Below are positions 1 through 64,000 of a stretch of DNA of 64,000 nucleotides, piece after piece (position 1 is the first letter of the stretch; every line of letters begins with the position of its first letter). The position numbers were made by a program, and so were the translations under genes. The notes beneath the pieces were generated by a model. That model did not search any database, was not told the DNA's origin, and was given only the letters and a program-made list of their open reading frames with translations. Origin of the DNA: Chloroflexota bacterium (GTDB taxonomy: Bacteria > Chloroflexota > Anaerolineae > Promineifilales > Promineifilaceae); NCBI GenBank assembly GCA_022616275.1, contig JAKEFB010000042.1, positions 62,001-126,000 on the forward strand, written 5' to 3'.

Positions 1-554
1 TTGTTGCGGATCACCAGGTTGGCCAGGGCCAGGCGGTGGTTGACGCTCCAGGCAACGATGCCAAAGTCGCTGTAATTTTGAATGGTAAAGCCGCTAATGG
101 TGACGTCCGAGACGAAAGGATCAGGTTCGCTAAAGGTGGTCTGAAAGGCGGCGTAGAGCGAGCCCTGGCCGTCCAGGACGGCGGCCTCGCCCGGCCGGGC
201 GGCAAAAGTGATGGGGTTGCCCGGCTGGCCGGAATGGCTGAGGGTGACGGCCTCGTGATAGGTCCCGGCCCGGACGTACACGGTGTCGCCAGGTTCCAGC
301 GTATCGGCCGCGTGTTGGATGGTGCGCCAGGGCTGGTCCAGCGCGCCGGGGTTGGCGTCGTCGCCATTGATAGCCACGTAGTAGGTGTTGCCCGGGGGAA
401 GGGTGAGGACAGCCGTGGGCGCCAGGCCGGCCGGGACCATAACGGTCGTCCCTCCCGAGGCCGTGGTGGGGGCAGCCGGAGTAGCCTGGGACCGGCAGGC
501 GGTCACAAGAACCATCAGGCTGAGGAAGTAAATCAAACGCCATTTGAGTAGCAT
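1..554 (-). CDS. Secreted lipoprotein with right-handed beta-helix (pectate-lyase-like) domain, 3' end outside window
   Basis: The frame opens at an ATG at 554 and stays open to the window edge, so the C-terminus is missing. Residues 1-19 form a short basic start and a hydrophobic core ending in a lipobox (LVTAC, lipidated Cys20), followed by an Ala/Thr/Pro-rich linker. From about residue 45 the text YYVAINGDDANPG, then PWRTIQHAADTLEPGDTVYV and AGTYHEAV, is the usual opening of a DUF1565/pectate-lyase-like parallel beta-helix. Such proteins sit on the cell surface and often bind or cut polysaccharide, but no catalytic residues are visible in the available part, so the substrate is unknown. 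Two other frames are open over this stretch; only this one gives a lipobox and a recognisable domain. Confidence 0.8.
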   Translation of the reverse strand, partial: MLLKWRLIYFLSLMVLVTACRSQATPAAPTTASGGTTVMVPAGLAPTAVLTLPPGNTYYVAINGDDANPGALDQPWRTIQHAADTLEPGDTVYVRAGTYHEAVTLSHSGQPGNPITFAARPGEAAVLDGQGSLYAAFQTTFSEPDPFVSDVTISGFTIQNYSDFGIVAWSVNHRLALANLVIRN

Positions 555-595
555 CTTTTCGCCTATATTAGACATTATCGGAATTAGCGTTTGAT

Positions 596-652
596 AACCT
601 CCCGGAGGTTTGACATTAGAAGTTGGCAGTAGACATTAACCTCCGGGAGGTT
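596..652. repeat. Pair of 15-bp palindromes AACCTCC(C/G)GGAGGTT
   Basis: Two near-palindromic 15-mers lie at 596-610 and 638-652, separated by 27 bases. The same arrangement with a recognisably similar 27-base spacer is found at 10539-10595, together with a third, degenerate copy at 10512. It is a dispersed intergenic repeat family and could fold as small hairpins between the two minus-strand genes. Confidence 0.8.
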
Positions 653-667
653 ATTTCCGATAAACTA

Positions 668-2293
668 TCACCGCCGCACCAGCGGCAGGTAGAGGCGCGC
701 GCCGCCGCTCAAAGCCCAGACCTGGCCATCGTAACTGGCGGCGATGATCTCCAGCGAACCGTCTCCATCCAGGTCGGCCACGGCCGGCGAGGCAATCGTT
801 CGTGGGCCAAGCTGAAAGCTCCACTCTTCCGCCCCGGTGGCCCCGTCGTAGGCGTGAATCTTGCCGTAACAGCCGGTGGTCAGCAAGACTTCGAGCTGGC
901 CATCGCCATCCACGTCGGCCACGGCCACCGAACCACGGACGTTGCCCTCAGTGTCGCCGAAGTTATGCTCCCAGGCAATATCCCCGTCTCCCTCCAGAGC
1001 AATAATGCCGCCGCTGACCGGGTCGCACAGGCCATAGTTGGCCGTGCCCTGCGTGGTGCCGATGCCATAGCCGGTGACCACCAGGGGTGGATTGGCAACC
1101 GGTAGGAGAGCGACAGACGATTTCCAATCATCCCGGCTCTCGGTCCAGCCAGGCGTAAACTGGACCGTTCCGGCGGCCATGTCGGCGTTGAGCCCGACGG
1201 CCGAAATACGCGCCTCCGTGCCGATGGTCCAGTCTGGCATCCAGCCAAAGACGGCCGTTGGCCCGCTGCCAAAGTTGGCCACCAGCGGCGAGCTCCGAAT
1301 CACCGAGGGAGCGTCGGCCGGCACGGTCGGGTCTAGCGTACGGATGTCAAAGCCGTGGCTGATGATGGTATGGTTGGGTTGCCGCCAGGCGACGAGCAGT
1401 TGCGCACCCCAGGAACCCATGATGATCGCCAACCGTGCCTGCCCGTCGCCAGGGTCCAGGTCGGCAATGGCCGGCTCGGCCGAGTCCAGCTTATAGGGGT
1501 AATCATAGGACCACAGGGGCGGGTTCACCCCGCTGGCCTGGGCGGCAAAGACCAGCAGCGAGCCGCCGTTGGTAGAGCCGGGGCAGCCCACTCCTAACTG
1601 GCAATCGGTGACGACAATGACTTCCTGGAGACCGTCTCCTTCCAGGTCGGCGACCATCGGCCCGGCTTCAATAAAGCGGTTACTCTGGTATTCCCAGATG
1701 AGCTGGCCGGTACTCCCTTTCAGGGCGCGGACGTAACCATCCTTGGACGTAAAGAGGACGTCGGGCAGGGTGTCGCCGTCGGCGTCGGCCAGGGCGGCGC
1801 TATACTGGTCAACGCCCCATTGGCCGGCCGTGGCCGTGGCCGTATAGACCCACATGGCCTCCACCGGCGGGACCTGCCCCGGCCGGTCCTGGAGGGCGAT
1901 GACCCGGTCGGCCTCGCCGCTGTTGTCGGGGGTGGTGACGACAACTTCCTGCGTGCCGTCCCCGTCCAGGTCGGCAATGGGAAAGGAGGCGTACCAGCGG
2001 TAGGTGGAGAAGTCGGCCGGGGGGGCGGTGACCTGGTAGGTCCAGCGGACGATAGGGCCGCTGTTGGGGTTGATGTTGCCAGCGCCGGGGGCGACACCGC
2101 TGTGAAGGGCGTCACGGTGGAACATCGGCCAGGAGCCGGCTCCGCCGCCGGTGGCCAGGATTCTACCGGTGAGCAGTCCCAGGCAGACGGCCGCTAACAG
2201 AGGCACAAGTGCGGCTCGTATTCTCGTCCGGCGGCGGGGCAAAGGTTTGTCGTACTGCTTAACTTGGGTGGTCATCGTTATAACTTGCTCCAT
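668..2293 (-). CDS. FG-GAP/VCBS repeat secreted protein
   Basis: 541 residues. A basic start (RRRTRIR) and a hydrophobic segment at about residues 27-45 form a signal peptide or anchor. The body carries at least six FG-GAP/VCBS-type units with acidic calcium-binding loops, for example IADLDGDGTQEVVVTT, VADLEGDGLQEVIVVTD, VADVDGDGQLEVLLTTG and VADLDGDGSLEIIAAS, which predicts an extracellular beta-propeller. The last residues, YLPLVRR, resemble a C-terminal motif common on Chloroflexota surface proteins. The next Met at residue 7 (2275) is an alternative start; neither has a strong ribosome site. No enzyme active site is seen, so a binding or structural role is inferred. Confidence 0.88.
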   Translation of the reverse strand: MEQVITMTTQVKQYDKPLPRRRTRIRAALVPLLAAVCLGLLTGRILATGGGAGSWPMFHRDALHSGVAPGAGNINPNSGPIVRWTYQVTAPPADFSTYRWYASFPIADLDGDGTQEVVVTTPDNSGEADRVIALQDRPGQVPPVEAMWVYTATATAGQWGVDQYSAALADADGDTLPDVLFTSKDGYVRALKGSTGQLIWEYQSNRFIEAGPMVADLEGDGLQEVIVVTDCQLGVGCPGSTNGGSLLVFAAQASGVNPPLWSYDYPYKLDSAEPAIADLDPGDGQARLAIIMGSWGAQLLVAWRQPNHTIISHGFDIRTLDPTVPADAPSVIRSSPLVANFGSGPTAVFGWMPDWTIGTEARISAVGLNADMAAGTVQFTPGWTESRDDWKSSVALLPVANPPLVVTGYGIGTTQGTANYGLCDPVSGGIIALEGDGDIAWEHNFGDTEGNVRGSVAVADVDGDGQLEVLLTTGCYGKIHAYDGATGAEEWSFQLGPRTIASPAVADLDGDGSLEIIAASYDGQVWALSGGARLYLPLVRR

Positions 2294-2490
2294 TTTGCTC
2301 TTTGAGTTTCACATGGCAGCTTCACTGCTGTCTGCTCTCCGACCTCAGAGGGTGGCTGAAAGCGAACTGGCTTCAGTGTGCGCCAGAATTCGTCCCGGTG
2401 TCATGAGCCAATGTCCCGGTTCAAACGGGAAATATGTCCCACCTTGACGACTGCTTAACGCGGGCGTACACTAAGCTTGAGGAGTAGCCG

Positions 2491-4644
2491 ATGGTCGCTG
2501 AAATGGGTTCTAAAGTTAAACCGGGACAAGCGTTGCAGCCGGTTGTCTATTACCTCCTGCGACCTGTCCGCTTGTTTCAAGCCTACGACAGAAGCAATTT
2601 GCGCCAGGACCTGGCCGCCGGCGGCACCGTGGCTGTCCTTCTACTCCCCCAGGCCATTGCCTTCACCTTAATTGCCGAGCTGCCGCCGGAAATGGGGCTG
2701 TATGCGGCCGTCATCGGGGCCATCGTCGCGGCTCTGTGGGGCTCTTCCAACCAGAACCACACCGGCCCGGCCAACGCTATCTCGCTGCTGGTCTTATCGG
2801 CGCTAACGCCCATTGCCGTGCCCGGCTCGCCGGAATTTATCGTCGCTGCCGGCATGATGGCCGTCATGGTCGGCGTTCTTCAACTGGTGATGGGCTTTGC
2901 CCGGCTGGGCGTGCTGGTCAATTTTGTTTCCCATTCCGTCATCGTCGGCTTTACTGGCGGCGCCGGCCTCCTGATCGCCTTCAAACAGTTGCGCCCCCTG
3001 CTGGGAACGACTTTCCCGGACAACAACGTCGTCGAGACCGTCCAGGGGGCACTCCGCACCCTGCCGGAAACGCACCTGCCCACGGCCGCCGTGGGCCTGG
3101 GCGTGATCGTTTTGCTGGTTGTGCTGAAAATTGTCCGGCGCAAGGTGCCGGGCGCTTTAATAGCCATGCTGGTTGCTTCCCTCGCGGTCGTTGTCTTCCG
3201 GCTGGACGAGCGCGGTGTCGCCGTCATTGGCGAGTTGCCCAGGAGTTTGCCGCCGGTAGCCGACTTGCCGCTGTTTAACCTGAATTTTATTGCCCAACTG
3301 TCCACCGGCGCGCTGGCTGTGGGGGCCATTGGCCTGGTAGAGACGATGGCCATTGCTCGCTCCCTGGCCACCCAGACCGGCCAGCGGCTGGACAGCAACC
3401 AGGAATTTGTCGGCCAGGGGTTGTTCAACGTTGCGGCCGGCTTTCTGTCTGGTTATCCGGGGGCTGGCTCCTTTTCCCGCTCGGCCGTCAACTTCAACGC
3501 CGGAGCCAGAACGCCGCTGGCTTCGGTCTTTTCCGGCCTTTTCGTCCTGGTAGCCATGTTTGTCCTGGGTCCGCTGGCCGCTTATCTGCCCCGGGCGGCG
3601 CTGGCCGGTGTGCTCATTATCGTCGCCTTCAACATGATTCACCGCGAGGAGATTGCCCGTATCTGGCGCGGCGCGCGGGGCGACGCCATCATTATGCTGG
3701 TGACTTTTCTGGGCACTCTCTTTCTGGCCATAGAGTTTGCTGTCCTGCTAGGTATTTTGCTATCCTTTGCCCTGTACATTATGCGGACCAGCACCCCCCG
3801 CGTTCAGGCCGTTATGCCCGACGATGACTTTCGTCACTTCCTCCACCAGCCGGACAAGCCCTGCTGCCCGCAGTTGGGCGTCATAGACGTCCTGGGCGAC
3901 CTCTACTTCGGGGCGGTCAATCACGTGGAAGAGGCCATTCACCAACACCTGACTCGCTATCCTGACCAGCGCTTTTTGTTGATCCGGATGCACAACGTCA
4001 ATCACTGTGATTTCAGCGGCATCCATATGCTGGAGAGCGTGGTCCGCCTCTACCGCGACCGGGGTGGCGACGTCTTCCTGGTCCGGGTCAGCCCGCCGGT
4101 GAAAAAGCTGATGCATTCCACCAGCTTTGACACCTTCCTGGGCCAGGACCACTTTTTGTCTGAAGACCGGGCCATTGATTATCTCTTTCACCGGGTGTTG
4201 GACCCGTCCATCTGTATTTACGAATGCCCGGTGCGGGCCTTCAAGGAGTGCCAGAACCTGCCCAAGCATTTTTACCCCCAGGCGGTGGCCATTTTGCGCC
4301 CGGCCCGGGTCAAGGAAAACCACGCCGAGGATATTCCCCCCCAGGAGTTGCGGCGCCTGTTGCTGGCCGGCGAGCGGCCGGTGACGGTCATAGACGTCCG
4401 CGAGCCGCGCGAGTTTAAGCGAGGCCACATTCCCCAGGCCCAACTGAAGCCCCTGCCCTCGCTGCTTTCGGAAAATATGGAGTTCGCGGAGGATTGCCTG
4501 GTTGTCTTTGTCTGCCGCACCGGCCGGCGCAGCCGGCTGGCAGCCCACCTGCTGCACGAAAAAGGCTGCTGCAAGCACGTGGCTATTTTGCAGGGCGGCA
4601 TGCTGGCCTGGGAAACGGCCGGGTTGCTGGCTGCTGTAGAGTAA
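2491..4644 (+). CDS. SulP-family anion transporter with STAS and C-terminal rhodanese domain
   Basis: 717 residues. Residues ~40-430 are the multi-pass SulP core (about 10-12 membrane segments, with the conserved stretch SGYPGAGSFSRSAVN). A STAS domain follows at ~450-560, with CDFSGIHML around residue 506 where STAS domains carry their phosphorylatable Ser/Thr. A rhodanese domain occupies ~605-717 and keeps a loop cysteine near residue 675 (VFVCRTGRRS). The family imports sulfate, bicarbonate or related anions by symport or exchange. The rhodanese suggests sulfur handling, but the substrate cannot be read from sequence. A ribosome site GAGGAG sits 7 bases before the ATG. glpX starts 3 bases after the stop, so the two are probably co-transcribed. 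Confidence 0.93.
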   Translation: MVAEMGSKVKPGQALQPVVYYLLRPVRLFQAYDRSNLRQDLAAGGTVAVLLLPQAIAFTLIAELPPEMGLYAAVIGAIVAALWGSSNQNHTGPANAISLLVLSALTPIAVPGSPEFIVAAGMMAVMVGVLQLVMGFARLGVLVNFVSHSVIVGFTGGAGLLIAFKQLRPLLGTTFPDNNVVETVQGALRTLPETHLPTAAVGLGVIVLLVVLKIVRRKVPGALIAMLVASLAVVVFRLDERGVAVIGELPRSLPPVADLPLFNLNFIAQLSTGALAVGAIGLVETMAIARSLATQTGQRLDSNQEFVGQGLFNVAAGFLSGYPGAGSFSRSAVNFNAGARTPLASVFSGLFVLVAMFVLGPLAAYLPRAALAGVLIIVAFNMIHREEIARIWRGARGDAIIMLVTFLGTLFLAIEFAVLLGILLSFALYIMRTSTPRVQAVMPDDDFRHFLHQPDKPCCPQLGVIDVLGDLYFGAVNHVEEAIHQHLTRYPDQRFLLIRMHNVNHCDFSGIHMLESVVRLYRDRGGDVFLVRVSPPVKKLMHSTSFDTFLGQDHFLSEDRAIDYLFHRVLDPSICIYECPVRAFKECQNLPKHFYPQAVAILRPARVKENHAEDIPPQELRRLLLAGERPVTVIDVREPREFKRGHIPQAQLKPLPSLLSENMEFAEDCLVVFVCRTGRRSRLAAHLLHEKGCCKHVAILQGGMLAWETAGLLAAVE

Positions 4645-4647
4645 GGT

Positions 4648-5619
4648 ATGGACGCACTAACCACCCGCAACATCGGCCTGGACCTGATCCGTGTCACCGA
4701 GGCGACGGCGTTGAGCGCCGCCCGCTGGAGTGGGCTGGGCATGCGTGACGGCGCTCACCACGCCGCCACTCAGGCCATGGTCCGGGCCTTAAGCCAGGCA
4801 GACATTTCCGGCCGGATCGTCATTGGCGAGGAAAGCCGGCTGGGCGAATTTTCTCCGTTGAGCACCAGCAAAAGGGTGGGCACCGGCAACGGCCCACCCC
4901 TGGACGTGGTCGTAGACCCGATTGACGGGACCAACCTGGTGGTCAAGGGGCACCCCGGGGCCATTTCCCTGGTCGCGGTTGCCCCGGCCGGGGCGATGTG
5001 GTCGCCCGACCCGGCGGCCATCTACATGGATAAGATCGTCGTGGACCGCGACGCGGCCGAGGTCCTGGTGCAGGAGTGCATGGACGCGCCGGCCGCCTGG
5101 ACGCTGGCCCTGCTGGCCCGGGTGAAGAAAGTGCCGGTGCGCGATTTAACGGTTATCGTCCTGGACCGGCCGCGCCACCGCGACCTGATCGAGGAAATTC
5201 GCGCCGCCGGGGCGCGGGTCGTGTTGCGTTCCGAGGGCGACGCCGAGGGGGCGTTGGAGGCGGCCTTGCCCAACGCGGAGGCGGACATGTTGATGGGCAT
5301 TGGCGGCGTCTCCGAGGGGGTGATTGCCGCCTGCGCCGTCAAAGCTCTGGGTGGGGCCATGCTTGGCCGGCTGGCCCCGCAGAGCGAAGAGGAGAAAGAA
5401 GCTATTCTGGCGGCGGGGCTGGACATTAACCGGGTCCTGACCTCGGACGAGCTGGTGGCCAGCAATGAAGTTTACTTTGCCGCTACGGGGATCACCAGTG
5501 GCCCCTTGCTATCCGGGGTGCGCTTTTTGGGCCGCCGCGCGGAGACCCACTCCCTGCTGCTGCGAGCCGAGACCGGCACGCGCCGCTTCATCCAGGCTGA
5601 GCACCTGGTGGCGGACTAG
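4648..5619 (+). CDS. glpX: Fructose-1,6-bisphosphatase class II (GlpX)
   Basis: 323 residues, the usual GlpX length. The lithium-sensitive phosphatase motif is present as DVVVDPIDGTN at residues ~86-96, with the upstream acidic metal site IGEESRLGEF and the family start RVTEATALSAARWSGLG. It hydrolyses fructose 1,6-bisphosphate to fructose 6-phosphate in gluconeogenesis. Some family members also take sedoheptulose bisphosphate, which cannot be excluded. It starts 3 bases after the SulP stop codon and probably relies on read-through or coupling, since no separate ribosome site is evident. Linkage to an anion transporter is unusual but has no obvious mechanistic meaning. Confidence 0.95.
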   Translation: MDALTTRNIGLDLIRVTEATALSAARWSGLGMRDGAHHAATQAMVRALSQADISGRIVIGEESRLGEFSPLSTSKRVGTGNGPPLDVVVDPIDGTNLVVKGHPGAISLVAVAPAGAMWSPDPAAIYMDKIVVDRDAAEVLVQECMDAPAAWTLALLARVKKVPVRDLTVIVLDRPRHRDLIEEIRAAGARVVLRSEGDAEGALEAALPNAEADMLMGIGGVSEGVIAACAVKALGGAMLGRLAPQSEEEKEAILAAGLDINRVLTSDELVASNEVYFAATGITSGPLLSGVRFLGRRAETHSLLLRAETGTRRFIQAEHLVAD

Positions 5620-5664
5620 GGACGACGGACGATGGACGACGGACGACAGACGATGGACGATGGA
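5620..5664. repeat. Degenerate GACGACGGAC tandem repeat
   Basis: A run of GACGACGGAC/GACGATGGAC units fills the gap between convergent glpX and the subtilase gene. Related runs occur at 10478-10507 and 53366-53392. It is a low-complexity intergenic repeat with no visible coding function. Confidence 0.7.
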
Positions 5665-5674
5665 GTCTGCCGGC

Positions 5675-8191
5675 TTACTCAATCTGGTTGATGTCTAGAA
5701 CCATTTTTACGGCAGCGTAGGCGTCTACGACGCCGTAGCCGACGGCGTTGTTGGGGATGGCGCTGCCGGCGGCGCAGGAGGATGGCGCGCCGCTGTACGG
5801 TTGGGCGGTGGCGATTAAGATCTCCTCGGTCCGCTCAATATCTCCCACCAGGGCCGGGGCGGCCGACCAGAGGAGGGTGACGACGCCAGCCACGTGCGGC
5901 CCGGCCATCGAGGTGCCGTCCAAATGGGTATACGTGCTGTTGGGAAAGGCGGACAGAATTTCTACCCCAGGAGCGACAATGTCAGGCTTGGTCCGGCCGC
6001 TGCCGTCGGCGGTGACCGGGCCCTGGCTGCTGAAGAAAGCCAGATTACCGACCGGATCAATAGCCCCCACGGAAAAAACCTCGTCGTAAATGGCCAGAGG
6101 ATCGCGCACGCTGCCGCAAGACGGCCCTTCGTTGCCGGCCGAGACGATGACGAAGATGCCGGCGGCGCGCAGCGCCCGGACAGCCGGCAATAGCGAGTTG
6201 GCGTCGCAGCCTTCCAGTTCTTCCGGGCAGCCCCAGGAGTTATTCAGCACGTGGGCCGAGCGGGTGGGGTCGCCATCGCTGAACGGGTCGCCGCCCAGGG
6301 GGAAGGGGGCCAGCAAAAATTGCAGGCAGTCCAGGTAGAGAGCCGGGTTGCCCAGGTTGCGGGCCAGGTTAACGCAGCCCAACCACTCCGCGCCGGGCGC
6401 TACCCCGGTGCTGGCCCCCACGATGGAACCCAGGGTGTGAGTGCCGTGGCCGCCAATGTCTACGGGGGTGGCGCTGTGGTTCCAGGGGTCGAACCAGTTG
6501 TAGTTGTCGTTGCCGCCCCGGCCGCGATAAGCCTGGGCCAGTTCCGGGTGGTCGCCCTGCACGCCAGAATCAGACTGGCCGACGACAACCCCTTCGCCGG
6601 TAACGCCAAATTCCTGCCAGACACGGTCGGCGCCAATGAAGGTCAGGTTCCAATCGGGCGTGACCGGCGGCGTGGCGTCGCCGCTGGAGGCCGGTGGAAT
6701 GTCCGGCAGGGGGCGCAAAATGGGGTTGGGGATGATCCGGTCCACCTCCGGCCGGGAGGCCAGCCACAGGCGCACCGCCGGGCCGCCTTCGACGGCGATG
6801 GCATTGACCAGGTAGTAAGGGGTGTAATCCAGGCCCAACCGATCCAGTTGTTGGCGGAGGCCAGCCTGGGTGGTGTCGGCGTGGTTGACCAGCGTGTCGT
6901 AGACGAATTGGCGGCGGGCGTCGTAATCGCCCATACCGGCCGCGGCCGAGACGTCGGCCTGGTCCTTGAGGATGACGAACAACTGCTCGCCGTAAAACCC
7001 CGGCTGCCCGGCCAGGCCGTATATGGCCAGCCCGGCCAGGAGGGCCAGCGCCGCCCCGGCGGCCAGCAAAGGACCGGGCCGGCTGTGGGCCAGGCGATGG
7101 CGCAGGAAGAAGAGCGGCAAGCCCAAAAACCAGCCCAGGAACATGGCGACGATGGCCGCGGCAAAGGCCCACTGGATAATTTCGCCTTCCCCGACCAGGT
7201 AGAGGGTCAACTCATCCGGGTCAATAAACAGGGCCGGCGTGGCCGCCGCCAGCCCGACCAGCAGCCCGACGGCCGGCCAGCTTACCGCGGAGTCCCTGGC
7301 CCGGCCGAGCTGGGCCAGCCCGGCTACGGCCCAGCCCAGGGCTGGCAGACTGAACATGAGGAGCAGTTGCAGGCCGTGGTAGCCGAAGCCGGTGGCCAGG
7401 ATGAGCAGCGCCGCCCCGGTGGCCAGGCCGCCCAGGGTGACATCCCAGCCCGGGCCGGTGGAGGTGTCGTGAATGGCGGGCAGCAGAACGCGGCCGAGGA
7501 TCAGCCCGGCGGCCAAGCCCAGCAGCAGCCCGGTGGCCAGGTTCAGCGCCGTGTCGAGCAGGGAGCCTAACGCCCCCCAGGCCAGCCAGGGAATGGCCAG
7601 AACGGCGGCGAGCAAGAGGGGCAGGGATAAATAGCGCAACGCCTGGCCCGGCCGCATACCCAGAGAGAGCAGCGGGGGCGCAGCAGCGCGCCGGCCCCGC
7701 CGCCAGAGCCAGAGGACCAGGAGGGCCAGGCCGACCAATAGCAGGATGATTTGTAGCAGATTAGCCATTTGCACGGCCGGCGGCTGGACGAAGCCCACCG
7801 GGGCCAGCAGCAGCAGGAAAAGGGTGGCCAGCGTCCAGGCCTGGAAGACGGCCCGGTAGCGCGGCCGGGGCCAGCGCCAGGCCATCAAGCCCAGGGGAAT
7901 GAGCAGAAATAGCCCCTGCCCGGCCGAGATCAGCGGCCAGGCCCAGAACAGCCAGGTGCCGCCAAGCTGCAAGACAAACTGCTCGACCGTCCAGGCGAAG
8001 AGGTGGATCAGGGTCGAGACGAGAACAATCCCCAGGAAGCCCAGGGCTACCAGGACCAGGCTTAACCAGTCGGGCCCGGCGTTGAGGGGAGGAGGGGGGG
8101 AGGGGGAGACGGGGAGAGGGGGAGACGTCTCCCCTTCTCTACTTGTCTCACCGTCTTCTTGTAGGGGGCCTGTATTGCTAACAACAGTCAT
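5675..8191 (-). CDS. Membrane-embedded S8 (subtilisin-like) serine protease with polytopic N-terminus
   Basis: 838 residues. After a Pro/Ser/Glu-rich low-complexity start come about ten hydrophobic segments (~45-390), then a propeptide-like region (DQADVSAAAGMGDYDARRQ), then an S8 peptidase domain (~515-835). The catalytic triad is intact: Asp in QSDSGVQGDH (~540), His in GGHGTHTLG (~583) and Ser in DGTSMAGPHVAG (~760); the oxyanion Asn lies in NNSWGCPE. The protease domain is predicted to be extracytoplasmic. Fusion of subtilase to a large multi-pass membrane domain is uncommon. The first ~35 residues are encoded by a C/T-rich intergenic-type repeat and the ribosome site is weak, so the true start may be further in. 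Confidence 0.9.
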   Translation of the reverse strand: MTVVSNTGPLQEDGETSREGETSPPLPVSPSPPPPLNAGPDWLSLVLVALGFLGIVLVSTLIHLFAWTVEQFVLQLGGTWLFWAWPLISAGQGLFLLIPLGLMAWRWPRPRYRAVFQAWTLATLFLLLLAPVGFVQPPAVQMANLLQIILLLVGLALLVLWLWRRGRRAAAPPLLSLGMRPGQALRYLSLPLLLAAVLAIPWLAWGALGSLLDTALNLATGLLLGLAAGLILGRVLLPAIHDTSTGPGWDVTLGGLATGAALLILATGFGYHGLQLLLMFSLPALGWAVAGLAQLGRARDSAVSWPAVGLLVGLAAATPALFIDPDELTLYLVGEGEIIQWAFAAAIVAMFLGWFLGLPLFFLRHRLAHSRPGPLLAAGAALALLAGLAIYGLAGQPGFYGEQLFVILKDQADVSAAAGMGDYDARRQFVYDTLVNHADTTQAGLRQQLDRLGLDYTPYYLVNAIAVEGGPAVRLWLASRPEVDRIIPNPILRPLPDIPPASSGDATPPVTPDWNLTFIGADRVWQEFGVTGEGVVVGQSDSGVQGDHPELAQAYRGRGGNDNYNWFDPWNHSATPVDIGGHGTHTLGSIVGASTGVAPGAEWLGCVNLARNLGNPALYLDCLQFLLAPFPLGGDPFSDGDPTRSAHVLNNSWGCPEELEGCDANSLLPAVRALRAAGIFVIVSAGNEGPSCGSVRDPLAIYDEVFSVGAIDPVGNLAFFSSQGPVTADGSGRTKPDIVAPGVEILSAFPNSTYTHLDGTSMAGPHVAGVVTLLWSAAPALVGDIERTEEILIATAQPYSGAPSSCAAGSAIPNNAVGYGVVDAYAAVKMVLDINQIE

Positions 8192-8245
8192 AGGGAAGCC
8201 TTAGGTGTTTTTGAATAACAAACAGTAATTGCTAAGCGTGATCTT

Positions 8246-9022
8246 TCATAAGCCTTGTTCGCTCAGCCAACTGACGATGCGGCCGGCGACGGTTGGCCAG
8301 TGAGCTTCGAGCATCATATCGTGGGCGACCGGAAAGGTTTCCAGTTGGGTGTGGTAGGCCCGGGCCAGGGCTTCGTTGACTTTACGGGGAATAGAACTAT
8401 CTCTTTCGCCGCCAACCACCAGCAGCGGCGTTTTAATTCGTTCCGGTTGGGGCTTGTCGAACATCATAATGTCTAAAAGGGCGCGGAACGATTCATTGCC
8501 CATGCGGGCAAAGTAATCGCGGACCTGGCTGCGAGGCATGTCGGCCGAGAAGAAGGCATCCTCGAAAGCCGGGCGAGCGTGGAGCATATTGAAGGTCAGG
8601 AATGTTTTCAGCAGGGGGATAGGGTAATGCAATATCATCTTCATAGATGCGGCGGCCATGCCCTGTATTGGGGAGGAAGCGAGCAGCACGCCGGCCAGCG
8701 CCAGATGTGTTTCCAGGTATTTCTGGACAACAACACCGCCCAGGGAGTGGCCAATTAATACCGGCGGTTGGGGCGAGGTGGCAACAACCGTGGCCACGTC
8801 TTCGACGTAATCGGCAATACGCCACTTGTTAATTTGTTCATGACCCGCACTCCGGCCGTGGCCGCGCAAACTGAGCGCGCAGGCCGTGTAGCCCTGTTCG
8901 GCAAAATAAGGCAGGAAGTGCTCGTCCCAGCACCAGGCGCCGTGGTAGCCGCCGTGGACACAGAGAATGGAGACCGGCCGGGCGTTGGCTGGAGGAGTAC
9001 GGGTGATAACCTCAAGCTGCAT
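8246..9022 (-). CDS. Alpha/beta-fold hydrolase
   Basis: 258 residues with the complete fold layout: an oxyanion region LCVHGGYHGAWCW, the nucleophile elbow GHSLGG (Ser ~93), the acid in GGERDSSIP and the catalytic His in VAHDMML near the C-terminus. It has no signal peptide and is probably cytoplasmic. Family members include esterases, lipases and lactonases, so the substrate is not predictable. It is divergent from the FAD oxidoreductase at 9140, and the 117-base gap between them must hold both promoters. Confidence 0.88.
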   Translation of the reverse strand: MQLEVITRTPPANARPVSILCVHGGYHGAWCWDEHFLPYFAEQGYTACALSLRGHGRSAGHEQINKWRIADYVEDVATVVATSPQPPVLIGHSLGGVVVQKYLETHLALAGVLLASSPIQGMAAASMKMILHYPIPLLKTFLTFNMLHARPAFEDAFFSADMPRSQVRDYFARMGNESFRALLDIMMFDKPQPERIKTPLLVVGGERDSSIPRKVNEALARAYHTQLETFPVAHDMMLEAHWPTVAGRIVSWLSEQGL

Positions 9023-9139
9023 TGGTTGTCTCTACTCATCAATCAGTGCATTTTGAGTATAATCTGATCATGCGGTCTACGCTAAATATGGAAACGTTGC
9101 GGTTTAAGCGACATATAGAAGGATAGGAAAGGAGTTATT

Positions 9140-10441
9140 GTGGACAAGCAGTATGACATCATCATTATTGGCGGGCGGGTTGCCGGGGCAAGCCTGGCCA
9201 TGCGACTTGGCCAACAGAATCGGAAGGTTTTATTGATAGAACGGATAACGTTCCCCAGTTGGCCAAGCGTTCCCAGCAGCCCAATCGTTCACCCGGGCAC
9301 GATGCGCCTGCTCAGCGAGCTTGGTTTTGCTGAAGAGGAATACACCTATGCTGAAGGCAAGGCGGATCACGTTATTATGGATATGATGGGTAAATTCCAG
9401 GCCGTCATGCCGATGGCCATGATGGATTTAGACCGGAATTACATCTATGGCATTGACCGGAACAAGTTCGATACGGTGTTATGGCGGCGGGCGGCGAGTT
9501 GTCCCACTGTCAGCGCATACGAGAATTTTGCCATGACGGATGTACTCAAAGATGCCGCCGGCCGGGTGACGGGCATCGTCGGCCGAACGGGCGATAGAAC
9601 AGAAGAGGTAATCCAGGCCGACCTGGTGGTGGGGGCAGACGGGCGATTCAGTCTGGCGGCGCGCAAGTTTGGGGCGGAACCGTTTGAGGAGTTAAACGAC
9701 TACCCCAGTGCGTCGTACCACGCCGAGTGGGAGGGTGTGGCCGAGTACTCTAAAGCCTGCCCACACCCACTGGTGATCTACCAGCTTGGAGGTGGTTACT
9801 CGCTCTTGTGTATCCCAATTGACAAACAGAAATACATCATTGCCAACTATCTACGCACCGGTGATACGCACTTCGGTGGGAAGAAATTGGAGGAGCATTA
9901 CGTCCAGGCTCTCCAGTCCGTCCCGCGTTTGCGGGAACAATTAAAGAACGCCCGCCGGGTGACACCGGTCGTGGGCGTCCGGCGCATTGACAATGGTTAT
10001 CGCCAGGCCTATGGCCAGGGATGGGCTCTGGTTGGAGATGCTTTCCACTACGAATCACCCCTTGACGGGCAGGGTATTTACAACGCTTTGCTGGCCTCGA
10101 AGTTTTTGGCGGAGGCGATTGAGCAGTGGAAAAACGGCCAGCCGTGGGAAGAGGCGGGTAAGGAGTACCAGCAGCGTTTTTACGATTCCAGCCACGACAT
10201 GCTCAAGCAGACGGTGGCGCGGGTGCAACAGGAGCTATACACCAGCCCGCCGCCGTTTGTCGTCAATACCCTCATGCGTTGGGTATTAACGGATCCGCGC
10301 TTCCAAAAGAAATTCCTCCTTTACCTCAGCCGGGCCATTGACCCGAACACGTTCACTTTTGGGCCCAGCTTAGGCCCAGTTGCGCGTGGTTTCCTGCGGG
10401 ATGTTTTTAGAACCGGCCGCAGACAGCCTGCTTTTGAGTGA
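9140..10441 (+). CDS. FAD-dependent oxidoreductase/monooxygenase, geranylgeranyl-reductase-like
   Basis: 433 residues. It starts with GTG behind AAAGGAG. The Rossmann FAD-binding motif is IIIGGRVAGASLAMRL (residues 7-22), followed by ER at the end of strand 2. The DG motif is VVGADGRFSLAARKFG, and the second FAD contact is GWALVGDAFHYESPLDGQGIYNAL. These place it among PHBH/geranylgeranyl-reductase-type flavoproteins, which hydroxylate aromatics or reduce isoprenoid double bonds. The C-terminal ~100 residues are family-variable and do not settle the substrate. It stands alone on the + strand and ends before repeat-filled DNA. Confidence 0.88.
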   Translation: MDKQYDIIIIGGRVAGASLAMRLGQQNRKVLLIERITFPSWPSVPSSPIVHPGTMRLLSELGFAEEEYTYAEGKADHVIMDMMGKFQAVMPMAMMDLDRNYIYGIDRNKFDTVLWRRAASCPTVSAYENFAMTDVLKDAAGRVTGIVGRTGDRTEEVIQADLVVGADGRFSLAARKFGAEPFEELNDYPSASYHAEWEGVAEYSKACPHPLVIYQLGGGYSLLCIPIDKQKYIIANYLRTGDTHFGGKKLEEHYVQALQSVPRLREQLKNARRVTPVVGVRRIDNGYRQAYGQGWALVGDAFHYESPLDGQGIYNALLASKFLAEAIEQWKNGQPWEEAGKEYQQRFYDSSHDMLKQTVARVQQELYTSPPPFVVNTLMRWVLTDPRFQKKFLLYLSRAIDPNTFTFGPSLGPVARGFLRDVFRTGRRQPAFE

Positions 10442-10477
10442 CATAGAAAGGTATGGCTCAGATTAGCCTTACGATTT

Positions 10478-10507
10478 GACGACGGACGACGGACGACGGA
10501 CGACAGA
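10478..10507. repeat. GACGACGGAC tandem repeat
   Basis: Three to four copies of GACGACGGAC-type units lie directly after the FAD oxidoreductase, of the same family as 5620-5664 and 53366-53392. Confidence 0.7.
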
Positions 10508-10511
10508 GCTA

Positions 10512-10595
10512 AACCTCCGAGAGGTTACTTCTAGTGCCAACCTCCCGGAGGTTTGATACAGGAGGTCGGCAATAGACCTGAACCTCCGGGAGGTT
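10512..10595. repeat. Three 15-bp AACCTCCCGGAGGTT palindromes upstream of the glucosidase
   Basis: Copies lie at 10512-10526 (degenerate centre), 10539-10553 and 10581-10595. The last two have the same 42-base period and a similar spacer as the pair at 596-652. The final copy ends 8 bases before the glucosidase ATG, and its GGGAGG provides the only plausible ribosome site for that gene. Translation of the glucosidase therefore probably starts inside the repeat's hairpin. Confidence 0.8.
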
Positions 10596-10603
10596 ACTTC
10601 TAG

Positions 10604-12298
10604 ATGAAGAAAAAGTGGTGGAAAGAGAGTGTCGTTTACCAGATTTACCCGCGTAGTTTTTACGACAGCAACGGCGACGGCGTCGGCGACCTGCGGGGGA
10701 TTATTGAGAAGCTGGACTATCTCCAGGAGCTGGGCGTTAACGTCGTCTGGTTGTCGCCCGTCTACCAATCGCCAAACGACGACAACGGCTACGACATCAG
10801 CAATTATAGAGCGATTATGGACGAGTTTGGGACCCTGGCCGACTGGGAGGAGATGCTGGCCGGCATGCACCAAAGAGGCATCCGGCTGATCATGGACCTG
10901 GTGGTCAACCACACCTCGGACGAACACCCCTGGTTTGTCGAGTCGCGCAAGTCCAAAGATAACCCGTACCGCGACTACTACATCTGGCGGCCGGCCAAAG
11001 ACGGTCGTGAGCCAAACAACTGGTTCTCTTTCTTCAGCGGTTCGGCCTGGCAGTACGACCAAGCCACGGACGAATACTACCTCCATCTCTTCTCCCGCAA
11101 ACAGCCCGACCTCAACTGGGAAAACCCGGCCGTCCGCCGGGAAATCTATGACATGATGCACTGGTGGCTGCAAAAGGGCGTTGACGGCTTCCGCATGGAC
11201 GTTATCAACATGATCTCCAAGGTGCCAGGCCTGCCGGACGCCCCGGTCACCAGCAATAGCCGCTACCAATTTGGCGGCCGCTACTTTATCAATGGGCCAC
11301 GGCTGGCCGAGTTCCTCCAGGAGATGAAGGACGAAGTACTGTCCAAATACGACATCTTCACCGTCGGCGAGACGCCGCTGGTGAGCCCCGAGGACGCCGT
11401 CGCCCTGACCCACGAGGAGAGCGGCTATCTCAACATGCTGTTCCAGTTCGAGCACATGGAGGTTGACGTTGACCGCGGGGCCACCACGCGGTTGAACCTG
11501 GTTCCCTGGCGCTTGTCGGCGTTGAAGCAGGTCATGACCCGCTGGCAAAAGGGGCTGGAAGGCCAGAGCTGGAACAGCTTATACCTCTCCAATCACGACC
11601 AGCCGCGCCAGGTGTCGCGCTTCGGCGACGACGGCCGCTACCGGGTGGAGTCGGCCAAGCTGCTGGCCACTTTCCTGCACATGCTGCAGGGCACGCCCTA
11701 CATCTACCAGGGTGAAGAGATCGGCATGACCAACGTGAAGTTCGACTCGATTGAGGAGTACCGGGACATTGAAACGCTGAACGCTTACCGGGAGCTGGTA
11801 GAAGAAAGGGGCCTGGACCGCCAGGCAGTGCTGGCCGGTATCCACGCCAAAAGTCGCGACAATGCCCGAACGCCGGTGCAATGGGACGACGGCGAGCAGG
11901 CCGGCTTCACGACTGGCGAGCCCTGGATCAAGATCAATCCCAACTACCGGGCCATTAACGTCCGCCAGGCGCTGGCCGACCCGCATTCCATCTTTTACTA
12001 TTACCAGAAGCTGATCAGGCTGCGGAAGGAGAACCCGGTGGTCGTCTACGGCCGCTACGACCTGATCCTGGAGGAGGACGAGGCGATTGTCGCCTTCACG
12101 CGCACGCTGGAGGGCGACCGCTTGCTGGTCATTCTGAACTTTACGGCGGGCGGGCCTGTCTTCGAGTTACCCGGCCAGATCTCTTTCGCCGGCCAGGAAT
12201 TGTTGATCAGCAACTATGAGGTTGATGCGGCCGAACCACTCCACCACCTATCCCTCCGCCCCTTCGAAGCCCGCGTCTACCGCCTCAGCGGAGCATAA
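10604..12298 (+). CDS. GH13 alpha-glucosidase (oligo-1,6-glucosidase type)
   Basis: 564 residues, the normal length for GH13 oligo-1,6-glucosidase, trehalose-6-phosphate hydrolase and related enzymes. The start YQIYPRSFYDSNGDGVGDL is diagnostic of this clan. The catalytic residues are visible: nucleophile Asp in GFRMDVINM (~198), acid/base Glu in FTVGETPLV (~255) and transition-state Asp in SNHDQPR (~331). The loop NHTSDEHPWF and the C-terminal beta-sandwich are present. It has no signal peptide, so it acts on imported oligosaccharides in the cytoplasm, releasing glucose from non-reducing ends. The exact linkage preference (alpha-1,4, alpha-1,6 or sucrose-type) is undetermined. A strong hairpin terminator follows. 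Confidence 0.94.
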   Translation: MKKKWWKESVVYQIYPRSFYDSNGDGVGDLRGIIEKLDYLQELGVNVVWLSPVYQSPNDDNGYDISNYRAIMDEFGTLADWEEMLAGMHQRGIRLIMDLVVNHTSDEHPWFVESRKSKDNPYRDYYIWRPAKDGREPNNWFSFFSGSAWQYDQATDEYYLHLFSRKQPDLNWENPAVRREIYDMMHWWLQKGVDGFRMDVINMISKVPGLPDAPVTSNSRYQFGGRYFINGPRLAEFLQEMKDEVLSKYDIFTVGETPLVSPEDAVALTHEESGYLNMLFQFEHMEVDVDRGATTRLNLVPWRLSALKQVMTRWQKGLEGQSWNSLYLSNHDQPRQVSRFGDDGRYRVESAKLLATFLHMLQGTPYIYQGEEIGMTNVKFDSIEEYRDIETLNAYRELVEERGLDRQAVLAGIHAKSRDNARTPVQWDDGEQAGFTTGEPWIKINPNYRAINVRQALADPHSIFYYYQKLIRLRKENPVVVYGRYDLILEEDEAIVAFTRTLEGDRLLVILNFTAGGPVFELPGQISFAGQELLISNYEVDAAEPLHHLSLRPFEARVYRLSGA

Positions 12299-12302
12299 TT
12301 GC

Positions 12303-12339
12303 GCCTCGAATGACGCAAGCTTCTTGCGTCATTCGAGGC
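12303..12339 (+). terminator. Perfect 17-bp hairpin terminator after the glucosidase gene
   Basis: GCCTCGAATGACGCAAG (12303-12319), a 3-base loop and its exact reverse complement (12323-12339) lie 5 bases after the stop. No long T-run follows, so it is an intrinsic terminator only in the broad sense, or an mRNA-stabilising stem. Confidence 0.75.
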
Positions 12340-12355
12340 CACAAAATGAGAGAAG

Positions 12356-14584
12356 ATGAAACCATTGCCGTTTTTCCCACGCGCTCTTCTCGTGATCGTC
12401 GTTTTACTGCTCTTGCCGGCCTCAACAGTTCTGCGGCTGGCTGACGGCTCCTCCCTCCTCTCAACCCCGGCCGGCCCGCTTACTTACCAAAACAATGAAG
12501 CCACCATCCGCCAGGGGACGGCCGCTATGTTCGTCGAAAACGTCGGCCAGTTTGACCCAGGCGCCCGCTTCCAGGCGCGCAGTGACAACCGCCTTGTCTG
12601 GCTGGCCCCGGATGGGCTGTGGATTACCTTGCTCGAACCGGCCGACCTGGCCGAGAATATCGCCGCTTACCAGGTTGAAAGCCACGACCGGCTCGCCGCC
12701 GCCACCCGCCACGGCGTCCACCTGAGGCTGACTTTTGTTGGCGCCAATCCCAACCCCCTCCTGGAGCCTTTCGACCCCTTGCCGATCACTACTTCTTATT
12801 TCGCCGGCCGCGGGCCTGGCCAATGGCGGGCCAACGTTCCCGCCTGGGGGGGCGTCCGCTACGTCGAGCTTTACCCCGGCCTGGACTTGGAAATCAGCAG
12901 CGACGGCGGCCTGGCGCCGCGCCTGGTCTGCCGAACCAATTGCCCCCTGGCGCTGCGGCAGGTCCGCCTGCGAATCGAAGGCGCGGAAGAGCAGACGCTG
13001 CTGGCCCGGCCGGGTTCGCCCACGGCCGACGCGATCCACCTGACTACCACACTCGGCGACTTTATCTTCCCTCTTCTGCCGGTCATCACCGCTGCTGGCG
13101 CTCCCCTCGAACCGCCGGCCGCGCCGCTGTTAATCGGGAACGAGATCGTGGCCCCGTTTGTGGCTGGTAGCGCGCCGGGCACGAACCAGGAGCGACCGGC
13201 CGCAGGCCCGGCCGGCTCCGACCTGGTCTATCTCACCTGGCTGGGTGGCGCGATTACCGACTACGGCCGGGGCATTGCCGTTGACGACCAGGGCAGCGCC
13301 TACGTCACCGGCACGACCGATTCGGTTGATTTCCCCACCACGCCTGGCGCCTTCGACACCACCCTCAACGACAGCTTCGACGCCTTTGTGGCCAAGCTGG
13401 ATGCCAGCGGCGCACTCGAATATGCCACCTATATCGGCGGGGGCCTCGAGGACCGGGGTTCTAGAATCGCCGTAGACGAGGCCGGCAACGCCTTTGTTAC
13501 CGGCTATACCTACTCCACCGATTTCCCCGCCACGCCAGGCGCCTACGACACCGATCACAACGGCGGCAACTTTGACGCCTTTATAGCCAAAGTCAACGCC
13601 GACGGCAGCGACCTGGTCTACGCCACCTACCTGGGCGGCGCCCAGGACGAGTACGGCGGCGACATCGCCGTGGACGCCGCCGGCAATGCCTATATCACCG
13701 GCTACACCACGTCCATCAATTTTCCCACTACCCCGGCGGCTTACGATACCAGCTTCAACGGCGTTATAGACGTTATTGCCGTCAAAATCAACCCGGCCGG
13801 CGACGACCTGATCTACGCCACCTTTATCGGCGCGGACTCTTTCGAATTCGGTTACGGCATTGCCCTGGATGGCCAGGATAGCGCCTACCTGACCGGCCAC
13901 ACTATGTCCATGGAATTCCCGGTTACGCCTGGCGCTTTCGACACAATTTACAACGGCGGCCTGAGCGACGCTTTTCTCCTCAAGCTCCTGCCGGACGGCA
14001 GCGACCTGGCCTACGCCTCTTTTCTCGGCGGGGCTAACTTTGACAACGGTAAGGGGCTGGCCGTAACCGCCACCGGCGACGCCTTTGTCGCCGGCCCAAC
14101 CGACTCCGGCAACTTTCCCACGACGCCCGGCGCCTACGATACCGAGTACGGCGGCGGTCGGGACGTCTTTGCCCTGCGTATGAACGCCAGCGGCAGCGCC
14201 CTGTGGTTCAGCACTTTCCTGGGTGGCAGCGGCGAAGACGAGGCCGGCGACCTTGACTTTGACAGCTCCGGCAGCGCCTTCGTCACCGGCTGGACGTTAT
14301 CCGGCGATTTTCCCACGACTGCTGGCGCGTATGATCCAACCCACAACGGCACCTATGACGCCTTTCTGGTCATGCTCTGGCCGGCCGGGGACCGCCTCGC
14401 TTACAGCACCTTCCTGGGCCAGGACAGCACCAATTACGGCTGGGGAATCGCCGTGGACCCGGCCGGCGGCGCCTATATTGCCGGCGACGCCGGCTTGCCC
14501 ATTGATGCCTTCGCCCTCAAGCTGGCCCTCACCCCGCCACCAATCCATAATAGTTACCTTCCGATCATTTCAGCCGGTTCGTAA
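12356..14584 (+). CDS. Secreted SBBP-repeat beta-propeller protein (DUF7948-type N-domain)
   Basis: 742 residues. Signal peptide at 1-30 (FPRALLVIVVLLLLPAS). Residues ~60-275 match the DUF7948-type domain that precedes SBBP repeats (FVENVGQFDPGARFQAR, YFAGRGPGQWRANVPAWGGVRY). Residues ~290-725 hold about eight SBBP units built on DLVYATYLGG, GIAVDDQGSAYVTG and DFPTTPGAYDT. The C-terminal SYLPIISAGS resembles the Chloroflexota YLPL surface motif. It is an extracellular propeller of unknown ligand. The repeats are highly regular at DNA level, so recent internal duplication and length polymorphism are likely. Confidence 0.9.
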   Translation: MKPLPFFPRALLVIVVLLLLPASTVLRLADGSSLLSTPAGPLTYQNNEATIRQGTAAMFVENVGQFDPGARFQARSDNRLVWLAPDGLWITLLEPADLAENIAAYQVESHDRLAAATRHGVHLRLTFVGANPNPLLEPFDPLPITTSYFAGRGPGQWRANVPAWGGVRYVELYPGLDLEISSDGGLAPRLVCRTNCPLALRQVRLRIEGAEEQTLLARPGSPTADAIHLTTTLGDFIFPLLPVITAAGAPLEPPAAPLLIGNEIVAPFVAGSAPGTNQERPAAGPAGSDLVYLTWLGGAITDYGRGIAVDDQGSAYVTGTTDSVDFPTTPGAFDTTLNDSFDAFVAKLDASGALEYATYIGGGLEDRGSRIAVDEAGNAFVTGYTYSTDFPATPGAYDTDHNGGNFDAFIAKVNADGSDLVYATYLGGAQDEYGGDIAVDAAGNAYITGYTTSINFPTTPAAYDTSFNGVIDVIAVKINPAGDDLIYATFIGADSFEFGYGIALDGQDSAYLTGHTMSMEFPVTPGAFDTIYNGGLSDAFLLKLLPDGSDLAYASFLGGANFDNGKGLAVTATGDAFVAGPTDSGNFPTTPGAYDTEYGGGRDVFALRMNASGSALWFSTFLGGSGEDEAGDLDFDSSGSAFVTGWTLSGDFPTTAGAYDPTHNGTYDAFLVMLWPAGDRLAYSTFLGQDSTNYGWGIAVDPAGGAYIAGDAGLPIDAFALKLALTPPPIHNSYLPIISAGS

Positions 14585-14698
14585 CTTTAAATAAACAATC
14601 AAGGATGTCGTTGCCTTTGGTTGGGCGTGTTGTTAGGTGCAAACAAGGAAATCTATTATGCAGGGGCAAAAGTTGACTTTTCTGTCAAGCTGGCGGCG

Positions 14699-15289
14699 TC
14701 AATAGAGTTTCAGCGCGGTGACGGCAACGTTGCTCCCGGAGACGAGGATCCTGATTTCGATTTCCGCCCCAGGCGGGTACTCTTCCTCAACCTCGCTCTC
14801 GGCGACGACGACGTGGAGATCGTAGTAGGGATTGCGATCCGGGGCAGCCGAGTCGGATAGGAAAAGACTGGGCGGGGCGCACATGCCCATGTCGGACGGG
14901 CAGGCTTTCTCTCCCAGCAGCGTGGCCACGACGATGCCGCGCACCACCACCTCCTGCCCGTCGAGCGCGGTGCGGTGCTCGATGACGTAGGTTACCGAGA
15001 CGGGCTGAGTGGGGAGGGTCTGGACCGGCTCGTCAGGATAGGGGGCCAGGCCGGCCTGGGACGGGTCTTCGGGATAGACCACGGCCGATCCGGCGGTGAC
15101 GACATCTTCAACTGTCCCGACCGGGGTGACCTCCGGCTGGACAGCGCCGGTCTGTTCATCTCCGCCGGCCGGGGTGGGGGTGGCGTCGTTTCGTTGTACG
15201 GGGAGTGTGCCGGGCGAACCGGCCGGCGGGCTGCAGGCAGTCAAAATGATGGCTAAGCCAATGGCAAGTAGGCGATAAAGGCGAATCAT
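14699..15289 (-). CDS. Small lipoprotein of unknown function
   Basis: 196 residues from the ATG at 15289, chosen because GGAGG lies just upstream and a classic signal follows at once: MIRLYRLLAIGLAIILTAC with lipidated Cys19. The open frame extends 69 residues further upstream, but this part contains the AT-rich promoter region. A Thr/Pro/Gly-rich linker leads to a C-terminal domain (~105-196) resembling an OB-type fold (VTYVIEHRTALDGQEVVVRGIVVATLLGE), with two cysteines in CPSDMGMC. The first 20 residues closely resemble those of the Hint-domain lipoprotein at 59127-60176, suggesting shared ancestry of the leader. No function is assigned. Confidence 0.8.
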   Translation of the reverse strand: MIRLYRLLAIGLAIILTACSPPAGSPGTLPVQRNDATPTPAGGDEQTGAVQPEVTPVGTVEDVVTAGSAVVYPEDPSQAGLAPYPDEPVQTLPTQPVSVTYVIEHRTALDGQEVVVRGIVVATLLGEKACPSDMGMCAPPSLFLSDSAAPDRNPYYDLHVVVAESEVEEEYPPGAEIEIRILVSGSNVAVTALKLY

Positions 15290-15479
15290 GATATGATGTC
15301 CTCCCGTCAAAATCTCGACCCAAATCATGCAAACGATTTGCGTTTGCCCAAAGGTATATATATATATAGACGCTGGCAGGCAGATTTTGTTCCAGCAGGC
15401 GCGGTCATGAGACCGGCCCGAGCGAGCAATTCCTCTGTGTATACTCTGTGCCCTCTGTGTTCCTCTGAATAAAGATAGT

Positions 15480-16187
15480 ATGAAAACGATTGGCATTATT
15501 GGCGGGATTGGGCCGGAGTCAACGATTGAATATTATCGTTTGATCATCGCCCTATACCGCCAGCGGAAGCCGGATGGCAGCTATCCCCCGATCCTTATCA
15601 ACAGCATCAACCTGACGAGAATGCTGGATTTAATCGGCGAGCAGAGGTTGGAGGAGGTTACGGAGTATCTGCTGGGTGAGGTGGCGAAGCTGGCCCAGGC
15701 CGGGGCCGAGCTGGGCCTGCTGGCGGCCAATACGCCGCACATTGTTTTTGAGGATATTCAACGGCAGTCGCCGATTCCGCTGGTCAGCATTGTGGAAGCG
15801 ACGTGTCGGGCGGCGCAGGCACTGGGGCTGAAAAAAGTGGGGCTGTTTGGCGCGCGCTTCACGATGCAGGCGCGGTTTTACCCGGAGGTGTTCGCCAGGC
15901 AGGGGATCATGGTCGCCGTACCTGAGCCGGACGAGCAGGGGTACATTCATGACAAGTATATGAGCGAACTGGTCAATGGCGTCTTTCGAGCCGAAACGCG
16001 GGAAGGCTTGCTGGCGATAGTGGACCGGTTGGTAGCGCGGGAAGGGATTGAAGGCTTGATTTTAGGCGGAACGGAACTGCCCTTGATTCTGCGGGACGCG
16101 GCCGGCCGGCCGATCCCATTTCTGGATACGACCCGGATTCACGTGGAGGCCGTTATGGCGCAGGTGCTGGCGGAGGAAGGGGTTTGA
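15480..16187 (+). CDS. Aspartate/glutamate racemase-fold protein lacking both catalytic cysteines
   Basis: 235 residues with the family start MKTIGIIGGIGPESTIEYYR and family length. True racemases use two cysteines, one just before the NT of the first motif and one in LGCTE. Here these read LLAANTPH (Ala83) and LGGTELPL (Gly197), so neither thiol is present. Other conserved features (ILINSINL, ESTIEYY, ELPLIL) are kept, so the fold is probably intact, but cofactor-independent racemisation is not expected. It may bind an amino acid or act as a lyase or isomerase by other chemistry. The gene for an amidotransferase-like protein follows 97 bases downstream on the same strand. Confidence 0.88.
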   Translation: MKTIGIIGGIGPESTIEYYRLIIALYRQRKPDGSYPPILINSINLTRMLDLIGEQRLEEVTEYLLGEVAKLAQAGAELGLLAANTPHIVFEDIQRQSPIPLVSIVEATCRAAQALGLKKVGLFGARFTMQARFYPEVFARQGIMVAVPEPDEQGYIHDKYMSELVNGVFRAETREGLLAIVDRLVAREGIEGLILGGTELPLILRDAAGRPIPFLDTTRIHVEAVMAQVLAEEGV

Positions 16188-16284
16188 TGGCGGACGATGG
16201 GCAGCTTGCACCGAGGCTTCCGAAGTGACGGACGGCGGATGATAACTGGTCAGAGAGAAATTGTCCGTTACTGGGGGTTAACTA

Positions 16285-16989
16285 ATGGCTGAGCTTTCGA
16301 TTGGTCTGATTGGCGATTACGATGAAGCGAAACCGGCCCACGTGGCTATTCCCCAGGCCCTGGCGCTGTCGGCCCAGGCGCTGGGCTGCACGGTGGGGGC
16401 GACGTGGCTGCCGACGCCGCTGTTAGAAGCGGCTACCGCGACCCAACTGGCCGGCTACGACGGGCTGTGGTGTGTGCCGGGCAGCCCCTACGCCAGCATG
16501 GAGGGGGCGCTGAGAGCCATCCAATATGCCAGGGAGAGCGGCCGGCCGTTCCTGGGGACGTGCGGCGGCTGCCAGCACGCGCTGCTGGAATATGCCCGGC
16601 ACGTTTTGGGCTATCGCCAGGCGGACCACGCCGAGTCGAGCCCGGAGACGGAGTTTCCGCTGATTGCCCCGCTGGCGTGCGCGCTGGTCGAGACGACGGC
16701 CGGTATCTGGCTGCGGCCGGGGTCGCGGGTGGTTGAGATTTACGGGCAGGAGGAGATCGTCGAGGCGTACCACTGCAGCTATGGCTTCAATAACGACTAT
16801 CTCAGTTTGTTCGACCAGGGTAAGTTGCGCATTGCCGGGACAGATGCGGCCGGCGAGGTGCGCGTGGTGGAACTCGACTCGCATCCGTTCTTCGTGGCGA
16901 CGTTGTTTCAACCGGAACGGTCGGCTTTGGGCGGCCGGGTGCATCCGCTGATTACGGCTTACGTTCGGGCGGCGTTGGACGGGAAATAG
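16285..16989 (+). CDS. Stand-alone CTP-synthase-like class I glutamine amidotransferase domain
   Basis: 234 residues. It resembles only the C-terminal amidotransferase half of CTP synthase: IGLIGDYDEAKPAHVAIPQAL at the start, YDGLWCVPGSPYASMEG, and the nucleophile elbow GTCGGCQHAL (Cys93). There is no ammonia-using synthetase domain. The usual catalytic His of the HPE motif is Gln here (LFQPERSAL, Gln209-Pro-Glu211), so glutaminase activity by the normal triad is doubtful. It matches the group annotated as CTP synthase C-terminal region-related (seleno)protein, where the nucleophile is sometimes selenocysteine; here it is TGC. The biological role of that group is not established. Confidence 0.85.
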   Translation: MAELSIGLIGDYDEAKPAHVAIPQALALSAQALGCTVGATWLPTPLLEAATATQLAGYDGLWCVPGSPYASMEGALRAIQYARESGRPFLGTCGGCQHALLEYARHVLGYRQADHAESSPETEFPLIAPLACALVETTAGIWLRPGSRVVEIYGQEEIVEAYHCSYGFNNDYLSLFDQGKLRIAGTDAAGEVRVVELDSHPFFVATLFQPERSALGGRVHPLITAYVRAALDGK

Positions 16990-17089
16990 AGGGGGAGAGG
17001 AGGAGACAAGGGGACAAGGGGAGGGGGTGACAAGGTGAAAGTGGACACAAGGAAGTATAGAGATGCCCAGGTTTGGGCACGGGTCTTGT

Positions 17090-18277
17090 TCATTGATAAC
17101 TCTGCAATATTCGCCGCGCCACCGACCACTTATGGACTTCGTCCGGCCCATCATAAATGCGAGCCGCCCGCTCGTGCCGGTACCAGTAGGCGAGGGGGGT
17201 ATCGTCGGTCATGCCCAGGCCGCCATGCACCTGCAGCGCCCGATCCAGGACACTTTGCAAGACATTGGCCACGTGAAACTTAATCAGCGATACCTCATCG
17301 CGAGCAGCATAGTGGCCTTCTTTATCAATCTTGTCGGCCGTCTCCAGCACCATCAGCCGGGCAGCATTGATTTCCGCGCGCGATTCGGCCACCCAGTTCT
17401 GGACCGTTTGCTGGTCGGCCAGCGTGCGGCCGGGGGCTATCTCGCGCGTCACAGCATAACGGCACATCAGGTCGAAGGCCCGCTCGCAAATGCCTAACCA
17501 ACGCATACAGTGGTGAATACGGCCAGGGCCCAACCGGTTTTGGGCAATAGCAAAGCCGTGCCCTTCCTGTCCAAGCAGGTTCGTCTTGGGCACGCGCACG
17601 TCCACGTAGCGCATCTCGGCGTGGCTGGCCCACCCATCCCCGGCCTCGCCCATCACCGAAACATTCCGTAGCCGCTCCACACCGGGTGTATCTAAGGGAA
17701 CGAGGATCTGGCTGGCCCGGTTATGCCTGCCGGCTTCAGGGTTCGTAATCGCCATCACCACGGCAAATGCAGCGCCATCGGCCGAGGAGGTGAACCATTT
17801 GTGACCGTTGATAACGTACTGGTCCCGGTCGGCAACGGCCGCCGTGCTCATCACCGTTGGGTTGGAGCCGGCGTGCTCCGGCTCCGTCATAGAAAAGCAA
17901 CTGCGAATCTCTCCGTTCAGCAGCGGCCGCAAGAACTGTTCCTTTTGCTCGGCCGTGCCGTGCTCAATCAATATTTCCATATTGCCGGAATCGGGGGCCT
18001 GGCAGTTAAAGGCATAATGCCCAATTGGCGTTTGCCCCAATTCCTGGCTCACCAGCCCGTGCTCAAAGAGAGACAGCCCCAGGCCACCATAGTCAAGTGG
18101 TATTTGCGGCAACCACAAACCCAACTCTTTCACCATTTGCCGCTTCTCGTTCAGCACTGGCTCGACAGCATAAAAGCCGTCGTGGATAAATTCCAGTTCC
18201 AGGGGCATTAATTCTTCGCGCACAAATTCGCGAACGGTACTCAAGATCTTTTTTAATCGAGGGGGAATGTCAAACAC
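17090..18277 (-). CDS. Acyl-CoA dehydrogenase (ACAD10/11-like)
   Basis: 395 residues covering all three ACAD domains. FAD/acyl contacts include CFSMTEPEHAGSNPT and INGHKWFTSSADGA, and the C-terminal helix holds QVHGGLGMTDDTPLAYWYR. The catalytic base position reads YDGPDEVHKW, with Asp in place of the usual Glu, as in the ACAD10/11 group. It oxidises acyl-CoA to enoyl-CoA in the cytoplasm and passes electrons to ETF. Chain-length preference is not predictable. No beta-oxidation partner is adjacent, so it acts as a scattered single gene. A G-rich low-complexity tract (16990-17035) lies just beyond its 3' end. Confidence 0.92.
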   Translation of the reverse strand: MFDIPPRLKKILSTVREFVREELMPLELEFIHDGFYAVEPVLNEKRQMVKELGLWLPQIPLDYGGLGLSLFEHGLVSQELGQTPIGHYAFNCQAPDSGNMEILIEHGTAEQKEQFLRPLLNGEIRSCFSMTEPEHAGSNPTVMSTAAVADRDQYVINGHKWFTSSADGAAFAVVMAITNPEAGRHNRASQILVPLDTPGVERLRNVSVMGEAGDGWASHAEMRYVDVRVPKTNLLGQEGHGFAIAQNRLGPGRIHHCMRWLGICERAFDLMCRYAVTREIAPGRTLADQQTVQNWVAESRAEINAARLMVLETADKIDKEGHYAARDEVSLIKFHVANVLQSVLDRALQVHGGLGMTDDTPLAYWYRHERAARIYDGPDEVHKWSVARRILQSYQ

Positions 18278-18411
18278 AGGGAAACCTCATATCCAATAAA
18301 GTATAGAATGCAGAATGCATTCTATCAAGACTCGACGGCCTTCGATTCAAATTCGTTGGCAACCGGTTGAGCAAGAGTTTGGCCCCGGCGCGGTCCTGGA
18401 TGTCGGCGGGC

Positions 18412-18516
18412 AAAATCATCGCGATTTGACAGGGGGAGCCGCCGTTGACATGGCCTCCGGTTGGCGTAGAATATGAATGCTGTGGTGGGGTAGCTGACAA
18501 GCCTTCCCTCCTAGGT
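18412..18516 (+). repeat. Promoter-bearing dispersed repeat, copy 1
   Basis: About 105 bases shared with 21140-21230 and 22327-22440. It carries TTGACA at 18445-18450 and TAGAAT at 18467-18472 with a 16-base spacer, a good sigma-70-type match. Here it points into the 3' end of the convergent gene 18580-20490, with no + strand gene downstream, so it probably acts as a mobile or orphan copy. It occupies most of the 302-base gap 18278-18579; nothing else is visible there. Confidence 0.7.
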
Positions 18517-18579
18517 ATTGGTGAATAGCAAAGGCCTGGCCCGGCTGCCTCGCCCGGAAAGGTGGAGAGGAGCCGCCTT

Positions 18580-20490
18580 TCAGTGGTTGGGATTTCTCAC
18601 ACCCTGCCCGGCCAGAATTAAGAAGCTGACCAACAGGCCGGTAATGCCGGCCATAAAGATTGACCCCAGCCACAAGTGGATGGTCCAGCCAATCCCTTGG
18701 GTCAACTGGAGCACAAGGAAATACAGCGCGTAAAACAGTACTGGCACGATGAAGGCGAACAAGGAGAAGCGCCCCCGCTGCCCGGCTGCTGGTTTTAGCT
18801 GCCGGAGCAAGATGTCGGCCATGAACCCCGCGCCCAGCATGGGCAGCGCCAAAAGGTATTGGTCATTAAGGACGCTCATCAGCAGTCCGTTGACTGTGAA
18901 CAGGAGCGTTAGCGCGCCGAACGGCAGCGTCCAAGCCCTGACCAGCATCAACACGGCCGCCGTCAACAAAGCCGATTGCAGCAAGATGCTGGCAATGGCG
19001 CTGGTTTGAGTATCGTAGAGATTCGGGCGCGCCGAATGCCCCTGGGCCGAGAACATAATCGTTTTACCGTCAGGCGACCATTTCGGAAAATTGATCTCCA
19101 GCGCATGGCTATGGGTCAGGTTGCGGACACTACTTCCATCGGCGTTCATGGCGTAAATGTCCGCCTGGCCGTCGCGCCAGGCAACAAAGGCAATCTGGCG
19201 GCCGTCCGGTGACCACGTGGGGCTGTACTCTTCGGCCGGCGTGTCCGTGAGTCGCTTTTGGCCATTGCCGTCAGCATTGATGACGTAGATGTCCAGGTCG
19301 TCGTCGCCGGGCCCGTTGAAGGCAATTTGCCGGCCGTCGGGCGACCACACCGCGCCCCAGTTGTGGCCGCTGTTCGCGGTCAGTTGCACCGGGTTACTGC
19401 CATCGGCGTTCATCACGTAGATCTGGTCAGTGCCGCCGGCGTTCGAGGTGTAGACGATCCGGGCGCCATCGGGTGACCAGGCCGGGCTAAAGGCAGGGGC
19501 CGCCACGCCGGCCAATGGTTGCAGGTTGCTGCCATCGGCGTTGATGGCGTAAAGCTGTTGCTGCTCTCCGGCCCCCGAGACAAAGGCGATGCGAGCGCTG
19601 TCCGGCGACCAGGCGGGCATGGATTCCTGGCCGGGTACATCGGTGAGCTGCTGCAAGCCGCTGCCGTCGGCGTTCATCAGATAAAGCGCACTTTCAGGCG
19701 GGTGGCCTTCTTTCACCTCGGCCCACAGAGGGCCTTCAGTTCGGGCGAAGACGATCTGGCGACCGTCGGGCGACCAGGCGCCATAGCGGGCAGACATTGT
19801 CGGGCTGGCTGTCAGCCGTGTCTGGCCGGTCCCATCGGCGTTCATCGCGTAGAGGTCACTGAATTGCCCCTGGTCAATGGCCGTTGCTGCTTGGGCCACA
19901 GGTTGGCTGATGGGGTGAACAAACTGGGTGAAAAATGTCAGAACGGATAAGACCAGTGTGGCGGAGAGCACCAGTGGGCCGAGCGCCGGCCAACCGCGCG
20001 CTTGGCCAGGGGACAGGTGGGAACACGCCGCCCGCATTGGCCCGCTTATCACCAGGACGCCACTCGTGGCCAGGAGAAGATGAGTCGGGCTGAGGAAAGC
20101 CTCCAGACTGACTTCGATGCCAAACAACGTGTGCCAGAGGAAGTCAAGCGCGCCCCCCAGCAGAAACAGAGCGGCGCCGGCCAGCGACAATAGATAGCCT
20201 TTCGGTAGGGCTTTCGGCCAGGCATGGCCTTTGGCCACGTTCCGGCTGTGGTTGAATCCAAGAAAGACGAACATGGCCAGGAGGCCGCTATAGAGGACGG
20301 CGTGCCAGGGAGTGAAAAAACTGTCGTCCACCTGGCCGTGGTTATGGGCCCAACCGTCGAGATAAACGCCGCCGAGCGCCCAGGCCGACAGTCCGGCCGC
20401 TACCCAGTCAAAGCGGACGTTGCCGGCCGGATACTCTTTTAGGTGGACCCGTTCGGCTTTGGACTTCACAGAATCTATCGTTGCGGTCAT
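18580..20490 (-). CDS. Membrane protein with TolB/PD40 beta-propeller between transmembrane bundles
   Basis: 636 residues in three parts. Residues ~25-200 contain about five hydrophobic helices (WALGGVYLDGWAHNHG, FFTPWHAVLYSGLLAMFVFLG). Residues ~205-475 hold seven PD40/TolB units of the pattern YAMNADGSG...RLT...WSPDGRQIAF. Residues ~490-630 hold four to five more helices. The propeller is predicted on the outer face, or in the lumen, of the cytoplasmic membrane. Repeat identity is high, so internal duplication is recent. The HxxxH-like positions in the first bundle (HNHGQVDD, PWHAVLY) could bind metal. No known complex partner is adjacent and no function is assigned. Confidence 0.85.
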   Translation of the reverse strand: MTATIDSVKSKAERVHLKEYPAGNVRFDWVAAGLSAWALGGVYLDGWAHNHGQVDDSFFTPWHAVLYSGLLAMFVFLGFNHSRNVAKGHAWPKALPKGYLLSLAGAALFLLGGALDFLWHTLFGIEVSLEAFLSPTHLLLATSGVLVISGPMRAACSHLSPGQARGWPALGPLVLSATLVLSVLTFFTQFVHPISQPVAQAATAIDQGQFSDLYAMNADGTGQTRLTASPTMSARYGAWSPDGRQIVFARTEGPLWAEVKEGHPPESALYLMNADGSGLQQLTDVPGQESMPAWSPDSARIAFVSGAGEQQQLYAINADGSNLQPLAGVAAPAFSPAWSPDGARIVYTSNAGGTDQIYVMNADGSNPVQLTANSGHNWGAVWSPDGRQIAFNGPGDDDLDIYVINADGNGQKRLTDTPAEEYSPTWSPDGRQIAFVAWRDGQADIYAMNADGSSVRNLTHSHALEINFPKWSPDGKTIMFSAQGHSARPNLYDTQTSAIASILLQSALLTAAVLMLVRAWTLPFGALTLLFTVNGLLMSVLNDQYLLALPMLGAGFMADILLRQLKPAAGQRGRFSLFAFIVPVLFYALYFLVLQLTQGIGWTIHLWLGSIFMAGITGLLVSFLILAGQGVRNPNH

Positions 20491-20656
20491 GGTCTATTCC
20501 TTTCTATTATTGTATTCGGCTTATGCGCTTACATTGAATACACCGCCGGCCGGCAACAGGTTCCACTATGTTCCTTTTCTACCAGGGTGGATTTTTTGGT
20601 GGCGCGGTATGGGGCCGAACTGTTGGGTCAGCACAAGAGGGGGAGGCTGAGCTTCA

Positions 20657-20697
20657 GGATGGGGCACTTTATGATTCAGGCGCGCAAGCCTTGGTAG
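20657..20697 (+). repeat. Dispersed repeat, copy 1 (block GGGGCACTTTAT...AAGCCTT)
   Basis: The block runs from ATGGGGCACTTTATGATTCA to GCGCGCAAGCCTT and recurs with two or three changes at 22469-22505. Both copies accompany a promoter-bearing repeat, so the pair may belong to one larger duplicated segment. Confidence 0.65.
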
Positions 20698-21143
20698 AGA
20701 GACCCAGGGCGATGGAGCAGAGGTGGCCGATAGTTCGGTTGATGGTTGAAGTGTTGGTTGAGGGAAGGAAAGTGGAATGGATAGTAGGGAGAGGTGAGGA
20801 GAGATAGAAGCAAGATGATCAAGATGCGCAAGGTGCGCATAAATATAAAAAAGTCATAGTACCCTGTGCATTGTGGGGGGTGAGGCGGGTTTAATGTGGC
20901 ATTAGGGGGGCAATAGGGGTACGAAAAGGGGGTTTTTGGTTGATTTTTGGGGGAATGGCGAGCGAGAAGGGGGTTCAAGATGCGCATGGGCCGGCCGATG
21001 ATCAGCTTGATGAACAGGTTGATGAGCGAGGAAGCTAAGCAAGGTGGAGCACCTTGCGGCTGAAGGAAGGTGATTACCAACCTCAAGATCACACCCGCGC
21101 CAGCGCCAATAGAAATGCCGCTCACCCTCATGGCGTTCCGCCG

Positions 21144-21171
21144 TTGACATGACCCCTGGTTGGCGTAGAAT
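21144..21171 (+). promoter_or_regulatory. Sigma-70-type promoter in dispersed repeat, upstream of hydrolase gene
   Basis: TTGACA (21144-21149), 16-base spacer, TAGAAT (21166-21171). The hydrolase ATG at 21251 is 80 bases downstream. The element lies in a repeat spanning about 21126-21232 that is shared with 18412-18516 and 22327-22440. Confidence 0.65.
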
Positions 21172-21250
21172 ATGGATGGTGTGGTGGGGTAGCTGACGAG
21201 CCTCCCCTCCAGGTGGTTACTCTCGGCCGTGATTTGGAACTCGGAGAGGA

Positions 21251-22213
21251 ATGATGCGCGATTACCATATTCCATCACCGCTTATGATCCTTGGGGCGGT
21301 CGCCGCCGGGCTGGTCATCGCGACGCTGCCGGTCTACCGGCGCGAGCAGGGCGGGCTGCCTGCGCTCGATGGTGCGCCCAACCGGCTGATTCAGACCTCG
21401 CGCGGGCCGCTGGAATACGCGATGCTGGGTGAGGGCCGGCCGCTGGTGGTGATGCACGGCTCCGGCGGTGGCGCCCGCCAGGGCCTGCTGATGCGCTACC
21501 TGCTCGACACGCGCCGCATCCAAATCATCGGGCTATCGCGCCCCGGCTATGGGGGCACGCCGCTCGAAACCGCACCGGAGATCGAGCAGGAGGCCGACCG
21601 GGTAGTCGAGCTGCTCGACGCGCTCAAAATCGAGATGGCGGCAGTGCTGGGCCTCTCAGCGGGGGGACCGTCCGCGGCGCACTTCGCGCTGCGCCACCCG
21701 GAGCGCTGCCTCGGGCTGGTGCTGCTCTCGGCGCTCCTGCCGCCGCCCGGTGAGAGCCTGGCTCGGATGATCAGGGCGATGCCGGCCGCGTTCCGGGTGC
21801 TACGCTTCTCCGATTGGCCGCTGTGGGTCTTCATCGCGCTTGTCCGCCGCGTAGTTCTGCCGCTGATGGGGTGGTTGAATATCCGTGGGCTGGCCCAGGA
21901 CGACGCACGCCGCATGGTCAGCGAGCTGTTCCAAGGGATGATCCCGGCCAGCGCCTGGCGCGCCGGGACGCTCAACGACCACCTCCGGCTGGGAAAGAGT
22001 CCCCTGGCTTTCGAGGCGTGCCGCGTCCCGGCCCTGATCGTCCACGGCACGGCCGATCCCGCCGCCGCGTATGAACAGGCCAGGGCGGCGGCCGCCGCCG
22101 TCCCCGGCGCAAAGTTGGTGACCATCGCGGGTGGCTCGCACGGCATCTTTGCCACGCACTATCAGGAGGTCGGCGCGGCGATCGAGGCGTTCCTGCTGGG
22201 CCTGAAGAGCTAA
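21251..22213 (+). CDS. Membrane-anchored alpha/beta-fold hydrolase
   Basis: 320 residues. A hydrophobic segment at ~10-27 (LMILGAVAAGLVIATLPVY) predicts an N-terminal anchor or signal. The hydrolase core has oxyanion HGSGGGARQG, nucleophile elbow GLSAGG (Ser136), a likely acid in HGTADPAAAY and His in GGSHGIFATH near the end. The substrate is unknown. Base composition is richer in GC and CGC/CTG codons than in its neighbours, which hints at separate ancestry. A promoter-bearing repeat lies directly upstream. ATG codons at 21251 and 21254 are both possible starts. Confidence 0.86.
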   Translation: MMRDYHIPSPLMILGAVAAGLVIATLPVYRREQGGLPALDGAPNRLIQTSRGPLEYAMLGEGRPLVVMHGSGGGARQGLLMRYLLDTRRIQIIGLSRPGYGGTPLETAPEIEQEADRVVELLDALKIEMAAVLGLSAGGPSAAHFALRHPERCLGLVLLSALLPPPGESLARMIRAMPAAFRVLRFSDWPLWVFIALVRRVVLPLMGWLNIRGLAQDDARRMVSELFQGMIPASAWRAGTLNDHLRLGKSPLAFEACRVPALIVHGTADPAAAYEQARAAAAAVPGAKLVTIAGGSHGIFATHYQEVGAAIEAFLLGLKS

Positions 22214-22654
22214 CGGCGGTGCAGCCCAAACGTGGCTGGCCCGGCTTGAACGCCCTCACCACTTATCACTTATCACTCATTACTCATCCATCACTCATTA
22301 CTGGCAGCGCCGGCCGGCGACAGGTGAAATCATCACGATCTGACAGGGAGAGCGGCCGTTGACATGACCTCTGGTTGGCGTAGAATATAAATCGTGTGGT
22401 GGGGCAGCTAACGAGCCTCCCCTCCAGGTGGTTACTCTCGTTCTGTTAGTTATCCGATAAAACAGCTTTGATGGGGCACTTTATCATTCAAGCGCGCAAG
22501 CCTTAGAGGGGATACAGATGGGCGGAGTTCGGCGGTTTTGCAAGTGGGGAAGTGCGGATTTGGCAGTAGGTTATTGATGAAAGTTCTGGTAATATAGAAG
22601 CGGTCTCAGTAATTGTGAAAAGCCAGTTTTGGTAGCTGATTTGTGGGGTGAACG
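22214..22654. other. 441-base region upstream of the type I R-M operon
   Basis: It contains the third copy of the promoter repeat (22327-22440), the second copy of the GGGGCACTTTAT block (22469-22505) and short direct repeats of ACTTATCACT/ACTCATTACT at 22260-22303. No open frame here looks coding. Confidence 0.6.
22359..22386 (+). promoter_or_regulatory. Sigma-70-type promoter in dispersed repeat, upstream of hsdM1
   Basis: TTGACA (22359-22364), 16-base spacer, TAGAAT (22381-22386). It lies 269 bases before the hsdM1 start and is the only strong promoter-like pair seen in that gap, so it may drive the restriction operon with a long leader. Confidence 0.55.
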
Positions 22655-24157
22655 TTGAGCCTTGAGCTGACCCTTTCAAAACTTGAATCGCACTTGTGGG
22701 AATCGGCCAACATTTTGCGTGGCCCGGTGGACGCGGCCGATTTCAAAACGTACATTTTCCCGCTGCTGTTTTTTAAGCGTATTTCTGACGTATACGACGA
22801 AGAGCTAGCCGCTGCTCTGGAAGAATCGGGCGGCGACCATGAATACGCCCTTTTCCCCGAACACCATCGTTTTCAAATTCCTGGAGGTTGCCACTGGCGT
22901 GATGTGCGCCAGCGGACGACCAACATTGGCCAGGCGTTGCAGTATGCTTTGCGTTGTGTAGAACAGGCTAACCCTGACGCTCTGTACGGCATCTTTGGCG
23001 ATGCGCAGTGGACGAACAAAGAGCGCCTGTCCGACGCTCTGCTGCGGGACCTGATTGAGCATTTTTCGCAACTAAGTCTGGCCAACAGCCTGGTGCAAAC
23101 GGACGTGATGGGGCAGGCGTATGAGTACCTGATCAAGAAGTTTGCCGACGCCACCAACAAGAAGGCCGGCGAATTTTATACGCCACGAAGCATCGTGCGG
23201 TTGATGGTTAATATCCTCGATCCCCAGGCCGGGGAAACGATATATGATCCGGCGTCAGGAACGGGCGGCATGTTGCTGGAAGCGGTCAACCACGTGCGGG
23301 AAGCGGGGCAGCGGGCCGAATTGATGTTGGGCAGGCTATATGGCCAGGAAAAGAACCTGACGACGTCGAGCATCGCCCGCATGAATTTGTTTTTGCATGG
23401 GGTCGAGGACTTTCACATTGTCCGGGGGGATACGTTGCGGGACCCGGCTTTCTTCGACGGCGACCGGCTGGCGACTTTTGATTGCGTCATTGCCAATCCG
23501 CCGTTCTCGCTGGAAAAATGGGGCCACAAACAGTGGGAGAGTGACCGCTTCGGCCGGAACTTTGCCGGATTACCCCCAGCGAGTAGCGGCGATTACGCCT
23601 GGGTGCAGCACATGATTCAATCTATGGCCGGGCCGCACGGCCGGATGGCGGTTGTCTTGCCACACGGGGTTCTATTCCGCATGGGCGCGGAGGGGAAAAT
23701 CCGGCAAAAGTTGTTGGAGAAAGATTTGCTGGAAGCAGTCATTGGGTTGGGTCCGAACCTGTTTTACGGCACCGGGCTGGCCGCTTGCATCCTGGTCTTC
23801 CGGCTGCGCAAAGCGCCGGGGCGGCAGGGTAAGGTGCTCTTCGTTGACGCCTCAGAGCTGTACCGGAAGGGGCGTAATCAAAACACGCTGGAAGCGGAAC
23901 ACGGGGAGCAAATCTACGCCTGGTATCGGGCTTACGAAGAGGTCGAGGGGCGCGCTCACGTGGCCACGCTAGACGAAATTGCCGGGAATGAGTGGAACCT
24001 CAATATTCCGCGCTACGTGGAGCCGGTCATTGAAGAAGAGATTATTACCGTTGCCGAAGCGGTTGCTAACTTGAAGACGGCTTTAGGTGAAGCGTTTGCC
24101 GCAGAAGAAAGGTTGAAAAGCCTACTGCGCGAGGCTGACTTGCTACCGGAGGAGTAA
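22655..24157 (+). CDS. hsdM: Type I restriction-modification DNA methyltransferase subunit M (first copy)
   Basis: 500 residues, starting with TTG after GGGGTG. An HsdM N-domain (residues ~5-140, FKTYIFPLLFFKRISDVYDEE) precedes the N6-adenine methyltransferase domain. The SAM motif is DPASGTGGMLLEA and the catalytic motif is IANPPFSLEKW (NPPF). It methylates adenine in a bipartite site set by the HsdS subunit. A second, clearly related but distinct hsdM lies at 25904, separated by one gene. Both keep intact motifs, so this is not simple decay. The next gene starts 4 bases after the stop. Confidence 0.94.
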   Translation: MSLELTLSKLESHLWESANILRGPVDAADFKTYIFPLLFFKRISDVYDEELAAALEESGGDHEYALFPEHHRFQIPGGCHWRDVRQRTTNIGQALQYALRCVEQANPDALYGIFGDAQWTNKERLSDALLRDLIEHFSQLSLANSLVQTDVMGQAYEYLIKKFADATNKKAGEFYTPRSIVRLMVNILDPQAGETIYDPASGTGGMLLEAVNHVREAGQRAELMLGRLYGQEKNLTTSSIARMNLFLHGVEDFHIVRGDTLRDPAFFDGDRLATFDCVIANPPFSLEKWGHKQWESDRFGRNFAGLPPASSGDYAWVQHMIQSMAGPHGRMAVVLPHGVLFRMGAEGKIRQKLLEKDLLEAVIGLGPNLFYGTGLAACILVFRLRKAPGRQGKVLFVDASELYRKGRNQNTLEAEHGEQIYAWYRAYEEVEGRAHVATLDEIAGNEWNLNIPRYVEPVIEEEIITVAEAVANLKTALGEAFAAEERLKSLLREADLLPEE

Positions 24158-24161
24158 CGCA

Positions 24162-25907
24162 ATGCCTTATATTGTCCAGGAACTGATCAAAGATAATCCG
24201 ACCCTGATGACGGCCTCTTTACAAGAGCCAATACAGAGCGCGCTTGCGAAAATGATAGAGCACGATTTTAGCCAGTTGCCGGTTGTGGATGATGACAACC
24301 GGCCGGTAGGCATGATTACGTCCGAGTCTATTCTGCGGGCATTGAACAATTTCGGCGTAGGATTAGACAAATTGCGGGTTGAACACGCCAGAGTAAAGCC
24401 GGATGAGTTTCGTCATGACGCTGATCTGTTTGAACTACTCAACAGGTTACAGGATACCTACGCTGTCCTGATTGTGGACGGCGAGCGTCGTTTGATTGGC
24501 ATTGTCACCAATTACGATACGGCAGAATATTTCCGGCGAAGAGCCGAAGATATGATGCTCGTTGAAGATATAGAGACAATGCTCAAAGATTATATTCAGG
24601 CAGCCTATGCTACGGACGATGGTGGGATTGATGAAGCCAGGTTAGACCGGGCTGTTCAGAAAATTACCGACAGCGGCCAGGCGCACCGTAAGAAGTTCGA
24701 GAAGGCTTTAAGCCATTATCTGGCGCTAGAGAGCGGGGGCGGCAAGGTTAAACTGAACGACGCTTCGCTGCAAGAGGTTTTCGAGCGTCATTTTGACGAT
24801 AAGCGGCCGGCCCAAAAATTCTCGGAACTAACTCTGTATGAATACATCGAACTCTTGCTCGATGAAAGTAGTTGGACGCGCTACCGGCCCATATTTAACC
24901 TGGACCGTTCGGCTATCCGAACCCTACTTGATAAGGTGCGTGATACACGCAACATCCTGGCTCACTTTCGACGTGAGATCACTCTAGCTCAACACGATCA
25001 TCTTCGTTTTGCAGCCGATTGGCTGGCTCACTACCAAGATGCCATAATGGACCTTTTTACGCCAAGAGCTACCAGTCCGGCTATGGCTGTTCGTGAACCG
25101 CAAGCTACTTATCAGGCAGGCTCGTCACAGGCGGCTAGCGAATTGCCTGTTATCGCGCCATTAGAGGACGAAGTTGATCCCCGCGAAAGCCGTTACGCGC
25201 CGTTGGCTATCTGGCTACAAAATCAACCACCAAACGAGTCCCAGGTTACACTGACTTTTGCCGACATTGAGAGGATTATTGAGAACAAGTTGCCTGGATC
25301 GGCGTACGAACACCGCTCCTGGTGGGCGAATGACAGCTTTAGCCATGTGCAGTCGCAGCAGTGGTTAGAGGTAGACTGGCGGGTGGCTTTAGTCAATATG
25401 AGTAACCACACCGTTCACTTCGCTCGTATTCAGGAGCGGCAAAAGGCATACATTGATTTTTTTAGCGAATTGGTCAGCGAGCTAAAGCAGCAGCCAGGAT
25501 TTGACCAATTGCAAGTGCGGCCGGATGGTGTGAACTGGTACTGGATTAGAAGTATCCGAGTGAAGAAGAAGAGAATCGGGACTTTTACTTATTCATTTGG
25601 CCGCGGAAATATTTTCCGTGTAGAGCTGTATATTGATAGCGATGACGGCGAGCTTAACAAAACGCTCTTTGACGCTTTAAACGGACGCAAAGCCGAAATT
25701 GAAGAGGCAGTGGGCTATACATTGTTGTGGCAACGACTTAACCACCGACGTGCGTCGCGGATTGCCATTATTTTTGAAGAATACAGTATCACTGACGACC
25801 TAAAAAGGTTAGCGCAACTCCGCCAACAGGCCGTACCTGCTATGGTGAAATTTATCGAAGTTATGCGGCCGCATATAGAATCTGAGGCCAAGAATATCCT
25901 GCCATGA
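24162..25907 (+). CDS. CBS-pair / HEPN-like / DUF7662 / DUF4268 multidomain protein inside the R-M operon
   Basis: 581 residues in four visible parts. Two CBS units (~1-65 and ~75-130; FSQLPVVDDDNRPVGMIT, YAVLIVDGERRLIGIVT) are expected to bind adenosine nucleotides. Residues ~215-300 look like a Swt1-type HEPN domain with the RNase-like motif R263-N-x3-H268 (RNILAH). Residues ~345-425 match DUF7662 (TLTFADIERII, WWANDSFSHVQSQQWL), and residues ~430-575 match DUF4268, often found near nucleases. It starts 4 bases after hsdM1 and its stop overlaps the ATG of hsdM2. Codon use is AT-richer than its neighbours. A nucleotide-sensing effector or regulator is inferred; nothing is proven. Confidence 0.82.
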   Translation: MPYIVQELIKDNPTLMTASLQEPIQSALAKMIEHDFSQLPVVDDDNRPVGMITSESILRALNNFGVGLDKLRVEHARVKPDEFRHDADLFELLNRLQDTYAVLIVDGERRLIGIVTNYDTAEYFRRRAEDMMLVEDIETMLKDYIQAAYATDDGGIDEARLDRAVQKITDSGQAHRKKFEKALSHYLALESGGGKVKLNDASLQEVFERHFDDKRPAQKFSELTLYEYIELLLDESSWTRYRPIFNLDRSAIRTLLDKVRDTRNILAHFRREITLAQHDHLRFAADWLAHYQDAIMDLFTPRATSPAMAVREPQATYQAGSSQAASELPVIAPLEDEVDPRESRYAPLAIWLQNQPPNESQVTLTFADIERIIENKLPGSAYEHRSWWANDSFSHVQSQQWLEVDWRVALVNMSNHTVHFARIQERQKAYIDFFSELVSELKQQPGFDQLQVRPDGVNWYWIRSIRVKKKRIGTFTYSFGRGNIFRVELYIDSDDGELNKTLFDALNGRKAEIEEAVGYTLLWQRLNHRRASRIAIIFEEYSITDDLKRLAQLRQQAVPAMVKFIEVMRPHIESEAKNILP

Positions 25908-27427
25908 GCCACATATCCCAACAACAGCTCGAATCTTACCTCTGGGGCGCGGCGACGTTGTTGCGTGGTTTCATTGACGCCGGGGATTATAAGCAGTACA
26001 TCTTTCCTTTGCTGTTCTTCAAGCGCATCTGCGACGTGTATGACGAGGAGTACCAGGCGGCGCTGGCGGAGAGCGGCGGCGACCTGGAATACGCGGCTTT
26101 TGCCGAGAACCACCGTTTCCAGATACCGGCCGGGGCGCACTGGCAAGACGTGCGGGCGGTGGCGACCAACGCCGGCCGGGCCATCCAGAAGGCGATGCGC
26201 CAGATAGAAACGGCTAACCCTGACTTGCTGTTTGGCATTTTTGGCGACGCCCAGTGGACGAACAAGGAGCGCCTGTCCGACGCGACGTTGCGCGACCTGA
26301 TCGAGCATTTCTCGACCCTGACGCTGTCTATTGGCAACGTGCCCGAAGATGAGCTGGGGGTGGCCTACGAGTTTCTGATCAAGAAGTTTGCCGACGACAG
26401 CGGCCACACGGCGGCCGAGTTTTATACGAATCGCACGGTCGTCCACCTGATGACGCTGTTGCTGGAACCGCGGCCGGGCGAGGCCATTTATGATCCGACC
26501 TGTGGCAGCGGCGGCATGTTGCTTTCCTGCGTGGCGGAATTGAAGCGACAGGGCCAGGAATGGCGGACGCTGAAGCTGTATGGCCAGGAACGGAACCTGA
26601 TGACGTCTTCGATTGCCCGGATGAACCTGTTCTTGCACGGCATTGAGGATTTTCAAATCGTGCGCGGGGATACGTTAACCGCCCCAGCGTTTTTGCAGGG
26701 GGACAAATTGCGCCAGTTTGACGTGGCCCTGGCCAATCCGCCGTATTCTATCAAGCAGTGGGACCGCAGCGCCTGGCAGAGCGACCGGTTCGGCCGCAAT
26801 TTCCTGGGCACGCCGCCACAGGGCCGGGCCGATTACGCCTTTTTCCAGCACATTCTGGCCAGCCTGAAACCGGGAACGGGGCGGTGCGCCATTCTCTTTC
26901 CGCACGGGGTGTTGTTCCGGGACGAGGAAGCGGAGATGCGGCGCAGGCTGGTGGAGGAGGATTGCGTGGAGTGTGTGTTAGGGCTGGGGCCGAACCTGTT
27001 TTATAACTCGCCGATGGAGGCGTGTATTGTCATTTGCCGGACGAACAAGGCGGCCGGGAGGCGAAATAAGATCCTCTTTATCAACGCCGTTAACGAGGTG
27101 ACGCGGGAGCGGGCGCAAAGTTTCCTGGAGGAGGAGCATATTGAGCGAATCGTGGCGGCTTATCAAGGCGGCGCGGACGTTGAAAATTTGATGCGGGTGG
27201 TAGGTCTGGAGGAGGTCCGGGAGAATGGATATAACTTGAGCATTGCCCGGTATATGCGGCCCTCACTAGAAATAAACCTTACTGAAAACAGTGACACAAA
27301 ATCTCTGGACAAAATTATTGAAGATTGGAAGACGAGTTCTCAGCTATTGCAATCGGAAATGGTCGGATTGGTCAAAACATTGGAAATTATTTCAGGCACG
27401 GTATCCATTGAGGAGTCCGAGGAATGA
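25904..27427 (+). CDS. hsdM: Type I restriction-modification DNA methyltransferase subunit M (second copy)
   Basis: 507 residues. It has the same architecture as the first copy, with SAM motif DPTCGSGGMLLSC and catalytic motif LANPPYSIKQW (NPPY). The two share blocks such as IFGDAQWTNKERLSDA and diverge elsewhere, as expected for old paralogues or subunits from different systems. The ATG overlaps the stop of the preceding gene (ATGA), and its own stop overlaps the next ATG in the same way, so translation is coupled through three genes. The final ~60 residues are AT-rich and differ from the first copy. Either HsdM could pair with the single HsdS. Confidence 0.94.
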   Translation: MSHISQQQLESYLWGAATLLRGFIDAGDYKQYIFPLLFFKRICDVYDEEYQAALAESGGDLEYAAFAENHRFQIPAGAHWQDVRAVATNAGRAIQKAMRQIETANPDLLFGIFGDAQWTNKERLSDATLRDLIEHFSTLTLSIGNVPEDELGVAYEFLIKKFADDSGHTAAEFYTNRTVVHLMTLLLEPRPGEAIYDPTCGSGGMLLSCVAELKRQGQEWRTLKLYGQERNLMTSSIARMNLFLHGIEDFQIVRGDTLTAPAFLQGDKLRQFDVALANPPYSIKQWDRSAWQSDRFGRNFLGTPPQGRADYAFFQHILASLKPGTGRCAILFPHGVLFRDEEAEMRRRLVEEDCVECVLGLGPNLFYNSPMEACIVICRTNKAAGRRNKILFINAVNEVTRERAQSFLEEEHIERIVAAYQGGADVENLMRVVGLEEVRENGYNLSIARYMRPSLEINLTENSDTKSLDKIIEDWKTSSQLLQSEMVGLVKTLEIISGTVSIEESEE

Positions 27428-28068
27428 GCAGAAAGGACAACAAATCAATCGAAATAATCGGTGTAGTCATCGCTGCATTCACATGTATTGCAGCTTATTT
27501 AGCAATACCGCCTGACAGATTGGAGTTTTTACGCAAAGATTCGCCTGATGCCAATCAGACGGCTAATCCTGTTACAGAAGCACAACCTGATACATTTGGT
27601 GATCTGACACCATCACCTGAATCTACGGCAGCGCCACCAATGCCTACGCAAGTACAGTCTATATCTCTTGACCCATTTACCGTTCCAGCGAATACTAGTG
27701 AAGGTATAAGGTTTCCAGCCGAGCTAACCGGGTGGTATACATTTCGCTATGTAGATGGGGCATACTCTACTTATCCAGTTGATCAAATTCCTCCAGGAAC
27801 AGCAACCTGGTTGACAGGCATAACTGTTTTTAAGAATAAGCCGGTGCAGTGGGATGGAACAGTTGTGGGCAGGAATTTTGATGAGGCCGTGAATGATTAC
27901 AACTATCAATTCAGTGAAACAGAGGCCGAGGCAAGAGCACAGGGAAGTAGTTTTCGTATTTTTCTTGAGCAGGGCGATTATATTACCCTGGTGGCCATAG
28001 ACCACCAATCATCCTATGATGACAACCCAGGAGCAATAATATTTGAAGTCTTCTTTTTACCGGAGTGA
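27424..28068 (+). CDS. Membrane-anchored extracytoplasmic protein of unknown function within the R-M operon
   Basis: 214 residues. One hydrophobic segment at ~10-27 (IIGVVIAAFTCIAAYLAI) follows a short basic start, giving an N-in anchor. A Pro/Thr/Glu-rich linker (~45-85) leads to a beta-rich domain (~85-214) with aromatic residues (GWYTFRYVDGAYSTYP, SFRIFLEQGDYITLV). No family is recognised. Its ATG overlaps the hsdM2 stop, and hsdS starts 12 bases after its own stop. The low GC content resembles the CBS-HEPN gene. A surface or periplasm-facing protein is not a known subunit of type I restriction enzymes. Confidence 0.78.
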   Translation: MSRKDNKSIEIIGVVIAAFTCIAAYLAIPPDRLEFLRKDSPDANQTANPVTEAQPDTFGDLTPSPESTAAPPMPTQVQSISLDPFTVPANTSEGIRFPAELTGWYTFRYVDGAYSTYPVDQIPPGTATWLTGITVFKNKPVQWDGTVVGRNFDEAVNDYNYQFSETEAEARAQGSSFRIFLEQGDYITLVAIDHQSSYDDNPGAIIFEVFFLPE

Positions 28069-28080
28069 TAAAGAACGAAC

Positions 28081-29235
28081 ATGAGTTGGCCAACCGTCAA
28101 ACTTGGTGATTTGGTACGAAATGTGCGCGAAACAAGCCGTGACCCTTTGGCTGATGGGCTGGAGCGGTATGTGGGGCTGGAGCATATTGAGCCTGAGAAT
28201 TTGCATGTGAAGCGCTGGGGGTGGGTGGCGGAGGGCACGAGTTTTAGCCAGGTGTTTCGCCAGGGGCAGGTGTTGTTCGGCAAGCGGCGGGCTTACCAGC
28301 GCAAGGTGGCGGTGGCGGAGTGGGACGGGTTGTGTTCGAGCGACATCCTGGTGTTTGAGCCGAAAGATGATCGCCTGCTGCCGGAACTATTACCGTTCAT
28401 TGTCCAGAGTGACGGCTTTTTTAACCACGCGCTGGGAACCAGTTCGGGGTCGTTGTCGCCGCGCACGAAATGGCGCGACCTGGCGCAGTACGAGTTTGCC
28501 CTGCCGCCGCTGGACGAGCAACGGCGTATTGCCGAAATTCTGTGGGCGGCCAATGAGGCAATCGAGCGTTACATATTGGTTCAAAACGAAATTGTTAAAG
28601 CCTCTCGCGTAGCCTGGAAGGACGCTGTTGATCAAAGTGAGTGGCCTAAGGTTCCTCTCGGACAAGTTGCAAGGGTTAACAATGGGAGCACACCGAGCAA
28701 AGACATAAAACGTTATTGGAATAATGGCACTATTCCCTGGCTCCCAACCGAGAAGGTGCATGAACGCATTATTTACAGAGCCGATGAGTTTATCACCAAG
28801 AGCGCGCTGGAAGAAACTTCAATTAAGCTCTTGCCATCAGATTCTGTACTAATTGCAATGATTGGGCAGGGTAAAACACGCGGCTCCGTTGCCTATCTCT
28901 CAATTGAATCCTGTATAAATCAGAATTTCGCATGTGCGGTTCCTAACAAAGAGATTGATAGTTGGTTCCTGTTTTATACTTTGGACAATTCCTATGAGAA
29001 GCTTCGGACTTTCTCACAAGGCGCTGTCCCAGCACTGAATTGCCCTATCTTGCGTTCCATCCCTGTTCGGTTACCGCCGCTAGAACAGCAACACACTTTA
29101 GTCGCCTTATTCCACCGATTCGAAAAGCAAGTACAGGATGTTCAAGAACATATTGAAACCTTAAGTAACTTGAAAAAGTCTCTCACGGCGTGCCTTCTAG
29201 GCAATCCATCAAAAGAGATGGAATCTCATGTTTAA
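28081..29235 (+). CDS. hsdS: Type I restriction-modification specificity subunit S
   Basis: 384 residues with two target-recognition domains, each followed by a conserved helix: half 1 ends in LPPLDEQRRIAEILWAANEAIERY (~140-165) and half 2 in LPPLEQQHTLVALFHRFEKQV (~335-355). TRD2 has the typical VPLGQVARVNNGSTPSKD start. The subunit reads the two halves of the DNA site and bridges HsdM and HsdR. TRD1 is GC-rich and TRD2 is AT-rich, consistent with separate origins and domain shuffling. Its last 8 bases overlap the start of hsdR. Confidence 0.93.
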   Translation: MSWPTVKLGDLVRNVRETSRDPLADGLERYVGLEHIEPENLHVKRWGWVAEGTSFSQVFRQGQVLFGKRRAYQRKVAVAEWDGLCSSDILVFEPKDDRLLPELLPFIVQSDGFFNHALGTSSGSLSPRTKWRDLAQYEFALPPLDEQRRIAEILWAANEAIERYILVQNEIVKASRVAWKDAVDQSEWPKVPLGQVARVNNGSTPSKDIKRYWNNGTIPWLPTEKVHERIIYRADEFITKSALEETSIKLLPSDSVLIAMIGQGKTRGSVAYLSIESCINQNFACAVPNKEIDSWFLFYTLDNSYEKLRTFSQGAVPALNCPILRSIPVRLPPLEQQHTLVALFHRFEKQVQDVQEHIETLSNLKKSLTACLLGNPSKEMESHV

Positions 29236-32233
29236 CGAACTGAACAGCGTCGAGAACTTCATCCGGGATGTGCTGTGCGGCAAGCAAGCCGGCCGGGTAG
29301 TCAGGGAAACCGGTGCGCCTTACACGGCGGCGGAGGCGGCGTTGGCGGCGGCCGGCCTGGGCTGGCGTTACGTGCCGGCCGACCGCTTGCCTCGCCGGCC
29401 GCACGAGGTGTTGGTCGAGGCTTACCTGCGCCAGGCGCTGATTCGCCTGAACCCGGAGATTGCGGCCCGGCCGGAGCGGGCCGACGAGGTGATTTACAAG
29501 CTGCGGGCTATTTTGTTGACGGTTGGCAGCGCCGGCCTGGTGGGGGCCAACGAGGCGTTTACCGAATGGATGCGCGGCGAAAAGACGATGCCCTTCGGTC
29601 CAGGTAACGAGCATACGCCAGTGCGGCTGATTGATTTTGACGACCTGGGCAACAATGATTTTGCCGTGACAACCCAATACGTCCTCCAGCCGTCGCCGGG
29701 CATCCACCGCCGGCTGGACCTGGTGCTGCTGATGAACGGCCTGCCGCTGGTTATCGGCGAGGCCAAAACGCCGACCCGGCCGGCGATCAGTTGGGTGGAC
29801 GGTGCGGCCCAAATCCAGGACGATTACGAGGCCAACGTGCCCGGCGTTTTTGTCCCCAACGTCTTTTCTTTCGCCACCGAGGGCAAGGAGTTTTATTACG
29901 GCTCAATCCAGCTACCGCTGGAGAAGTGGTCGCCGTGGCGGGCCGGAGGGCAAGGAGCAGGGGAGCAGGGAGGCAGAGGAGCAGGGGTGAGTGGGTTGAG
30001 GGAGGTGGAGCGGGCGGCGCGGGGGTTGTTGCGGCCGGAGATGGTGCTGGACATGCTGCAATATTTTACGCTCTTTGCCACCGACAAGAAGCACCGGAAG
30101 ATCAAGGTGATCGGCCGCTACCAACAAGTGCAGGCGGCGAACCAGATCGTGGAGCGGGTGACGGCCGGCACCCCGCGCAAGGGGCTGATCTGGCATTTCC
30201 AGGGGTCGGGCAAGTCGCTGCTGATGCTTTTTGCGGCCAACAAGCTGCGGCTGCACCCGGCGCTGAAGAACCCGACGGTGGTCGTGGTGGTGGACCGGGT
30301 AGACCTGGACACCCAGATTACGGCGACGTTTAACGCGGCCGACGTGCCCAACCTGGTCCCGGCCGAGAGCCGCGAGGAATTGCAAAGGCTGCTGGCCCAG
30401 GACGTGCGCAAGGTCATTATTACGACGATTCACAAGTTCGCCGAAGCAGGCGGGGTCCTCAACAGGCGAGAGAACATCATCGTCATGGTGGACGAAGCCC
30501 ACCGCACCCAGGAGGGGGACCTCGGCCGGCAGATGCGCCAGGCGTTGCCCAACGCCTTCCTTTTTGGCCTGACCGGCACGCCGATCAACAAGCGAGACCG
30601 CAACACCTTTTGGGCCTTTGGGGCGGAGGAGGACAGCGGCGGCTACCTGAGCCGGTATTCGTTTGAAGAGTCTATCCGCGACAAGGCCACCTTGCCGCTA
30701 CATTTCGAGGCCCGGCTGGTGGAATTGCGGGTGGAGCAGGAGGCGATTGACGAAGCGTACGCCAACATTACCGGCCACCTGTCGGAAAGCGACCAGGAAA
30801 ACCTGGCCAGAATGGCGGCTAAAATGGCCGTGCTGGTCAAAGCGCCGGAGCGGGTCCAGGCGATTGCGGCCGACATCGCCAACCATTTTAGGGACCGGGT
30901 AGAGCCGCAAGGCTTCAAAGGGCAAATGGTGGCCTTTGACCGGGAAGCGTGCGTGTTGTACAAGCAGGCCCTGGACCAGTTCCTGCCGCCGGAAGCCAGC
31001 ACCGTCGTCATGACGACCGCCCAGGGCGACGATAGAGCGTGGAAGCAGTACGACCGGAACAAAGAGGAGGAAGAACGGCTGTTGGATCGCTTCCGCGATC
31101 CGGCCGATCCGTTGAAATTGCTCATCGTCACCGCCAAACTGCTGACCGGCTTTGACGCGCCCATTTTGCAGGTCATGTACCTGGACAAGCCGATGAAGGA
31201 GCACAATCTGTTGCAGGCCATTTGCCGGACCAACCGGCCGTATCCGGGCAAGACGCACGGGCTGATCGTGGACTATATTGGCGTGTTTGACGACGTGAGC
31301 CAGGCGCTGGACTTTGACGAAAAATCGGTCCAGCAGGTGATTTCTAACCTGGAGGCGCTGGCCGGCCAGTTGCCAGGAGCAGTGGCCGCCTGCCTGGCCT
31401 ATTTCCCCGGCGTGGACCGGACGGCCAGTGGTTACGAGGGCTTGCTGGCAGCCCAAGAGTGCTTGCCGGACAACGACACACGGGACGCTTTTGCCGCCGA
31501 TTACTCGGTGTTGTTGCGGTTGTGGGAGGCGTTGTCGCCCCGGCCGCTCTTGAACCAGTACCGGGACGATTACAAATGGCTGACGCAGGTACACGAATCG
31601 GTCCGGCCGCCCAGCGGCCAGGGCAAGCTGCTGTGGCACGCCTTAGGCGGCAAGACGCTGGAGTTGATCCACGAAAATATTCACGTGGCTGCGATGCGGG
31701 ACGACCTGGAAACGCTGGTCATGGATGCCGAGTTCCTGGAGGAGGTGGTCAAAGCGCCCGACCCGGCCGCCAAGGCGCAGGAAATTGAGTTCAAAATCAG
31801 CCGGCGGCTGCAAAAGCATCGCGACGACCCGCGCTTTGTGAAATTGGGCCAGCGGCTGGAGGAGCTAAAAGAGCGGCTGGAAGCCGGCATTCTGAACAGC
31901 GTGGAATACCTGAAGCTGTTGCTGGACCTGGCGCGGGACATTGTGCGGGCGGAAAAGAACGTTGACCCGGAGGAGGAGCGGCGCACGGCCAAGGCGGCGC
32001 TGACCGAGTTATTCGAGGAGACTCGCAATCACGAAACGCCGGTTATCGTCGAGCGGGTGGTCAACGACATTGACGAGATTGTGCGTATCGTCCGCTTTCC
32101 CGGCTGGCAGGATACGAACGCGGGAGAGCGGGAAGTGAAGAAGGCGCTGCGGCGGACGTTGTTGAAGTATCAGCTCCACAAGGACCAGGACTTGTTTGAC
32201 CGGGCTTACGAGTACATCCGGCAATACTACTGA
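29228..32233 (+). CDS. hsdR: Type I restriction endonuclease subunit R (nuclease-translocase)
   Basis: 1001 residues. The nuclease core is visible as an Asp in RRLDLVLL and VIGEAKTP (E-x-K, ~178). The SF2 helicase motifs follow: Walker A FQGSGKS (~327-333), DEAH in MVDEAHRTQEG (~422), GLTGTPI and the C-terminal motif ICRTNRP. HsdR translocates DNA and cuts at a distance when the site is unmethylated. Residues ~238-257 are a Gly/Ala-rich insert (GGQGAGEQGGRGAG) encoded by a GGAGCAGGG-type intergenic repeat kept in frame. The last ~45 codons plus 22 downstream bases recur at 39862, and part of them at 33361. Confidence 0.95.
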   Translation: MFNELNSVENFIRDVLCGKQAGRVVRETGAPYTAAEAALAAAGLGWRYVPADRLPRRPHEVLVEAYLRQALIRLNPEIAARPERADEVIYKLRAILLTVGSAGLVGANEAFTEWMRGEKTMPFGPGNEHTPVRLIDFDDLGNNDFAVTTQYVLQPSPGIHRRLDLVLLMNGLPLVIGEAKTPTRPAISWVDGAAQIQDDYEANVPGVFVPNVFSFATEGKEFYYGSIQLPLEKWSPWRAGGQGAGEQGGRGAGVSGLREVERAARGLLRPEMVLDMLQYFTLFATDKKHRKIKVIGRYQQVQAANQIVERVTAGTPRKGLIWHFQGSGKSLLMLFAANKLRLHPALKNPTVVVVVDRVDLDTQITATFNAADVPNLVPAESREELQRLLAQDVRKVIITTIHKFAEAGGVLNRRENIIVMVDEAHRTQEGDLGRQMRQALPNAFLFGLTGTPINKRDRNTFWAFGAEEDSGGYLSRYSFEESIRDKATLPLHFEARLVELRVEQEAIDEAYANITGHLSESDQENLARMAAKMAVLVKAPERVQAIAADIANHFRDRVEPQGFKGQMVAFDREACVLYKQALDQFLPPEASTVVMTTAQGDDRAWKQYDRNKEEEERLLDRFRDPADPLKLLIVTAKLLTGFDAPILQVMYLDKPMKEHNLLQAICRTNRPYPGKTHGLIVDYIGVFDDVSQALDFDEKSVQQVISNLEALAGQLPGAVAACLAYFPGVDRTASGYEGLLAAQECLPDNDTRDAFAADYSVLLRLWEALSPRPLLNQYRDDYKWLTQVHESVRPPSGQGKLLWHALGGKTLELIHENIHVAAMRDDLETLVMDAEFLEEVVKAPDPAAKAQEIEFKISRRLQKHRDDPRFVKLGQRLEELKERLEAGILNSVEYLKLLLDLARDIVRAEKNVDPEEERRTAKAALTELFEETRNHETPVIVERVVNDIDEIVRIVRFPGWQDTNAGEREVKKALRRTLLKYQLHKDQDLFDRAYEYIRQYY

Positions 32234-32256
32234 TCTGGGGGTAAAGCATTCTGGCC
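32113..32256. repeat. hsdR 3'-end segment, parental copy of a dispersed repeat
   Basis: This stretch covers the last ~40 codons of hsdR and 22 bases beyond the stop. Its part from 32175 recurs at 39862-39938, and its part 32113-32203 at 33361-33446. Copies here and at 39862 end at the same point, ATCTGGGGGTAAAGCATT, after which they diverge, so this is a real boundary. Confidence 0.8.
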
Positions 32257-33096
32257 TCTTAACAGGGCACGCCAGCTTACCTCGTCGCCAATTGGCTTTG
32301 GTTCGTAGACCGGCCACGGCATAACCACCGGGCCAGGTAAAGCGCTCGGGACGCTCGTCGAACCAAACATTATTGACTGGAAATTTGAGATGCCAACCCC
32401 GCCGTCCGGACTATAGATCCAGATTTCTATGACATACCAGGTATTATAACTAAAACCGGGAGGTAAACTCGATAGGGTGTAGCTACCTACGTAACCCAGG
32501 GGTGGCGAGTAAAAATATGGATTGCCGTCAGTCCAGTCATAGACGTCAAATTCGTAGTTGTCGGAAGGTGTGGTTGCCCGTGGAACCCACTTAAAGGTAT
32601 ATGGCAACGTAAGGGTGCAAGTACATCCCGGCTCGTAAAAGGGTACCGCTGTAATGTCGAAGTCGCTGAGATGAACTTCTGTCCCAGCCGTGTAGGCTGT
32701 TAACAAAGGGGTCAGCCACGTCCGCACATAACCTTGCTCATAGGTAGGGTTTAGGTAGCGCACGTAGTAGCGTTGCCCCGGTTGGAGGCTGGGGACGTTT
32801 AGAAACGAATACATACCGTCGCTATCCGTCGTTGTTGTGGCCAAAGTAGACCACACAGAGCCATCGTAGAAACGGAGTTGCAATGAGATACCTGCGAATG
32901 GATAGGATGCCAGGGTAAGGTATCCGTAAATTCCCCTTGGAATAGGTGGCCTGGCCATCAAGGGAAGAAATACGTAAAGATCATCGCCAGAGTCAGAGGG
33001 CAACGGGCCGGCGGCAGTTACATCGTAGGCGCGGCCGGATTGACCAGCAAACAGTAGAAAGGCAATGAAGCAGATAATAGCCAAGAAACGGTTCAA
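32227..33096 (-). CDS. Secreted protein of unknown function, C-terminus fused to repeat boundary
   Basis: About 289 residues from a TTG at 33096, chosen because GGAGGAG lies 4 bases upstream and a signal peptide follows directly (NRFLAIICFIAFLLFAG). An ATG at 33147 is an alternative that adds 17 hydrophilic residues. A FLPLM motif occurs after the signal. Residues ~50-110 resemble a carboxypeptidase-regulatory/SdrD-like beta sandwich (GISLQLRFYDGS, TTTDSDGMYSFLNVP). The rest is a beta-rich domain with a CTC pair. The final residues NALPPDQ are read from the hsdR-end repeat and also terminate the response regulator at 39915, so the native C-terminus was probably lost. The stop overlaps hsdR by 7 bases. 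Confidence 0.78.
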   Translation of the reverse strand: MNRFLAIICFIAFLLFAGQSGRAYDVTAAGPLPSDSGDDLYVFLPLMARPPIPRGIYGYLTLASYPFAGISLQLRFYDGSVWSTLATTTTDSDGMYSFLNVPSLQPGQRYYVRYLNPTYEQGYVRTWLTPLLTAYTAGTEVHLSDFDITAVPFYEPGCTCTLTLPYTFKWVPRATTPSDNYEFDVYDWTDGNPYFYSPPLGYVGSYTLSSLPPGFSYNTWYVIEIWIYSPDGGVGISNFQSIMFGSTSVPSALPGPVVMPWPVYEPKPIGDEVSWRALLRGQNALPPDQ

Positions 33097-33199
33097 AGTG
33101 CTCCTCCAGTTATAAACCTGCGCTCCTGTTCGTTCTTTCAGCTCCATTGTACCAAACTATTTGGAGACAAGCTTTACCGCCCTTATTCGGCCGCCCGGT

Positions 33200-33379
33200 G
33201 CCGGCGGCCGTAAATTCCCCCAACGCCTTTGACCCCCACCCTAAAAGCTCACTAAAATCCCGGCCGGGCTGCTCTCTAGCCTGAGGCAAGCTGGGCGGGA
33301 GTCGGAGGTGCAAGATGGATGGAGCTGAACTGGTGATCATTCGCGCCACAGACCCGGCCGGGCGGGGGAGCGAGAAGTG
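33200..33379 (+). repeat. Promoter plus gene-start repeat, copy 1 (MDGAELV...)
   Basis: About 110 bases of conserved upstream sequence (with AGCTCACTAAAATCCCGGCCG) and GGAGGTG precede a short frame at 33314, MDGAELVIIRATDPAGR, which stops after 21 codons. The same block occurs at 38907-39113 and 43452-43652. From 33361 the text switches into the hsdR 3'-end repeat. The gene that donated this start is not recognised. Together with 33361-33446 this fills most of the 615-base gap 33148-33762. Confidence 0.7.
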
Positions 33380-33446
33380 AAGAAGGCACTGCGCCGGACG
33401 TTGTTGAAGGACCAGCTCCATAAAGACCAGGATTTGTTTGACCGAG
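33361..33446 (+). repeat. hsdR 3'-end remnant, copy 2
   Basis: GAAGTGAAGAAGGC, CGGACGTTGTTGAAG and CAGGATTTGTTTGACCG align base by base with hsdR 32128-32203, with scattered substitutions and a short deletion. It has no start or complete frame and is a decayed fragment. Confidence 0.75.
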
Positions 33447-33762
33447 GCCGAGGAACTAGAAGAAGCAAACACAATTCTCCAAAGGAGCGACTCGCAAGCC
33501 GTCGTTTTAGAATTTCCCGCTATTGACAACGTAAGATTTTCTCAAAATGAGGAATATTAGTAGATAAAGGAAACCTATTAAAGCGTTGACGGCCGCCCGG
33601 CATATTTTATATCAGAAACTTCTCTCCACCGAGCAACCGTCCTTCGCCACACAAGCGCTTTCCAAAAGCGCGCATTGATGGCTTTGGTATCGCACGTGGT
33701 GCCTCAACACCCTTCGTTTGCTGCGTATGGTGCGTGCCGCTAATTGACTGCCGTAATACGCT

Positions 33763-35475
33763 CTAGCGGACGGCCATCGTTGCCTGAGTGTCTGTGTTGT
33801 TCGCCGCGTTGGGATCGGGTTGCAGACTGCTCACATGGGCAGTATTGGTGATTGTGCCCAGCTTTTTCGGCGTGACGATGATGGTGACGGTCGCGCTGGC
33901 GCCATTGTCAAGGACTCCCAGGTCGCAGGTGATCGTGCCAGCCGCCTCTGTGCAGCTCCCGGCGGTGGTCACGACCGACCCGAAGCGTACATTCAGCGGC
34001 AGTTGGTCGGTCAGCGTCACCCCGGTTGCCTGGGCGGGTCCATTGTTCGTAACAACCACGCTGTACGTCAGTGCCGCGCCTTTAGTGACCGGATCAGGCG
34101 AGTCTGATTTCGCCACCGATAGATCGGCGGCTGGACGGTCATCGTGCGCAAAGATGCCGCCGTTCGCATTCGGAACGAGGTTATCTGCGCTCGATTCGAA
34201 CATGGTGACGAGGCCATCGTCCGAAATCGTGGGCCACTGGCTCTCAGAATTCCCCTGCTCACCAGCCGTGCTGACGCTCACGCGCACGACGGTTCCCGTC
34301 TGGCGGTCGCGCACGAAGATATCGCGACGGATATTGGTATCGCCCGGGACGAGATTTGTCGCGAGCGAGAAGAAAGTAACGAAGCGCCCATCAGGAGTAA
34401 GGTCGGGGTGCTCGCTGAGCAAGTCTGCTGGCTCGCCTGTGCTCGTCGCGCTCACACGCTCGAATGTGCCCGTCACCCGGTCCTTTACAAGGATGTGCGA
34501 CTCGTGATTTCCATCCCCGATCAGGTTGCCCGTGTTCGTTTGAAACGCCACGAAACGGCCGTCGAGGCTGACCTTCGGGAGTACGCTAGTGCCATCGCCG
34601 GGGTTGCCTGTCGCATCTTCGCTGATTCGCTCTATTGTTCCCGCCGCCCGGTCCCGCAGATAAACCTGGTGGCCGGACTGGAGTCCGGGGACGAGGTTGT
34701 CCGCGGACGAGCTAAAGACGACAAAGCGTCCGTCGGCGCTGATGTCCGCCCGAAAGTTCAGGTTGTTTCCTGCTTCGCCGGCACTGTTGATGCTTATGAT
34801 CTCAGTCGTTCCTGTCGCACGATCGCGTACGTAGACCTCTTCCGCGAACAGGGGCGGATTGGCTCCGGGGACCAGATTTGGTGCATTCGAATGGAACGCG
34901 ACGAAGCGTCCGTCGGCGCTGATCGCGGGCCCCTCACTGCTCCCGTTTGCCTCACTTCCGTCGCCGCTCACGCTCACCCGCTCGGTGGTGCCCAGCAGGC
35001 GGTCGCGCACGAACACGTCAGCCAGACCATTCCTGTCCCCGGAAACGAGGTTATCCGCCTCCGACACGAAGGCGACGAACCGTCCGTCACCGCTGATCGC
35101 AGGATAGGCTGCCACACCCACCAACCCGCTGTGACCGTTGCCCTCACGTTCACGGCTGCTCACGCTGACCCGCTCGGTGGTGGCCGTGAGGCGGTCATGG
35201 ACGAACGTATCCGCGAACCCGTTCGTATCCTCGGGGACGAGGTTGTCGGCCAGCGATACGAAGGCAACAAAGCGACCATCGGCGCTGATTGCGGGCATAT
35301 CACTGAAGCTGTTCGCTCCAGTGCCGTCGCTGCTGACGCTGACCCACTCCGTGACCCCGGGCGGATGGGCAAGCGTCGCAGTAGGTCCCAGTAGTCCAAT
35401 GACCACCAGGACGATGAGAATGGATTGCCCAACGCGTTTTACGCTGGAATACATACTTGTATTTTTCGTACTCAT
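33763..35475 (-). CDS. Secreted TolB/PD40-type propeller protein with C-terminal DUF11 domain
   Basis: 570 residues, ATG after GAGGAG. Signal peptide ~10-36 (ILIVLVVIGLLGPTATLA). Residues ~40-445 carry seven units of the pattern SADGRFVAF.S.ADNLVP.D.NG..D.FV.DR.TGTTERVSV, a TolB-related beta-propeller. Residues ~455-565 are a DUF11 immunoglobulin-like domain (DLSVAKSDSPDPVTKGAALTY, VVTNNGPAQATGVTL). Such proteins are extracellular and of unknown ligand. It is followed by another secreted repeat protein on the same strand, 25 bases upstream of its start, so the two may form an operon. Confidence 0.9.
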   Translation of the reverse strand: MSTKNTSMYSSVKRVGQSILIVLVVIGLLGPTATLAHPPGVTEWVSVSSDGTGANSFSDMPAISADGRFVAFVSLADNLVPEDTNGFADTFVHDRLTATTERVSVSSREREGNGHSGLVGVAAYPAISGDGRFVAFVSEADNLVSGDRNGLADVFVRDRLLGTTERVSVSGDGSEANGSSEGPAISADGRFVAFHSNAPNLVPGANPPLFAEEVYVRDRATGTTEIISINSAGEAGNNLNFRADISADGRFVVFSSSADNLVPGLQSGHQVYLRDRAAGTIERISEDATGNPGDGTSVLPKVSLDGRFVAFQTNTGNLIGDGNHESHILVKDRVTGTFERVSATSTGEPADLLSEHPDLTPDGRFVTFFSLATNLVPGDTNIRRDIFVRDRQTGTVVRVSVSTAGEQGNSESQWPTISDDGLVTMFESSADNLVPNANGGIFAHDDRPAADLSVAKSDSPDPVTKGAALTYSVVVTNNGPAQATGVTLTDQLPLNVRFGSVVTTAGSCTEAAGTITCDLGVLDNGASATVTIIVTPKKLGTITNTAHVSSLQPDPNAANNTDTQATMAVR

Positions 35476-35499
35476 TTTTAGCTCCTCTCGTTTACTTTA

Positions 35500-36729
35500 T
35501 CATCTCGGCTGGAAGAGGTAGGCTGCCCCATCATCGAATGTTTGAGCCGGATCGCTGGTATGGAACGGAGATGACACCAGCAAGTTGTCCCCGATCGCCG
35601 CCACCTGCCAGGCGAAACTATCAGTCAACGAGCGTTCAGGGTTGAGCAGGGTCGCGGTCACTTCGCCAGTCGTTCCATCGAACAAGTACGCGGCGCCCGA
35701 ACGTTGACCTTTTTCATGCCGTAGGGCTCCAACCAGCACATTATTGCCAGAGGCAGCCACCGAGTTTCCAAAGAGTTCAAAGGCTCGCGGGGTTGGGTTG
35801 AAGTAACTGCGAATGAACGCACCGGTCGTTCCGTCGAACAAATGCACAACGCCTGCACGAACATCACCCGTGAAGCCGCGCTCCTCTCCTACCAGCAAAT
35901 CGTCACCGAAGACTGCCATGGCGACGCCGAACCGGCCGAATTCAACGGGACGTGGGCTGACAATGGTCGCGATCAGGTTCCCACTTCCGTCGAAAAGATA
36001 AACAGCCCCGCCATTGGTGGCTGCCGTGGCGTCGAAGGCTGCGCCCACCGCAATGTTATTCCCAACAGTGGTGACGGCAACGCCAAACTGATCGAAGGTG
36101 GCCGGGTTTGGTTTCTGGAAGGTTTGCAGCAAGGCCCCGGTTGCCCCATCAAAGAGATAAACAACGCCCGCATCCTGAGCCCCGAAGTCTTCCCCCGGAG
36201 CCGAAACCAGGACATCGTCTCCGAAGCCCGCCACAGACTGGCCGAAAAAGTCAAGCCCCCCACCGGCGTCGGGTGCCGGGTTTGGATTGAGGAAGGTCTG
36301 GAGCAGGTTTCCCGTGGTATCGTCAAACAGGTACGCAGCGCCAGCGTTCGGTCCGGCGGTGCTATCATGGATCGCACCGACAAGCGGATCCGCGCCAACC
36401 CCACTCACTGAGAAGCCAAAGCTGGCGAACAAGCTGGGCGTGCCAATGGTCCTGACCGGGTTCCCGTTGCTGTCGAATAGGTGGACCGCTCCACCACAGG
36501 TGGGAGCACATTCCCCGCGTGCGCCCACAATAAACGAATTCCCTACGACCGCGACTGCTTCGCCAAAAAAGCCGCCTCCGGTCGCGGTGGGGCTTAGGAT
36601 CGTCCTGGTGAGCACAAACCTTGTCGCTGCCTGCGCCTCGCTGGCGAGCAGGGTAAAAGTTAACAGAGCCACAATCATCAAGACTGCCAGCATGTTCGAC
36701 AGCCTCCCGAATCTAGATTGGCTTTTCAT
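35500..36729 (-). CDS. Secreted FG-GAP (integrin-alpha-like) repeat protein
   Basis: 409 residues from ATG 36729, chosen over 36888 because AGAGGTG precedes it and a signal peptide begins at once (MLAVLMIVALLTFTLLASEAQA). The body has about seven repeats with FG.AVA..G....VGA......AGAVYLFDG.TG.L..T, an integrin-alpha-type propeller. It lies just upstream of the DUF11 protein on the same strand. Codon use is more even, with lower GC than the core genes, suggesting acquisition as a pair. No catalytic residues are seen. Confidence 0.88.
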   Translation of the reverse strand: MKSQSRFGRLSNMLAVLMIVALLTFTLLASEAQAATRFVLTRTILSPTATGGGFFGEAVAVVGNSFIVGARGECAPTCGGAVHLFDSNGNPVRTIGTPSLFASFGFSVSGVGADPLVGAIHDSTAGPNAGAAYLFDDTTGNLLQTFLNPNPAPDAGGGLDFFGQSVAGFGDDVLVSAPGEDFGAQDAGVVYLFDGATGALLQTFQKPNPATFDQFGVAVTTVGNNIAVGAAFDATAATNGGAVYLFDGSGNLIATIVSPRPVEFGRFGVAMAVFGDDLLVGEERGFTGDVRAGVVHLFDGTTGAFIRSYFNPTPRAFELFGNSVAASGNNVLVGALRHEKGQRSGAAYLFDGTTGEVTATLLNPERSLTDSFAWQVAAIGDNLLVSSPFHTSDPAQTFDDGAAYLFQPR

Positions 36730-37017
36730 GAAAATCACCTCTTTAAATTGTTTTTTGCATCCTGACTTGTACTTTTGCCGCAATGAGACTTGATGGCAGG
36801 AGCTCTCAAGAGACTTGATACTCCACCCTTCGTGCCCTGGACTGAAGGTTGTCAGGAAAGGCTCATAGACATCTCGTTGGGCAACCAATGAGAACTCCTA
36901 TACTAAATTACTACGCTTTTTGAGCGCATTTGGATTTCTTTAAGTACGTATTCTAAAGGTTTTATAACTTTTCCAGCGCAAATATCAGAGGTAGCGTGCG
37001 TTGGAGGTCGGAAATAG

Positions 37018-37548
37018 TTAGGCGCCCGCTTCGTTGACAGCCGCTTTCGAGATCGCATAGACCAGACACCGGCCGAGATCATCCTCCATCTCCCTTTCCA
37101 GCCTCATGCCAATCTTCGTCGCCACCTTCCGCGAAGCCTCGTTCTCCGGATCGATCAGACAGATTAAGCGCGATAAATGCAGCCGCTCAAAGCCATATTC
37201 AAGAATAGCCTGCGCTGCCTCCGTCCCCAACCCCTGCCCCCAATACTCCTTAGCCAACAAATAGGCCACCTCTACCTCCGGCCGCCCCTCAATCGTCCAC
37301 GGCAGCAAGCCACAGCGGCCGATGAATTGATTGCTTTCCTTGTGGATCGTCGCCCACAGCCCCAGTTCCGGATGGACCGGATGTCCATTCAGAAACCATT
37401 CCAGTTCTTCCCTTGTCTCTTCATACGTCAAAGTGCCGTCGGGAAAATACCGCCGGATTTCCTCATCCCGGTATAGGGCAAACAGGCTATCAAGGTCATC
37501 CGGCGCCAGCCGTCTAAGGACGAGTCTCTTGGTCTCTAGAATCTTCAT
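37018..37548 (-). CDS. GNAT N-acetyltransferase (RimJ/RimL type)
   Basis: 176 residues. The start LETKRLVLRRLAPDDLDSLFALYRD and the acetyl-CoA pyrophosphate loop LLAKEYWGQGLGTEAAQAI (Q-x-x-G-x-G/A) are diagnostic of the RimJ/RimL group, as is FERLHLSRLICLIDPENEASRKVATKIGM. It transfers an acetyl group from acetyl-CoA to an amine, often a protein N-terminus or small molecule; the substrate is unknown. It stands alone. The 288 bases before it (36730-37017) show no gene. Confidence 0.9.
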   Translation of the reverse strand: MKILETKRLVLRRLAPDDLDSLFALYRDEEIRRYFPDGTLTYEETREELEWFLNGHPVHPELGLWATIHKESNQFIGRCGLLPWTIEGRPEVEVAYLLAKEYWGQGLGTEAAQAILEYGFERLHLSRLICLIDPENEASRKVATKIGMRLEREMEDDLGRCLVYAISKAAVNEAGA

Positions 37549-37827
37549 CGGTCATTCCCGCTTCATTCAAGGTTCATTACTTACGCAAGGAAAAAGACCT
37601 GCAACCTCACAATCATAGGTTTAATTCCAATTAGGTAGCAACTTTAAACACTGGTTTTTTACGTGTTCCTATCCGCAAGTATACATCCAACAGATCGAGA
37701 TACCCTTTGCATTTCATGTGAATTATGCATAATTGAGAAGGTTACAGTGTATTGAAGCCCATACATGTATTCCCTGAAAAAATAGGAAAAATCTTGGATA
37801 CGATTATGCACACCTGGAGAAAATGTG

Positions 37828-38679
37828 ATGAAATCAATTGATGTTGCCCAACAATATTTTAACGCCTGGAATGCTCACGATCCATCGGCCGTTATTGCCA
37901 CCTTTGCCCCCGGCGGAACCTATAGTGATCCCACTGTTGAAGGATTAACTGGTGAAGCAATCGGCCATATGGTTCAACGCTTAATCAACAGCTTTCACGA
38001 CCTATTTTTTGATATTGTGAGCATAGGGGCTGTAGGCCCTGACCTCGTAGCGGCCGAATGGTTAATGCAAGGAACCCACCAAGAGATGGGCGGCCGTGTG
38101 GCCCTGCCTGGCTCAGACTTCATCCGGGTAGAAAGCGGCAAGATTCGCTCCGTCCAGGGTTATTACGATAATGGAACCATTCTAAAACAACTCGGCCTGG
38201 AACTTATGACCTATCCGGCCCAACCGCAAGGCCCTATCTCCTTCGGTTCCGCCACTCGGGCTCAAACCGACAAGAGGGTGCGACCAGGCGCGATCAGCCT
38301 GACGTGGATTGAAAGCCATTCAGACGCAGACGGTCAATATGTGAGCGAATACACCCAAAAAATTGTTGAAGAAACGACACAAATGCCCGGCTTCCTCGGT
38401 ATTATGCTGTCTTCAATTGACAATCGCGGCTACACTCTCACCGCCTGGGAAGATGTTGAACAACCCCGGCGGCTGCTGCGTGAAGGCCAGCATAAGGAAT
38501 CAATGAAGTGGTTTTTTAGCGAAGAATCCGGTGCATTCGCTATGGCCAGTGTCTGGGAACTGCACCATATGCGTATGATGGTGCGGTGTTCAACCTGTCA
38601 TAAAGTTGTAGATGTTGAAGCAAATCGGACGACATGTTCTTGTGGCGAACCACTGCCCGACCCGCCGCCATATTTTTAA
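37828..38679 (+). CDS. NTF2/SnoaL-like domain fused to an ABM-like domain and a C-terminal zinc-ribbon-like tail
   Basis: 283 residues from ATG 37828 (GGAG 8 bases upstream); the GTG at 37825 is an alternative. Residues ~1-125 match SnoaL/NTF2-like polyketide-cyclase folds (AQQYFNAWNAHDPSAVIATFAPGG, YYDNGTILKQLGL). Residues ~150-245 look like an antibiotic-biosynthesis-monooxygenase barrel (MPGFLGIMLSSIDNRGYTLTAWED). The last 30 residues hold CSTCHKVVDVEANRTTCSCGE, two CxxC-like pairs that could bind zinc. The combination is unusual. Low GC and isolation next to repeats suggest transfer. A small-molecule modifying or ligand-binding role is inferred only from the folds. Confidence 0.78.
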   Translation: MKSIDVAQQYFNAWNAHDPSAVIATFAPGGTYSDPTVEGLTGEAIGHMVQRLINSFHDLFFDIVSIGAVGPDLVAAEWLMQGTHQEMGGRVALPGSDFIRVESGKIRSVQGYYDNGTILKQLGLELMTYPAQPQGPISFGSATRAQTDKRVRPGAISLTWIESHSDADGQYVSEYTQKIVEETTQMPGFLGIMLSSIDNRGYTLTAWEDVEQPRRLLREGQHKESMKWFFSEESGAFAMASVWELHHMRMMVRCSTCHKVVDVEANRTTCSCGEPLPDPPPYF

Positions 38680-38842
38680 TAACTGTTTTGAAAGGTAGTA
38701 AGGTGTGAGTATCACCTACCTTAAAATGGGGAGCTGGAGCAAGCGGTGGAATTACCCCACGAAACAATCCCCAGACTCCCTAATTCTTATAATTCTCTCC
38801 CCTCCTTCCACAATATCGGCTTAAAACCGCAAATAGCAATAA

Positions 38843-39113
38843 TATGCCTACTCGGCCACTTAACCTTCAACCCTCAAACATCCACCAACACCAGGCTTGC
38901 TCCAGTCGGCCAGATATCACCGGCCGTAAACTCAGCCCTCAACACTTTTAACCTCACCCCAAAACCTCATTAAAATCCCGGCCGGTCTGCTCTTTAGCCT
39001 GAGGCAAGCTGGATGGAAGCCGGAGGTGTGAGATGGACGGAGCTGATTTGGTCATCATTCGCGCCACGGACCCGGCCGGGCGGCCGGCGACGGGGGAGCG
39101 GAAAGTAAATGGA
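38843..39113 (+). repeat. Composite dispersed repeat: TACTCGGCCACTTAACC block plus gene-start copy 2
   Basis: 38843-38895 recurs, diverged, at 42115-42165. 38907-39113 is the second copy of the promoter plus gene-start block, with GGAGGTG and MDGADLVIIRATDPAGRPATGE from 39033. The frame then runs into a REP unit. Together with the REP units this explains the 614-base gap 38680-39293. Confidence 0.7.
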
Positions 39114-39282
39114 TTTCACCTTCTGAAGATGAAAAGACCCCTCAGGGTCTGGTGTGGCTGGCGGCCGGGCCAACGCCTGAGGGCGTTTCCCATTTTGAGC
39201 CGGGAAATTCTATTTCCTGGCTATATTGGCCGGTGAATGGAATTCACAGGCTAAACACGAAAAGAGCCCTCAGGGTCTGGTA
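39110..39282 (+). repeat. REP/BIME-like hairpin array, left flank of the transposase gene
   Basis: It contains a series of small palindromes: AGACCCCTCAGGGTCT, AACGCCTGAGGGCGTT and a stem CCGGGAAAT/ATTTCCTGG, followed by GTGAATGGAATTCAC and a second AGAGCCCTCAGGGTCT. The same modules in the same order lie on the other side of the transposase at 39736-39861, and a partial unit lies at 43646-43692. Confidence 0.8.
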
Positions 39283-39293
39283 AGGAGGTTATT

Positions 39294-39725
39294 ATGGCCT
39301 ATTGGCGGCTGTTTTACCATTTCGTCTGGACCACGAAAAATCGCGACCCTTTGTTGACCCCGGACATCGAAACGAACGTCTACCGTTTCTTGCACAGCGA
39401 GGCGAAGAAGATGTATGTGCCGCTGTTTGTAGTGAACGGGATGCCGGACCACGTGCATGTTCTGGCGGCCGTGCGGCCGGCAGTGTCTCCGGCCGATTTT
39501 ATGAAGCAATTGAAGGGGAGTAGCTCTCGTTTTGTGACGGTGGCTTTTAAGCGGCCGTTTGAGTGGCAGGTGGGGTATGGGGTGCTTTCTGTGTCGGAGA
39601 AGCATGTTCCGCACGTGATCAAATATATTGAACGGCAAAAGGAGCATCACGCCGAGAATAGTCTGTATGAGGATTGGGAACGAGCTGATGATTGGAATGA
39701 GGGGCCGGCCGACACGAACTGGTGA
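39294..39725 (+). CDS. REP-associated tyrosine transposase (RAYT, Y1/IS200-like)
   Basis: 143 residues, ATG after AAGGAGG. The HUH nuclease motif is HVHVL (His53, His55), and the likely catalytic tyrosine is Tyr111 in HVIKYIERQKEHH, matching the RAYT C-terminal pattern. The start WRLFYHFVWTTKNRDPLL is typical. RAYTs nick and join single-stranded DNA at REP hairpins and are thought to spread REP sequences; they are domesticated single-copy genes rather than full insertion sequences. Here the gene is flanked on both sides by REP-like arrays, which supports the assignment and makes this a REPtron. Confidence 0.9.
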   Translation: MAYWRLFYHFVWTTKNRDPLLTPDIETNVYRFLHSEAKKMYVPLFVVNGMPDHVHVLAAVRPAVSPADFMKQLKGSSSRFVTVAFKRPFEWQVGYGVLSVSEKHVPHVIKYIERQKEHHAENSLYEDWERADDWNEGPADTNW

Positions 39726-39735
39726 ATCAATCGTC

Positions 39736-39861
39736 GGTGAATGGAATTCACCGGCTGAAGATGAAAAGACCCCTCAGGGTCTGGCACGCGTGGTGGCCGG
39801 GCTAACGCCTGAGGGCGTTTCCCATTTTGAGCCGGGAAATTTTATTTCCTGGCTATATTGG
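39736..39861 (+). repeat. REP/BIME-like hairpin array, right flank of the transposase gene
   Basis: It has the same modules as the left flank: GTGAATGGAATTCAC, AGACCCCTCAGGGTCT, AACGCCTGAGGGCGTT and the CCGGGAAAT stem ending in GGCTATATTGGC. It joins directly to the hsdR 3'-end repeat at 39862. Confidence 0.8.
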
Positions 39862-39938
39862 CTCCACAAGGACCAGGACTTGTTTGACCCGGCTTACGAC
39901 TATATCCGGCAATACTACTGATCTGGGGGTAAAGCATT
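39862..39938 (+). repeat. hsdR 3'-end copy 3, overlapping the response regulator end
   Basis: From CTCCACAAGGACCAGGACTT through the stop codon to AAAGCATT it matches hsdR 32175-32255 with about four substitutions. The boundary at the right end is the same as in the parental copy. On the minus strand it supplies NALPPDQ and the stop of the response regulator. Confidence 0.8.
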
Positions 39939-40361
39939 TTCGTCGAGTATCGCGCGCACCGCATCACTGACGTAGATGCCACCATTGCAGACGTGGCGAA
40001 TTGCCTCTTCCAGCTTCTCTAGTTTGCCTTTCATCACATAGCCGCGGGCGCCAGCTCGGAGAGCGTCAGCCGCGTAGACGTTCTCGTCATGGCCCGAGAC
40101 AGCCAGTAAAAGCAGGTCGGGATTCTGCTGGCTCAGGATACCAATCAACTCGATGCCGTCCATTCCCGGCAGAGAAACGTCTATCAATACCAACTGCGGC
40201 TGGCAGTCCGGAATCTGCTTCAACGCCGCTTCGGCCGAGGCGGCCTCGCCACAAAGCGTGAGGCCGGAGGTGTACTGGATTATTTTAGCCAGCATCCGGC
40301 GCATTATCTCATGGTCTTCGACGATGAAAACGGCCGTTGTGTTCGTTTCAGAACCGCTCAC
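39915..40361 (-). CDS. NarL-type response regulator truncated after the receiver domain
   Basis: 148 residues from GTG 40361, which overlaps nothing and lies 5 bases after the kinase stop; the frame is open further upstream but only inside the kinase gene. A complete receiver domain is present: acidic pocket IVEDHE, phospho-acceptor Asp61 (LVLIDVSLPG) and Lys in GYVMKGKLEKL. NarL-type proteins continue from NGGIYVSDAVRAIL into a LuxR helix-turn-helix. Here the text turns into DENALPPDQ and stops inside the hsdR-end repeat, so the DNA-binding output is missing. It may act as a phosphate sink or be non-functional. Confidence 0.85.
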   Translation of the reverse strand: MSGSETNTTAVFIVEDHEIMRRMLAKIIQYTSGLTLCGEAASAEAALKQIPDCQPQLVLIDVSLPGMDGIELIGILSQQNPDLLLLAVSGHDENVYAADALRAGARGYVMKGKLEKLEEAIRHVCNGGIYVSDAVRAILDENALPPDQ

Positions 40362-40365
40362 GACA

Positions 40366-42036
40366 TCACGTTCCTCGTGGCGTTTGCTCAACTGGGCCAA
40401 AGACCGCAGTGGGCAGGAAAAGGGTAACGCGGGTACCTTCTTCCGGTCGGGAGTCAATGTCGACGCGGCCGCCAAACAGCGCTACTCGCTCGCACACGCT
40501 GCGCAGACCGAAGCCGCTGTTGTTGTTTGCCAGGGCCTGTTCCACGTCAAAACCCCGACCCTGGTCACTGACGGTGATGGTTAGATCTTCCTCCGTTCCT
40601 TGCAAGATAATGCATGCTTCCTCGACCCCAGCATGTTTGACGATGTTGAACAGCAACTCACGCACAACCTGGGACAGAAAAACGCGCTGCTCTTCACTGC
40701 TAGCCCAACGGCACTCGCCGGCTGCAACCGTTACCTGCAGGCCGTACATCTCGTGCATATGGCTCGCCAGCCACTCCAGCGCTTCGGGCAATCCTTCTTT
40801 CCGCAGCACCGGTGGGCTCAACTCCATCGTCAATTGTCGTGTCAGGAATATCGCCGTGGCAATCATTTCGTCCAGTTCGTCCAATTCTTTGCTGTCCCCA
40901 GGCCTTTGTTTTGCCACCTGGAGTTGTATTTCCGCTGCATAGAGCACCTGCTGCAGATTGTCGTGCAAGGTATGGGCGATGTGATGACGCACCATCTGTT
41001 CAGAGGTAATCAGTTCCGATGCCAGCCGGCGCACCTGCTCCGTTCGCTCGTCAACCCGCGCCTCCAGTTCTTCCGCCAGCGACTGTAGCGCCTGCTGGCT
41101 GTCATACAAGGTTTGCTCCACCTGTTTCCGTTCGCGGACGACCGCTGCCAACGTCACGGCTGTCACGGCAATGACACTGGTATAGGCTTGCAGTAACAGC
41201 AGGGACTCGTTGGCATCGCCAGCCACAAAGGGGCCGAAGCCGCGGCGGGTGCCCCAGATGGCAATACCAGATAGCAGGACCGTGGCCGTCGCCGCTTCCC
41301 GCCGACCCAGTCGAAAGGCAGCCCAGAGAATGGGTAGGATACAGAGGAATTCCAGCGGTTGAGAGCGGATGTAGTTCGGGAATAGCCCGGCAAATACCGT
41401 CAGGCTTACCAAGAGCAGGGCCAGTACTATCAGCGCCGCCTCTAAAACCTGCCGCGGCGTCCAACGCACGGAGGGTTCCACAGCCCAGAGAACCAACGGC
41501 GGCGCGATAACGAGCGCCCCTCCCATGTCTCCCAACCACCAGGTCAGCCAGATGGAGCCATAGTCAGTCCAGTCGGCAAGGCCACCCAGCGCCAGGCTGG
41601 TCACGCCAATCGTCGCACTTACCGCTGTGCTCATGAACCCGGCCAGAACAACAAATTTAAAAATGTCTTGTGGCCGGTCAAACACCTGCCGGCCGCCGGC
41701 AAACCGGTTAAGTAAGCGAGCGCCTACCAATCCCTCAAGCGTGTTGCCGGCGGCAATGGCCAAGGAGGTAGCAACGGAGCCGGCTGTGGTGACATTTACC
41801 AGGAATGCCCCCGCTAAAATTGCAGGCCAAATCCGGTAGCCTAATACCAGGAAAGCAGCCAGCGTAATGCCGGTAGGCGCCCAGACGGCCGTGGCGCTGG
41901 GATGTACCAGGGCCAGTGCCAAGCCAAGTTTGCCGGCGAGGACGTAAATGACACCCAGGAGTACGACAACCGCTACGTTCGTAATCAAGCGGTGCCGGTC
42001 TCGACTCTCAAATGATTGGCGAGTTGGTTGATTCAC
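40366..42036 (-). CDS. MASE1-domain sensor histidine kinase (NarX/LiaS-type)
   Basis: 556 residues. Residues ~20-300 are a MASE1 sensor of about eight membrane helices (LALALVHPSATAVWAPTGITLAA at the start is diagnostic). A coiled coil (~305-345) leads to a HisKA_3 dimerisation domain with phospho-acceptor His near residue 357 (HHIAHTLHDNLQQVL), then a HATPase with RELLFNIVKHAGVE, DQGRGFD and GFGLRSVCERVALFGG. It senses an unknown signal in the membrane and phosphorylates the downstream regulator, which starts 5 bases after its stop. That partner has lost its DNA-binding domain, so the pathway is probably broken or rewired. Confidence 0.93.
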   Translation of the reverse strand: MNQPTRQSFESRDRHRLITNVAVVVLLGVIYVLAGKLGLALALVHPSATAVWAPTGITLAAFLVLGYRIWPAILAGAFLVNVTTAGSVATSLAIAAGNTLEGLVGARLLNRFAGGRQVFDRPQDIFKFVVLAGFMSTAVSATIGVTSLALGGLADWTDYGSIWLTWWLGDMGGALVIAPPLVLWAVEPSVRWTPRQVLEAALIVLALLLVSLTVFAGLFPNYIRSQPLEFLCILPILWAAFRLGRREAATATVLLSGIAIWGTRRGFGPFVAGDANESLLLLQAYTSVIAVTAVTLAAVVRERKQVEQTLYDSQQALQSLAEELEARVDERTEQVRRLASELITSEQMVRHHIAHTLHDNLQQVLYAAEIQLQVAKQRPGDSKELDELDEMIATAIFLTRQLTMELSPPVLRKEGLPEALEWLASHMHEMYGLQVTVAAGECRWASSEEQRVFLSQVVRELLFNIVKHAGVEEACIILQGTEEDLTITVSDQGRGFDVEQALANNNSGFGLRSVCERVALFGGRVDIDSRPEEGTRVTLFLPTAVFGPVEQTPRGT

Positions 42037-42114
42037 CGGGTTATTTCCTGTAACAGTGTAGCGGACGCCAATCTGTTGAGCAATAACCCATCAGGTTCAC
42101 CGGTTCAGGCTACT

Positions 42115-42165
42115 GAAAAATGCCTGCTCGGCAACTCACCTTTCAACCCTCAGATATCTACAGGT
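42115..42165 (+). repeat. Dispersed repeat related to 38843-38895
   Basis: AATGCCTGCTCGGCAACTCA followed by CTTTCAACCCTCAGATATCTAC is a diverged copy of the block at 38843. It lies upstream of the divergent kinase gene and no coding frame is seen. Confidence 0.5.
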
Positions 42166-42286
42166 AACTCAACGGATAACGGCTGACGACCTCAAGAAAT
42201 TGCCAGAGCCACAACTAAGGCATATTAGGGTGCTTGAGAAATCCACGGAGAACCATTACTCGATTTGGGAAATCGAGTGTATTGAC

Positions 42287-43261
42287 TTATTGTTCCACGA
42301 TTCGCTCATAACGGGCGCGGCGGCCAATCGTTACGAAACCGAGATCGGCATAGGTCTGTATTGCCCCTGGATTGTCAACATGCACTTCCAATCGGGCCGA
42401 GACTGCGCCTGCCACCTGCATCCGTCGCATCGTCTCAACCAGGAGAGCGGAGCCGAGCCCACGCCTGCGCTGAGCAGGAACCACTCCCATCTGATATATG
42501 TGGCCGCCTAGAGGATCCAGGGCAAGGTCAATGTTCCCAATCACAAAACCCACCGGTACACCGTCTACGTATGCCAGGAGTGACCATTCTGGTTTATGGT
42601 CATTTTCGGTCACCCCGGTAATCCACTGATCGGCGCTGTATCCTGGGAAGCCTGGTCGCTCCCGGAATGCGGCATGGTAGGCTTGAAAAAATTGATCTGC
42701 CAGGTCGGGCTGCCAATAGGTGATGGTCGCATCAGGCGGCAGGGGACGATATGGCAGCGCCAGGTGAAGGTCCCACTGCATAACAAGTGATTCAAACACG
42801 CTCTGAAAGCCGTGCGCCAGGTACAGGTGGTGGGCTGATTCTGTGAGTGATTCGGTGCGAATCTGCAGCACCTGCTGCTCAACAGCGGCACCGGCGAGAA
42901 GTGACTTGGCTTGCACCTGGCTCCAACGCATCAGGTAGGTGCCGTACCCTCTTCCGCGCATGTCAGGGCGTACATGGCCAACGATCGTGGCTCGCAGTCT
43001 ACTTGAATCGCCGGATACGGTTACTGTATTGCAGGCGACAAGCTGCCCGTCGGCATTCAATGCACCGATTGCAGCACCTGGCTCATCCGGGAAGAATCGG
43101 CTGATGATTTCATCAGGCTCGAACATAGCGTGAATACCGCCATCGGACAGGTAGCATATTCCCGCCAGGTCGACGAGTTCGGTTAGATCGTCACGAGTGA
43201 TCGGTCGCCAGCTCAGGCCGTCCAGGCTTGGCGGGGGAGGATTGATTGTTGAATTGTTCAT
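42287..43261 (-). CDS. Double GNAT-domain acetyltransferase
   Basis: 324 residues with two GNAT units. The first (~15-165) has VGHVRPDMRGRGYGTYLMRWS as its acetyl-CoA loop (RGRGYG). The second (~170-320) has MGVVPAQRRRGLGSALLVETMRRM (RRRGLG) and the terminal LGFVTIGRR. Tandem GNATs of this type include mycothiol synthase-like and antibiotic or polyamine acetyltransferases; nothing here fixes the substrate. A nine-codon frame with its own AGGAG site ends on the start codon (ATGA overlap), which could couple translation. The gene is single, on the minus strand. Confidence 0.88.
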   Translation of the reverse strand: MNNSTINPPPPSLDGLSWRPITRDDLTELVDLAGICYLSDGGIHAMFEPDEIISRFFPDEPGAAIGALNADGQLVACNTVTVSGDSSRLRATIVGHVRPDMRGRGYGTYLMRWSQVQAKSLLAGAAVEQQVLQIRTESLTESAHHLYLAHGFQSVFESLVMQWDLHLALPYRPLPPDATITYWQPDLADQFFQAYHAAFRERPGFPGYSADQWITGVTENDHKPEWSLLAYVDGVPVGFVIGNIDLALDPLGGHIYQMGVVPAQRRRGLGSALLVETMRRMQVAGAVSARLEVHVDNPGAIQTYADLGFVTIGRRARYERIVEQ

Positions 43262-43451
43262 CTTACCGTCGTGATTATCGTCATTTCCTTCTCCTCGTCA
43301 ATCAAACCTAAACGCCATTCTTTTCTTCCCGTCAGCGTTACGTGTCTTTGTGGCCTAGTCTGCCGTAGGCAACAGCCTCTTTTATCTAACGGTTAAGGTG
43401 ACAATGATTTGCTTCCCAGAGACCAGACAAGTCATGTGATCAGGCCTGGGC

Positions 43452-43692
43452 CGGCCAGATATCGCCGGCCGTAAAATCCCCCAACACTTTTGACCCCATC
43501 CTAAAAGCTCACTAAAATCCGGCCGGGCTGCTCTCTAGTTTGAGGCAAGCTAGACGAGAGTTGGAGGCACAAGATGGACGGAGCTGATTTGGTCATCATT
43601 CGCGCCACAGACCCGGCCGGGCGGCCGGCGACGGGGGAGCGGAAAGTAAATGGAATTCACCTTCTGAAGATGAAAAGACCCTTCAGGGTGCG
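43452..43692 (+). repeat. Promoter plus gene-start repeat copy 3, joined to a partial REP unit
   Basis: 43452-43652 repeats the block at 38907-39113, including GGAGGCA and MDGADLVIIRATDPAGRPATGE from 43574. 43646-43692 is a partial REP unit (AATGGAATTCACC, AGACCCTTCAGGGT). It abuts the phosphotransferase remnant on the other strand. This accounts for most of the gap 43262-43656. Confidence 0.75.
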
Positions 43693-43845
43693 GGCCACGA
43701 AACCGCCACCGGCGGCCGGCAAGTGAAGGTTCAGGTTCAATGACCCGCCTAAGTCAACCGGTTCGCCACGCCAGCGAAGCGCGTAACGCTCTCGCAAGAG
43801 GCGAAGCAACTCAGGCGTCACCGTCGCCCGCTCGCCAACACTCAC
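43657..43845 (-). pseudogene. Truncated phosphotransferase-like gene, 5' fragment cut by a REP unit
   Basis: 62 codons remain. MSVGERATVTPELLRLLRERYALRW and DLGGSLNLNLHLPAAGGGFVAR resemble the N-terminal strand region of aminoglycoside/homoserine-type phosphotransferases. After this the frame reads TLKGLFIFRR, which is just the minus strand of the REP unit at 43646-43692, and stops. The catalytic part is absent here and not found nearby. It starts 7 bases after the preceding gene of the operon, so it was the last gene of that transcript before truncation. Family assignment rests on a short stretch. Confidence 0.65.
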
Positions 43846-43852
43846 TATCTGG

Positions 43853-44431
43853 TTAGCTCTCGCTGCGGCAGAGGACGAACCAGTTGTCGAGGGGCTGGCC
43901 CTGGCGGGTGGCCCGGCCGATGGTCACGTGCTGGCTGACGCCGCGCATGAAGTCTCGTGTCTGGTAGTAGATGAAGCGGCTGAGGCCGGCCGAGTTGGGC
44001 CGGATGGGCGGCCAGGAAGCCGGCCTGTCCGGCGGCACCAGGGTGTAATCAATGACCACCTCAAGCTCGCCGGCCGGCCGGGCGACGAAGTAGCCGGGGC
44101 CGCTCAGCGCCCGGAATCGCCACTCGTTGTAACCCCAAAGCTCGTTCGCGGCCGCCTCTGGCCGGCAGAAGCGCTTTTCAAAGAAGTGGAAGATGGGTAG
44201 CGAGTTGCGGCCGTAGTGGATGACCTCCTGAAGCGGCGGCGTGCCGGCGGGGACGAAGTCGGTGAGTCGGACGGGGCGAAAGCCCTCAGCCGCGTCAAAC
44301 AGTCGCGCCTGCTGGGGGGCTTCCAGCGAGCGGACCTGCTGCAGGCGGGCGGCCGGTTCCAGGTCGTCGAGGAAGTGGGCCAGCGCCGGAAGGTCGAGGG
44401 AGGTGGGGGAAAAGAACTCTTGAATAGCCAT
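43853..44431 (-). CDS. Conserved-looking cytoplasmic protein of unknown function
   Basis: 192 residues, no signal peptide or membrane segment. The start is helical and leucine-rich (LPALAHFLDDLEPAARLQQV), followed by a mixed alpha/beta domain with many aromatics and charged loops (IHYGRNSLPIFHFFEKRFCRP, LWGYNEWRFRALSGPGYFVA, DYTLVPPDRPASWPPI). The composition and codon use are those of a real gene. No family is recognised. It sits between the membrane EEP protein (3 bases upstream) and the phosphotransferase fragment in one operon. Confidence 0.82.
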   Translation of the reverse strand: MAIQEFFSPTSLDLPALAHFLDDLEPAARLQQVRSLEAPQQARLFDAAEGFRPVRLTDFVPAGTPPLQEVIHYGRNSLPIFHFFEKRFCRPEAAANELWGYNEWRFRALSGPGYFVARPAGELEVVIDYTLVPPDRPASWPPIRPNSAGLSRFIYYQTRDFMRGVSQHVTIGRATRQGQPLDNWFVLCRSES

Positions 44432-44434
44432 CTT

Positions 44435-46366
44435 TCAGGGCCTCACAGAGAGCGTGGCCACGACGGGCAGGTGATCTGAAGCGGTGCTCTCAACCATAAT
44501 CACGTCGCTGGCGACCAGGTCGGGGGTGTGGAAAATCCAGTCAATGCGCGGCCGTTCCGCCTGGCCGGTCTCAGCCCAGGCGTCCACAAAACCGGCGTCG
44601 AGGATCCGCTCGATTTCCTGGCTGCCCGGCCGGGCGTTCATGTCGCCCAGGAAAGCCAGGCGCGGCCGCGGCGGCCAGGCCTGGAGCAGGGCCTCCACTT
44701 GAGCCAGGCGTATCTCAGCCCGCTCAGTTGACAGATGGGCGCCGACGACCAGTAAGGTCTGGCCGCCGCCCAGCTCTATTTCGGCCCAGACGTAACCCCG
44801 GCCAATCAGCGAATCCAGATGGGGCAGGTTGTCCCATCCGCTATCCAGGATCGGATACCGGCTGAGAATGGCGTTGCCGAAAACAGGATCGGTGGCCGCC
44901 CCCATGACGGTGTAGGGCATGTCCAGCCGCCGGGCAAGCAGGGAGAGCAGGTCGCTGGTGCCGCTGAGCATCCCGCTGCGCGGCAGCTCCTGGAGGGCGA
45001 CTACCTCGGTGCCGGCGTTCTCAATGACCTGGGCTATGGCCTCCACGTCCTGCCGGCCGGCCCGGCCGTAGGCGGAGCGGACGTTATAGGTCATGACCCG
45101 CACGGGATAGCCGTGGGCCGTGGCCTCGACCGGGGCGGACGACGAATCGGCCAGCCAAAAGGCGGCTGGGGCTAACAGTAAGAGCAGGCCCAACCGCGCC
45201 GCCGGCCGGAGCAGCGCGCCAGGCCCTGGCGCGGGCGAGCGCCGCCAGGCAGCCCGGATGGCGCACAAGGCCAACCCCGCCCCGGCCAGAGGCACCAGGG
45301 CAGCGCGGGGGAAGGGCAGGAGGGGGACGGCGAGGGAAAAGTAGTAGAGCATGACGAAGACGTTGAAAAGGAAGAGGCCCAACCAGACGGCGAAACCGGC
45401 CCGGGTAATGCCGGCCGGCACAGATGACGGCCGCGCTTCGCCGGCGATGACGGCCAGCAACAGGCCGGCGCTCACCAGGGCGACGAGAACGCCGGCGGCG
45501 GCGGCCCAACCGGGCACGGCGGCCATAGCCAGGGCCACCACCAGCGCGCTTCCGGCCAGAAGCGACCACCACCACGTAGAGCGCAAGCGTTCGTTGGCCA
45601 GGGTGTAGGCGGCGGCCAGCAGGGCGCCGGTGTTGCCCAGCGCCAGCCAGCCGAAGGCCGCGGCCGGTGACCAGCCGCTGAGCGTGGCCAGCCAACCCTG
45701 GCTCTGCAACAGTTGCCACTGGACGAACAGCAGCAGGCCCAGACCAATCAGCGGCAGGCTGGTGGAAAAAGGGGCGTCCGCCAGAGGCACGCCAGCGCGC
45801 GTTTCCTGCCACAGGGTGTAAACAAAGGCGCCAACCAGGGCGATCACGACGAGGAGGGACCACAGGCCAGGAATCCAGCTCAGGTCGAGGGTGCCGGTGA
45901 GGCCGCGCAGGGCGGTATCCAGAGCCAGGCCGAAAAGGAGGCCGAGGGCAAAGGCCGGCCAGCCACCTTCGCCCCTGGCCCTGGCCTGGCCAGAGAGCAG
46001 GATCAGCAACAGGTAAAAAGAGGTAGTGCCGGCCATGGCCGCCCAGACATCTATGGTCGTCGTGGTTGAGAGCTGGACCAGCAATCGGCACAGCACCAGG
46101 ACGGCGCCGGCCGCCCACAGGGCGCCGCGCGGCTGGAGCCAGCGGGCCAGCGCCGGCGCAGCCAGCGCCAGAATGGTGGGGGTATAGGCGCAGGCCACCA
46201 CCAGCCAGTAGCTCAAGCCCAGGTTTGCCCCCCAGTGCCAGACCAGGGCAGGCAAAAACACCCGCAACAACTGGGCCCCAAGGAGGACGGTGAGAGCCGT
46301 GAGGCCGAGAGCCGGCCAGTTTACAGTTGGCGGCAACGGTTCTTTCATGGGTCGTGGCGCCGTCAA
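44435..46366 (-). CDS. Polytopic membrane protein with C-terminal endonuclease/exonuclease/phosphatase domain
   Basis: 643 residues. About eleven hydrophobic helices fill residues ~15-405. The C-terminal ~410-640 is an EEP domain: VRVMTYNVRSAYG (Asn), EVVALQELPRSG (metal Glu), GAHLSTERAEIRL (His), FLGDMNARPGS (Asp/Asn) and STASDHLPVVATL (Asp-His). The active site is complete, so it should hydrolyse a phosphodiester or phosphoester, for example a phospholipid head group or inositol phosphate, on the outer face of the membrane. Nucleic acid is less likely given the topology. Its ATG overlaps the stop of the GMC oxidoreductase gene (ATGA), and the next gene follows within 3 bases. Confidence 0.88.
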   Translation of the reverse strand: MTAPRPMKEPLPPTVNWPALGLTALTVLLGAQLLRVFLPALVWHWGANLGLSYWLVVACAYTPTILALAAPALARWLQPRGALWAAGAVLVLCRLLVQLSTTTTIDVWAAMAGTTSFYLLLILLSGQARARGEGGWPAFALGLLFGLALDTALRGLTGTLDLSWIPGLWSLLVVIALVGAFVYTLWQETRAGVPLADAPFSTSLPLIGLGLLLFVQWQLLQSQGWLATLSGWSPAAAFGWLALGNTGALLAAAYTLANERLRSTWWWSLLAGSALVVALAMAAVPGWAAAAGVLVALVSAGLLLAVIAGEARPSSVPAGITRAGFAVWLGLFLFNVFVMLYYFSLAVPLLPFPRAALVPLAGAGLALCAIRAAWRRSPAPGPGALLRPAARLGLLLLLAPAAFWLADSSSAPVEATAHGYPVRVMTYNVRSAYGRAGRQDVEAIAQVIENAGTEVVALQELPRSGMLSGTSDLLSLLARRLDMPYTVMGAATDPVFGNAILSRYPILDSGWDNLPHLDSLIGRGYVWAEIELGGGQTLLVVGAHLSTERAEIRLAQVEALLQAWPPRPRLAFLGDMNARPGSQEIERILDAGFVDAWAETGQAERPRIDWIFHTPDLVASDVIMVESTASDHLPVVATLSVRP

Positions 46367-47871
46367 TGAAGCGCGGCGATCCTCCTGGCGGCGTGCATGG
46401 CGATGGCCATAATGGTGTGCTGGGGGTTGACCCCGAGGTTCGTCGGAAAGAGGGAGGAATCAATGACGTAGAAAGCCCTGGTCCCGTGGACGGCAAAGTC
46501 GGGCCCAACCACGCCTTCGGCCGGCCGAAGGCTCATGCGCGCGGTCCCAAAGAGGTGGGTCATGGCCAGGGAGTAGCAGGCCGGATCGTCCGGGCCGGTC
46601 TCCAGGAGCCGGGCCTGGTCCACATTGGCCAGGCTTTCCGGCAAGCCGTGGACGCCTGGCAAAACCTCCCGCGCCCCGGCGGCGAATAACAACTCGGCCG
46701 CCAGGCGCAAGCCACGGCGCAGATTGGCGACGTCCTGCGGCGCCAGATCGAAGCGGATCTGGGTCCCGAAGCGCCCGTCATGGACCGAGCCCTGGGCGTA
46801 GGCCCGCAACACCACGGCCCAGGTGGCCATATAGGCCGAGGCAGCCATCTTCTCCACCCAGGCCCGACCGACGCCGGGCAGGCGAGGAAAGAGTAACTCA
46901 GGGGGCAGGGCCAGGGTTTCGATCTTGAAGCGCCCGTTCTGGCGGTAGTGGTCCACCTCATAGCCCTGGGTTGCGCCAGACCAGGCGGTGACCTCGTCGT
47001 CGAAGACGCCAACGAGCGACGTTCCGGGATGCCCCTGGAAATGGCGGCCCAGGTGGTGAGAACGAACGCCACTGCGAGCCAGCAGGCCAGGCGTCTGAAC
47101 GGCCGAGGCGGCGACGAGCACACCCTGGCGGGCGCGCAGGGTGAAGGGAGCAATATTCTCCTGCCACTGCGGCCGGTGGAAATGACCTGTTACCCCAACG
47201 GCCCGGTCCCCATCCAGGATGACCCTGTCCACCCGGGCGCTGGTGAACAGGGTCGCACCCCTTTCGGCGGCATAGGGCAGGTAGCTCACCAGCATGCTCT
47301 GTTTGGCGCCATGCGGGCAGCCCAGCGAGCAGCGGGCGCTGCCCTGGCAGCCGCGCTCGTTGCGGCGCAGGGGCGCCCCCTCGAGGCCCAGACGCTGCGT
47401 GGCGACAGCCAGGAGGCGATTATTCTCGCCCCAGATTTCGGGCGGGGTGGGGCGGGTGAAAAGCTCGCCTTCGATCTGGTCCCAATAGTGGTGCAGCAGG
47501 TCAAGGGGCAGGGCCTCACCCAGGCCGTATTCTGTCTGCCACGGCTGCCAGACATCGGCCGGCAGGCGCCAGACGATGGCCGAGTTGACGACGGTGCTAC
47601 CGCCCAGACAACTGCCCTGGAGGATAGGGATGATGGCCCGGCCGCGGGTTACCTGAGCGCCCATCTGGCGATAGATGCGCCGGAAGGCAGGCCAGACGCG
47701 GTCGCCGAAGTCGGCCGTGGCCAGCACCGGGCCTTCTTCCACGACGGCAATCCGCGCTCCCGTGTCGGCCAGCACGCGGGCGGCGGTGGCCCCGGCCGCG
47801 CCGGAGCCGACGATGACGTAGTCGAAGCTGTCGTCCAGGGCGCGCCGCTCCTTTTCGCCGTCGAAAATCAT
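46363..47871 (-). CDS. GMC-family FAD-dependent oxidoreductase
   Basis: 502 residues from ATG 47871, chosen because the FAD motif follows at the family position and the preceding gene ends in the same ATGA; the open frame continues 80 codons upstream without homology. The FAD site is YVIVGSGAAGATAARVL then VVEEGP. The GMC signature is SCLGGSTVVNSAIVWRLP. The C-terminal motif is IDSSLFPTNLGVNPQHTIMAIA, with His as the expected base. A four-Cys stretch (CQGSARCSLGCPHGAK) resembles that of fructose/gluconate/alcohol dehydrogenase relatives. It oxidises an alcohol or sugar and probably passes electrons to a membrane acceptor via its small partner upstream. Confidence 0.93.
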   Translation of the reverse strand: MIFDGEKERRALDDSFDYVIVGSGAAGATAARVLADTGARIAVVEEGPVLATADFGDRVWPAFRRIYRQMGAQVTRGRAIIPILQGSCLGGSTVVNSAIVWRLPADVWQPWQTEYGLGEALPLDLLHHYWDQIEGELFTRPTPPEIWGENNRLLAVATQRLGLEGAPLRRNERGCQGSARCSLGCPHGAKQSMLVSYLPYAAERGATLFTSARVDRVILDGDRAVGVTGHFHRPQWQENIAPFTLRARQGVLVAASAVQTPGLLARSGVRSHHLGRHFQGHPGTSLVGVFDDEVTAWSGATQGYEVDHYRQNGRFKIETLALPPELLFPRLPGVGRAWVEKMAASAYMATWAVVLRAYAQGSVHDGRFGTQIRFDLAPQDVANLRRGLRLAAELLFAAGAREVLPGVHGLPESLANVDQARLLETGPDDPACYSLAMTHLFGTARMSLRPAEGVVGPDFAVHGTRAFYVIDSSLFPTNLGVNPQHTIMAIAMHAARRIAALH

Positions 47872-48272
47872 GAGGCCACCGGCCGGCGCGGATCGTCGTG
47901 CTGGAGCGGATAGCCGATGGCCTGGCGGACGTCGCCAGCGGCGCCATAGCCGAGGCTGACCGTCGTTTTGAGCAGCCCGATCATTTGCCGCAGCAGGTAC
48001 AGGCGGGAACGCTCCATCGCCGCCAGGGCCCGCTCCCGGGCCGGCCGGTTGTACAAGGTCAGGGGCGGCGGCCGGCGGATGAGCAAGGGCGCGATCCAGG
48101 TTGCCAGCCACAGGGCGGCGCGGAATCCCCGGCGCCAGGAAGGCAGGGCTGTTCGCTCGAACTCTGACCAGAAGGCGTCGAAGCCGGCGCCGGCAAGTCC
48201 GAGCGGCAGGCCGGGGTGCGCTCCGGCCGGCAGGAGCGTGTCGAGAATGAGGTGATCGCGTTTGTTCAGCAT
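47868..48272 (-). CDS. Small partner subunit of the GMC oxidoreductase (gluconate 2-dehydrogenase subunit 3-like)
   Basis: 134 residues. The start RDHLILDTLLPAGAHPGLPLG and a helical, Trp/Arg-rich body with LTLYNRPARERALAAMERS resemble the small helical subunits encoded next to membrane-associated GMC dehydrogenases. A weak hydrophobic stretch (~50-65, RAALWLATWIAPLL) may contact the membrane. Its stop overlaps the GMC start by ATGA, so synthesis is coupled. The assignment rests mainly on this pairing; direct sequence motifs are weak. It is the first gene of the five-gene operon running down to 43657. Confidence 0.7.
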   Translation of the reverse strand: MLNKRDHLILDTLLPAGAHPGLPLGLAGAGFDAFWSEFERTALPSWRRGFRAALWLATWIAPLLIRRPPPLTLYNRPARERALAAMERSRLYLLRQMIGLLKTTVSLGYGAAGDVRQAIGYPLQHDDPRRPVAS

Positions 48273-48281
48273 GTTGCTGTG

Positions 48282-48355
48282 AGCTGGAAGCTGTAAGCTA
48301 TGAGCTATGGGCTTTTTCGTTCATGATGGTGGGTGGGGGGTAGCCTCGCCCATGT
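48282..48355. repeat. AAGCTGTAAGCTATGAGCT repeat with decayed YCII 3' end
   Basis: The AGCTAT-rich tract followed by TTCATGATGGTGGGTGGGGG and TAGCCTCGCC matches 52290-52365. Read on the minus strand, both encode GEAT-HPP just before a stop, which is the true end of the YCII gene at 52340, so this is a copy of that gene's 3' end and spacer. It lies in the 457-base gap 48273-48729. Confidence 0.7.
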
Positions 48356-48439
48356 AAACTCCTTAGAGAGGGATTATAATAGTGCTTGAGTTAGCTGTCG
48401 AACCTGGCGCGGGGCGGGCCGGCCGGGCGGGCGGAGCAG

Positions 48440-48622
48440 TTGTATGGGGAGCGCTTCCCGGCTTATGCGGCGTGGAAGGAAGGCGCCGGCGGGAGGGGCG
48501 TGGGCGGAGATTACCGGTTTTACCGGTTTGTGGTTGACCGGGTCAAGATCTTTGACGAGCAGAACCTGGGGGAGGGGCTGTTTGTGGAGGCGGCCGTCAG
48601 GAGGAAGGCGATTGGACGGTAG
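48440..48622 (+). pseudogene. 3' fragment of a gene resembling a PPOX-type flavoprotein
   Basis: About 60-75 codons of clean coding text (LYGERFPAYAAWKEG, DYRFYRFVVDRVKIFDEQNLGEGLFVEAAV) follow an in-frame stop and have no credible start. The YRFYRF and FVEA pattern resembles C-terminal ends of pyridoxamine-5'-phosphate-oxidase-like proteins, but the match is from memory and short. The last ~40 bases recur near 56755-56795. It is most likely a gene remnant. Confidence 0.45.
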
Positions 48623-48696
48623 GGGGCGGGGGCAAGGGGCGGGCGCGGCGAGTTACCGAGAGCGGCTGAGGGTCCCATTTGGTAGACAGGAGAAAA

Positions 48697-48725
48697 GTGC
48701 CTGGCGCTTTGGTAGCGCCAGGCAC
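48697..48725 (-). terminator. 12-bp hairpin terminator of the Cys-rich membrane protein gene
   Basis: GTGCCTGGCGCT (48697-48708), loop TTGGT, AGCGCCAGGCAC (48714-48725). It lies 4 bases beyond the stop of the minus-strand gene 48730-50517, with a TTTTCTCCTG run after it on that strand. Confidence 0.75.
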
Positions 48726-48729
48726 CTGG

Positions 48730-50517
48730 CTAAGATTTACTCTTGTCCGGGGGCAGGTCGTTGCAGATGCATACCGCCCAGGGCAGCGACCACATGTGGT
48801 GGAAGCCCCCGGCCCAGCCATCGCTCCAGGTTTGGTCCCGGGCGAATAGCTGGAAGGTGTAGCCGCAGCAACTGCCCCGCTCCAGGGCGAAGCCGGCCGG
48901 TGGGGTAAAGGGGGCGATGAGGCTGGCAGCGCAAACGTCGTCAAAAACGCGCAGGTCCAGTTGGGTCAACACGTCATAGGCCTTCGGCGGCACCGGATTG
49001 ACGGGGGTGCAGCCGGGTATCGTATCCTCGCACCGTGTGCCCGGCTCGCCGACGCGGCTGGTGCCGTGCAAGGGGTCAGGTCCAAAGACGGGCGGCGAGA
49101 GGCCGGGAGTAATGGGCACGCTATAAGTAGGCCCACCCTGGCGAGTGATCTGCAGCAGGTAGAAATCAAAGTTGTCGCTGGGATAGGTCAGGTCGGCCTC
49201 GTCAATGTACTCGTCGTAGGCGATGCCCATCAGGTCGGCCGGCCAGGGCGTGCCGCAGGGCGCGCCGGCCGGGACGAAAGGCCCGCCGGCCTCCAGATGG
49301 AGGTCGGTGCAGGCGGCCAGCCCGCCTATGCCGCCAAATTCTGAGTAGATCGGCTTGTTGTCGAACCAGACGCGCTGGGTGTCGTAATAGAGGTTACCAA
49401 GTGTGTCTTCGACCTGCAGCAGCAGGGTAAACTGGCCGCTCCGGCAGTGGTGCTGGGCGTCGGGGCAGGCCGGCAGCAGGCCGGCGCTGTTGAAGCAGTA
49501 ATCTTGCAGCTTCCAGACATCGTAGGTGGTGCCGAAGATGGTAATCTGGGTTTTGACCAACTGGGTCGTCAACGCCCGGCTGATGACCCAGTTCCACTGG
49601 GCCCGCTTGTCGGCCTCATCGGGGGGTTCGTAGCACAGCGGCGTGGTGAGCAGCGACCCGGTGTTTGGCCCGGTGTAGGCGGCCGGGCTGAAGCCGGCGT
49701 CCATGGGCCCGGGCAGGAAGCCGAGAGCGTAGCGGAGGTCGAAGCACTTAATCTTGCGGTTATTGCACTCGCCGACCCAGGCGCTGCCCTCGATGGTGAC
49801 GCAGCCACCCACGGGCACGACGATGCCGCCGGGATTGGTGTTGACCACGGGCGCGCTGCCGTCGAAGGGGCCGGGCGGTGTCTGCACCGGCGCACCCGGG
49901 CTAATGGCTACCCGTTGGATCCAGACGAACTGCTTGAACAAATCGAACTGGATGCAGCAGCAGGTGGGCTGGCTAGTGAAGATGCCGTAGACGCACAGAC
50001 GGACTTCATAGGAACCGGCCGACCAGACAGTAGTATCCAGCCAGCCCAGGGTGCCGTTGGTCACCGGGCTGCTGCCGCTGCCACCGCCGCCCGGATAGTG
50101 AACGCCATCGCTGCTCCAGCCGGCGTTGTCCTGGCAAGCCTGGCCTTCAACCTGGCGCCACTCCAGGGTATAGTGGGAGAAGCCGGCGCCACCGGCGCTG
50201 CCGACGACCTCCACCGTGAGCGCGCCAAGGGCCTGGTTTACCTGCTCGTCGGTGCAGCCGGTTGGCGCGGTCAGTTCGCAGGTCAGTTGCCTCTGCACCC
50301 TGATGAGCCAGATGAGCAGAGCGATGAGGAGCAGCTTGAAAAACAGGATAATCCAGGTCAACACGTTCCCTTCGGCCAACCGGCCGAAGTCGCCGCTGGC
50401 GATTTGGGCCAGCAAAAGCAGGATCAAGAGTAGGAGAAGGATATATTTGATCAGCGAGGGAAGGTCCCGCACCCTCCGTCGCGGCTGTTCTACCTGGCGG
50501 TAGTCACTCGCTTGCAT
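48730..50517 (-). CDS. Two-helix membrane protein with large Cys-rich extracytoplasmic part, unknown function
   Basis: 595 residues from ATG 50517, chosen because GGAGG lies 12 bases upstream. Two hydrophobic helices (~22-42, a leucine run, and ~53-75) are followed by ~520 residues outside the membrane with about 25 cysteines, several in tight groups (QPTCCCIQF, ERGSCCGYTF, WAVCICND). This suggests disulfide-rich beta domains (TLEWRQVEGQ, SYEVRLCVYG). No family is recognised. The Cys pattern excludes a cytoplasmic location. It has its own terminator and no near partner gene. Confidence 0.83.
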   Translation of the reverse strand: MQASDYRQVEQPRRRVRDLPSLIKYILLLLLILLLLAQIASGDFGRLAEGNVLTWIILFFKLLLIALLIWLIRVQRQLTCELTAPTGCTDEQVNQALGALTVEVVGSAGGAGFSHYTLEWRQVEGQACQDNAGWSSDGVHYPGGGGSGSSPVTNGTLGWLDTTVWSAGSYEVRLCVYGIFTSQPTCCCIQFDLFKQFVWIQRVAISPGAPVQTPPGPFDGSAPVVNTNPGGIVVPVGGCVTIEGSAWVGECNNRKIKCFDLRYALGFLPGPMDAGFSPAAYTGPNTGSLLTTPLCYEPPDEADKRAQWNWVISRALTTQLVKTQITIFGTTYDVWKLQDYCFNSAGLLPACPDAQHHCRSGQFTLLLQVEDTLGNLYYDTQRVWFDNKPIYSEFGGIGGLAACTDLHLEAGGPFVPAGAPCGTPWPADLMGIAYDEYIDEADLTYPSDNFDFYLLQITRQGGPTYSVPITPGLSPPVFGPDPLHGTSRVGEPGTRCEDTIPGCTPVNPVPPKAYDVLTQLDLRVFDDVCAASLIAPFTPPAGFALERGSCCGYTFQLFARDQTWSDGWAGGFHHMWSLPWAVCICNDLPPDKSKS

Positions 50518-50968
50518 CTTTACTTTACCTCCTGCACAGGTGGCTCGTCGCCCCACCTTAGCGGGTCAAGCCACTCAAGTGCGCCACAGGAACGGCTCCA
50601 AAAAAGGGGAAGACGGGAGTTGGCTTAGGGTAATAGGCACTCACCTCCTTGGACCAAATGACGCACCAATTGAATGAGAAGAAGGGTGGCTGGGGTGATG
50701 GATGAGGATTGCCAAGCGGCGCACCCAATAACAGTTATATTATGCCTGGAAAACCAGAGTGTGGCAATCGGCTGGAGGCAAGGGAGGCAAGGCCCCAGGT
50801 GGCAAGCTGGCAGTCACAAAGCTTGTGGTAGGCAGATGAAAACCTGGACCATACCACTGGTGGAGCCGTTCGCATCCTCAGATGCGAACTCCTCCTTGAG
50901 GTTGTGGGGCGGCCGGTGGCCGGTGCTGCCAGGGAAAATCTGACAGCACCGGCCGTGGCGATGAAAAG
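50518..50968. other. 451-base intergenic region
   Basis: It holds a 16-base tract GCCAGTTTGT-poor spacer with no clear gene; the only structured element is the inverted repeat at 50855-50895. An 89-codon frame at 50674-50943 has no ribosome site or homology and is not called. Confidence 0.5.
50855..50895. repeat. TTCGCATC-CTCA-GATGCGAA hairpin repeat, copy 1
   Basis: CCACTGGTGGAGCCGTTCG then CATCCTCAGATGCGAACTCC is the inverse of the block at 55138-55185, which also contains CCACCAGTGG. The stem TTCGCATC/GATGCGAA is perfect. Both copies lie in intergenic DNA flanking the sigma-factor cluster. Confidence 0.7.
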
Positions 50969-51799
50969 CTAATCGGTGGGCAGCGGCGTGTCGAGGAAGG
51001 GGGTGACGGCGGAGGCCAGGGTGGGGGAGGAGAAGATGTTGTAATGGGTGGTGCCAGGCAGGATGGCGAGCCGGGCATTGGACATTCCAGAGCCGTCCCA
51101 GCCGGCATCGGCCTGGCCGCCGCCGAGCAGTTCAAAGAACTCAACCGCGTGTGAGGTGCGGACGCTGTCAGCATCGCCAACCACGATCAGGGTGGGAGCT
51201 TTGATGGTCGCCACATCATTCGACCAGTCATAGTCCTGCCTGAGCAACTGGCCCAACTTGGTGAGCAACACCGGCCAATCTTCCGGCCTGGGGGCGACGC
51301 TGGCATAGAGCTGGTACATGGGGGTTTGCTTCATCGGCTCGGCCGCTTCTGGACCCATCTGGGCCATTCCGGCGAGGACTTCGGGATACCAGCCATTGCG
51401 CTTAAAGGCAGTCGAGACGAAGACCAGCTTGTGGACCACCTCCGGGTGGCGGATGGCGGTTTGTAAGGCGACGCCACCACCCAGAGAGTAACCCATGAGG
51501 TCGGCGCTTTCTAAGCCGAGATGGTTGATCAGGGCAGCGATGTCGTCGGCCATGAACTCGTAGCTGAGCGGGCGGTTGATGTCGGCCGTACGGCCGTGGG
51601 CTTGCAGGTCCACGGCGATGACTTGCCGGCCTTGGGCGAGCAGCGGCAGGAGTTCGCTGAACATCTCGATGGCGCCGACGCCGCCATGCAGCAGCACCAA
51701 TGGTTGCCCGGCGCCGTGAATCTCGTAGTAGAGGTTGAGAACATTGACGGAAGCGTAGTTGCCCACGGCGGGCGCTGGCTTGTTTGTTGTGTTTACCAT
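50969..51799 (-). CDS. Alpha/beta-fold hydrolase
   Basis: 276 residues from ATG 51799, chosen because AGGAG lies 6 bases upstream. An ATG at 51859 would add a weak lipobox-like start (LVVGCAPP) without a basic region. The fold is complete: LVLLHGGVGAIEMF, nucleophile elbow GYSLGGGVALQ, the acid in VVGDADSVRTSHAVEF and His in LPGTTHYNIF. It resembles 3-oxoadipate-enol-lactonase-type and esterase-type hydrolases, with no fixed substrate. It is the last gene of a minus-strand run with DUF1801 and YCII genes. Confidence 0.86.
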   Translation of the reverse strand: MVNTTNKPAPAVGNYASVNVLNLYYEIHGAGQPLVLLHGGVGAIEMFSELLPLLAQGRQVIAVDLQAHGRTADINRPLSYEFMADDIAALINHLGLESADLMGYSLGGGVALQTAIRHPEVVHKLVFVSTAFKRNGWYPEVLAGMAQMGPEAAEPMKQTPMYQLYASVAPRPEDWPVLLTKLGQLLRQDYDWSNDVATIKAPTLIVVGDADSVRTSHAVEFFELLGGGQADAGWDGSGMSNARLAILPGTTHYNIFSSPTLASAVTPFLDTPLPTD

Positions 51800-51869
51800 T
51801 TCATCTCCTATGTTGTTGGGCGGTGCGCACCCTACGACGAGTGTGAGCACACAAATCATTGAGTGCTGG

Positions 51870-52268
51870 TTATTTCTTTTTGCCGCCGGACAGGTTATGG
51901 GCCACGGCGGCGCGAATGAGGTCTTTCAGGGCGGGCTCGTTGACGTCGTCGCCTTCGTGGAAGTCTATGGCGCGGGAGGTCTTGGCCTCGAGGCCGGCAT
52001 TAAACAGGCCGTGGGGGTCTTGTAGCAAGGCGCCTTTGAAGAAGTTGAGCTTGACGTGGTCCTTGAAGACGCCACCGGCCACGACATTGCCTTTGTGGGA
52101 CCAGACGGCCGTGTCCCACTTCCATTCCTCGGCGATATCGGGGTCGGCCTCGAGGATCAGTTGGCGCAGTTGGGCCAGCATCCGGCCGCGCCAGTCGGCC
52201 AGTTCGGCGATCTGGTTGGTGATGCGTTGCGATGGGGTCAGGTCATCTTTCGAATTTACTTTGTTCAT
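51870..52268 (-). CDS. DUF1801 domain protein
   Basis: 132 residues. LRQLILEADPDIAEEWKWDTAVWSHKG and VKLNFFKGALLQDPHGLFN are characteristic of DUF1801, a small fold related to YdhG. The biochemical role is not established. The ATG follows AGGAGAACC. Genes of this family are often found beside ECF42 sigma and YCII genes, as here. No signal peptide, so cytoplasmic. Confidence 0.88.
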   Translation of the reverse strand: MNKVNSKDDLTPSQRITNQIAELADWRGRMLAQLRQLILEADPDIAEEWKWDTAVWSHKGNVVAGGVFKDHVKLNFFKGALLQDPHGLFNAGLEAKTSRAIDFHEGDDVNEPALKDLIRAAVAHNLSGGKKK

Positions 52269-52289
52269 GGGTTCTCCTCGGTAAATAGC

Positions 52290-52365
52290 TGCCAGCTTTA
52301 AGCTATAAGCTTTAAGCTATAAGCTATAAGCTTTTTTATTCATCGTGGTGGGTGGGCGGTAGCCT
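52290..52365. repeat. AAGCTATAAGCTT tandem palindromes and YCII 3' end, parental copy
   Basis: Several overlapping AAGCTATAAGCTT/AAGCTTATAGCTT units between the DUF1801 and YCII genes can fold as a stem ahead of TTTTTTATT, giving a probable terminator for the YCII gene on the minus strand. The block recurs at 48282 and, in part, at 53205. Confidence 0.7.
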
Positions 52366-52720
52366 CACCCTTGTCGAGATCTATGATCGGCCGTACCTCG
52401 ATGGGGCCTCTGCGCGCCTGGGGCATCTTGGAGGCCACCTGGATGGCTTCGTTGAGGTCCCTGGCATTGATGATGAAGAGCTGGACGAGTTGCCCCTTCG
52501 TCTCGGCGAAGGAGCCACCGGTGAGGGACACCTTACCGTTCACGACCTGCACCGTGAGGGTGGTGTTCCGGCTTTGGAGGTCTTCGACAGCGAATAGGTG
52601 ACCGCTCTGCCGCAGGTCCTGTTCGTTGGCCAGGCAGGCGCTCTCGAGGGCGTCGCGCTCGCCAGCGGACATAGCGTTCCACTGTTCCTCATCCCGATAG
52701 GCCAGAAATACGTATTTCAT
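52340..52720 (-). CDS. YCII/DGPF-domain protein
   Basis: 126 residues from the Met that opens the family start MKYVFLAYRDEEQW (52720); an ATG ten codons upstream is less likely. The ferredoxin-like barrel shows the usual LTGGSFAETKGQLVQLFIINARDLNEAIQVA and EVRPIID. YCII-like proteins of this group accompany ECF42 sigma factors; their exact role is not settled. The C-terminal GEATAHPPR is shared with a remnant at 48335, showing that the 3' end is part of a dispersed segment. Confidence 0.87.
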   Translation of the reverse strand: MKYVFLAYRDEEQWNAMSAGERDALESACLANEQDLRQSGHLFAVEDLQSRNTTLTVQVVNGKVSLTGGSFAETKGQLVQLFIINARDLNEAIQVASKMPQARRGPIEVRPIIDLDKGEATAHPPR

Positions 52721-52830
52721 GCTTTGTTGCCAAGGATTTGCCGAGGGCATGAGCCAGGCGCCCGGTGTGTTCAGGACGCCCGGCTCAATGCTTCAGAACG
52801 CTTTCAGCCCGCAGCGTGCGCCAGAGCGGG

Positions 52831-53184
52831 TTACTCGTGACCGAAGTCTTCCGGCCCAAACAACTGAACGATCTCGGACTCGCCGTCCCCGACGATCAAG
52901 CGGAAGCGCTTCGACCATTCGATGGCCTCTTCCAATGAATTGACCTGAATGACGGCGAAGCCGGCCAGTAGCTCCTTTAATTCGATGAACGGCCCATCGG
53001 TCACGGTGAATTTCCCGCCGGAGAGCTTGAGGCGCGTACCCTGCGGCTGGAGCGCGCCGGTCGTAACCAGCACGCCAGCTCGCGTTGCATCTTCGATCAG
53101 TTTCCCCATCTCGGCCATGAATTCGGGGGGAGGGGGAGTTGCGTTCTCGGGGTCAAAGTTGGGGTCGTAAACCAGGAATTGCAT
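52831..53184 (-). CDS. YCII/DGPF-domain protein
   Basis: 117 residues from ATG 53184, chosen for its AAAGGAG site and the family start MQFLVYDPN. DGPFIELKELLAGFAVIQVNSLEEAIEW is the DGPF motif that names the group. The partner sigma factor gene lies 212 bases upstream on the same strand. A second YCII gene follows at 52340. Genes of this type are thought to be controlled by, or to act with, ECF42 sigma factors. Confidence 0.9.
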   Translation of the reverse strand: MQFLVYDPNFDPENATPPPPEFMAEMGKLIEDATRAGVLVTTGALQPQGTRLKLSGGKFTVTDGPFIELKELLAGFAVIQVNSLEEAIEWSKRFRLIVGDGESEIVQLFGPEDFGHE

Positions 53185-53204
53185 GTTCGTTTCTCCTTTG
53201 TAAC

Positions 53205-53240
53205 TAGCTGTCAGCTTTAAGCTATAAGCTATAAGCTTTT
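53205..53240. repeat. AAGCTATAAGCTT repeat, copy 3
   Basis: CAGCTTTAAGCTATAAGCTA and TAAGCTTTTC match 52290-52333. It lies between the sigma factor and the YCII gene and may act as a stem-loop on either strand. A GACGACGGAC tract (53366-53392) lies nearby. Confidence 0.65.
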
Positions 53241-53395
53241 CAATTATTGTGGTGCGCCTCGCGCGTGTTGCTTCCTGCGTTGTCATTAAATAATCGTCTG
53301 GCGAGGCCGGAATTCGACAAAAAGACGGCTGAATTTGAAAATTCGGCATGGTTGAGGAATTTGACGATAGACGACGGACGACAGACGACGGCCGG

Positions 53396-54649
53396 TCAGG
53401 GCGAGAGGTCGTTGAGCCGGCGCTCTAGAAAGCGGCGCTCTGGCTCTTGTTGGGTGAGGGCAAGCGCTTGTTGGTAGGCGGCCCGGGCTTCGGCCGTTCT
53501 CCCCAATCGCCGGTAGAGTTCTGCTCGCGTTGCGTGGGCCAGGTGATAGTTGGCCAGGTCGCCACGGGCCAGGATGGCGTCAACCAACACCAGACCGGCC
53601 GCCGGGCCGTCGTGCATGGCCACGGCCACGGCGCGGTTCATCTCGACCACGGGTGAGGGGGTGGCCTGCAGTAGCAGGTCGTACAAGCCAACAATCTGGG
53701 TCCAGTTGGTGGCGGCGAAGCTGGGTGCAGCGGCATGGACGGCGGCGGTGGCGGCCTGGAGGGTATAGGGGCCAAAGCCAGCCGCCGACAACGCCTGCTG
53801 TACCAGGACTGTCCCTTCGGCGATTTGTTCGCGGTTCCAAAGAGAGCGGTCCTGGTCTTCGATCAGAACCAGGTCGCCCTCCGGCGAGGTACGCGAGGCG
53901 CGGCGCGATTCGTGCAGCAGCATGAGGGCGAGGAGACCAATAGCCTCCGGCTCCGGCAATAACTCGACCAGCAGACGCCCCAGGCGGATGGCCTCGCCGG
54001 AGAGATCGGGCCGGGTCAGCGACTCACCCGACGAGGCGGAGTAGCCCTCGTTGAAGACGAGGTAGATGACCTGGAGGACAGTGTCTAGCCGTTGGGACAG
54101 CTTTTCCCGCGACGGGATCTCGTAGGGAATGCGGGCGTCGCGGATTTTGGCCTTGGCGCGGACGATGCGCTGGGCCAGTGTGGGCGGCGTGGTGAGGAAG
54201 GCGTGGGCGATGGCCTCGGTCGTCAGCCCGCAGACCTCGCGCAGGGTCAGGGCCACGCGGGCGTCGGGCGACAGAGCAGGATGGCAGCAGGTGAAGATCA
54301 ACCGCAGCCGGTCGTCCTGGATATCCTCATCGGCCTGCCCAACAGCGTGGCCGGTATCGCGGTCGAGTTGCTCGGCAAGCACCGCCAGCGAGGCGTCGAA
54401 CCGGGCGCGCCGGCGTATGGCATCTATGGCCTTGAAGCGGCCGGTGGAAACGAGCCAGGCCCGGGGATTGGCGGGTACGCCGTCGCGCGGCCATTGCTCC
54501 ATCGCCACTCTGAAGGCATCGTGCAGCCCATCCTCGGCAAGGTCGAAATCACCAAGGAGGCGGATCAAGGTGGCAAAGATGCGGCGCGACTCGGTGCGGT
54601 AAATGGTATCCACCCGCTGGCGCACCTGTTCGGCTATGTGTTGGCTCAT
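53396..54649 (-). CDS. ECF42-type RNA polymerase sigma factor
   Basis: 417 residues from ATG 54649, which overlaps the stop of the VOC gene (ATGA). Region 2 is visible as RIFATLIRLLGDFDLAEDGLHDAFRVAMEQWP, and region 4 as ALTLREVCGLTTEAIAHAFLTTPPTLAQRIVRAK. The long C-terminal extension (~190-417) with TPR-like helices (LYDLLLQATPSPVVEMNRAVAVA, RAELYRRLGRTAEARAAYQQAL) is the ECF42 hallmark and is thought to replace an anti-sigma factor. It directs RNA polymerase to its own regulon, usually including adjacent YCII genes, both of which are present downstream. Confidence 0.94.
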   Translation of the reverse strand: MSQHIAEQVRQRVDTIYRTESRRIFATLIRLLGDFDLAEDGLHDAFRVAMEQWPRDGVPANPRAWLVSTGRFKAIDAIRRRARFDASLAVLAEQLDRDTGHAVGQADEDIQDDRLRLIFTCCHPALSPDARVALTLREVCGLTTEAIAHAFLTTPPTLAQRIVRAKAKIRDARIPYEIPSREKLSQRLDTVLQVIYLVFNEGYSASSGESLTRPDLSGEAIRLGRLLVELLPEPEAIGLLALMLLHESRRASRTSPEGDLVLIEDQDRSLWNREQIAEGTVLVQQALSAAGFGPYTLQAATAAVHAAAPSFAATNWTQIVGLYDLLLQATPSPVVEMNRAVAVAMHDGPAAGLVLVDAILARGDLANYHLAHATRAELYRRLGRTAEARAAYQQALALTQQEPERRFLERRLNDLSP

Positions 54650-55032
54650 CCGACCTGGGTGGCAATCCACCAGGTGTTGCCGGCCGGGTCTTTGACGCCG
54701 GCACGGCGGTCGGGGTCATCTTTTTGCACCGGCTCCTGAACGGAAACGCCACCGGCAGCGAGGGCACGCCGGTAGGTGGCGTCTACGTCGGGGACGTAGA
54801 CGTGAAGCCAGATGGGAAAGGCGGGATAGCCTTCGCCACCATCGGCGATCATAACGACGGTATCATCAATTTTCACTTCGGCGTGCATGATAGAGCCGTC
54901 GGGATTATCGTAACGGCGTAGCTGTTGGGCGTCGAATGCTTCGATTAAGAAGTTGATGACGCGCTGCGCGCCGTCGGCCATCATGTAGACCGAGACGCTT
55001 GAATAGCCTTGAGGTTTGTAGGGTTGGTTCAT
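54646..55032 (-). CDS. VOC-family (glyoxalase/bleomycin-resistance-like) protein
   Basis: 128 residues from ATG 55032 (AAGGAG upstream). SSVSVYMMADGAQRVINFLIEAF and the second half VYVPDVDATYRRALAAGGV, with GVKDPAGNTWWIATQ, give the paired beta-alpha-beta-beta-beta modules of PhnB-like VOC proteins. The expected metal ligands (His/Glu) are only partly present (HAEVKIDD, DPAGNTWW), so the activity is unknown. Its stop overlaps the sigma-factor start, making it the first gene of the ECF42 operon. Confidence 0.9.
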   Translation of the reverse strand: MNQPYKPQGYSSVSVYMMADGAQRVINFLIEAFDAQQLRRYDNPDGSIMHAEVKIDDTVVMIADGGEGYPAFPIWLHVYVPDVDATYRRALAAGGVSVQEPVQKDDPDRRAGVKDPAGNTWWIATQVG

Positions 55033-55138
55033 GTATGTATTCTCCTTGGTGCGGATTTTAGCGCAGGTGTTCATGGCTGGCACTTGGATTGACTCAACCT
55101 TAATAGCCCACTAAAATCTTTATCTGGCTATTTGTGGG

Positions 55139-55166
55139 GGAGTTCGCATCTGAGGATGCGAACTCC
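55139..55166. repeat. GGAGTTCGCATC hairpin repeat, copy 2
   Basis: A perfect 12-bp stem (GGAGTTCGCATC/GATGCGAACTCC) with loop TGAG lies between the divergent VOC and epimerase genes. The extended block to 55185 recurs inverted at 50855-50895. Upstream, AGCCCACTAAAATC (55107-55120) is also found at 57920. Confidence 0.7.
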
Positions 55167-55203
55167 TCCGTCCACCAGTGGTGCTTATAGTAAGGATGGG
55201 AAG

Positions 55204-56073
55204 ATGATGCGAAAGATTGTGGTGACGGGCAGTAGCGGCAAGGCCGGCCGGGCGGTGGTGCGTGAGCTGGTTGAACATGGCTACGAGGTGCTCGGCGTTG
55301 ACGTGGTTCCGCCGCGCGAGCCGATCAGCGCCCGGATCCGGGCCGACGTGACCGATCTGGGGCAGACGTTTGAAGTGCTGCGCCAGGCGGACGCGGTAGT
55401 ACACCTGGCAGCCATCCCGGCCCCCGGGCTTCAATCTGATGAACTCACCTTCCGCACCAATATGGTGAGCACTTACAACGTCTTTAGCGCGGCCACGAGC
55501 CTCGGCTTGCAGCGTATCGTCTGGGCCTCGAGCGAGACTACCCTGGGCCTGCCGTTTGAGCGGGAGCAACCGGCCTACGCGCCCATTGACGAAGCGCATC
55601 CACTGTTCCCCGAGTCGAGCTATGCCTTATCCAAAGCGTTGAGCGAACAGATGGCCCAGCAATTTAGCCGGTGGAGCGGGATACCGATCGTCGGCTTGCG
55701 CTTTTCCAATATTATGGAGCCGGACGATTACCAGCGCTTTCCCACGTTCTGGACAGACCCACGGCTGCGGAAGTGGAACTTGTGGGGTTACGTGGATGCG
55801 CGTGACGTGGCGCAAAGCTGCCGCCTGGGGCTGGAAGTGCCTGTTGAGGGGGCGGAGGTGTTTATTATTGCTGCGGCCGATACGGTTATGCCGCAACCGA
55901 ACCGGGAGTTGATGTCGGCCGTTTTCCCAATGGTTCCGCTTCGCGATGGGACGGGTGACTATGAAACGCTCCTGTCAATTGCTAAGGCGCGCCGCATGCT
56001 TGGGTATAGTCCGCGTTATTCGTGGCGCGATCATGTAGGTGACAAGGTGACGGCCGCTCGCAGAGTGGGGTGA
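55204..56073 (+). CDS. NAD-dependent epimerase/dehydratase (extended SDR)
   Basis: 290 residues from ATG 55204; ATG 55207 is equally possible, while the 24 codons upstream cover the hairpin repeat. The Rossmann motif is VVTGSSGKAGRAVVREL (TGxxGxxG). ADVTDL and VHLAAIPAPGL are the expected NAD contacts. The catalytic motif is YALSKALSE (YxxxK), with Ser in WASSET. It resembles UDP-glucose-4-epimerase-like and other nucleotide-sugar enzymes, but substrate residues are not readable. It probably works in the cytoplasm as a single-gene unit. Confidence 0.9.
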   Translation: MMRKIVVTGSSGKAGRAVVRELVEHGYEVLGVDVVPPREPISARIRADVTDLGQTFEVLRQADAVVHLAAIPAPGLQSDELTFRTNMVSTYNVFSAATSLGLQRIVWASSETTLGLPFEREQPAYAPIDEAHPLFPESSYALSKALSEQMAQQFSRWSGIPIVGLRFSNIMEPDDYQRFPTFWTDPRLRKWNLWGYVDARDVAQSCRLGLEVPVEGAEVFIIAAADTVMPQPNRELMSAVFPMVPLRDGTGDYETLLSIAKARRMLGYSPRYSWRDHVGDKVTAARRVG

Positions 56074-56129
56074 CAAGGTGACAAAGTGTCGCTTTATGGC
56101 CGGGCCGAGTATCTATTCATGATCGCCAG

Positions 56130-56645
56130 CTAACCGGCAATCTGCCATTCGCCGGCGCGTTTTTCGACGTCAATGGGGTTGTGGCGGTCCATAATGGCGG
56201 TGACCTGGCCGGCCGTACTGTCAGGTGCGCGCACGACGACCAGCGCACCGCCGCGCCGCACGGCTTCGCCGTACAATTGGGCTTCCTCTTCCGGGACACC
56301 CCAGTTAATAATGGCGCCCGCCAGGCCGCCGACGGTGGCCCCGGTTAGCGCGGCCATCAGCGGGCCGGCGGCGACAATGGGGCCAATGCCGGGAATGGTC
56401 AAGGCGCCCAACCCAAGGAGCAGGCCAGTCAGGCCGCCAATAACCCCACCGGCCAAAGCACCCTCAGCCTCGTCGCCCACGTCTGGGCCTCTCATATCCC
56501 GTTGTTCGAGATAAAAGCTGTATTGGTTATTTACATCCCCGGCAACCAGGCTGATGTCGTCGCGGGCAATCTCGTTAGCTATCAGCTCCTGGATGGCGCG
56601 GTAGGCATCTGACAAATCATCATATAAACCAGCGATCGTTTTCAT
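56130..56645 (-). CDS. General-stress (GsiB/YflT-like, DUF1269-type) protein with glycine-zipper hydrophobic centre
   Basis: 171 residues from ATG 56645 (GGAG upstream); an ATG at 56663 is weaker. An N-terminal ferredoxin-like unit (KTIAGLYDDLSDAYRAIQELIANEI) and a matching C-terminal unit (GALVVVRAPDSTAGQVTAIMD) flank a glycine-rich hydrophobic stretch (~70-125, GGVIGGLTGLLLGLGAL), with PEEEAQLYGEAVRRGG after it. Proteins of this layout are stress-induced and may associate with membranes. Function is unknown. A decayed copy of the same locus lies at 60237-60520. Confidence 0.85.
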   Translation of the reverse strand: MKTIAGLYDDLSDAYRAIQELIANEIARDDISLVAGDVNNQYSFYLEQRDMRGPDVGDEAEGALAGGVIGGLTGLLLGLGALTIPGIGPIVAAGPLMAALTGATVGGLAGAIINWGVPEEEAQLYGEAVRRGGALVVVRAPDSTAGQVTAIMDRHNPIDVEKRAGEWQIAG

Positions 56646-56790
56646 CTTCAGTCTCCTGTACATTTGATGATAAGAAATGCGGTGGTAGCTGGCTATAGGC
56701 CGGGGTTATAAAAGGGGATACATTTGGGATATGAGAAAGGGGTGAATACGCTGCTTCCGGAAGCGGCCGTCAGGAGAAAGCCAACCGGAT

Positions 56791-56822
56791 GGTAGCGGGC
56801 GGGGCTGGCCCCGCCCGCTACC
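56791..56822 (-). terminator. GC-rich hairpin terminator
   Basis: GGTAGCGGGCGGGGC pairs exactly with GCCCCGCCCGCTACC around a 2-base loop. It lies 12 bases beyond the stop of the minus-strand gene 56834-57790 and probably ends that transcript. The bases just left of it (56755-56795) repeat the end of the PPOX-like fragment near 48590. Confidence 0.75.
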
Positions 56823-56833
56823 GTGAGCCGCCT

Positions 56834-57790
56834 CTACTCCGGCGGCCAGATGTCATAAGCGGTGAAGTCAACCCAGAGCAGATCCCGCGTATTGGGAATC
56901 GCCGTCAGCAGGGCGTTCCCAATGTCCCGGGGTGGATCGGCCAGATCATCCCACCAGCTTTTGTCCGATTGGTAGCCGTACTGGAAACCGACCGGCGCCG
57001 GCGCAAAGGTCTGGCCCCAGACCGAGAATTCGTTGACCATCGAGGTCAGCGAACCATGCCCCTGGCTGTCGTCAATAAATACCAGCCCGGTGCGGTAGGT
57101 AGGCGGCATCTTTTCCGTCAGCCAGTGCTTCAGGAAGACCTGGTAACTGGGGTCATAGCTCGTCGTCTGGGCCACCCAGGCCTGCCCTTCGGCGTCGGTC
57201 ACCGGTTTGCCAAACCTGACCAGATCCCGCCGGTACCACTCCACGTCCACGCCAAAGCCGATCACGCTTGAATGGTGGCTGTACTGGAGCATCAACAGGT
57301 CAATCAACATCGGTACGTCGCAACGAGCCGGTTCCACCTGTAACCAGACCTGGATTCCGCTCTGGTCAAAGGCGTCGAAGGCCGGTTCGAATAGGTCCAC
57401 GTCGTCGAAGGTGACGTTTGGCCAGGGCGTTCCCGGTGTGGGATTGGGGAAGTGGGCCCAACACCCTCTCCGGCCCCCGCCGCCCGATACTTCGACCACA
57501 ACGGCCACCTGTTCGCCGACGGAGCCGGGGAAACGGGAGGCCATCGAATTAATGGAGTTGACCCACCAGGTGGGCGAGGGGAAGGGCGAAATGCCGTAAT
57601 TAGAGGCCCGCAACCCGGCCCGCAGCCCGGGCGGGATGGGCGGTGGAGGCGGGGGTGTGGGGGTCGGTCCGGCCGGGGTCGGGGTCTTGGGCGGCATGGC
57701 GCTGACGACAGAGCTATCGCCCTGGCCAAAGGCAAACAGCAACAATACAATCAGTGCCACACTCATTAGTGTACCAATTGCTCGTGACAT
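56834..57790 (-). CDS. Secreted TIM-barrel-like protein, possible glycosidase
   Basis: 318 residues from ATG 57790, chosen for GAGGAG just upstream and the immediate signal peptide (MSRAIGTLMSVALIVLLLFAFGQG). A Pro/Thr linker (~30-55) precedes a domain with WWVNSINSMASRFPG, VWLQVEPARCD, VIGFGVDVEWYRRD and KMPPTYRTGLVFIDDSQG, a pattern of strands ending in acidic residues that suggests a glycoside-hydrolase-type barrel. The family is not recognised and the catalytic pair is not proven; Glu in DVEWY and QVEPAR are candidates. A cryptic start at 57844 is rejected because of its poor site. Confidence 0.78.
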   Translation of the reverse strand: MSRAIGTLMSVALIVLLLFAFGQGDSSVVSAMPPKTPTPAGPTPTPPPPPPIPPGLRAGLRASNYGISPFPSPTWWVNSINSMASRFPGSVGEQVAVVVEVSGGGGRRGCWAHFPNPTPGTPWPNVTFDDVDLFEPAFDAFDQSGIQVWLQVEPARCDVPMLIDLLMLQYSHHSSVIGFGVDVEWYRRDLVRFGKPVTDAEGQAWVAQTTSYDPSYQVFLKHWLTEKMPPTYRTGLVFIDDSQGHGSLTSMVNEFSVWGQTFAPAPVGFQYGYQSDKSWWDDLADPPRDIGNALLTAIPNTRDLLWVDFTAYDIWPPE

Positions 57791-57904
57791 CTTATTTTTC
57801 TCCTCTTTTGGCTCCCGAAGCGATGCCTGGGGCGGCATCAGCAATGACTAAGGGGGTCAACGATACCACATATTTCGCTGGCTTCAAATTCGATTGACTC
57901 CGGC

Positions 57905-57950
57905 GAAAGAGCCCACTAAAATCCCGCCTGGCTACTTTCTACCCTAGCAG
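57905..57950 (+). repeat. AGCCCACTAAAATCCCG repeat
   Basis: GAGCCCACTAAAATCCCGCC, then TGGCTACTTTCTACC, resembles 55107-55135, 33252-33280, 38965-38990 and 43508-43535. Here and at 55107 it lies about 100 bases before a + strand gene, which hints at a promoter or leader element. Confidence 0.55.
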
Positions 57951-58016
57951 CGCATCTTCGCGCTTATACGGAATTGGAGTGTTCGGAGTGAAGACCATCG
58001 GACTGTTTGGTGGTAG

Positions 58017-59078
58017 ATGAGTGATTTAATTGTGGTCGGCAGCTATGCCCCGGCCGGCCAGCCGGGCATTCACCTGTTCCGTTTTGACGGCGCGGCCGGA
58101 CCGCTGGCGGCCTGCGGCGCCTATGCCGGCATCGCCAGGCCGGCGTTCCTCGCCGTCCATCCCAACCGGCGCTGGCTCTACGCCGCCAGCGAGACGAGCC
58201 AGCACGACGACGGCGTGCCTGGATCGGTCTGGGCGCTGCGCCTGGAGGGCGAACCGTTGAGCCTCCAGCCTATCAACCACCAGCCGAGCGGGGGTGACGC
58301 GCCGTGCCACCTGCAGCTCGACCCGGCCGGGAAATGGCTGCTGGCCTCCAACTACGGCGCCGGTACGGTTGCCGTCCTGCCCGTTCTGCCGGATGGCTCG
58401 TTAGGTGAGATGACCGGCCTGGTTCAACACGAGGGCGACAGTGTTCATCCCCAGCGCCAGGAGCGGCCGCACGCCCATTCGACCATATTCGCCCCTGACA
58501 ACCGCTTCGTCATCGTCGCCGACCTGGGAATGGACGAACTGCTGGTCTACGCCTTCGACTCTTCGGCCGGCAAACTCCACCCCCAGGTCCAGACCGCCAC
58601 CCGGCCGGGCGCCGGGCCGCGGCACATGGTCTTCCACCCCGGCGGCCGGCGGCTGTACGTGGCCAACGAGCTAGACAGCACCGTAACTGTCTACCACTAT
58701 GAGCCCAACGACGGCGGGCTGCGCGAGCAACAGCGTGTTGACACCCTCCCGCCCGGCGCGCCGGAGAACGCCGTAGCTGACATCCACCTCTCGCCGGCCG
58801 GCGGGCGCGTCTACGTCTCCAATCGCGGCCACGACAGTATCGCCGTCTTTGACGTCGCTCCCGATGGCCGGCTGGCCCGCATCGCGGTGGCCCCCTGCGG
58901 CGGACAGTGGCCGCGCCATTTCACCCTGGCCCCCGGCGGCCGGTTCATCCTCGTGGCCAACCAGTACAGCGATGAACTGGTGGCGCTGCCTTTATTGGCC
59001 GGCCCGGAAGCAATCGGCCCTCCGGTGGCCCGCGCCGCCGTCCGCCAGCCTTCCTGCGTCCAGTTTGTCGAACTCTAA
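58017..59078 (+). CDS. pgl: Lactonase-family beta-propeller (6-phosphogluconolactonase type)
   Basis: 353 residues, the normal length of the seven-bladed Pgl/YbhE family. Typical blades are VGSYAPAGQPGIHLFRFD, FLAVHPNRRWLYAASE, YGAGTVAVLPVLPDGSL, HAHSTIFAPDNRFVIVADLGMDELLVY and GPRHMVFHPGGRRLYVANEL. It is predicted to hydrolyse 6-phosphogluconolactone in the pentose phosphate route, although several relatives act on other lactones. No signal peptide, so cytoplasmic. It starts at ATG 58017 after GGTGG and is followed by a bidirectional hairpin shared with a convergent gene. Confidence 0.9.
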   Translation: MSDLIVVGSYAPAGQPGIHLFRFDGAAGPLAACGAYAGIARPAFLAVHPNRRWLYAASETSQHDDGVPGSVWALRLEGEPLSLQPINHQPSGGDAPCHLQLDPAGKWLLASNYGAGTVAVLPVLPDGSLGEMTGLVQHEGDSVHPQRQERPHAHSTIFAPDNRFVIVADLGMDELLVYAFDSSAGKLHPQVQTATRPGAGPRHMVFHPGGRRLYVANELDSTVTVYHYEPNDGGLREQQRVDTLPPGAPENAVADIHLSPAGGRVYVSNRGHDSIAVFDVAPDGRLARIAVAPCGGQWPRHFTLAPGGRFILVANQYSDELVALPLLAGPEAIGPPVARAAVRQPSCVQFVEL

Positions 59079-59086
59079 TTTATTCA

Positions 59087-59123
59087 GGTGACTGGCGCTT
59101 TTTCAGAGGAAGCGCCAGTCACC
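59087..59123. terminator. Bidirectional 14-bp hairpin terminator
   Basis: GGTGACTGGCGCTT (59087-59100) pairs with AAGCGCCAGTCACC (59110-59123). It lies between convergent stops at 59078 and 59127. The arm GGTGACTGG is reused in a hairpin at 60189-60214. Confidence 0.8.
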
Positions 59124-59126
59124 CTA

Positions 59127-60176
59127 TCACCTGGCCAGGACCAGGGTGCTGGCGAGTAAGACGCCGTTGGCCCAATAAAAGCCCGTGTCGCCGGCCGGGA
59201 GCAGGTCGTAAGTGGCCAGGCCGGCGTAAGGAACCCGCCCGGCGGCAACGATAACCGCGCCGTCGAGGGAGTCACCCACCTGCAATTGCCCGGCGGTCCG
59301 GCCATCGGTTGTCGGGTGGCCGGGCGAGAGCCACAACTGGCGGCCGTCAGCCAGCACAAGACGGACGACCTGGTGGGTGGCGGGCACGGCCGTTTGACTG
59401 AGGCGAACCAGGGGGCGGGCCACTCGCGCACCGGTTTTGTCCACCGTCCAGACCAACATGCCCGGCCGCAAACTTTGCACCGGAACCGGGCCGGCCGGCG
59501 TGCTGATGAGCGTACCGGCCGCCAGGCAGATAGGGCAGGTGACGAAAGTAGGCGTTCTCTCTTCAACGGTGATCACGCCCTGGGCGTCAATGACGCCGCT
59601 GACCAGCTCACCCTGACCCTCGGTCTTGGCCACCTGAATTTGGAAGCGGTAGCCTGAGCCGGCGAGTTGAAACTGGATGGCGGCCAGCTTCTTGTGTTCG
59701 CGATAAATGAGCAGTTTCTGCTCGTCGCTAAAGGTCGTCAGGCCAGCCAGGTTGTTGTGGGCCAGAATGGCGTTGAATTCTTCGGTGTTGGCCTGCAGCT
59801 CAGGGAAACGCTGGCGGGCCCGTTCTAATTCATCGCCCCATTGGATAGGATAATAGTCGGGGTCACAAAAGAAGAAATCCGGGAACTGTTCCAGAAGGCG
59901 ATACTTCAGTTCGGTAGGGCTTAATCCACCGGGTAAGGTGGGAACAGGCGTCTGTGTTGGGGGTACGTATGTCCCTGGCGTGCCCGGTTCGGGCACGATG
60001 GCCGTGCCGACGGTTGGCCTGAGGGTAATGGCCGTGGCCGTGGAAGTACTGGTGGCCGTGGCGGTGGAAAGCGGGCCGGCCGTGGGCCTGGGAACGTCCG
60101 TAGGGCTCGCTTCCGGGCTGCAGGCCGCCAACGTGATGGCCAGGCCAATCATGAGCAAGCAATAAAGGCGAGTCAT
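59127..60176 (-). CDS. Lipoprotein with C-terminal Hint (hedgehog/intein) domain
   Basis: 349 residues. Lipobox LAAC with Cys19 after a basic start. A Thr/Pro/Ala linker (~22-85) is followed by a helical domain (~88-160, LSPTELKYRLLEQFPDFFF). The C-terminal ~215-349 is a Hint domain: CLAAGTLISTPAGPVPVQ with the nucleophile-type Cys, PATHQVVRLVLADG (block-B-type His), SPGHPTTDGR, GQLQVGDSLDG and a terminal YWANGVLLAS. The intein C-terminal His-Asn is absent, as in hedgehog-like or bacterial Hint domains. It might cleave itself between TCPI and CLAAG at the cell surface. The first 20 residues resemble the lipoprotein at 14699. Confidence 0.85.
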   Translation of the reverse strand: MTRLYCLLMIGLAITLAACSPEASPTDVPRPTAGPLSTATATSTSTATAITLRPTVGTAIVPEPGTPGTYVPPTQTPVPTLPGGLSPTELKYRLLEQFPDFFFCDPDYYPIQWGDELERARQRFPELQANTEEFNAILAHNNLAGLTTFSDEQKLLIYREHKKLAAIQFQLAGSGYRFQIQVAKTEGQGELVSGVIDAQGVITVEERTPTFVTCPICLAAGTLISTPAGPVPVQSLRPGMLVWTVDKTGARVARPLVRLSQTAVPATHQVVRLVLADGRQLWLSPGHPTTDGRTAGQLQVGDSLDGAVIVAAGRVPYAGLATYDLLPAGDTGFYWANGVLLASTLVLAR

Positions 60177-60188
60177 ATCTCACTCCTT

Positions 60189-60214
60189 TAGGTGACTGGC
60201 ACACCAGTCACCTA
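60189..60214. repeat. TAGGTGACTGG hairpin
   Basis: An 11-bp stem (60189-60199/60204-60214) lies 12 bases upstream of the lipoprotein start, on the 5' side of its transcript. It shares one arm with the terminator at 59087. Confidence 0.65.
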
Positions 60215-60236
60215 AACGTAAGACGCCGGCCGGCAG

Positions 60237-60520
60237 TCAAAAGTTCCACGCCCGCCCGGCGGCGCGCCTTTCGACGCCGACCGGATTGTGCTGGTCCAGG
60301 ATGGGGACGACCTGCCCGGCCCTGTTTTCAGAGGCGCAGCCCGGCCAGGCCGCCGGGGATTTCAACTTGCCGGGTATCCTTTTGCCGGGCAATCCTGATT
60401 GCCGGGCACCCTTCGGCGGACATACCGGCGCCGGACAAGTAGATGATAAGAAATGCGGTTGTGCCTGGCTATAGGCCGGGGTATAAAGGGGGCTATAAAG
60501 GGGGATACATTTGACGTCAC
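60237..60520 (-). pseudogene. Decayed copy of the stress-protein locus at 56130-56720
   Basis: On the minus strand a short frame reads GQVVPILDQHNPVGVERRAA, aligned with GQVTAIMDRHNPIDVEKRAG of the intact gene. From 60438 the text ATGATAAGAAATGCGGTTGT and GGCTATAGGCCGGGGTATAA repeats the leader at 56670-56715. The middle of the gene is deleted, leaving the 3' end and the upstream region. It explains most of the 360-base gap 60177-60536. Confidence 0.8.
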
Positions 60521-60536
60521 ACAGTGCTCATAGTTC

Positions 60537-61052
60537 TCATTTGGTCGTTAAGAACGCCACCAGGTCGGCAAGCTGCTGCTGGCTAAGCCGCTGCTTGAAA
60601 TCGGCCGGCATGATGCCGCCCTGGAAACCTTCGACGCCATAAGCGTCCGGGTAGACGATGGATTCGTAGATGTACATCTCGGCCGAGTAGTCGAGCTTGC
60701 GCGTCGCGGCGCGTGCGGCGACGCCGGACAGCGAAGGGCCAACAATCCGCGTGTCCGGGTCGAGCGAGTGGCAGGCGCTGCAGGCCCCTATGCCTGTAAA
60801 CACCTGCTCCCCGCTGCTGACGTTGCCGGCCGGCAGTGACGCCAGCTCGGCGCGGATCGCGTCCGGTCCTTGGGCAGCACCTGTGGCGCCTGGCGCACCT
60901 GTGGTGCGCAGCGCCCCTGTCTTATAGGTCCAGTAGACCGCGTTGGCGGCGCAGGCCAGCAGCACGCACAGGGCCAGTACGGCACAGCCACCCAACACCA
61001 GGGGAAGCCGGCTGCGCCGAGGAGATACAGGGGTAGAAGATGGAATGGTCAT
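60537..61052 (-). CDS. Membrane-anchored monoheme cytochrome c
   Basis: 171 residues. A basic start and one hydrophobic helix (~16-42, LVLGGCAVLALCVLLACAANAVYW) anchor the protein, with the heme domain outside. The heme site is ACSACH (Cys91, Cys94, His95) and the likely sixth ligand is Met148 in GGIMPADF, typical of class I cytochromes. It carries one electron in a respiratory chain. The neighbouring heme A synthase suggests an aa3-type oxidase as acceptor, though no oxidase gene is in the window. The gene stands alone on the minus strand. Confidence 0.92.
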   Translation of the reverse strand: MTIPSSTPVSPRRSRLPLVLGGCAVLALCVLLACAANAVYWTYKTGALRTTGAPGATGAAQGPDAIRAELASLPAGNVSSGEQVFTGIGACSACHSLDPDTRIVGPSLSGVAARAATRKLDYSAEMYIYESIVYPDAYGVEGFQGGIMPADFKQRLSQQQLADLVAFLTTK

Positions 61053-61187
61053 GGCTTGTATAGTGAAACCTCCGAATTTTGTCCCTCTCTACGCAGCTAC
61101 ACTGCCCAGGGTTGCGGGGTTTAGTACGAGACGCCGGACCTGTACGAAGACCCGCCTACTGTCGCGCTCCTTCACCTTTTAGGGGAT

Positions 61188-61793
61188 GTGTCCGGCCTGC
61201 GCCTCTTGGACTTGGCGTGTGGACATGGTCGGCTCGCCCGCGAACTGGTCGGCCGGGGAGCCCACGTCGTCGGGATTGATATCTCGTCAGCTCTGCTCGA
61301 CAAGGCACACGCCCGCGAGAGGGTAAACCCGGTGGGCATCGCCTACGTGCATGCCGACGTTGCCTCGCCTGAGGTATTGGAGGGGGAGGTGTTCGAGGGC
61401 GTCGTGTGCAGTTTTGGACTGTCGGACATTGATGACCTAGACGGAGCAGTTGCGACCGTGGCGCGTGTTCTCTGCGCGGGCGGGTTCTTCGTCTTCTCAA
61501 TGCTCCATCCCTGCTTTCCGGGATCGGCCGCAAACCAGGCGAGTTCGAGCTGGCCGCCCGGGCGCGGCTACTACGATGAGGGCTGGTGGCTCGCCGATAA
61601 ACCACCACATGGCTTGCGGCCTAAGGTTGGCGCCAACCACCGGATGTTGTCAACTTACCTGAATACACTTGCCCGCGCTGGCCTTGTCGTTGGGGAGGTC
61701 GCTGAACCCACACCGCCACCAGAGTGGGTCCAGGCCGCGTCCGATGAGGATCCAGTGCCAGTGTACCTCGTGGCCCGATGTCGTAGGTTATAG
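61188..61793 (+). CDS. SAM-dependent methyltransferase, 5' end uncertain
   Basis: 201 residues from GTG 61188. The SAM motif is LLDLACGHGRLARELVGRGAHVVGID, and post-I motifs are EVFEGVVCSFGLSDIDDLDGAV and ARVLCAGGFFVFSMLHPCF. In the same frame, coding text of the right kind continues upstream (DLYEDPPTVALLHLLGDVSG) to an in-frame TAG at 61122, with no ATG, GTG or TTG. The real N-terminus is therefore missing or damaged, and the GTG falls inside the fold. Small-molecule or protein methylation is possible. The stop overlaps the convergent heme A synthase gene by 6 bases. Confidence 0.75.
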   Translation: MSGLRLLDLACGHGRLARELVGRGAHVVGIDISSALLDKAHARERVNPVGIAYVHADVASPEVLEGEVFEGVVCSFGLSDIDDLDGAVATVARVLCAGGFFVFSMLHPCFPGSAANQASSSWPPGRGYYDEGWWLADKPPHGLRPKVGANHRMLSTYLNTLARAGLVVGEVAEPTPPPEWVQAASDEDPVPVYLVARCRRL

Positions 61794-62741
61794 GGTGTCG
61801 CGCCGTCCCCGCAAACACATAGCCAGGATGACCATCAGCACCCAGATCGTCCCCCCGGTCATCAGATGCAGCACGCGCGACCACATCGGCAGGGCCAGCA
61901 GCACGTTGCTGATCCCCAGGCTGAACTGCACGACCACCAGCGCCGCCAGGCCATAGCCGAAGCCCCGCAGCCCGGCGGCCGCCCGGCCGAGCCTCAGCAA
62001 GCGCCAGGCTACCAGCCCAATCGCCACGGCCACGACGAAAGCCAGCAAACGGTGGGCCATTTGAATGGTGATCAACCCCTCCAGGTGGGGCGGCACGCCG
62101 GCCACCCCGCACTGCGGGAAAGCCGGGCAGGCCAGCGACGCCCCGCTGCGGGTCACGAGGGAGCCGCTCACCAGCAGCAGGTAGGTCAGCCCGGCCGCCA
62201 ACGCCGCGTATAGGGGCAGCCGGCCGCCGCCAACCAGCGGCGCCACTTGGGCGCTCAGCCGCCGCAGCCCCGGCTGAGTCGCGGCCACCAGCGCCGCCAG
62301 CAGCCCGGCCAGGGCCATGGCCACGGCCGTGTGAATGAAACCGGACCAGTATGGCAACTCGGCCAGGACGTGGATGCCGCCCAGGCTGGCCTGGAGAAAG
62401 AAGACGCCCACGGCGGCGGCCGCCAGCCCCCACAGCCGGGGCTGCTGGTGGCGGCCACGCCAGGCCAGCCAGGCCAGGACGAAAATTTGCAGGCCGACGA
62501 TGCCCCCCAGCAGCCGATGGCTGAACTCAATCCAGGCCCCCAACTGTAGCGGCGGCACGGCCCGGCCGTAACATAGGGGCCAGTCCGGGCAGCCCAGCCC
62601 ATTGCCGCTGACCCGCACAAAGCTGCCCACCCCAATCAACAGAATCGTACTCACCAGCCCGGTCAGGGCCAGGGTGGCCCATTTGGATTGAGATTGGCCA
62701 GTGACTCGAATGGAGGAGATTTCTTTGTAAGTTGTATTCAT
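61788..62741 (-). CDS. ctaA: Heme A synthase (COX15/CtaA family)
   Basis: 317 residues with eight predicted helices in two related halves. Conserved features include VRVSGNGLGCPDWPLCYG (Cys pair 1) and the second-half equivalent LACPAFPQC (Cys pair 2). Heme-ligating histidines lie in EFSHRLLGG, GFIHTAVAM, QMAHRLLAF and RVLHLMTGG. It oxidises the methyl group of heme O to a formyl group, giving heme A for aa3-type cytochrome oxidase. Neither heme O synthase (ctaB) nor oxidase subunits lie in the window. It is the only terminal-oxidase-related gene besides the cytochrome c, supporting aerobic respiration. Confidence 0.94.
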   Translation of the reverse strand: MNTTYKEISSIRVTGQSQSKWATLALTGLVSTILLIGVGSFVRVSGNGLGCPDWPLCYGRAVPPLQLGAWIEFSHRLLGGIVGLQIFVLAWLAWRGRHQQPRLWGLAAAAVGVFFLQASLGGIHVLAELPYWSGFIHTAVAMALAGLLAALVAATQPGLRRLSAQVAPLVGGGRLPLYAALAAGLTYLLLVSGSLVTRSGASLACPAFPQCGVAGVPPHLEGLITIQMAHRLLAFVVAVAIGLVAWRLLRLGRAAAGLRGFGYGLAALVVVQFSLGISNVLLALPMWSRVLHLMTGGTIWVLMVILAMCLRGRRDTL

Positions 62742-62856
62742 CGGTTGCTTGCAATTACTTTTGGGTTGTCAAACGATTTTCAAAATCGTTCTACTCTACC
62801 ACATCGGCCGACGTTGAGCGAAGGGCGCTGTCAGTGTAGAATGTAGGGGCAAAGAA

Positions 62857-62887
62857 GAGATTGGAGATTGGCCTAATCTCCAATCTC
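62857..62887. repeat. GAGATTGGAGATT hairpin before the P-type ATPase gene
   Basis: A 13-bp stem (62857-62869/62875-62887) with loop GGCCT, followed by a further CAATCTC unit, lies 32 bases upstream of the ATPase ATG. It could attenuate or regulate that transcript or end an upstream one. Confidence 0.65.
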
Positions 62888-62919
62888 CAATCTCTATTCT
62901 CCTTTACAGGTGATCGCGT

Positions 62920-64000
62920 ATGGCTAACACCAGAACCGTCGAACTGCTTATCGCCGGCATGGATTGCGCGGAGTGTACGCGGCACGTGCAGCGGGCGTTG
63001 CTGAGTGTGCCGGGCGTAGCCACGGCCGAAGTCTTCCTGGCTTCCGAAAAGGCCGTGCTCCAACTGGAGCGGGAGCAGGTAGACCTGGCCGCGCTGCGGC
63101 AGGCCGTGGCCAACGCCGGCTACAGCGTCCCGGAAACGGCCGGGCCGGCCCAAGACAGCGCTCCCCAGGCCGCCCAGGCCAACCTGTCCCGCCAGGTCGT
63201 CCGGTTGACGGCCGTCGTCCTTGCCGCCGTCCTCTTTGTGGTCGTCGTGGGCGAGTGGCTGGGGCTGTTGGAGCGCATCACCGGCCTGGTCCCCTGGCCC
63301 GTCGGGCTGCTGCTCGTCCTGGCCGGGGGCTACCCCATTTTCCGCAACGTCCTCCGCGCCGCTCTCCGCCGCCAGATCACCTCCCACACCTTGATGACCC
63401 TGGGGGTCGTGGCCGCCCTGGCCGTGGGCGAGTGGGCCACGGCCGTGGTCATCGTTTTCTTCATGCGTGTCGGCGACTATGTTGAACAATTTACTACCGG
63501 CCGGGCCCGCCGGGCCGTCCAGGGGCTGGCTGCCCTGGCCCCACAGACTGCCCGGCTGCTGCGCGACGGCGAAGAGGTGGAAGTACCCATCGCCGAGGTT
63601 CGCGTGGGCGACGTCGTCGTCGTCCGGCCGGGAGAGAAGCTACCGGTGGACGGCGACGTGGTCGCCGGGCAGGCGACGGTGGACCAGGCGACCATCACCG
63701 GCGAATCGCTGCCGGTCGAGGCCGGCCCGGGTTCCCGGGTCTACGCTGCCAGCCTGGCCCAACTGGGCAGCCTGCGGGTCAGGGCCAGCCACGTCGGGCC
63801 GGACACGACCTTCGGCCGGATCATCCGGCTGGTCGAGGAGGCCGAAGCCCACCGGGCCGACGTGCAGCGTTTTGCCGACCGCTTTACCGGCTATTACCTG
63901 CCGATTGTCGCCGGGTTGGCGGCGCTGACGCTGATCATTGGCCGCGATCCCCTGGTGGCTGCGGCCGTCCTGGTCGTGGCCTGCTCCTGCTCCATCGCCC
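62920..64000 (+). CDS. P1B-type heavy-metal ATPase with CSC metal motif, 3' end outside window
   Basis: 360 codons are present and the frame runs off the window. Residues ~5-75 are an HMA domain with the metal-binding AGMDCAEC (Cys16, Cys19). Four hydrophobic helices occupy ~95-185. The actuator domain (~200-320) carries TITGESLPVE, the P-type dephosphorylation motif. Helix 6 contains VVACSCSIA (Cys355-Ser-Cys357), where copper pumps have CPC. A CSC motif is the mark of the P1B-7 subgroup, whose metal is uncertain. The phosphorylation site DKTG lies beyond the window. It should export or transport a metal ion using ATP. Confidence 0.93.
   Translation, partial: MANTRTVELLIAGMDCAECTRHVQRALLSVPGVATAEVFLASEKAVLQLEREQVDLAALRQAVANAGYSVPETAGPAQDSAPQAAQANLSRQVVRLTAVVLAAVLFVVVVGEWLGLLERITGLVPWPVGLLLVLAGGYPIFRNVLRAALRRQITSHTLMTLGVVAALAVGEWATAVVIVFFMRVGDYVEQFTTGRARRAVQGLAALAPQTARLLRDGEEVEVPIAEVRVGDVVVVRPGEKLPVDGDVVAGQATVDQATITGESLPVEAGPGSRVYAASLAQLGSLRVRASHVGPDTTFGRIIRLVEEAEAHRADVQRFADRFTGYYLPIVAGLAALTLIIGRDPLVAAAVLVVACSCSIA

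Follow-up and report, generated by a model that had tools for sequence, protein, structure and literature searches.

Two hsdM genes and two genes of other kinds, arranged with hsdS and hsdR in one type I restriction-modification (R-M) operon, raise the question of whether such a locus is a new composite defence system or a known one that has taken up further genes. The operon lies in a 64,000-nucleotide stretch of a Chloroflexota genome (contig JAKEFB010000042.1, positions 62,001 to 126,000), hereafter called the window. An earlier note, made from the letters of the window, had regarded the paired hsdM genes as an oddity, and the whole as a composite defence in which restriction is backed by a sensing or effector module. 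The six genes have been analyzed one by one, and compared with related loci in genomes of the same class.

Organization of the operon

Six ORFs run on the forward strand from 22655 to 32233, in the order hsdM1, gene 2, hsdM2, gene 4, hsdS and hsdR, with junctions measuring, 5' to 3', +4, −4, −4, +12 and −8 nt (Table 1). ORFs and Pfam families found at this place bear out the gene set and order of the earlier note, and the six co-oriented, nearly overlapping genes its account of overlaps and short gaps. Genes 1 and 3 match HsdM_N and N6_Mtase in Pfam, and GEAK, GSGKS and DEAH are present in the hsdR translation. The GC content is 56.5% in hsdM1, 49.1% in gene 2, 57.3% in hsdM2, 44.3% in gene 4, 50.5% in hsdS and 62.0% in hsdR. 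No tRNA genes were found in the window. A promoter scan marked a site with 11/12 matches at 22359–22386; the window holds 12 promoter-like sites (5.6 expected) and 12 terminator-like sites (12.0 expected), and no inference was drawn from either result.

Table 1. Genes and protein regions of the operon, in window positions
Feature	Position	Strand	Description
hsdM1	22655..24157	+	M1-type, predicted m6A methylase subunit, 500 aa, TTG start; AGEF and NPPF
gene 2	24162..25907	+	CBS-CBS-HEPN-DUF7662-DUF4268, 581 aa; predicted nucleotide-gated RNase, putative second-line effector
gene 2, CBS pair	24162..24620	+	residues ~1–153; Pfam CBS twice; NF053863 stretch 5–153; T116-x-x-D119
gene 2, HEPN region	24744..25061	+	residues ~195–300; R-N-x-x-x-H invariant in 25/25 aligned
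gene 2, DUF7662	25197..25424	+	residues 346–421; PF24698, 40.3 bits
gene 2, DUF4268	25452..25868	+	residues 431–569; PF14088, 53.8 bits; PADLOC PDC-S11 models
hsdM2	25904..27427	+	M2-type, predicted m4C methylase subunit, 507 aa; AAEF and NPPY
gene 4	27424..28068	+	predicted membrane-anchored protein, 214 aa; putative window-specific cargo, M2/S slot; hydrophobic segment ~9–29
hsdS	28081..29235	+	384 aa; two Methylase_S stretches, Pfam PF01420
hsdR	29228..32233	+	nuclease and motor subunit, 1001 aa; HSDR_N, SWI2_SNF2, T1R_D3-like (Pfam)

The paired hsdM genes

The products of hsdM1 and hsdM2 are 56% identical over 456 aa. The best PDB match of the former is 7vru_A, the M1 subunit of PacII (609 bits, versus 472 for PacII M2), that of the latter 7vru_B, the M2 subunit (627 bits, versus 468 for PacII M1). 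In the non-canonical type I enzymes described in PMC9613975, M1 writes m6A and M2 writes m4C, and the subunits are marked by AGEF/NPPF and AAEF/NPPY signatures, respectively. The same signatures reside in genes 1 and 3 of the window, both of which had been noted before to keep their motifs. Two different M genes, S and R are found in one locus, with the PacII signatures and with PacII subunits as closest counterparts. Because of the signatures and of the best PDB matches of both M, the backbone is, as judged by sequence, an m6A/m4C (PacII-type) type I R-M operon of M1-M2-S-R order, and a further member of a known subtype. The pairing of hsdM genes is not the oddity it had been taken for, and the idea that it is something new was rejected, the subtype having already been published (PMC9613975). 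PacII and the window locus share two unlike M subunits (AGEF/NPPF, AAEF/NPPY) and an S subunit with two recognition domains; the window differs in that gene 2 separates M1 from M2 and gene 4 separates M2 from S, and its m6A/m4C specificities are predicted.

M1 was searched in 397 genomes of the class of the window (taken as Anaerolineae), which yielded 22 matches at E 1e-130. This sample and that of the gene 2 profile search reported below, also of 397 class genomes, are assumed to be the same draw; in each genome, scoring was limited to the 3 best candidates. In 20 of the 397 genomes an M2 gene comes after M1 in the same orientation. A contig end cuts M2 in G577 and G539, and M1 is divided into two ORFs in G434. 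The loci L051 and L057, found via gene 2, bring the number of M1 loci up to 22; counts given out of 20 do not include them. Bare M1-M2-S-R operons were identified also in two plasmids outside the phylum, from Streptomyces hirsutus and Exiguobacterium aurantiacum.

M2-type genes stand alone in two genomes. In G530 (L163, 7393–13886) the order is M2 (NPPY)-S-PDC-S13-R with no adjoining M1, and one NPPY subunit may serve both strands. In G595 (L144, 14506–15602) an NPPY-type hsdM without adjoining M1 lies in a locus cut by the contig end.

AGEF and NPPF were found in the M1 of all 22 M1 loci, spread over two ORFs in G434. Among 24 M2-type genes, 17 carry AAEF and seven AQEF, and NPPY is conserved in 23, the remaining one being a fragment that ends upstream of the motif. 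M1 and M2 rows split with an SH-aLRT of 98 in an HsdM tree of 50 rows, which omits the G434 M1 (two ORFs) and the G577 M2 (fragment), and in which three long rows were trimmed to the M part. The main groups of the M1 and M2 halves, judged by eye, correspond for the most part, as they should if M1 and M2 move as a pair.

Cargo at the gene junctions

Of the 20 loci, 11 have little or nothing at the M1/M2 junction (overlap to 1 nt in ten, 168 nt in G711), and nine have it filled. The junction harbors gene 2 in the window, G695 (L149) and G722 (L153), so that gene 2 is absent from the slot in 17/20, and other genes in six loci. The latter are a DUF3644 gene corresponding to PDC-S19, with an RNRIAH motif, in G621, DUF433 in G651, DUF433 and DUF5615 in G580, and genes with no family, or with a sub-threshold HNH match only, in G564, G504 and G689. 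The M2/S slot is occupied by gene 4 in the window, AAA_21 ATPases in G545 and G614, an HTH gene with IrrE in G580, a GmrSD gene in L051, and unknowns in some others. Behind M2 lie a GmrSD_N gene, at the contig end, in G711 and a transposase-like gene in G722. HamA and a DEAD-box helicase reside in the S/R slot of G504, PDC-S13 in that of the M2-only locus G530. Small slot ORFs may in part be non-genes, as those of 153 aa in L145 and 89 aa in L146. The Pfam scan covered the cargo other than ORFs of 203 and 973 aa in L162, 280 aa in L163 (PADLOC only), 111 and 82 aa in L057, and 730 aa in L156.

Some loci deserve separate mention. G504 (L147, 2071–19900) has each of its three junctions filled with cargo, and downstream of hsdR a gene 2 homologue that lacks DUF4268. 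Related proteins of 206–217 aa, 56–77% identical and with no Pfam match, are encoded in the M2/S slot of G683, G591 and G689 (L152 5287–5940, L154 12795–13439, L155 6641–7261). In L051, two short ORFs that keep just the first ~41 hsdS codons, 80% identical to each other, lie among the cargo genes upstream of the full hsdS (16125–16388, 18454–18603, 19665–20828), and are possible traces of successive cargo/hsdS replacements.

Gene 4 finds no family match in Pfam, PADLOC or NCBIfam. Its single hydrophobic segment is followed by a Thr/Pro-rich linker, and the C-terminal region resembles parts of other proteins of the class, one of which has a lipoprotein-like start. A single-sequence structure model reached a mean pLDDT of 51 and was set aside. 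No match was detected among the ORFs of 23 other annotated loci (blastp E 1e-3), and remote relatives occur in 5 of 298 class genomes at 1e-3, that of the window included. On these grounds gene 4 was rejected as a conserved member of the operon; it is best read, from its distribution, as incidental cargo specific to the window, probably left by a single chance insertion. Since gene 4 lies in the M2/S slot of the window, and two lipoprotein-like ORFs in that of G651, envelope-type genes do land in this slot.

Domains and motifs of gene 2

Pfam assigns to gene 2 two CBS stretches, DUF7662 and DUF4268, and gives no HEPN match at E up to 1. The HEPN motif R-N-x-x-x-H (R263, N264, H268) is identical in all 25 aligned gene 2 homologues, and R, N and H are kept also by the G695 and G722 copies, which are outside the 25-row alignment. 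Across the same homologues D119 of the second CBS never varies, and position 116 holds T in 24 of them and S in one; T-x-x-D binds ribose in other CBS proteins. Residues R486, E488, W523 and R533 of the DUF4268 part are likewise invariant in the alignment.

Gene 2 joins CBS and HEPN in one protein with an R-x4-H motif, as does DS-11 (PMC13092281; NCBIfam model NF053863), and scores 112.1 bits against this model, below the 260-bit cut-off. It differs from DS-11, described in PMC13092281 as a one-protein system, in having DUF7662 and DUF4268 in addition and in residing inside an R-M operon. According to the same source, DS-11 loses anti-phage protection on mutation of a CBS residue predicted to contact adenine (Y157) or of HEPN catalytic residues, and an unidentified adenine derivative is proposed as the CBS ligand. 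HEPN-CBS fusions are mentioned also in PMC3710099. Gene 2 resembles the PADLOC candidate PDC-S11 in the DUF4268 part only: the best of four models matches residues 420–577 with 65.8 bits over model positions 162–310 of 314, the rest being uncovered.

In PDB profile searches the HEPN part found no strong HEPN relative, the best match being a ribosomal protein (E 0.008), with CRISPR-associated proteins and one antiviral protein only at E 0.14–0.67. The DUF4268 and DUF7662 parts found no solved relative by sequence, and we know of no binding function for either domain. CBS proteins top the list obtained with the whole-protein profile (best 60 of 119 matches). Compared by hhalign with a single cargo protein, that of L156, the HEPN alignment gave a weak match (probability 1.3).

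Two Ktedonobacter genomes encode a DUF7662-DUF4268-like part with a different N-terminal part in place of CBS-HEPN (L069 9242–10744, L070 9278–10777), so the tail looks like a reusable module. In Thermococcales (L081, L082, L091) a DUF7662-like stretch was found in an unexpected place, inside large proteins with a signal-like or PEGA-like N-terminal start.

Distribution of gene 2 homologues

A contig scan with five gene 2 homologues returned 76 loci, and neighbourhoods were annotated for the first 37 (L038–L074). Gene 2 lies between M1 and M2 in two of these, L051 and L057, and clear hsd genes, identified by blastp to the window proteins within the fetched region, are near it in five (L046, L051, L053, L057, L062). 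Weak methylase matches in L052, L055 and L064 were assigned by Pfam to other DNA methylases, and no hsd match was seen in the other 29 loci, several of which are on short contigs. Because most homologues are found outside R-M operons, including the closest relative L038 (57%), which lies beside a GIY-YIG gene, gene 2 must be able to work alone.

In the 397 class genomes a gene 2 profile detected 15 genomes at 1e-30, nine of them above 300 bits. The M1/M2 pair is present in 4 of these 9 and in 4 of the 15; the association yields a Fisher p of 5e-4, with the 300-bit line chosen after seeing the list. Of the four genomes, that of the window, G695 and G722 have gene 2 at the M1/M2 junction, and G504 has it, lacking DUF4268, immediately behind hsdR. 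Five loci in all (window, G695, G722, L051, L057) feature gene 2 between M1 and M2, with junctions of −4 to +16 nt. The neighbourhood check proposed in the earlier note finds that M1-gene 2-M2-...-S-R order recurs in L057, L051 and G695, and in G722 up to M2, behind which come cargo and the end of the contig; gene 4 is absent from the 23 other loci.

The genome of the window carries a second gene 2 copy (L027), 30% identical and 87 nt behind the hsdS of a different type I locus. A phage carrier was considered and rejected, as no match was found in phage records and no relative in viral contigs (31 pattern matches). Parts of gene 2 are matched by 55 plasmid records, one of which (Anabaena sp. 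90) extends over 80% or more of the gene. The gene 2 homologue of Ktedonobacter sp. SOSP1-85 (L031 8799–10561, the same place as L068 9980–11742) is probably broken, because its sequence is divided between two overlapping ORFs that do not share a frame.

Probable separate arrivals at the M1/M2 junction

The five slot copies fall in three places of a gene 2 tree of 33 rows. The window groups with L038, beside G695 and G722; L057 with L054 (long branch) and L050; L051 belongs to a weakly resolved group of Chloroflexota rows. The tree omits L031/L068 (two overlapping ORFs), L059, L060, L063, L065, L069–L073, L197 and the weaker L075–L113. The record of L054 (JAHHHY010000002.1) is titled Pleurocapsa minor; a contig of equal length (769,663; G441:C5) belongs, by genome search, to the class of the window, so that the record may be mislabelled. 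A single clade of the five slot copies, a set defined by gene order before the tree was made, is rejected with a p-AU of 8.3e-7. In the HsdM tree the window is near G443, with an empty slot, and G564, with other cargo; L057 is next to G572, and the M1 of L051 next to G577, both with empty slots. Since the single clade is rejected, and backbone relatives have empty or otherwise filled slots, gene 2 probably reached the M1/M2 junction more than once. Each arrival may have been a fresh insertion or the replacement of one homologue by another, both of which fit. The GC content of gene 2 is lower than that of both flanking hsdM genes in all five slot loci.

The earlier note had proposed that homologues of genes 2 and 4 rarely or never co-occurring with hsdM pairs, or a one-off insertion, would speak against a composite system. 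This is what was found for gene 4, because it has no match in the other loci and remote relatives in 5/298 genomes. For gene 2 the outcome is mixed: 2 of the 37 annotated scan loci hold it between an hsdM pair, while the tree-separated copies argue against a single genome-specific insertion. Of the composite defence itself there remains an R-M operon with one added sensing or effector gene, gene 2, in a recurrent order; gene 4 is not conserved.

Possible roles of gene 2

An even chance is given to the reading that a second-line effector is embedded in the PacII-type m6A/m4C type I R-M operon. Gene 2 would be translated together with the methylase subunits, and would sense through its CBS pair an adenine nucleotide or derivative whose level shifts on infection; binding would release the HEPN domain, which would cut RNA, and the infected cell would stop phage production once restriction had failed or been blocked. 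The DUF7662-DUF4268 tail is assumed to recognize DNA, or to dock on the R-M complex. That gene 2 is a nucleotide-gated RNase acting after restriction we infer from its motifs and from the DS-11 and PrrC literature. The sequences show unbroken motifs, close-set junctions and, on separate branches of the tree, gene 2 at one and the same junction, and these argue for an embedded effector, as do the partial match to DS-11 and the second copy behind the hsdS of another type I locus. Against it, most homologues are outside R-M operons, 17/20 M1/M2 loci lack gene 2 in the slot, the HEPN identity rests on a short motif with no strong HEPN relative in the PDB, and the match to the DS-11 model is below cut-off.

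The principle has precedents. R-M-linked HEPN proteins have been proposed as second-line RNases kept silent by R-M, PrrC being cited (PMC3710099), and PrrC is silenced by its linked type I enzyme (PMC2610378). PrrC/EcoprrI and gene 2 have in common a HEPN-type RNase gene, recognized in gene 2 by motif and position, in a type I operon, and a proposed second-line role. PrrC has an N-terminal ABC-ATPase domain, in place of which gene 2 has a CBS pair, and silencing by R-M has been shown for PrrC only. A stronger version, in which the R-M complex physically silences gene 2 as EcoprrI does PrrC, appears unlikely; direct R-M control is only a possibility because most relatives of gene 2 reside outside R-M operons. 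Defence genes between the hsd genes of one operon are known also from TgvAB (PMC11411939) and from DarTG2 in RRDM (PMC12255303). These loci differ from the window in gene families and in having a single hsdM; DarTG2 lies between hsdS and hsdR (PMC12255303), and the position of TgvAB is likened to that of RloF between hsdR and hsdS (PMC11411939).

Next to the embedded effector, and with about one chance in three, comes the view that the junctions simply tolerate insertions, and that gene 2 is an independent one-gene defence which gains from the operon a promoter and joint transfer, with no functional coupling. The variety of cargo (PDC-S19, DUF433/DUF5615, AAA_21, GmrSD, HamA with a helicase, HTH-IrrE, transposase-like genes and unknowns), the location of most homologues elsewhere and the lower GC content in 5/5 slot loci all fit such a passenger. 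Yet the same four-domain gene at one exact junction in separate branches, and the vicinity of the other copy in the window's genome to a type I locus, exceed what a random passenger needs, which is not proof.

Rather improbable is a modification-dependent defence, in which DUF7662-DUF4268 would read modified or foreign DNA and activate the HEPN domain, so that operon and gene 2 would cover unmodified and modified phages, as has been proposed for TgvAB. DUF4268 is found together with the GmrSD domains known from type IV enzymes (PMC4619093). L051 and L158 have GmrSD-type genes among their cargo, and genes of this type adjoin gene 2 in L052. Against this, neither DUF has a solved relative by sequence or, to our knowledge, a binding function. 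Moreover, the dependence of DS-11 on its CBS domain (PMC13092281) suggests a nucleotide signal. An assembly error or single chance insertion is very improbable: the genome is split into 309 contigs, its contamination is estimated at 5.5%, and gene 4 fits a single insertion, but gene 2 homologues lie at the same junction in four other genomes, and the window is on a 222 kb contig with open frames throughout.

The embedded effector remains the preferred reading of gene 2. No description of a CBS-HEPN-DUF4268 gene between two M genes was found in the open-licence part of PubMed Central. A preprint by Payne et al. (2024), outside that scope, reportedly deals with embedded defences and may hold one. 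The earlier note knew of no published system with this set, which agrees with our search, relatives of its parts or of its principle being DS-11, PrrC/EcoprrI, TgvAB and RRDM. In sum, the second hsdM is explained, gene 4 drops out, and gene 2 remains, by sequence comparison, a candidate for a recurrent embedded defence.

A bolder view, which we hold at low confidence, sees the M1/M2 junction as a guard slot for RNase effectors, silenced by R-M and freed by an adenine-nucleotide signal when a phage blocks restriction. On this view the slot would have taken in CBS-HEPN-DUF7662-DUF4268 repeatedly and the DUF3644 gene with RNRIAH once. If true, the PrrC principle would have been invented independently, here with a CBS pair as the sensor. 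The CBS ligand of DS-11 is left open in PMC13092281. Ocr and ArdA are stated to inhibit PacII (PMC9613975), and would allow a direct test of whether blocked restriction triggers the predicted RNase. Probably separate arrivals link a putative CBS-HEPN defence gene to a single precise junction in a type I subtype that was described only recently, and this makes gene 2 a concrete candidate for a second-line effector within an R-M operon.
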